Positions 1-20,978 of a stretch of 20,978 bases of DNA are shown here, piece after piece. Within the stretch, counting starts at the first letter, position 1. Each line of letters starts with the position of its first letter. The notes below the pieces were generated by a model. That model saw nothing but the letters and a program-made list of their open reading frames with translations. It did not search any database and had not been told where the DNA came from. The position numbers and the translations under genes were made by a program. This DNA is from a virus, in IMG/VR virus record IMGVR_UViG_3300005664_000127, positions 1 through 20,978 of that record, one strand, 5' to 3'.

Positions 1-3000
1 AACTGGCGGATACGTGGGGCGTCTGATACCGGGTTCAGGGCATAAGACACACGGTTAAACAGTTTCTTGAACTTCCGTCCTTGGGGAGTTCCTTCCTCGG
101 CAGCTTTGATTGCGTAGGCAGAAAGGGTGTCGTTAACCAGATCACCGTAAAGATAGTTGGCAGCAGACTTTGCGGAAGAACCGGAGAAGGCGGAAATGAC
201 GTAATCAATGTCCGTGCTGGCACCGTCGATATGCCGTGAAGTGAGAAGGTGTTTACCAAATCCCCTCACCTTGTAATGCGACATGACATCACCGGCAAGA
301 GCCTCTTGCTGCAAACTCTTGTAAGCTGCGGGGTCCATGCCACCTTTGTCTTTGATAAGACCCATTGTGCGCTGTGTGACAAGATACGTCACGAGATTGA
401 TGTCTACCTGTGATGGGTTCTTGACAAACTTACCGATGTTGTTGTAGGTCATCTGGAACAAACCGTCTGGAGGTGTAATGGTCAGATCGGGTCTGTTCTT
501 GTATTTGGCGACTAGTTGTTTGTGAACACCAATCACATCTTTTAGTTTGGGTTTACCTCCTCCAGGAGCCATCATGGTGTAAAGACCGACAAGATCGCCG
601 TTCTTGTCAACCACACGAAGTGCCCAGTTACCGGAACGCATTTCGGGGACATAAGGAATACCGTTACGCTTGAACCCTTCAAAGTCCTTGATGTAATCAA
701 CAAGGTCTGCTAGATCACCGAGAATCTTTCGCTCCTCGGGACTGGACCTGACTTGGTTCTTAAGATCGGCACGCTTTTGTTTAATCCACCCGAGCATTTC
801 AGGAATTGTTCCTTTTGCCGGGAACGTTGTGAACGCCGGGACACGGGCCAGTGCTTCCATCTTGCCGCGTGTTACTTGCGCGTGAAAGTCCAAAGGAAGG
901 GAAAACACTTTGGACATGGCTCTGATCTTGTCCACAGCAACAGGGGACAATTGGACTCTCTTGCCGTTGTTGTTGGTGTAGATGACCGGGCCATCCCCGT
1001 TCAGAGATACGTCCTGCGCCTTGAGCGCCAGAGCAATCGAGAACAATTCGTAACGGTCGGGCCACTTCTTGATTTCTTCAAAAGACTTGGCCCACGCACC
1101 GTGCAAAGCAGCTTGCGCTTGTTCTCGTTTAAGAACCAGAGTTGACGAGAAAGCGGCATCGGCATCTTTCTTTGCCCAGTTGCGCCAGTGCCCAAGACCT
1201 GATAACCATGACGAAAGCTGGTTGTTCCACCCGGTTGTGTTGTTACCGTCATAGATGTAATCCATTACGTCAAGCTGACGATCAGGAACCTCGGTGGCAA
1301 TCTCTTTGTTACGTTTAACGGCACGAGCCAGTTCAGCATCAATGGTAGATTTAGACGGGGCGTGTTCCGTCAACTTAGCCATGGAGAATTTGGACGATTG
1401 CTTTTCCTTGGCATTAAGAACCGCTCCAAGCTGGCGCTGATTGGCTTGATACAAAGCCTTGTCCATAGCCTTACCGAACTTACCGGAAAGAATCTCATCG
1501 AAGATACGTTCTGCATCACGCTTGCTTGCAAAGGACTTATCCAGTTTCTCTCGGAGTTTGTTTTGGATAGCACGAATGGCATCAAGGATGTTGTTGATAA
1601 TCCGGCGAAGAAGGGGACTGGACGGCTCCTTGAACGAAGGGTCGTTTACCTTATCTACGCCGTAAGCCTTACGTAGTTCTACGGCAGCCCTGTTGTTGGA
1701 CCGAGAGGCATAGTCACCAATGGTGTAAGCCAGAATCTCAGCCCTGCCTTCCGGGTCGTTCAGATCAAACCCGTTGATAAGATCGACAAGATCAGGGCGC
1801 TTCATAAGCTCCTTGTGTTGTTCCTTTAAAGCCTTGTCAAACACACGTTGCATGTCAGTGGTAAGGAACTTGTTGGTGTCGAGGGCGTGAACAATCTCGT
1901 GGACGATTGTTTCAAACGTGTCTACGTTATCTTCCTTCGTAAACTTTCCGGCAATCTTTTGCCGAATGTCGTAGCCAATGTTGATGATGACAGCCCTTGT
2001 CCCGTCCTCAAAATTCTTTTGCTCGCCCCCGGCCCTGCTGTAGGATTTCTTGCCAGTCTCCTTGTTTGTTCTTTCAACAATGATGTCATCTGCAACGACT
2101 GCCGTAATAGACGATCCAGCGTTACCGCCCATAAGACGTTTGGCTACGTCTTCAACAAGACCTTTTACATCAAGGGCAATCCTTGATACATCTTCAACAA
2201 GGTCGGCAGGAAGTGTGTCGTTGATTACAGGGACATACTCGATGTTTGTAATAGGATCGTTAGAGTAGAGAGTGTCGTCAGTCAGGGTGGCCGTAGTGGA
2301 TAGTTTACTGGTGTCGCCAACAGCTTTTGCGCGACGGAGGAAATCAGGTAGACGAAGCTGGTCATCGTCAATGGCTGTGGATTTAACAACGTTGTCAACA
2401 AGAGCCTTTGGGTCGGAGGGGGGGTTGGCAACGATTACTGCATCTTCTGTTTTCTTTGCTAAAGAAAGAATGCGAGAAACATTTACCGGCTCTATGTTAA
2501 TTGCGTCCGCGTTGAAATAAATTTTCACAAGATGGGGTTTAGTGTTTGTGAACTTACCCCCAATGTGGGTGATGCCGCCATAACCTTGTTTTGACAGTGA
2601 ACTGTTGAAATCGTCCAGTATGTCAGTAACCTCCCAAGCTGGTGTATTATGGTAGGCTGCATGTTCTCTAATCTGATCGTAAAAATCAGTGACACTGACT
2701 GTCCCATCAGGCTTAAGTGCGTATCGCATTGCGTCTGCAAAAATACTTTCCTGATCGACTGTTTTCAAGTCCTCCCCAAAGACTGTGCCGTATAGCTCTT
2801 TTAGACCTTCTTCGACTAAAAGATCGGCTTTACGGTATTCGTCGTAGTTATCTTCATCTACTCTAGTGACATCTATGTCAAAGGGTTCTGTTACTTTAAT
2901 TCTTTGATCAATGTTGTAAAATTTTACAGGAGTTTTTTCATCTACTAGATAAACTACACCTTCAGGTGACTTACGTTGGTATCCTTTTGCTGTGTCTAAA

Positions 3001-5180
3001 GCATCTGTTGTGTAGAAACCTCCTCCGTAAATGTTTTTTTCACTTTGACTTTCATCAAATGTGTGTAATTTCTTAATAGGTTTTTTTGTTCCATGGAACT
3101 GTTGCCCTAACCCGCGTGTATCGGGGAGATTCTCAACAAGAGTGTCAAGAGCTTTTGTGGACAGTGTGTTAACTGTGACATCAGGCAGATTTGGAAAGAC
3201 AGTCTGGACTTTAGCGATTTGTTCCTGACGAACCGGGTCTGCCTTGGACGCTTCAATAGCACTGGCAAACGTGGTCAAAGCCTCTGGATCGTTCTTCAGA
3301 TTATTGTAGAACTTCTGTGTTTCCAGAGTCTCATCCAAACCCTTGACGATGTTGTTAGCGACCTTTGCCCGAGGTGAGCCGTCAAATGGGTTAGTGTCAG
3401 GGCCAGCTACTTGTTCAAATGTCTTGGCTACAACAGGGGCAAGACCGCTTTCCACGGCCCCGTTGTAAACCTCAGTGGGAGTCTTTGCGTCAAGGTCACT
3501 TTCAAACTTGGACACACGTTCTGCGTAGTAATCGTTCCACGTATCCCAAGCCTTCTTGCCCCCGGTCTGTTTACCTTTACTGGTTTTCTTTTCGGGAAAA
3601 GCTACTGGAGTTGTGTCAACAACAGGTTCGGCGTTTACCTTAGTTGTGTCCACAACCTTTGGCGCAACCACTGGTGAACCGTCAATTTCTATCTCAAAAG
3701 CGGACGTATCAATCTTGTCCAGACCATCAATGTTAGTGTCGGGTTGCGGAACAGTGAGTCCTGTGTCTGTTACTGGACCCTTTTTGCCTGTGAACTTACG
3801 GGCAGCTATAGCAGCCAGATCGCCACCGTTCTTGGCAGCAATACCTGTTCCGGCAAGAGACGTGCCGATGACACCCCCGACAAGGGCTGACATAACGACT
3901 TCGTTACGGACGTTCTCATCATTGATAAGGTCTGGCAAACCTCCATCGACGGATTGCCCCCACATCTCCAGATAGCTTTGTGTGCCTTCAGTCAGACTAC
4001 CGACTGCACCAGCGCCGGTAAGAGCACCGACCGCACCAACAGCACGCCTTGCTGCCGGAGATTTGAACATCGCCTTAGGCACAATGGACGTAGCTTTAGG
4101 TGCCCTGATAAGTTTACTGAGAGGCTTAAAAGCAGCCGCAAGCAGCCCGTCTACAGCAGTTTCACCAAACCCGGCAATAACGCCACGGGCTGCGTCCGCA
4201 TCGGACATCATCTTAACTTTGTCAGTCTCAGGGATCGAGTCGAAGTTCTCTCCGTAGAGAGCCTCCATTTCCCGCACACGGTTGACAGCTTGTGCGTTGA
4301 TGTTCAGTCCTGTGTAGTATGCCGTGGTGCCTGCAAGGAAACCGATACCAGCACCGGCAGCCGTGCCTACACCAGGAATTGCTGTGCCCGCAAGAGCACC
4401 TGACGCCGCTTCCTCCTTTCCGGTTACAGCCATTGCTCCGAGAGAACGTGTCAGAACGTGTGTAATGCCAGTCGTGAGTTTGTTGAAATCACCCCCACTA
4501 GCCATGTCTACTTCAGACAGAACAGGGGCAACGATACTTCCTGCAATAGCTAGTGCAGGTTTGATAAGGTAGTCGTCGTAGTAGGTGTCCCCAAGGTTTT
4601 TTGCTTCATACTCACTGGCCTGTTTATCCAGTTCAAGGCTTTGTTTGACAAGATCGGCGTATGCTTTCTCGTCACCGCTCATCTTGGCAGCAAGGAGTTT
4701 ATTACCTAGCTCAGTCTTCTTTACGTCAAAGGCAGCGAGGTCTGCGCCAGTAGCTACACCATCAACCGGATTGCCCATCGGATCAACTTGAGGAGCTATC
4801 GGTTGTGTTTGTTCAGTCTCAACAAGACCAACACCGAACTCACCGGTTTTGGGATCGAACCCGTAGGACAGGGTTAGCTTATCTGCTTCAGCCTCGATAC
4901 GCTCTTTATCCTCCAAGGACATCCTTGGTTCTTTGGGGACAAATACATATTCCTCTTTGCCGTTAATCTCTCGAACCTCCATACGGGTTTTCATACCCTC
5001 GGGGATTTCATCAAAATCAAGGTAGTAGTTCTTTGGGCGTAGTGGAGGAGCGGAACCACCTTCAGGCGAGGTCTTTGGTTTTGCCTGTGACTGATCCGGG
5101 GTCACGATAGGCACAGTTTCTTCCTCGGGCAGTTTCCCGATTAACGTGACCTTACCAGTGATGGGATCGTAAGATAGCAC
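1..5180 (-). CDS. Giant polyvalent ejected virion protein with ADP-ribosyltransferase-like and zinc-peptidase domains (partial, C-terminus beyond left edge)
   Basis: The frame stays open from GTG at 5180 to the window edge, giving 1726 codons. The start is set by a TAA four codons upstream and a TAAAGG ribosome site six bases before the GTG. Visible order: a charged, probably disordered N-terminus; glycine/alanine-rich hydrophobic stretches near residues 260-290, 380-400 and 428-452 that could touch membrane; an ADP-ribosyltransferase-like domain at about 690-900 (HGT with His696, GGFYTT with Tyr723, GYGGITH near 867); a metallopeptidase-like domain at about 985-1160 (HEIVH 1094-1098, possible third ligand Glu1148 in AEILAY); helical, Lys/Glu-rich sequence; and YVPEMRSGNW at 1510-1519, resembling the PLxRFG motif of phage polyvalent proteins. 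Such proteins are packaged and enter the cell with phage DNA. It follows a likely ejection protein, which fits. Enzyme activity is inferred, not shown. Codon use turns AT-rich inside the transferase domain. Confidence 0.85.
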   Translation of the reverse strand, partial: MLSYDPITGKVTLIGKLPEEETVPIVTPDQSQAKPKTSPEGGSAPPLRPKNYYLDFDEIPEGMKTRMEVREINGKEEYVFVPKEPRMSLEDKERIEAEADKLTLSYGFDPKTGEFGVGLVETEQTQPIAPQVDPMGNPVDGVATGADLAAFDVKKTELGNKLLAAKMSGDEKAYADLVKQSLELDKQASEYEAKNLGDTYYDDYLIKPALAIAGSIVAPVLSEVDMASGGDFNKLTTGITHVLTRSLGAMAVTGKEEAASGALAGTAIPGVGTAAGAGIGFLAGTTAYYTGLNINAQAVNRVREMEALYGENFDSIPETDKVKMMSDADAARGVIAGFGETAVDGLLAAAFKPLSKLIRAPKATSIVPKAMFKSPAARRAVGAVGALTGAGAVGSLTEGTQSYLEMWGQSVDGGLPDLINDENVRNEVVMSALVGGVIGTSLAGTGIAAKNGGDLAAIAARKFTGKKGPVTDTGLTVPQPDTNIDGLDKIDTSAFEIEIDGSPVVAPKVVDTTKVNAEPVVDTTPVAFPEKKTSKGKQTGGKKAWDTWNDYYAERVSKFESDLDAKTPTEVYNGAVESGLAPVVAKTFEQVAGPDTNPFDGSPRAKVANNIVKGLDETLETQKFYNNLKNDPEALTTFASAIEASKADPVRQEQIAKVQTVFPNLPDVTVNTLSTKALDTLVENLPDTRGLGQQFHGTKKPIKKLHTFDESQSEKNIYGGGFYTTDALDTAKGYQRKSPEGVVYLVDEKTPVKFYNIDQRIKVTEPFDIDVTRVDEDNYDEYRKADLLVEEGLKELYGTVFGEDLKTVDQESIFADAMRYALKPDGTVSVTDFYDQIREHAAYHNTPAWEVTDILDDFNSSLSKQGYGGITHIGGKFTNTKPHLVKIYFNADAINIEPVNVSRILSLAKKTEDAVIVANPPSDPKALVDNVVKSTAIDDDQLRLPDFLRRAKAVGDTSKLSTTATLTDDTLYSNDPITNIEYVPVINDTLPADLVEDVSRIALDVKGLVEDVAKRLMGGNAGSSITAVVADDIIVERTNKETGKKSYSRAGGEQKNFEDGTRAVIINIGYDIRQKIAGKFTKEDNVDTFETIVHEIVHALDTNKFLTTDMQRVFDKALKEQHKELMKRPDLVDLINGFDLNDPEGRAEILAYTIGDYASRSNNRAAVELRKAYGVDKVNDPSFKEPSSPLLRRIINNILDAIRAIQNKLREKLDKSFASKRDAERIFDEILSGKFGKAMDKALYQANQRQLGAVLNAKEKQSSKFSMAKLTEHAPSKSTIDAELARAVKRNKEIATEVPDRQLDVMDYIYDGNNTTGWNNQLSSWLSGLGHWRNWAKKDADAAFSSTLVLKREQAQAALHGAWAKSFEEIKKWPDRYELFSIALALKAQDVSLNGDGPVIYTNNNGKRVQLSPVAVDKIRAMSKVFSLPLDFHAQVTRGKMEALARVPAFTTFPAKGTIPEMLGWIKQKRADLKNQVRSSPEERKILGDLADLVDYIKDFEGFKRNGIPYVPEMRSGNWALRVVDKNGDLVGLYTMMAPGGGKPKLKDVIGVHKQLVAKYKNRPDLTITPPDGLFQMTYNNIGKFVKNPSQVDINLVTYLVTQRTMGLIKDKGGMDPAAYKSLQQEALAGDVMSHYKVRGFGKHLLTSRHIDGASTDIDYVISAFSGSSAKSAANYLYGDLVNDTLSAYAIKAAEEGTPQGRKFKKLFNRVSYALNPVSDAPRIRQ
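2640..3100 (-). other. AT-rich patch inside the polyvalent gene, coding for the ADP-ribosyltransferase-like domain
   Basis: The reading frame is unbroken, but base composition changes. Hand counts give 16 G+C of 60 (27%) at 2881-2940 and 35% at 3001-3060, against 29 of 60 (48%) at 3181-3240. Codons here favour AAA, AGA, ATT, ACA and TTT, while the flanking parts of the gene use AAG, CGT, ATC, ACC and TTC more. The patch covers about residues 694-847, including His696 and Tyr723 but not the GYGG motif near 867. This looks like domain-level acquisition or replacement. Confidence 0.6.
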
Positions 5181-5186
5181 GATAAA

Positions 5187-5192
5187 CCTTTA
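5187..5192 (-). promoter_or_regulatory. Ribosome binding site for the GTG start at 5180
   Basis: TAAAGG on the minus strand lies six bases upstream of the GTG at 5180, and an in-frame TAA sits just before it. Together they fix the start of the polyvalent gene, whose first ATG lies some distance inside the frame. The 5181-5239 gap between this gene and the previous one shows no other signal I recognise. Confidence 0.6.
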
Positions 5193-5239
5193 TCTTGTCT
5201 CTGCTTTAGTTGGCTAGGCTTGTGCCATTGGTTTACTTA

Positions 5240-7348
5240 TCAACGGTTGAACGTAGAGTCTTTGCTTGGTTTAAGCAAGCCTCGTGCTGTTCCGGTTATT
5301 TCTTCAGCAGCTTTTCTCTGATCTTCTTCCAGCAAATCAAGCCTTTGCTGTATCTGGTAAGCTACATCCTTGTGTCCGTCTTTTGAAAGAGGGCCAATAT
5401 AGCTCGACAAGTCTCTTGCCGCAGCTACAGCCTTTGGATAATTTCTTTCATCACCGTAAAGAGCGTCATCAAGTGTTTTCAGTTTTTGCTCCAGACCAGG
5501 GTATTTCTTTGGGTTATAGTCGGGTGGAGCATTTTTCTCGTCTTCATACTTCTGGCGAGCCAGATCAAGACGCAGGGCCGATAGTTCCGTGTTGGTAGCT
5601 GCGTTACCTACAGTAGCTAGTCCAAGCATCTCCCTCAAAGCGCGGTCATCTGCGTCTTTCTTGGCGCGGTAGTCGTCGTCCCTTGAACGATTATCCATCT
5701 GGTCCACAAGGTTCTGAATTTGCATCTGCTTGTATCGCTGGTTAAGCAGTCCCATTGGATCGACTTCCTCGCTTTTAAGGGAGCCGCCAATACCAGCAGC
5801 CAAACCTTCGCCAACAGGTGTTCCGCCCGAAGCAAGCAGGCTCAAACCGATGTTAAGAAGCGTGTCTGACAAATTATCCTTGCCGAACAACTGGTCAACC
5901 TTACGCTTACCACCACTCGTGGGGACAGACCCTCCGAACAAGGACTCAAGGAACCCACCTTCAGCATAACCTTTGTTGACAGGACCACCACCGGCAAGAG
6001 TGACACGGCCCATCATGTCCGAGGCAGAAGCACCCATACCGGGATCAACCCCAGTCCGTAGCCCGGACTTATACTGGTCAAGAAGTTGGGCCACCGGGTT
6101 GCCGCCACGGTCGGCAGGGTTGATGTTCTCGATAGCAACAGGACCGGCGTTATAGGACACAGCAGGCGATACAAACCCGCCACTTGTGTTGCTAATGTCG
6201 GGTCCCTCGGAGAGAAGAACAGGGTTCACAGGGGCCTGATTAGCGCCGCTGTAACCTCCGGGCGTGGACGTAATACCATTATCTTTGAACGGGTTCTGTG
6301 TCTGGCGGATAACATCGCTGGATTCCCCCATAGAGAACGGATTACCGACACGGCCACCGTAGGCATACTTCTTGACAGGACCACCCTCCTTTTGTCCGCG
6401 TGGGTTAAGAGCATTGGTGATATTTCCCCATACAGAACCCAGACTACTAAGTCCACCAAGACCAAGGGCACCTGAACCCATAAGAGAAGCACCGCCCGTG
6501 AACGGAGCAGCGACAAGAGAGGCTACACCAAGGATGGTGCTGAGAGGATCGCCTGAAGTCTTCTGGGTAGTCTTGGAATCCTGCCCAATAGAACCGGGAG
6601 ACAGAGCGCCCGTGACGTTAACAAGGTTCCCCAGTTTGTTTGCGCGCTGCATGATCTGATTGTAGAAATCCTGCGCTCTCAGATCGAGGTCCATCTGTTC
6701 TACACCACGTTCAGCTTTACCGGCTGCTTCCATGGCGGTAGCATCGGTCAGACCGTATGCCTGTCCTTGGCGGGCCAGATCGACAAGACCACGGGCGTTA
6801 CCGGACATACGATCAATCTGTCCAAGAAGGGTAGACAGACCTTGGTTGTAGTTGTCCGACATGCCGCGATAGTAGGTATCGCCAATGTTGCGCTGGGTAT
6901 CGGCCATGTTCATGCCTTCAAGAAGTCCTTGGCGAGAGCCACCAAAGGCTCCGCTCAAAGCTGACCTTGAACCGATGTCCAGATTGTTCCTGTCCCCTTG
7001 TTCACGGATGCGGTCGATGGTCCGGTTAAGGACTGTCTCCGTGAACGGGTTCATGTATTGCTCTAGTTCAGCCTGTGTAGGCGCACGCCCTGAACGCGCA
7101 AGAGCTTCCTGTTGTGCAGCCAGACCTTGGTCAATGGAGCCTTGATACTTGCCCATCAACTGGTCAAGCATGGTGTAGGCTGTGTTCTCTCGGTCAGACA
7201 AATCCGCAGCACGGGCGAACGGATTGGCTACAACAGGATCACGGTTCTGGGCAAGAGCCGACGAGACAAGCTCGTTATACATCCCTTGCAGTTGAGGTGT
7301 AACTACGGGACGTGACTTGGTTGAGGAAGTGGTTGTCTTGCTACCCAT
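5240..7348 (-). CDS. Putative internal virion / DNA-ejection protein, 702 aa
   Basis: The N-terminal 230 residues have a pattern I associate with podophage internal or ejection proteins: a YMNPFTETVLNRTIDRI segment, then SGAFGGSRQGLLEG, then helical alanine/glutamine-rich sequence. A glycine-rich hydrophobic stretch follows at about 275-310 and could interact with membrane. Next come two motifs of the type GGPVxxYAxGG, one before and one after a low-complexity Gly/Pro/Asn section. The C-terminal third is charged and helical, probably coiled coil, around RYKQMQIQNLVDQMDNRSRDD and later AAEEITGTARG. The gene starts five bases after the GNAT-fold gene and ends 59 bases before the giant polyvalent gene. 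This position, downstream of the nozzle gene, is where podoviruses keep proteins injected with the genome. No enzymatic motif is visible. A structural tail role is the main alternative. Confidence 0.75.
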   Translation of the reverse strand: MGSKTTTSSTKSRPVVTPQLQGMYNELVSSALAQNRDPVVANPFARAADLSDRENTAYTMLDQLMGKYQGSIDQGLAAQQEALARSGRAPTQAELEQYMNPFTETVLNRTIDRIREQGDRNNLDIGSRSALSGAFGGSRQGLLEGMNMADTQRNIGDTYYRGMSDNYNQGLSTLLGQIDRMSGNARGLVDLARQGQAYGLTDATAMEAAGKAERGVEQMDLDLRAQDFYNQIMQRANKLGNLVNVTGALSPGSIGQDSKTTQKTSGDPLSTILGVASLVAAPFTGGASLMGSGALGLGGLSSLGSVWGNITNALNPRGQKEGGPVKKYAYGGRVGNPFSMGESSDVIRQTQNPFKDNGITSTPGGYSGANQAPVNPVLLSEGPDISNTSGGFVSPAVSYNAGPVAIENINPADRGGNPVAQLLDQYKSGLRTGVDPGMGASASDMMGRVTLAGGGPVNKGYAEGGFLESLFGGSVPTSGGKRKVDQLFGKDNLSDTLLNIGLSLLASGGTPVGEGLAAGIGGSLKSEEVDPMGLLNQRYKQMQIQNLVDQMDNRSRDDDYRAKKDADDRALREMLGLATVGNAATNTELSALRLDLARQKYEDEKNAPPDYNPKKYPGLEQKLKTLDDALYGDERNYPKAVAAARDLSSYIGPLSKDGHKDVAYQIQQRLDLLEEDQRKAAEEITGTARGLLKPSKDSTFNR

Positions 7349-7353
7349 ATTAT

Positions 7354-7827
7354 TTACGCGGCCTTGTTATAGATGAACGATGTGCCTACGCGCTGTAGTC
7401 CACGGTAACGGAACACACGGTCATAGACGGCGAAGTTGGTTTCAGGGGCAGCGATGACATCGAAGTAAAGTGGGATGTTTGTGACATCGGATACGTCCTT
7501 GAAGAAATCCATAAGAAGTGTAGCAGCACTGGTCCCACGATAGCCTTGCTCTACATAGAACAGGACGTTGTTCCACGTCTTTGCAGAAGTCCACCACATC
7601 TCGATCTGAGCAATGATACCGATACCGGCAATCTTGTTGAACTCGGTATCAAATACAATAACGCCGTATGCTTCCTCGTTATCGACAAGAGCCTTTAGCT
7701 TTGCTTCACAAACAGCCCGGTCCTTTGGAACAATAGCTGTGATTTCATCGAACTCCCGGATTGATTCAATGTAGTCACAGATAACTGGAATATCTTCTGA
7801 AGCAAAACGTTGCAGGACCAGAGCCAT
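7354..7827 (-). CDS. GNAT-fold acetyltransferase-like protein, 157 aa
   Basis: The length and fold pattern match a single GNAT (Gcn5-related N-acetyltransferase) domain. An N-terminal LQRFASEDIPVICDYI segment resembles strand one and helix one. A central strand pair around EEAYGVIVFDTEFNKIAGIG is followed by VLFYVEQGYRGTSAATLLMDF, which fits the acetyl-CoA pyrophosphate-binding motif A (Q/R-x-x-G-x-G/A). The end, around YDRVFRYRGLQRVGTSFIYN, fits the C-terminal strands. Its substrate is unknown. It sits four bases after the 105-residue gene and five bases before the 702-residue ejection-type gene, so it is made with the virion proteins. Small GNAT proteins in phage structural clusters are known but rarely explained. 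It could acetylate a virion or host protein, or be a structural derivative without activity. Confidence 0.75.
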   Translation of the reverse strand: MALVLQRFASEDIPVICDYIESIREFDEITAIVPKDRAVCEAKLKALVDNEEAYGVIVFDTEFNKIAGIGIIAQIEMWWTSAKTWNNVLFYVEQGYRGTSAATLLMDFFKDVSDVTNIPLYFDVIAAPETNFAVYDRVFRYRGLQRVGTSFIYNKAA

Positions 7828-7831
7828 GTTA

Positions 7832-8149
7832 CTACCGTGTCTCCTTTGGCATCTTTACCTTGCCACCAAGGAACAATTTAGCCATCTCGTCTGGCTGTTC
7901 TTTCTTGCCCATCTTCTTGACCCGGACTTCCTCGATCATCCGAGAAAGAATAGCAGACCCGGCCTCGGAGTTGCCGTCCCCGATCATGGAAACCACATCA
8001 GCCGGGATGACAAATTCACCTTCACTAAGGGCGGCGGGCTGCTGACCGTCGATCATGGCTGGCACAGTGTCGGCCATACCTTGCTTGGGGTTCTCTTTAG
8101 CCATGCCGCCAAGGAGTTTGAGAAGGGATTTAGGTTGAACGGTTGCCAT
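7832..8149 (-). CDS. Conserved phage protein with GEFVIPADVV motif, 105 aa
   Basis: The central segment, ALSEGEFVIPADVVSMIGDG followed by NSEAGSAILSRMIEEVR, matches a pattern I recognise from many podophage proteins of unknown function encoded near the tail nozzle and internal proteins. The N-terminus is short and basic (MATVQPKSLLKLLGG). The C-terminus is lysine-rich and carries LFLGGKVKMPKE, loosely like the GG-x-V motifs of the 702-residue protein encoded downstream. The 51-base gap before its ATG holds no terminator that I can see. A role as a small structural or chaperone partner of the internal virion proteins is only inferred from position. Confidence 0.7.
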   Translation of the reverse strand: MATVQPKSLLKLLGGMAKENPKQGMADTVPAMIDGQQPAALSEGEFVIPADVVSMIGDGNSEAGSAILSRMIEEVRVKKMGKKEQPDEMAKLFLGGKVKMPKETR

Positions 8150-8200
8150 GGTCTGTGATTTTATCCTACTAAAATAGCCGTTTGCTAGGCGGGGTGGTTA

Positions 8201-8488
8201 TCAGTTGACACGGTTGTTGTTCTTGAGGACGTAAAGTAAAGTCGTCAGATTGTCCCGTACTTTGTTCAAACTCACCGTATCTCCGGCAATTGAAAGGGAA
8301 GTCCTTGAGGCTGTAGTACTTGGGTTGATAACCCATGTGTTATTATTGTTGTTGAACAACAGACTGATGTTCTGGTCAAGGGCACGGACCACATTATCCA
8401 GATAATCCTTAAGTAGTTTCGGGTCCGAACAATCGTAAAGAGAAGGTCTTGGCAACCTTAACGGAGCCTTGATGTTTGGGTTAGCCAC
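8201..8488 (-). CDS. Small virion-cluster protein of unknown function, 95 aa
   Basis: I do not recognise a family. The start is GTG at 8488, with AGAGG about nine bases upstream, and the gene begins only five bases after the stop of the nozzle gene, so the two are probably cotranslated. The N-terminus is proline-rich (APLRLPRPSLYDC). A predicted amphipathic helix follows (DYLDNVVRALDQNISLLF), then a run of asparagines (NNNNN) and Thr/Ser-rich sequence, and a second helix at the C-terminus. The two-helix plan with a polar middle could suit a trimeric or coiled-coil accessory tail piece. That is a guess from appearance. Confidence 0.65.
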   Translation of the reverse strand: MANPNIKAPLRLPRPSLYDCSDPKLLKDYLDNVVRALDQNISLLFNNNNNTWVINPSTTASRTSLSIAGDTVSLNKVRDNLTTLLYVLKNNNRVN

Positions 8489-8493
8489 GGCTT

Positions 8494-10305
8494 TTACCTC
8501 TGCCCATCGGGCTTGATACGAAGCCTTGTCTTACCGATCTGGACGTTGGAGTTAACGCCTGACAAAGTGTATCTCATTTCCATCTGACGGCCCCGGCCCC
8601 TCATGTAAAGCACGGGCTGGCCTGCAACAGAGAACGGACCCTTGTAAGTCTCCTCCGATGACTCAGGGTATTTCTTGAACCCGAACTCGATCTTGAAATC
8701 TCCTTGGACGTATTTGTAGTCAGGAACGTATTGGTCCACGAACATGATGTCAGAGCCATCGTCAATATCGAAGAAGGACGTATAGAGAAGGAACGGCAGT
8801 TCTGCCCCATCGGCATTGGCCCCTGTCTCGTGGTAGAAAGCCGTGGTGCTGGTATTAGTGGCAATAGGCCGAGAGAACACGGAGGCATCTTCCCACGTGG
8901 TGCGCCTGCGCTGTCCGTCATACCAGAGATTGTCCATGAAATTATAGACAATGTATCTGTCGTTTTCCTCGGAGTTTCGGCTTGGGTAGAACCACCAGAT
9001 TTCCGAGAACTCGGCATTGACCCCGCAGAACACCTTGAACGCTTGCTGTTCGTTCAGCCCGTCCCCGAAGTTCTTGTTGAATATGTTGTCGTAAAGAGAG
9101 CAATCGAGTTTCTGGACCGAGCCGTTGTAGACAAAGAAACCGGCACTGGACATCCAGTAAACAACACCGTTCACGTCTCGTGCTGCCTGCGGGCCAATAA
9201 GACCGCAATTGGCACCGACCTTCTCGATGGAGAATACGTAGTCGCCACCTACATAGGTCTGTCTGTAGACACCCGTATCCGTGAACACGACTGTCTCAGC
9301 CTTGGTGGTGATGGCCCGGACAATCTCGTTACCGTCCTGAATCCTGATTTCGCCTGACGCATTGGTCACAGCCGGATTGAACTGGGTGTAATCTTCGTTA
9401 GATGACCAGCGGATAAGAAGCGGATCGAACGGACCAAGATAGGCCGAAGTCCCGTAACAACAAAGGATACGAGGAGGGTTGATGACCGAGATGGAGTTGG
9501 CTTTAGTTGGGGCACCGCTGATCTGGGAGGCACGCACACCCGTCCCAAGAGTGCGGTCCCACAGATAGATACCTCCTCCTCGGTAGTTGGCAATCAAATC
9601 CTCACCCCAGTTCTCCAAAACCCAAGTACGGAGCAAGAGAAGGTCTGCCGAGGACACAGGCACACCTACGCCCCATCCGCCACCAGAGCCGCCCCAAGGG
9701 CCACTACCCCACCCTGCGGCCACGGTAGACGATGATCGCCCGGAGGCAAGAAGGAACTGGAGGGAGATGGAAGTCCCTACGTCCGTTACCGTAGACGTAG
9801 CTGTGACACCCGCATCGAACGTAAAGTTGTTGGTATCGGCTGAGACAACAGCATAAACGGAGTTGGCTGCAAGAGGGATACCGTCTACGTTGACAGAAGT
9901 TGCAACCACGAACCTGTCATTGACAGCGGTTCCGTTGTTGTTGAGGGACACACCGACAATGGTTGAGCCGGAGGTAGCAGAGAAGATGGACGTAGCTACA
10001 ACAGAAGTCTGGACCGGAGTAATATCCGTAAAAGTTGTTTCGTTGTAGATACTTAGCTGGTCAGTTGTCCCTACAGCATACCACCTGTCACCTTGAAGAT
10101 CGGACCAGGATTGACTGTCTCGGGCGATACCTACATAAGTAGCCGAGGTAGTGACTTGCTGGAACCCACCCATCTTCTTTGGGTTGCCGTGCTGGAACCT
10201 TGCCCATTGGCACGAGACATAAGAACCCTCCGACTGATACGGAGCGTCGTTCTTGTTGATACCCGGCCTGATGTTTATGACTTTGAGCAGACCAGAGGAG
10301 GTCAC
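8494..10305 (-). CDS. Tail nozzle / packaged-DNA stabilisation protein, P22 gp10-like, 603 aa
   Basis: The N-terminus (LLKVINIRPGINKNDAPYQS, then SCQWARFQHGNPKKMGGFQQ) has the pattern of the P22 gp10-type stabilisation and nozzle proteins, which begin with a statement of a model, a region, then beta-propeller repeats. The middle is rich in beta strands, aromatic residues and Gly/Trp runs (GWGSGPWGGSGGGWGVGVP). WSSNEDYTQFNPA and the later YRQTYVGGDYVFSIEKVGANCGL are typical of this family. In P22 the protein forms the tail tube end that keeps DNA in the capsid. The start is GTG at 10305: GAGGAAAA follows directly on the stop of the collar-fibre gene, with 11 bases to the start. Length is in the usual range. 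Identification rests on pattern memory, but its position among adaptor and ejection genes fits well. Confidence 0.8.
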   Translation of the reverse strand: MTSSGLLKVINIRPGINKNDAPYQSEGSYVSCQWARFQHGNPKKMGGFQQVTTSATYVGIARDSQSWSDLQGDRWYAVGTTDQLSIYNETTFTDITPVQTSVVATSIFSATSGSTIVGVSLNNNGTAVNDRFVVATSVNVDGIPLAANSVYAVVSADTNNFTFDAGVTATSTVTDVGTSISLQFLLASGRSSSTVAAGWGSGPWGGSGGGWGVGVPVSSADLLLLRTWVLENWGEDLIANYRGGGIYLWDRTLGTGVRASQISGAPTKANSISVINPPRILCCYGTSAYLGPFDPLLIRWSSNEDYTQFNPAVTNASGEIRIQDGNEIVRAITTKAETVVFTDTGVYRQTYVGGDYVFSIEKVGANCGLIGPQAARDVNGVVYWMSSAGFFVYNGSVQKLDCSLYDNIFNKNFGDGLNEQQAFKVFCGVNAEFSEIWWFYPSRNSEENDRYIVYNFMDNLWYDGQRRRTTWEDASVFSRPIATNTSTTAFYHETGANADGAELPFLLYTSFFDIDDGSDIMFVDQYVPDYKYVQGDFKIEFGFKKYPESSEETYKGPFSVAGQPVLYMRGRGRQMEMRYTLSGVNSNVQIGKTRLRIKPDGQR

Positions 10306-10320
10306 GGGACTTTTTTCCTC

Positions 10321-11154
10321 TTAGGTGTACTTCTGGATCGGTATAAGGGTGTAGGACTGGGGTTCACCCCCGACAACGCCGATGGGGTGGGTGTGTGAAC
10401 CAGTGAGCGTGTGAGTGTGCCCAAGCCCGCCGCCTGTGTCTGTAGTGGATGTGCCAAATGCTGCAAAGACTGGGCCAAAATCAGCACCTGTCGAGTATCC
10501 ACTATCAAACTCTACTTTAGTTCCGTGGTTGTGGGCCGGAATCTGGTTGACAGTCAGGACAGTGGACCCTGTATCGCCTGAAGCAGGAGTTCCAATAGAC
10601 ACAGAAGGAGCCGTAGAAGCAGTTGACACACCAGCCGTCCCGGACATCTTGAGGAACGAGCCATAAAGCGCGGACATGGCCTGCCAACCTGGAGGAATAG
10701 TTACAGCAGAGTTGGGCCAGAAATTGACAGTTCCTTTTGGAACCACCCCAAGTTTACGGCAACGAACACCGTCCGTGTAGAACGAGAACTGTTCGTCTGG
10801 AGCCACAGTCACACCAGCACCAACGGCTGCGGCATTGTTAACAACCACAACCTGTGTGTTAGTTACCTTTGAACGAAGGGCGTAGAGCTTGGTAACAGAG
10901 TCAGGCAGAAGAACACTGATCTGTGTGCTAGGTGTGCCTTTCAAGACAAGCACAGCAGAACGGGCCTCGTCAGTGGCACCGTTGAGAGATGTCAAAGTAA
11001 CGTTAGAACCGCCCGTAACGTTTACAGAAGTAATGGCAGCAATGGCTTGGTCAAGCAGGTTGTAGTTGTTGTTAGCCATGTTGGCCCAGCCTGCGGCGTA
11101 GTCGCCCTGTGCTGGTTCTTCAATACGTAGATTGGGAGAATATGTGCTGACCAT
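10321..11154 (-). CDS. Tail fibre with collar-type domain, 277 aa
   Basis: The first 130 residues begin with a motif common at the attachment end of phage fibres (YSPNLRIEEPAQGDYAAGWA) followed by beta-rich, Val/Thr-rich sequence. Then comes the collar signature: GTVNFWPNSAVTIPPGWQAM, LTVNQIPAHNHGTKV and the C-terminal GHTHTLTGSHTHPIGVVGGE followed by LIPIQKY. Tail-collar proteins with these HNH and HTHTL clusters are short fibres whose histidines bind metal ions along the trimer axis. The gene lies nine bases after the 224-residue adaptor-like gene and 15 bases before the nozzle gene. This suggests it attaches near the tail hub. It may act as a receptor-binding or side fibre. Confidence 0.8.
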   Translation of the reverse strand: MVSTYSPNLRIEEPAQGDYAAGWANMANNNYNLLDQAIAAITSVNVTGGSNVTLTSLNGATDEARSAVLVLKGTPSTQISVLLPDSVTKLYALRSKVTNTQVVVVNNAAAVGAGVTVAPDEQFSFYTDGVRCRKLGVVPKGTVNFWPNSAVTIPPGWQAMSALYGSFLKMSGTAGVSTASTAPSVSIGTPASGDTGSTVLTVNQIPAHNHGTKVEFDSGYSTGADFGPVFAAFGTSTTDTGGGLGHTHTLTGSHTHPIGVVGGEPQSYTLIPIQKYT

Positions 11155-11162
11155 GATCTATA

Positions 11163-11837
11163 TTAGTTTTCCTGCTTAAGTGTGTTGACCTGAATATTAG
11201 TGGAATACGGCCCCATACCCTCATCTCTGCGGGCACGGCGGGCTTCGTTGTTGACACCTATCATTAAATTGACATACGATTGCTCGTGGTATTGCTTCAG
11301 TTCGCCGTTACGAGCGAAGTCAGCCATGTAAGACATGGAGGCATGGAACAGGGCGTCAGGCATCCATTCGGTGTAGGTGTTGGTCTGGTTGCTTGTCGAA
11401 AGACCAACAGGCTTTACTACGTGTGTAACGTCGATGGCGTAAGCTGCGTCAGGCGTAGGGCTTAAAAGGAACTGGGTATTGGAGTAGTCTGCGTAGTATT
11501 TAGGATTACCTACAGACGTGTTTGCGTAAGGCCAATATTTCTCACAGAACGAAACTGTGTTCTTGTTGAGGTTCTGTAGAGTACCAGCCGAGGTGGTGTA
11601 ACGGATAGACTTCCCAAGACGATACCCGGTAGGTTTGTTGACCAGACGATTGTTGGCTGTAGCTGTTACCGTGGATGTCACCTCGATACCAGTGAAATCT
11701 GTCTCTCGGAGAAGTCTGAACTCAGCATTGGCAATGGCCGTAGGAATGTAGTTAGCCGTCTCCGTCGAGTCATCCTCAAGAGCTTCCTGGATTGCCGAGA
11801 CGAGAGTGTTGTAAGATACGATACCGTTATTAGCCAA
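11163..11837 (-). CDS. Head-tail adaptor-like protein, 224 aa
   Basis: The protein begins VSYNTLVSAIQEALEDDS and continues YIPTAIANAEFRLLRETDFT, a pattern of podovirus adaptor proteins (SU10 adaptor and T7 gp11-like group). Later comes NPKYYADYSNTQFLLSPTPD, then an alpha-helical end with an arginine-rich segment (NNEARRARRDEG). Such proteins form a 12-fold ring between portal and nozzle. The start is TTG at 11837. It is supported by AAGGA eight bases upstream and by overlap of eight bases with the membrane-protein gene. The length is usual for the family. A second, unrelated-looking adaptor candidate is encoded at 12573-13265, so the division of labour between them is open. Confidence 0.75.
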   Translation of the reverse strand: MANNGIVSYNTLVSAIQEALEDDSTETANYIPTAIANAEFRLLRETDFTGIEVTSTVTATANNRLVNKPTGYRLGKSIRYTTSAGTLQNLNKNTVSFCEKYWPYANTSVGNPKYYADYSNTQFLLSPTPDAAYAIDVTHVVKPVGLSTSNQTNTYTEWMPDALFHASMSYMADFARNGELKQYHEQSYVNLMIGVNNEARRARRDEGMGPYSTNIQVNTLKQEN

Positions 11838-12144
11838 GACCGCCGTCCTTCTCTTTTTCCTTCATACGATCAAGAACGCTCAAATTGTGGTAGACAACCC
11901 AAGCGAACGGAGCCATGAACAGCAAGATAGCCCAGACCTGCGGAAAGGCCAGCCAACCAAACAACACAACAACACCTAGTTTGATTGACCAGCGATACGG
12001 ACTAAGCACCGGCTGAAGCATGATCCACTTCATTACCGGGTTCTTTTCTACACCGCCACGGGAGATGATTTCATCAGTCAAGAGTGCATCCACCACGTTA
12101 AGTGTGAAGGCAACGAGAAAAAGGACGATATAGGTTTCCAGCAC
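11830..12144 (-). CDS. Small membrane protein, DUF5658-like, possible holin, 104 aa
   Basis: Three hydrophobic helices can be seen: residues about 4-22 (YIVLFLVAFTLNVVDALLT), 55-72 (SIKLGVVVLFGWLAF) and 73-90 (VWAILLFMAPFAWVVYH). The pattern of N-x-x-D in the first helix, E-x-NP before the second helix, and Lys starting the second matches the DUF5658 family as I remember it (DALLTDEIISRGGVEKNPVM). The C-terminus is highly charged (RMKEKEKDGG), as in many holins. The start is GTG at 12144, six bases after the zinc-ribbon gene's stop, and the end overlaps the adaptor-like gene. A membrane gene among neck and tail genes may be a holin or an entry-related protein. The holin call is inference from size, topology and context. 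Confidence 0.75.
   Translation of the reverse strand: MLETYIVLFLVAFTLNVVDALLTDEIISRGGVEKNPVMKWIMLQPVLSPYRWSIKLGVVVLFGWLAFPQVWAILLFMAPFAWVVYHNLSVLDRMKEKEKDGGLG
11846..11852 (-). promoter_or_regulatory. Ribosome binding site for the TTG start at 11837
   Basis: AGAAGGA on the minus strand, inside the end of the membrane-protein gene, lies eight bases upstream of TTG at 11837. There is no ATG or GTG nearby in the same frame, so this site decides the start of the adaptor-like gene. Confidence 0.6.
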
Positions 12145-12150
12145 GGTTAT

Positions 12151-12570
12151 TTAATCCTGATACCCAAAAGGTGGTGACTGCCAGTTAAGCTGGTTAGGCC
12201 ACGTTGTTACGCCGGACGCGGCAGAGGTTCCGATCTGGATGATGAAGTCTTGGTCCCAAGTTATCACGTAGCCATCTTCCGTAGCTAGGTAATAGGGCTG
12301 GGTAATTGCTGCGTTCTGGTCAGGGCGTGCCCAACGGAGGGCAATGGCGTCCGTCCCATTGGCAGGGTAGTTCTGGGGATGGGCCACAAACGAGTACATA
12401 CCATCGTTACATTCGTGGCAAACTTTCCAGCCTGTGCCCGGTTCCGTGGAAAGGGAGCCCCAAGGCTTTTTCCAGCCACAGCGGTCGCAGATAGCCTTGG
12501 CCCATCGCCCCGAGGCGTAGGTCTGTTGTTTGCCGCTACGGGACCGTGTGAACTGCCAAGCATCTGCCAT
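12151..12570 (-). CDS. Zinc-ribbon virion-cluster protein, 139 aa
   Basis: Two Cys pairs, CDRCG near residue 28 and CHEC near 51, are spaced like a zinc ribbon with an intervening tryptophan-rich loop. HPQNYPANGTDA follows. I recognise this arrangement (C-x-x-CG, W, C-x-x-C, HPQ) from phage structural clusters near head-completion genes, where no function is assigned. The second half is beta-rich and aromatic (ITQPYYLATEDGYVITWDQD), suggesting a small folded domain. The gene starts two bases after the 230-residue gene stop, which implies translational coupling. The metal site probably stabilises the fold. It could decorate the virion neck or help assembly. Confidence 0.7.
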   Translation of the reverse strand: MADAWQFTRSRSGKQQTYASGRWAKAICDRCGWKKPWGSLSTEPGTGWKVCHECNDGMYSFVAHPQNYPANGTDAIALRWARPDQNAAITQPYYLATEDGYVITWDQDFIIQIGTSAASGVTTWPNQLNWQSPPFGYQD

Positions 12571-12572
12571 TG

Positions 12573-13265
12573 TTAACCGTATCCGTAACCTTGGTATAGC
12601 GAAGCAGGCTTAATGACAAATGAGGTCAGTTCCCTATCTTCCTCGAAAGCAAGACGCAGTTGTTCGTTCCACTCATTCTTGAGGAACGCCAGCTTGTTCA
12701 AATCGAAGTTAGGCATCTTCTGTGCCATGTAGAAAGCAAGACCAGCCGTCACGCAAGGCAGATACCGGCGATGGATGTCCACTCCCTGATACATCTGGGT
12801 AATGTCATCGGGGTCTTCACAAGCGTAATAACTGATCTGGTAGGCCGTTCCTGACACCGGGACAGGCCACACCTTCAAGGTTATGTTGTTCAGGTTTTGA
12901 ACCGTGGTGTATTGTGTGGGCTGACCCGTGGTTTCCTTTGTTGCAATGTTCTGGTAATCGAGGAACGATAGACGGTTCATGGCTAAGTCACGCCCTGAGA
13001 CACGAATGACCGGACCAAGGATGTTTACTGTCCCGGCTGACAAGGTGTAATCGGCAACAGAAGAAGTAAGATTGAGAACCTTCTGTTCAATGGTGAACAA
13101 CGGTTTTCCTCGGTTCATCAAGTCCTTCAGAACAAGGTTGAGGGACCGCATACACGAGTCTACTTCCTCTGCCGAGGTGAACTTGCCCCCGACACGTTCA
13201 AGAGCTTCGGTGATAAGCTCATCGACTTGAAGGGACCAGGACTTGGTGTTGCTAGGAGATACCAT
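12573..13265 (-). CDS. Head-completion / adaptor-like protein, P22 gp4-like pattern, 230 aa
   Basis: I place the start at ATG 13265, which overlaps the previous stop as TAATG. The longer frame upstream lies in the shadow of the fibre gene and is cysteine-rich nonsense. The protein opens LQVDELITEALERVGGKFTS, then MRSLNLVLKDLMNRGKPLFT and IEQKVLNLTSSVADYTL. This is the pattern of podophage head-completion proteins: helix, conserved N-R-G segment, then a beta domain. A central beta domain (NNITLKVWPVPVSGTAYQIS) and a helical C-terminus (LKNEWNEQLRLAFEEDRELT) complete it. P22 gp4 and related proteins close the portal and join the tail. It shares the neck region with the 224-residue adaptor-like protein. 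Confidence 0.7.
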   Translation of the reverse strand: MVSPSNTKSWSLQVDELITEALERVGGKFTSAEEVDSCMRSLNLVLKDLMNRGKPLFTIEQKVLNLTSSVADYTLSAGTVNILGPVIRVSGRDLAMNRLSFLDYQNIATKETTGQPTQYTTVQNLNNITLKVWPVPVSGTAYQISYYACEDPDDITQMYQGVDIHRRYLPCVTAGLAFYMAQKMPNFDLNKLAFLKNEWNEQLRLAFEEDRELTSFVIKPASLYQGYGYG

Positions 13266-14173
13266 TAGGCAAGGCTCACTGAGGACCACGCCCCGGCACG
13301 GTAGGCATAAAGTTTGGAACCTACAACATCCATGACAATAGGAACAGCACCAGTCCTTACAGTCGGGACACCAGAGGGGACACCTGAGCAAGACGGGATG
13401 TAGAGGAATCCGTTAGTAGCGTTGGTGGCTAGAGCCGCCCCTGAAGACCAGACGAAGTTACCAAGATCATCGTAGTAACCAGCTAAAGACCAAGCGGAAT
13501 TGTTACGTCTTTTGGCAAAACCAAATACCGTGGCAACACCACCACCATCGTCAATACATTTCAGATTGAAACCGTAACCACTTGCAAAGGTGGATGAAAG
13601 AAACTCTATGCCGTTTCGACCAGTAACGTTTGCAGTAGTTTGAAGGAATCGCAACTGTCCGGGAGATGTCGGTGTAGCAGAGCCTTCTGACACAGGGCTG
13701 AACAAGACAGTAGACACAGTGGTTACATGGTCGATGTTTGCTCCGTTCATTACAGAGAGTGCGCCGGTTATGTTAACACTGGCAGCGGACACGGCTCCGA
13801 TTACTCTAAGACTTCCAGTCGTGGTCTTGCCTGAGACGTAGGCGTCTCTATTGGTGTAAATGTCATTAACTACCGAGACTGTGCTTCCGGCGGTAATAGC
13901 TCCATCGACCTTGGCTATTCCTGAGAAATTGGCACTGGCAGCGGACACAACCCCTATTACTGTAAGGGTTCCAGCCGTGGTCCTGCCTGAGACGTAGGCG
14001 TCCCTGCCTACATATAGATCGTCCGTCACAGAAAGGGTGGTCGTAATTGCCCGCAACTGGCTGGCAATGGCTGACTTGGTAATCCCGCCTTGGCTGATGA
14101 CAAGCTGGTCGTTCCCATTTACCGAGGAGGCAACGGGAAGCTGTGCGTTTGATCTGGTAGGGATGTCAGCCAC
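13265..14173 (-). CDS. Tail fibre with stalk repeats and C-terminal head domain, 302 aa
   Basis: Residues 1-45 form the attachment part (SNAQLPVASSVNGNDQLVIS, then GGITKSAIASQ), a motif often seen at phage fibre starts. Two copies of a stalk repeat of about 40 residues follow (DLYVGRDAYVSGRTTAGTLT and DIYTNRDAYVSGKTTTGSLR), each ending in an SAAS-type turn. This is typical of trimeric beta-helical stalks. The C-terminal domain carries NGFLYIPSCSGVPSGVPTVR and KLYAYRAGAWSSV, a tip domain I have seen in many fibres. The GTG start at 14173 sits after AGAGGGAAC on the minus strand, about 12 bases away. It is one of at least four fibre or adhesin proteins in the window. Confidence 0.75.
   Translation of the reverse strand: MADIPTRSNAQLPVASSVNGNDQLVISQGGITKSAIASQLRAITTTLSVTDDLYVGRDAYVSGRTTAGTLTVIGVVSAASANFSGIAKVDGAITAGSTVSVVNDIYTNRDAYVSGKTTTGSLRVIGAVSAASVNITGALSVMNGANIDHVTTVSTVLFSPVSEGSATPTSPGQLRFLQTTANVTGRNGIEFLSSTFASGYGFNLKCIDDGGGVATVFGFAKRRNNSAWSLAGYYDDLGNFVWSSGAALATNATNGFLYIPSCSGVPSGVPTVRTGAVPIVMDVVGSKLYAYRAGAWSSVSLA
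13762..14038 (-). repeat. Two-copy stalk repeat inside the 302-residue fibre gene
   Basis: The copies occupy about 13918-14038 and 13762-13884. Both encode NRDAYVSG- or GRDAYVSG-type sequence followed by T-G-(T/S)-L-x-VIG and VSAAS. The DNA is also alike, for example a GAGACGTAGGCGTC core on the plus strand in each. This points to internal duplication of a stalk unit. Confidence 0.6.
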
Positions 14174-14196
14174 TTAATAAAGGTTCCCTCTTTTAT

Positions 14197-14508
14197 TTAA
14201 CCGTAAAGGACTGCACGAGCCACACCAGCCGTGCCGGTCTTGACGACACGAATCTGGTTATAAGGGACCGTTATAGAGCCGGGGGCGGTAAGTGTGGCCG
14301 ATACGATAGCAATGTTAAAGACGGGTGCCCGGTCGGTCCGCTCGATGCGGCCTTGGATTGTCACCCAGTCCCCGGACTCAAGGGATACCGAATAAAGACC
14401 GTTGTATACGTTGAGATATTTCGTATCAAGATCGACCCAAGAACCAGCGCCAGCGGCAGAGGCTTCAAGGAGGGTGGTGGTATTGCGGGTAAAAGCTAGT
14501 TCTGCCAT
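14197..14508 (-). CDS. Small beta-rich structural protein, paralogue C, 103 aa
   Basis: I do not recognise a named family. The protein is beta-rich, with WVDLDTKYLNVYNGLYSVSL, WVTIQGRIERT and a C-terminus NQIRVVKTGTAGVARAVLYG. That ending matches the ends of the two proteins encoded just upstream, so the three appear to be paralogues. The gene is separated from paralogue B by 75 bases, whose minus strand is purine-rich before the ATG; I see no terminator there. The shared pattern (IQ, then W or a bulky residue, then IR-VK-G, then YG at the end) suggests a compact beta-sandwich, probably on the virion surface. The role is inferred only from location between fibre genes. Confidence 0.7.
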   Translation of the reverse strand: MAELAFTRNTTTLLEASAAGAGSWVDLDTKYLNVYNGLYSVSLESGDWVTIQGRIERTDRAPVFNIAIVSATLTAPGSITVPYNQIRVVKTGTAGVARAVLYG

Positions 14509-14583
14509 GTTGTTTTCTTTTTCTTTTGTCCTTGTTTGGTCTAAGTCTGGTTGTAGATAATACTTGGGTTTACTGGGTCTTTG

Positions 14584-14883
14584 CTACCCGTAGTAGTTGA
14601 CTGTAGCACGGGCGGTAGTCCCGGTTTTTACGGCCCGAATATACGGGATAGCAGCGTCGATAGTCGCCATCTCCGGGGCATTGAACGGAGTTCCTAGATT
14701 ATACCAAGTGACCTGATCGTTGGACCCCTGGATTTGAATGGTGTCAGTCGAGACAAGGGCTGTGACGTGGACAACGCCTTGGTAGACCGGAGACATATAC
14801 TGGGTCTGCGTGCGGTAAGTGGCTCCGTCCCCCGCTGCTTGGCTGTTGTAAAGAATATAAGGTGTCTTGGTATAGCTTGCCAT
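14584..14883 (-). CDS. Small beta-rich structural protein, paralogue B, 99 aa
   Basis: The sequence has IQIQGSNDQVTWYNLGTPFN in the middle and PYIRAVKTGTTARATVNYYG at the end. The same order is found in paralogue A (VQISNDGINWTTIGDKFKVP, EYIRAVKMNGAAWATMTVYG) and, more weakly, in paralogue C. The S-N-D-x-x-x-W part resembles a beta-hairpin seen in phage decoration or fibre-associated domains. The start follows a run of AAC triplets and the gene begins 10 bases after paralogue A. No signal peptide, membrane segment or catalytic motif is visible. A minor capsid or tail decoration role is possible. Confidence 0.7.
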   Translation of the reverse strand: MASYTKTPYILYNSQAAGDGATYRTQTQYMSPVYQGVVHVTALVSTDTIQIQGSNDQVTWYNLGTPFNAPEMATIDAAIPYIRAVKTGTTARATVNYYG

Positions 14884-14893
14884 GTTGTTGTTG

Positions 14894-15250
14894 TTATCCG
14901 TAAACCGTCATTGTTGCCCAAGCAGCACCGTTCATCTTGACTGCTCGAATGTATTCAAAGTTCAACCCTTTATACCTTCTTTTCTCGGGAACCTTGAACT
15001 TGTCCCCAATCGTGGTCCAGTTGATACCGTCATTGCTGATCTGAACAAACAGGAAGTCCTTGTCCGACACCTTCGATACATCAATGACGATACCTTCCCG
15101 GTCTTTCCAGCCATAGACGTGCTTCATCTTGACGTGCTGGCTGCACCCGGAACTCTTTTGATTGATAAGGACTTGGCGGGTTTTCTTCATCCTTTTGGGG
15201 GTGAACCACCATTTGACCTTACGTCCAACTTTCTTTAGTGCTTTCCACAT
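14894..15250 (-). CDS. Small basic structural protein, paralogue A, 118 aa
   Basis: This is the longest of the three related proteins. It has an extra N-terminal tail of about 45 residues, strongly basic (MWKALKKVGRKVKWWF, PKRMKKTRQVLINQK), that paralogues B and C lack. The tail could bind nucleic acid or a negatively charged virion surface. The rest holds the shared module (FLFVQISNDGINWTTIGDKF, EYIRAVKMNGAAWATMTVYG). The ATG at 15250 is five bases after the 62-residue gene's stop, with an AGAAA spacer. The basic extension on a shared fold is the odd feature. Function is unknown. Confidence 0.7.
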   Translation of the reverse strand: MWKALKKVGRKVKWWFTPKRMKKTRQVLINQKSSGCSQHVKMKHVYGWKDREGIVIDVSKVSDKDFLFVQISNDGINWTTIGDKFKVPEKRRYKGLNFEYIRAVKMNGAAWATMTVYG

Positions 15251-15255
15251 TTTCT

Positions 15256-15444
15256 TTATAGTTCCTTGAAAGTGAACAACGGACCTTTGTCTTTGATTGG
15301 GTAATCAAGAACAGGACCAGATACTCGGGCTACTTCCTTTTCGTTAGAGTATACCACACAACCGTTGGGTGCGTTAGAGAACAATAGACCGTTTTCTACC
15401 TTCATTACAGTTTTAACGTGACCCTTTATTGATATTTGTGGCAT
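15256..15444 (-). CDS. Small protein of unknown function, 62 aa
   Basis: The gene sits between a 30-residue membrane peptide (six bases upstream) and paralogue A (five bases downstream), so spacing supports it as real. The sequence is beta-rich (VKTVMKVENGLLFSNAPNGC, VVYSNEKEVARVSGPVLDYP) with a charged end. No family is recognised. Codon use is like the AT-richer genes on its left and unlike the GC-rich genes on its right. Confidence 0.55.
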   Translation of the reverse strand: MPQISIKGHVKTVMKVENGLLFSNAPNGCVVYSNEKEVARVSGPVLDYPIKDKGPLFTFKEL

Positions 15445-15450
15445 GTTGGT

Positions 15451-15543
15451 TTACTTGACAAACCTCCAAAGAAAATACGCAAGTGGGAGGGCTGCAACCA
15501 GCCCACTGATTAGACCATAAAGAAATCCAGCCCCGAACTTCAT
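15451..15543 (-). CDS. 30-residue single-pass membrane peptide
   Basis: ATG at 15543 overlaps the TGA of the fibre-accessory gene by four bases (ATGA), a classic coupling arrangement. The peptide reads MKFGAGFLYGLISGLVAALP followed by LAYFLWRFVK and ends in TAA. It is one hydrophobic helix of about 24 residues with a Lys near the start and Arg/Lys at the end. Candidate roles are a small holin or pinholin, a membrane-bound fibre partner, or an inner-membrane lysis aid. The short length weakens statistical support; the ATGA overlap and clean membrane helix are the evidence. Confidence 0.5.
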   Translation of the reverse strand: MKFGAGFLYGLISGLVAALPLAYFLWRFVK

Positions 15544-16007
15544 AACGTAGCCGCTGCCCTGAACAGGTCGTCCATCTGCTCACCGGTCATGCCAAGGGCC
15601 GCAGCCGCGCCCTCAACCAGCGGCGAGTGCCGTTCGATCACCGTGGCGTATTCCCACACGATCTTGGCAGGACCGCCAGCCTTGTCGATGAACGCCTCGA
15701 CGGCATCGAGTGCCCCCATGCTGTCCAGCACCAGCCGGGCCTGAAGCGCCGTGATAGTCTCAGGGACCGCCGGTATCTCCTGATCTGGCTCCGGCACGGG
15801 CGTAGGTGCGGGGTCGAACCACTTGGGAAAGTCCTTTGTGATTTCCTCTGCGACACGGTAGCCGCACGGCTCGGGCAGGGTGAGCGGATTGCCGTCCTTG
15901 TCAAACAGTCCGAGGACAAAGCCGCCCTCGATTGTGCGGTAGAACGAGCCTTTTCCACCGTATTCAAACTCCAGACGTTCAAGTGTTTTTGTCATCGCTG
16001 TCACCAT
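15540..16007 (-). CDS. Tail-fibre accessory or assembly-like protein, 155 aa
   Basis: The C-terminal half (TALQARLVLDSMGALDAVEA, then KIVWEYATVIERHSPLVEGA, then LGMTGEQMDDLFRAAATL) is a domain I know from small proteins following fibre genes in alphaproteobacterial phages and prophages. The N-terminal half resembles a fibre-adapter domain (FYRTIEGGFVLGLFDKDGNP) joined by a Pro-rich linker (APTPVPEPDQEIPAVPE). ATG 16007 overlaps the stop of the glycine-rich gene (ATGGTGA); ATG 15995 is an alternative, with GGTGA just upstream. It probably helps the glycine-rich protein fold or attach. G+C is about 63% at 15661-15720, well above the gene to its left. Confidence 0.7.
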   Translation of the reverse strand: MVTAMTKTLERLEFEYGGKGSFYRTIEGGFVLGLFDKDGNPLTLPEPCGYRVAEEITKDFPKWFDPAPTPVPEPDQEIPAVPETITALQARLVLDSMGALDAVEAFIDKAGGPAKIVWEYATVIERHSPLVEGAAAALGMTGEQMDDLFRAAATL

Positions 16008-16939
16008 GCCACGATATACACGAAGCCGGGGCCGCCATTGCCACCAGCGCCACCGGTCGTGCCAGCACCGCCGCCACCACCGCCGCAGCCCCAGCCGCCA
16101 TCACCACCGCGACCGCCTGCTACGACACCGCCCGAGTTGCCGCCAGCCCCACCTTGTGACCCGCTAGGAAACAGGGTATCACCCCAAAATGTTCTGCCGT
16201 GGGTGCCAGCCAGACCGGCACCGGGCAATTGCGCCGGAGCAATCCAGAACCCGGTCGTGCCTGTGATAGACGGCGAGCCACCAGAGCCGCCCGCTGCAAC
16301 AACGTCGCCGGTTGTAACACCAGCGCCGCTGCCACCGGCGCAAGCGAAAGGCAAAACCTGAATCGCTCCACTTGTCCCGACACCCGATACGCCGCCGTTT
16401 ACGCCCGCTGCACCCGACGATGTGGTCAACTGACCGAGATGGGTAATCCAAGATGCGGAAAAGCTGGTCGGGATCGTGTTGGCACCACCCTGCGTCCCAC
16501 CCGCCGCGCCGGTGCCCGCTGTTGGAGCCGCAGCGGCTGTGCAAAGCCCTTGCGTAATACGTGTGCTTGAGGGCTGAGACAGGAAAGTAATAGCCCCAGC
16601 CGAAGGCCCGACACCGGGTGAGCCTGCCGCGCCACCAAGGCCGCCATTGGAAGGCCGGATGATGATCTGGTTCGGCAAGAACAGCGCGGGCATAATGAAG
16701 CGCCCGAAACCGCCACCGCCACCGCTGCCCCCGCCACCGCCTTGAGCACCAGAGGCGCGCGTGAACCCACCAGCACCACCGGCCCCGCCGTTCTGGATGA
16801 ACATATAGACGAAGCTCGCCCCGACAGGCTTGGTCCAGACGTATTCCTTTTCAGTGGCCGCGACGCCATTACCGCCGACGAACAAATCTTCTCCGAGAAG
16901 ATTGCCCTTCGGAGCCCTACCCATGTTGAACATGGTCAT
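16001..16939 (-). CDS. Glycine-rich tail-fibre / adhesin-like protein, 312 aa
   Basis: After a short N-terminal part with a YVWTKPVGASFVYMFIQNGG strand, the protein is dominated by GGAGG, GGGGGSGGGGG and GGAGGNGGPG blocks. It ends with GFVYIVAW. Such glycine-rich repeats are known from phage adhesins, where polyglycine II helices pack into a sandwich, and the last aromatic strand is a common closing element. The protein is likely a receptor-binding tip. It lies between a beta-rich virion protein and a fibre-accessory protein, both in the same GC-rich block (46 of 60 G+C at 16021-16080). The start is three bases after the previous stop. No metal site or catalytic motif is visible. Confidence 0.75.
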   Translation of the reverse strand: MTMFNMGRAPKGNLLGEDLFVGGNGVAATEKEYVWTKPVGASFVYMFIQNGGAGGAGGFTRASGAQGGGGGSGGGGGFGRFIMPALFLPNQIIIRPSNGGLGGAAGSPGVGPSAGAITFLSQPSSTRITQGLCTAAAAPTAGTGAAGGTQGGANTIPTSFSASWITHLGQLTTSSGAAGVNGGVSGVGTSGAIQVLPFACAGGSGAGVTTGDVVAAGGSGGSPSITGTTGFWIAPAQLPGAGLAGTHGRTFWGDTLFPSGSQGGAGGNSGGVVAGGRGGDGGWGCGGGGGGAGTTGGAGGNGGPGFVYIVAW

Positions 16940-16942
16940 GGG

Positions 16943-17368
16943 TTAGTACTTCCCGCCGACGCCGGTGAAGTTCCAGCCATTCGCCACCGCCGTCGCAATC
17001 GTGATGTAGACCCGGTATCCGGGCGGCAGGGCAATGTTCATCGGGATAGACTGCACGCCGACCTGTGCGGTCGAGGAAGCCGTGGTCGCAGCAAGCGTCG
17101 CCTCTGCAAAGAGCGACTGGTTGGTCGCCGTGCCGGTTGTAGAGCCGTTGTTAATCCACACCCGCGCGACCGTCTGGACGTTGTTGCCTGCCGGGCTGGT
17201 CTTGCACTGGATGTATTGAAGGAAGCTGCCCTCGGTCGCATCCGCCGTGAAGCAAAGCAGGACCGTGCCCGAGGTCAGATCGGCGGTCGTGTTCGCCGTC
17301 GTCAGGTAGCCGGTGCCAATATCGGTCTGGCCCTGACGAATGAAGATAGGATTTGTATTAACTGCCAT
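16943..17368 (-). CDS. Beta-rich virion-associated protein, 141 aa
   Basis: The sequence is small-residue-rich and beta-rich (GYLTTANTTADLTSGTVLLC, VARVWINNGSTTGTATNQSL, PPGYRVYITIATAVANGWNF). I recognise the plan, not the exact family: small beta-sandwich proteins of this type often precede fibre tips in alphaproteobacterial phages. The GAGGAA site lies just upstream of ATG 17368. It is the first gene of the GC-rich block (62% at 17161-17220), and it starts 27 bases after the 749-residue fibre gene ends. A role in fibre attachment is inferred from position. Confidence 0.7.
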   Translation of the reverse strand: MAVNTNPIFIRQGQTDIGTGYLTTANTTADLTSGTVLLCFTADATEGSFLQYIQCKTSPAGNNVQTVARVWINNGSTTGTATNQSLFAEATLAATTASSTAQVGVQSIPMNIALPPGYRVYITIATAVANGWNFTGVGGKY

Positions 17369-17382
17369 TAGTTCCTCGTTTT

Positions 17383-17399
17383 GTTATTATTATTATTAA
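17383..17399. repeat. ATT/TAA triplet run at the compositional boundary
   Basis: On the plus strand this reads as repeated TTATTATT..., giving multiple TAA stops on the minus strand after the 749-residue fibre gene. It lies precisely where the DNA changes from about 48% to about 62% G+C. It may be a slippage site or a scar of recombination. Confidence 0.5.
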
Positions 17400-19645
17400 A
17401 ATGTGACATAGCGTTGAGATACAACTTGACTGAGAGTAATTCCACCGCCACCACCTCCACCCGTTGCCGATACCAGAACGTCGATACGGTTACTTGAAGC
17501 ATTGGCTGAAGTGGAGATAGCCAGTGTTCCACCAGCGATAAAGTTAAGCATTGGCCTGGACCCAACAGTTGTCCCGGCATTAAGCACTTGGATACGTTGG
17601 ATAGTTGTATCATCTACAACTGTTAGCGTTCTATCCGCAGTTAGATTGCCACCTCCGGTCAGACCTGTGCCAGCAGTAATCGTTCTCGTTTGTGGAACAT
17701 TATTATCGTATTGTGATTTCAGTGCGCCAGTTAACAGACCAGCAGCCGTCGATGTAGCGGCTGGAACAGTGGCGTCTGTGCCTGTATCGCTCGTAATATC
17801 CAACGTGGTGCCAGTGATATTGGCAACACCAAGATTGGTTCCGGCCCCTGCACCGCCCGTTGCTGAGATAAGAACATCAATACGATTAGAAGATAGATTG
17901 GCCGAAGTGGAGATAGCCAGTGTTCCACCGGCAATGAAATTAAGCATCGACCGGGCACCGACCGTGGTTCCGGCGTTAAGTACTTGAATTTGCTGGATAG
18001 TTGTGTCGTTAACTACCGAGATGGTTCTGTTTGCCGACAGATCGCCGCCACCAGTCAGACCAGTGCCAGCAACGATTGACGTAGCGGCAAGAGCAAACAG
18101 GGCTGTGTTGACGATTGGAGCCGAGACATTGATGTCGATACGGTTACCAGATGGATTAGCCGATACATTGACTTGAACTGCACCGCCTTCAGTGAAGTTA
18201 AGGAACGGACGTTCACCTGTCGTGACACCCGCCTTCTGGACTTGCACCCGTTGGACAGTAGAGTCAGGAACCACGGCAAGGGTCCGTGAGGTAGTCAGAT
18301 CGCCGCCCCCGGTCAGACCAGTCCCGGCAATGATCGAGACTGCGGCTTCTGCTGCCCCAATATAGGTCCGTGCGGCCCCTGTGTTCAGGATATTAAGGAA
18401 CCCACGGCCAAAGGGAAGGGACGGGGTAACAGACATAGCCGTGGGAGACGAGAAATAAGCAAAGCCTTCAGACGAACCAGAGACACCGCTGAGGGCCGAT
18501 AGATTGGAGTTGGCTGGTTGTGCCCCCACGTCCCCGGCAGAGGGCATAGGGTGAACGTGGTCCTGTCTGCTGGCCTCGGTAGCAACACCAGCCGAGGCAC
18601 TCCCGAGAGAGACGGCGGGAGTGTTGCTTAGAGGTGTTCCTGAACCCCCTGTAGCCGCTGAGATGAGAACATCAACCCGATTACCGGATGGATTAGCTGA
18701 GGTAGAGATAGCCAAAGACCCACCAGAAATGAAGTTAAGCATTGACCGGGCACCAACAGTTGTTCCGGCGTTGAGCACCTGGATTTGCTGGATGGTCGTA
18801 TCGTTGACTACGGCAAAAGAGCGGTTAGTAGTTAGATCACCGCCCCCGGTTAGACCTGTGCCCGCAGTAAGGGTGCGGATTTGGGGGACGTTGTTATCGT
18901 ATTGTGATTTAAGTGTTGCGGTCAGAAGGCCCGCTGCAATAGAGGTAGCAGCCGGAACTGTAGCATCTGAACCTGTATCAGAAGTGATGTCAAGAGTTGT
19001 TGCCGTAATATTGGCAACACCAAGGTTTGTTCCGCCAGCACCACCCGTGGCTGACAAAAGAACGTCAATCCTGTTGCCTGACGGGTTAGCTGAAGTAGCT
19101 ACAGTAAGAGTGCCACCACCGATGAAGTTAAGCATCGACCGGGCACCAACTGTGGTCCCGGCGTTAAGTACTTGAATTTGTTGGATAGTTGTGTCGTTGA
19201 CTACCGAGATGGTCCGGTTGGCGGATAGATCACCACCACCTGTCAGACCTGTTCCTGCTGTGATCGAGGTGGCAGCAAAGGCAAAGTCACCGGGAACGTA
19301 AACAGCAAAGGCTGTGAGATTGGCGCTGGAGGTTTGTGCCCCTATCTGGGTAGGAGTGGGATAAGGGTGAACGTGGTCGTAACGAGAGAGTTCCGTTGAG
19401 ACGCCGGGGGCACCGGAGACGCCAAGAGGAAGGGCGGGAATGTCAGAGGGCGTGCCACCAGCACCGCCAATGGGAAAGAACCCTTTTACGCCACTGGCAT
19501 CCGTGCCGTAGTATTCGGAGTTACCGGGGTTGATTTCATCGTTGACAAGTTGTAACGGATCGACAGGTGTCCCATCGCCGGTAATGGATTTACCAGCCGT
19601 TGCAATTGTTTGCTTGGTAAGGGAGCGTAGGCCGAGACTTTCCAC
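17396..19645 (-). CDS. Repeat-built tail-fibre protein, 749 aa
   Basis: The protein has five copies of a module beginning AGTGLTGGGDL (GNL in the last), followed by NRTISVVNDTTIQQIQVLNA and GTTVGARSMLNF, then a SANPSGNRIDVLISATGG-type end. Two copies of a histidine motif, SRYDHVHPYP and SRQDHVHPMP, lie between modules; the latter is common in fibre stalks. Modules 1, 4 and 5 share nearly identical DNA stretches. The GTG start at 19645 is the only likely start after an in-frame TAA, but no clear ribosome site is seen, so the first residues (LADIVESL) may belong to an earlier start. The stop is followed by a TAA run. A trimeric beta-rich stalk with metal-binding histidines is likely. It could be the main side fibre. 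Confidence 0.8.
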   Translation of the reverse strand: MESLGLRSLTKQTIATAGKSITGDGTPVDPLQLVNDEINPGNSEYYGTDASGVKGFFPIGGAGGTPSDIPALPLGVSGAPGVSTELSRYDHVHPYPTPTQIGAQTSSANLTAFAVYVPGDFAFAATSITAGTGLTGGGDLSANRTISVVNDTTIQQIQVLNAGTTVGARSMLNFIGGGTLTVATSANPSGNRIDVLLSATGGAGGTNLGVANITATTLDITSDTGSDATVPAATSIAAGLLTATLKSQYDNNVPQIRTLTAGTGLTGGGDLTTNRSFAVVNDTTIQQIQVLNAGTTVGARSMLNFISGGSLAISTSANPSGNRVDVLISAATGGSGTPLSNTPAVSLGSASAGVATEASRQDHVHPMPSAGDVGAQPANSNLSALSGVSGSSEGFAYFSSPTAMSVTPSLPFGRGFLNILNTGAARTYIGAAEAAVSIIAGTGLTGGGDLTTSRTLAVVPDSTVQRVQVQKAGVTTGERPFLNFTEGGAVQVNVSANPSGNRIDINVSAPIVNTALFALAATSIVAGTGLTGGGDLSANRTISVVNDTTIQQIQVLNAGTTVGARSMLNFIAGGTLAISTSANLSSNRIDVLISATGGAGAGTNLGVANITGTTLDITSDTGTDATVPAATSTAAGLLTGALKSQYDNNVPQTRTITAGTGLTGGGNLTADRTLTVVDDTTIQRIQVLNAGTTVGSRPMLNFIAGGTLAISTSANASSNRIDVLVSATGGGGGGGITLSQVVSQRYVTF
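17440..19275 (-). repeat. Five-copy AGTGLTGGG module array in the 749-residue fibre gene
   Basis: Module starts on the minus strand lie near 19272, 18880, 18335, 18085 and 17690. Spacing is about 390-395 bases for the longest type, shorter for the third, and larger where a HVHP segment is inserted. Module 1 and module 4 share an almost identical run encoding DLSANRTISVVNDTTIQQIQ and a second block encoding ITSDTGxDATVPAATS. This suggests recent duplication or gene conversion rather than old drift. Confidence 0.75.
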
Positions 19646-19692
19646 GATGTCCGCAAGTTTACTTTGTTGATATTATTGTTTGCTAGTTTAAC

Positions 19693-19730
19693 AAAAAAAG
19701 GAAAAAAGGGGGACAGCCAAGCCATCCCCC
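19693..19730 (-). terminator. Rho-independent terminator after the major capsid gene
   Basis: On the minus strand the stem GGGGGATGGC, loop TTG and GCTGTCCCCC (with two G-T pairs) occupies 19708-19730 and is followed by TTTTTTCCTTTTTTT. It lies between the capsid gene stop (19762) and the fibre gene start (19645). It probably ends or attenuates capsid transcription, so that fibre genes are made at a lower level. Confidence 0.85.
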
Positions 19731-19744
19731 AATTCTATTTTCCC

Positions 19745-19761
19745 CCTTTTAGACTAAAAGG
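19745..19761. repeat. Perfect 8+1+8 inverted repeat just after the capsid stop codon
   Basis: The minus strand reads CCTTTTAG, one T, then CTAAAAGG, beginning one base after the TAA of the capsid gene. As RNA it would form a short AU-rich hairpin. It may be an RNase processing or stability element, or a protein-binding palindrome. Only the symmetry is certain. Confidence 0.5.
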
Positions 19762-20691
19762 TTAGCTACCGGCGCTCCCGACAAAACCGCGCCAGTCACC
19801 CCAACCGAACGCATAACGCTCACGGGCCTTGTAGCGCATGTTGCCGGTCGTGAACTCACCTTCCATGGCGGTCTGTAGCTTGACACGGTTGAACATGATC
19901 GTGCCGAGCGGAACGTCCGTCTTGACAAACCAGGCATCGCTGTCCACGAAGCGGGTGTTCGTGAAGAAACCACGGGGGAAATACTTACCCTTCATGATCG
20001 CGTTGATCTGGTTCTGGTTGGTGACACCAGTGGTCGAGTTCGTGGCGTTGACCGTGGTGTACTCGGTCTGGAGAATCTGCATCGCCGTGAACTCGTTCTC
20101 GGGGGCAACGTGCAGGCTAAGAGCCTTGGCGTTGATCAGGATACCACGGTCGTCCGTCATGCGACGGATGCGGGTAATGGCGTCCTGAAGGCCCGTCTCG
20201 GAAAGATCGCCAGTGATGAGGTTTGACTGGTTGACACCGATGACCGATGGGTGCGAGGCCGAGAACAAAGGCTGACCGTCACCGCCAAGGCGGCTGGTCG
20301 AGAAGCCAAGGTTGAACACGTTGGCAGCCTTGGTTTCCTTGGCAGCCGACATGGACCGGCCAAGCTGCTGTGCCTGGAACATGGCCTTGGTTTCATAAAG
20401 GTTGTCCTCCATGGCTTCCTCGGTGATCTGGAAGCCAAGAGCAATGGTTTCCATATCCCAACGAGCCGTGTAGGTTTCCTGTGCGTCATCGAAGTCCACA
20501 GCCGAGCCTTCAGGCTTGGTGGCTGCGATACCGAAGCCGGTCATCATAACCTGCTCCTCGAACGCACGGACCGAGTTCTTGATCTCGAACAGTGCCTTGT
20601 GCTCGCCAGAGTTTTCACCGTATGAAACACCGAGGATGGCGTTCAGGCCGGGAACTAGCTGCTTGGCGATATTAGCGCGGGTAATCGTCAT
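19762..20691 (-). CDS. Major capsid protein, HK97-fold type, 309 aa
   Basis: The sequence matches the pattern of podovirus and Mu-type major capsid proteins: an N-terminal helix-rich arm (MTITRANIAKQLVPGLNAIL), EIKNSVRAFEEQVMMTGFGI, the central RWDMETIALGFQITEEAMED with AKETKAANVFNLGFSTSRLG, LFSASHP, an A-domain with a long strand, and the characteristic RYKARERYAFGWGDWRGFVG end. No protease or scaffold domain is visible, so a separate scaffold is expected outside the window. The start is ATG at 20691 with a GGAAAG...GAGAT-like ribosome site. It follows the partial small gene by 33 bases and is separated from the fibre genes by the terminator. This is the most confident gene in the window. 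Confidence 0.92.
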   Translation of the reverse strand: MTITRANIAKQLVPGLNAILGVSYGENSGEHKALFEIKNSVRAFEEQVMMTGFGIAATKPEGSAVDFDDAQETYTARWDMETIALGFQITEEAMEDNLYETKAMFQAQQLGRSMSAAKETKAANVFNLGFSTSRLGGDGQPLFSASHPSVIGVNQSNLITGDLSETGLQDAITRIRRMTDDRGILINAKALSLHVAPENEFTAMQILQTEYTTVNATNSTTGVTNQNQINAIMKGKYFPRGFFTNTRFVDSDAWFVKTDVPLGTIMFNRVKLQTAMEGEFTTGNMRYKARERYAFGWGDWRGFVGSAGS

Positions 20692-20724
20692 ATCTTATCT
20701 CTACTTTCCTTTGTTTCTATTCAA

Positions 20725-20978
20725 TTAATCGCGCGCATACAGATGCTTGGCGATGATGACCTGAACCTTGGTGAGAGCCGACTGCCAAGTATTGGACAGA
20801 TCGCCATCTTCATCCGGGGCTGCCGAGACACCTGCACCAACCTGATTGTCATAGGTGACGACACCAACGATGCGGAAAGCCGCGTTCGTGACCGAGGTGC
20901 CAGTGCCAAGAGACAGGGCGGCATTGGAACGGCCCGAGTAGCTGGAACCCGTGGTGTTGTTACCGACCTGAGCGTAAG
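20725..20978 (-). CDS. Capsid-associated protein, partial (5' end beyond right edge)
   Basis: The final 83 codons are visible, ending TAA at 20725-20727. Readable parts are TGSSYSGRSNAALSLGTGTS, AFRIVGVVTYDNQVGAGVSA and a closing KVQVIIAKHLYARD. This ending, with FRIVG and V-V-I-x-x-H, resembles small proteins encoded just before the major capsid gene in podoviruses, which are head-decoration or cement candidates. The amino-terminus is outside the window, so I cannot tell its length. Reading frame and the 33-base gap to the capsid gene support it as real. Confidence 0.7.
   Translation of the reverse strand, partial: YAQVGNNTTGSSYSGRSNAALSLGTGTSVTNAAFRIVGVVTYDNQVGAGVSAAPDEDGDLSNTWQSALTKVQVIIAKHLYARD

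What the first reader, a model, noticed from the sequence alone, without database searches (positions are those of the whole stretch)
1..5180. Giant ejected protein joins an ADP-ribosyltransferase-like domain, a zinc-peptidase motif and membrane-like segments
In one open frame of at least 1726 codons I see HGT (His696), GGFYTT (Tyr723) and GYGGITH near 867, matching the H-Y-x pattern of ADP-ribosyltransferases in polyvalent proteins. HEIVH at 1094-1098 with Glu1148 looks like a gluzincin-type site, and YVPEMRSGNW at 1510 is PLxRFG-like. Gly/Ala-rich hydrophobic segments lie at 260-452. If packaged, this protein could modify and cleave host targets at the moment of DNA entry. The multi-domain plan is known for phage polyvalent proteins; this particular pairing and its targets appear undescribed to me, which is inference.
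Basis: partly seen in the sequence, partly recalled or inferred. Interest (0 to 1): 0.78.

Follow-up and report, generated by a model that had tools for sequence, protein, structure and literature searches.

The report
Phage polyvalent protein, altered ADP-ribosyltransferase domain
A phage from an environmental sample carries a very large protein of a known kind, probably packed into the virus particle and injected with its DNA; it joins an ADP-ribosyltransferase-type domain to a probable zinc-peptidase domain, a known pairing, but the transferase-type domain lacks the aspartate that all 29 relatives keep.

Summary
The frame is real: a minus-strand gene, window 5180 to 3, 1726 codons, cut by the contig end. 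The ART (ADP-ribosyltransferase) domain is real. A profile built without this protein finds residues 692-896 at E = 7e-8, and the ART profile's best solved-structure matches are PARP domains. His696 and Tyr723 are conserved, but the family's third catalytic residue is Asp in 29 of 29 relatives and Gly868 here, so ordinary transferase activity is doubtful. HEIVH (1094-1098) with Glu1148 is a probable but weakly supported zincin of the polyvalent-protein type; a chance HExxH appears in 1% of shuffles. The PLxRFG-like match is not significant. The Gly/Ala-rich segment belongs to an N-terminal module shared with other giants. Position matches known ejected or polyvalent giants: last gene of the virion module. 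In phage MinM2 the same slot holds a 2803-residue protein with ART, HExxH and LPD38. ART + metallopeptidase fusion is already described (Iyer et al. 2017) and occurs in F116 gp60 and other giants here. Verdict: a divergent new member of the polyvalent proteins, not a new pairing. Ejection, activity and targets are inferred. Both structure models were too poor to use.

The parts
3..5180 (-). giant polyvalent-type gene, at least 1726 codons, GTG start, 3' end cut off by the contig edge
3804..4409 (-). N-terminal Gly/Ala-rich module, residues 258-459, shared with L009, MinM2 and L126 giants
   Evidence: hmmsearch 10.6 bits versus 0.5 for the best of 200 shuffles; pairwise with L009 0/500 shuffles
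2493..3107 (-). ART-PolyVal / HYD-type ADP-ribosyltransferase domain, residues 692-896
   Evidence: E=6.7e-8 with a profile that excludes the window; Pfam ART-PolyVal 0.0016, DUF3990 0.0011, both below curated cut-offs; PARP-fold PDB hits with the ART profile
3093..3095 (-). His696, first catalytic position, conserved 30/30 (window included)
3012..3014 (-). Tyr723, second catalytic position, Tyr in 25/30 rows, window included
2577..2579 (-). Gly868 at the third catalytic position, Asp in all 29 homologues
1686..2063 (-). probable zincin metallopeptidase domain, about residues 1040-1165
   Evidence: Pfam ATLF 0.0065, below its cut-off; alignment with L009; hhalign P=4e-4
1887..1901 (-). HEIVH, residues 1094-1098, with Asp1101 three residues after it
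   Evidence: expected 0.011 per shuffled protein
1737..1739 (-). Glu1148, candidate third zinc ligand, aligned with Glu in L009 (AEILAYTIGDYA / REMQAYAFGAYA)
1461..1613 (-). helical tail and IFDxxxxGxxGK motif after the zincin, also in L009
582..653 (-). PLxRFG-like stretch YVPEMRSGNWALRVVDKNGDLVGL; profile match not significant
5240..7348 (-). 702-aa virion-module protein directly upstream; no Pfam match at E<=1
7354..7827 (-). GNAT acetyltransferase (phrog_1249)
8494..10305 (-). stabilization / virion structural protein (phrog_3287), the synteny anchor
11163..11837 (-). SU10-type head-tail adaptor
19762..20691 (-). major capsid protein, Mu gpT-like

Best explanation
The gene encodes a phage-type polyvalent protein: a late-expressed giant packaged in the virion and delivered with the DNA. 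A Gly/Ala-rich N-terminal module probably serves packaging or passage through the tail and membrane. An ART-fold domain probably still binds NAD or an ADP-ribosyl ligand through His696 and Tyr723, but it lacks the family's catalytic Asp, so it is likelier a weak, altered or non-catalytic version than a normal transferase. A zincin most likely cuts the polypeptide itself into units before or after entry, and may also cut host proteins. Shown: the frame, ART homology, the residue loss, the genomic slot. Probable: the zincin. Inferred: packaging, ejection, processing, targets.
For: ART profile without the window E=6.7e-8 over the whole domain; PDB matches of the ART profile to PARP domains; Asp 29/29 versus Gly868. 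Zincin: HExxH plus E..AY..G.YA shared with L009, Pfam ATLF 0.0065, hhalign P=4e-4 to the F116 zincin 2 profile while two HExxH domains of F116 itself score 0.013 against each other. N-terminal module. Synteny: in the phages closest by the stabilization protein the module ends in giants annotated 'DNA transfer protein', 'putative structural protein' or carrying polyvalent domains (MinM2; L009). Self-cleavage role and injection: Iyer et al. 2017 PMC5512222; head packaging of phage ARTs: PMC9503650.
Against: No curated family passes its cut-off. No relative of the whole protein in phages, viral contigs or bacterial genomes. Both structure models had pLDDT below 50 and say nothing. F116-derived zincin profiles do not detect the window zincin at their thresholds. 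LPD38, present in MinM2 and L009, is not seen, but the contig ends before its expected place.
Confidence: 0.68

Rival explanations
1. One reading: both domains are active effectors that ADP-ribosylate and cleave host proteins at DNA entry; the third catalytic residue is supplied from elsewhere, or the enzyme works without it as some H-Y-phi mono-ARTs do (own knowledge).
For: H696 and Y723 conserved; ART is the commonest protein-modifying domain of polyvalent proteins and is predicted to modify host proteins.
Against: Asp is invariant in all 29 relatives, including solo jumbo-phage forms and giants, and is Gly here; Iyer et al. define the family's site as H-Y-D.
Confidence: 0.2
2. The giant is mainly a structural or internal-core ejection protein; the ART and zincin are relics and the zincin is not a peptidase.
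For: Slot relatives with no recognisable enzymatic domain are common; ART residue lost; zincin support is weak.
Against: HEIVH and Glu1148 are retained in a fast-evolving protein, with the surrounding motifs shared with L009.
Confidence: 0.15
3. Gly868 is a sequencing or assembly error, or a rare variant, in an otherwise ordinary H-Y-D ART.
For: Single metagenomic contig, no second copy found.
Against: The rest of the frame is intact over 1726 codons.
Confidence: 0.15

Closest known systems
Phage polyvalent proteins (Iyer et al. 2017, PMC5512222)
   Same: Giant multidomain phage protein with ART and MPTase hub domains, encoded with virion genes
   Different: ART lacks the catalytic Asp; no curated domain above cut-off; C-terminus missing
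MinM2 (OQ594354) 2803-aa 'RelA/SpoT' protein WEV89212.1
   Same: Same slot after the stabilization protein; order N-module, ART, HExxH, C-terminal helical region
   Different: No significant overall BLASTP match; variant FHST motif, Asp kept; carries LPD38 and other domains
Pseudomonas phage F116 gp60
   Same: HExxH domains, ART (H-Y-D) and PLxRFG in one 1649-aa protein
   Different: Zincins precede the ART; canonical PLxRFG; Asp kept
GAP32_436 and jumbo-phage solo ARTs (phrog_25279); L097 solo ART in a virion gene module
   Same: Closest ART domains in sequence (53% over 55 aa for GAP32_436; 39% over 67 aa for L097)
   Different: Not part of a giant; Asp kept; curated ART-PolyVal match for GAP32_436
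T4 Alt
   Same: Functional precedent: an ART packaged in the head and injected
   Different: R-S-E clade, not H-Y-D; not polyvalent

Membership tests
ART-PolyVal / Tox-ART-HYD2 | sequence homology over the domain | tested here: met
   E=6.7e-8 with a profile excluding the window; Pfam itself below cut-off, 19.6 of 31.2 bits
ART-PolyVal / Tox-ART-HYD2 | strand 1 His | tested here: met
   H696, 30/30
ART-PolyVal / Tox-ART-HYD2 | strand 2 Tyr | tested here: met
   Y723, 25/30
ART-PolyVal / Tox-ART-HYD2 | strand 5 Asp | tested here: not met
   Gly868; Asp in 29/29 others. That this column is the strand 5 Asp of Iyer et al. is inferred from its invariance
ART-PolyVal / Tox-ART-HYD2 | ART fold | tested here: inconclusive
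   Model pLDDT 46; ART profile (A6) to PARP13 in PDB E=0.0098
Polyvalent-protein zincin (MPTase) | HExxH plus Glu on the following helix | tested here: met
   HEIVH 1094-1098, E1148 aligned with L009
Polyvalent-protein zincin (MPTase) | profile homology / fold | tested here: inconclusive
   hhalign P=4e-4, ATLF 0.0065, not found by F116-seeded HMMs, model pLDDT 36
PLxRFG domain | profile match | tested here: not met
   2.0 bits, within shuffles
Phage polyvalent protein | two or more disparate activities in one polypeptide | tested here: inconclusive
   ART homology firm, zincin probable, activities untested
Phage polyvalent protein | encoded with virion genes | tested here: met
Phage polyvalent protein | packaged and injected with DNA | not testable with these tools
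   needs virion proteomics and an ejection assay

The most novel reading that the evidence does not exclude
The ART domain is a retained pseudoenzyme that binds NAD or ADP-ribose without transferring it, and gates or targets the neighbouring zincin, so that the giant is processed only on entering a cytoplasm that contains NAD.
Probability: 0.05. Interest if true: 0.65.

Novelty: new member of a known kind. Interest (0 to 1): 0.3.

Why it matters
It widens the known divergence of polyvalent proteins: no curated model passes its cut-off for either domain, although the ART is clearly homologous. It shows that the terminal slot of this Mu-gpT-capsid phage group holds giants of very different content. 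An ART that lost its third catalytic residue asks whether ART-fold domains in ejected proteins can have non-transferase roles. The pairing itself is known.

Tried and rejected
Whole-protein searches of phages, viral contigs and genome contigs found no relative beyond the ART. Subdomain tblastn for zincin and C-terminus found nothing convincing. NCBIfam: no hit. MutS_III, Vmethyltransf_C, DnaB_bind and the Rv2626c PDB hit are sub-threshold matches judged to be chance and were rejected. PLxRFG by profile: not significant. Zincin scan of viral contigs: none. Two AlphaFold2 jobs: pLDDT 46 and 36; one Foldseek search of the first gave no match with E<=0.001. Two viral-contig scans with the stabilization protein (80 loci each, partly the same): no close relative of the giant in them.

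Full report
WHAT IS THERE. The window is a 20,978-base IMG/VR virus record, probably a fragment. The frame is on the minus strand, from a GTG at 5180 to the contig edge, 1726 codons without a stop, with AAAGG six bases upstream of the start. Because the contig ends inside the gene, the C-terminus is unknown.

ART DOMAIN. Pfam gives ART-PolyVal 19.6 bits and DUF3990 19.1 bits on the isolated segment, both under their curated cut-offs, and PHROG 25279 at 2.9e-5. tblastn finds Cronobacter phage GAP32_436 at 53% identity over 55 residues, and a viral-contig scan finds L097 at 39% over 67 residues. A profile built from relatives without the window, iterated over 185 sequences held here, finds the window at 32 bits, E = 6.7e-8, over ORF residues 695-899, that is protein residues 692-896. 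In the PDB, a profile of alignment A6 (window plus four relatives) hits the PARP domains of ZC3HAV1/PARP13 and RCD1 at 0.0098 to 1.8, weak but of the right fold. In an alignment of 30 unique members, window included, His696 is kept in 30, the Tyr723 column is Tyr in 25, and the G-[Y/H/F]-D-G aspartate is kept in all 29 homologues, while the window has Gly868. Iyer et al. define this ART family by H, Y and D. That the aligned column is that D is inferred from its invariance. So the homology is firm and the catalytic claim is not.

ZINCIN. HExxH occurs in 1% of shuffles of this protein. L009, the phage whose stabilization protein is closest, has a giant in the same place with ETVAHENFHALQ and REMQAYAFGAYATLRNN against the window's ETIVHEIVHALD and AEILAYTIGDYASRSNN, then a shared helical tail ending IFDxxxxGxxGK. 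Asp1101 lies three residues after the motif, a feature Iyer et al. report for a widespread phage clade; that clade's conserved strand 2 His was not found here. Profile evidence is modest: ATLF 0.0065, hhalign P = 4e-4 against F116 zincin 2, compared with 0.013 between two HExxH domains of F116 itself. F116-seeded HMMs do not find it.

N-TERMINAL MODULE AND C-TERMINUS. Residues 258-459 match a Gly/Ala-rich module of L009, MinM2 and L126, 10.6 bits against at most 0.5 bits in 200 shuffles; pairwise with L009 no shuffle of 500 reaches the score. In a search over all giants with shuffled queries as the null, the top raw scores of this Gly/Ala-rich segment were within the null range, so the L009 and profile comparisons carry the claim. 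Hydrophobicity stays under 1.6, so a transmembrane claim is not made. The PLxRFG-like stretch aligns at the right motif, but its score is within shuffles. In MinM2, LPD38 starts about 360 residues after the comparable motif; here the contig ends 216 residues after it.

NEIGHBOURHOOD. Upstream on the same strand lie a Mu-gpT-like capsid protein, an SU10 adaptor, a stabilization protein (phrog_3287), a GNAT and a 702-aa protein. Phages with the related stabilization protein end the same module with a giant or large protein: DSL-LC04 'DNA transfer protein', HTVC027P 'putative structural protein', MinM2 2803 aa, L009 at least 2025 aa. MinM2's giant carries ART, HExxH and LPD38; L009's carries a methyltransferase and LPD38. 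Other slot proteins show no such domains, so the slot content varies.

NOVELTY. Iyer et al. 2017 (PMC5512222) state that the metallopeptidase domain is fused in large proteins to ART, and that N4-like RNA polymerase-metallopeptidase proteins associate with ART. In sequences fetched here, twelve giant-ORF rows besides the window have an ART and an HExxH in one frame; two of them, L006 and L090, are the same MinM2 protein, which leaves eleven. The pairing is therefore known. What remains unusual is the divergence and the Gly868 change.

MECHANISM. Best reading: a virion-packaged polyvalent protein, self-processed by the zincin, with an ART-fold domain that is altered or non-catalytic. Packaging, ejection, processing and targets are inferred from family precedent, not shown here.

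Noticed in passing
window 17396-19645 (-): 749-aa likely tail-fibre protein built of several diverged copies of a 'TAGTGLTGGGDLSANRTISVVNDTTIQQIQVLNAGTTVGARSMLNFI' unit; no Pfam family above its cut-off.
   Followed up: partly
window 16001-16939 (-): 312-aa Gly-rich ORF in a sharp GC peak (64% against about 50%) with short GCC-type repeats.
   Followed up: no
L097:4566-5624: A solo ART-PolyVal/DUF3990 protein in another phage's virion gene module, with Asp kept.
   Followed up: partly
L009:9843-15917: At least 2025-aa polyvalent giant with zincin, methyltransferase, LPD38 and phrog_18222 C-terminus in the same slot.
   Followed up: partly
L006:15886-24297: MinM2 giant annotated only 'RelA/SpoT' holds ART, two HExxH motifs, an N4-vRNAP-like zincin (phrog_2206) and LPD38.
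   Followed up: partly
window 11830-12144 (-): 104-aa DUF5658 small membrane protein, a possible holin-like gene.
   Followed up: no
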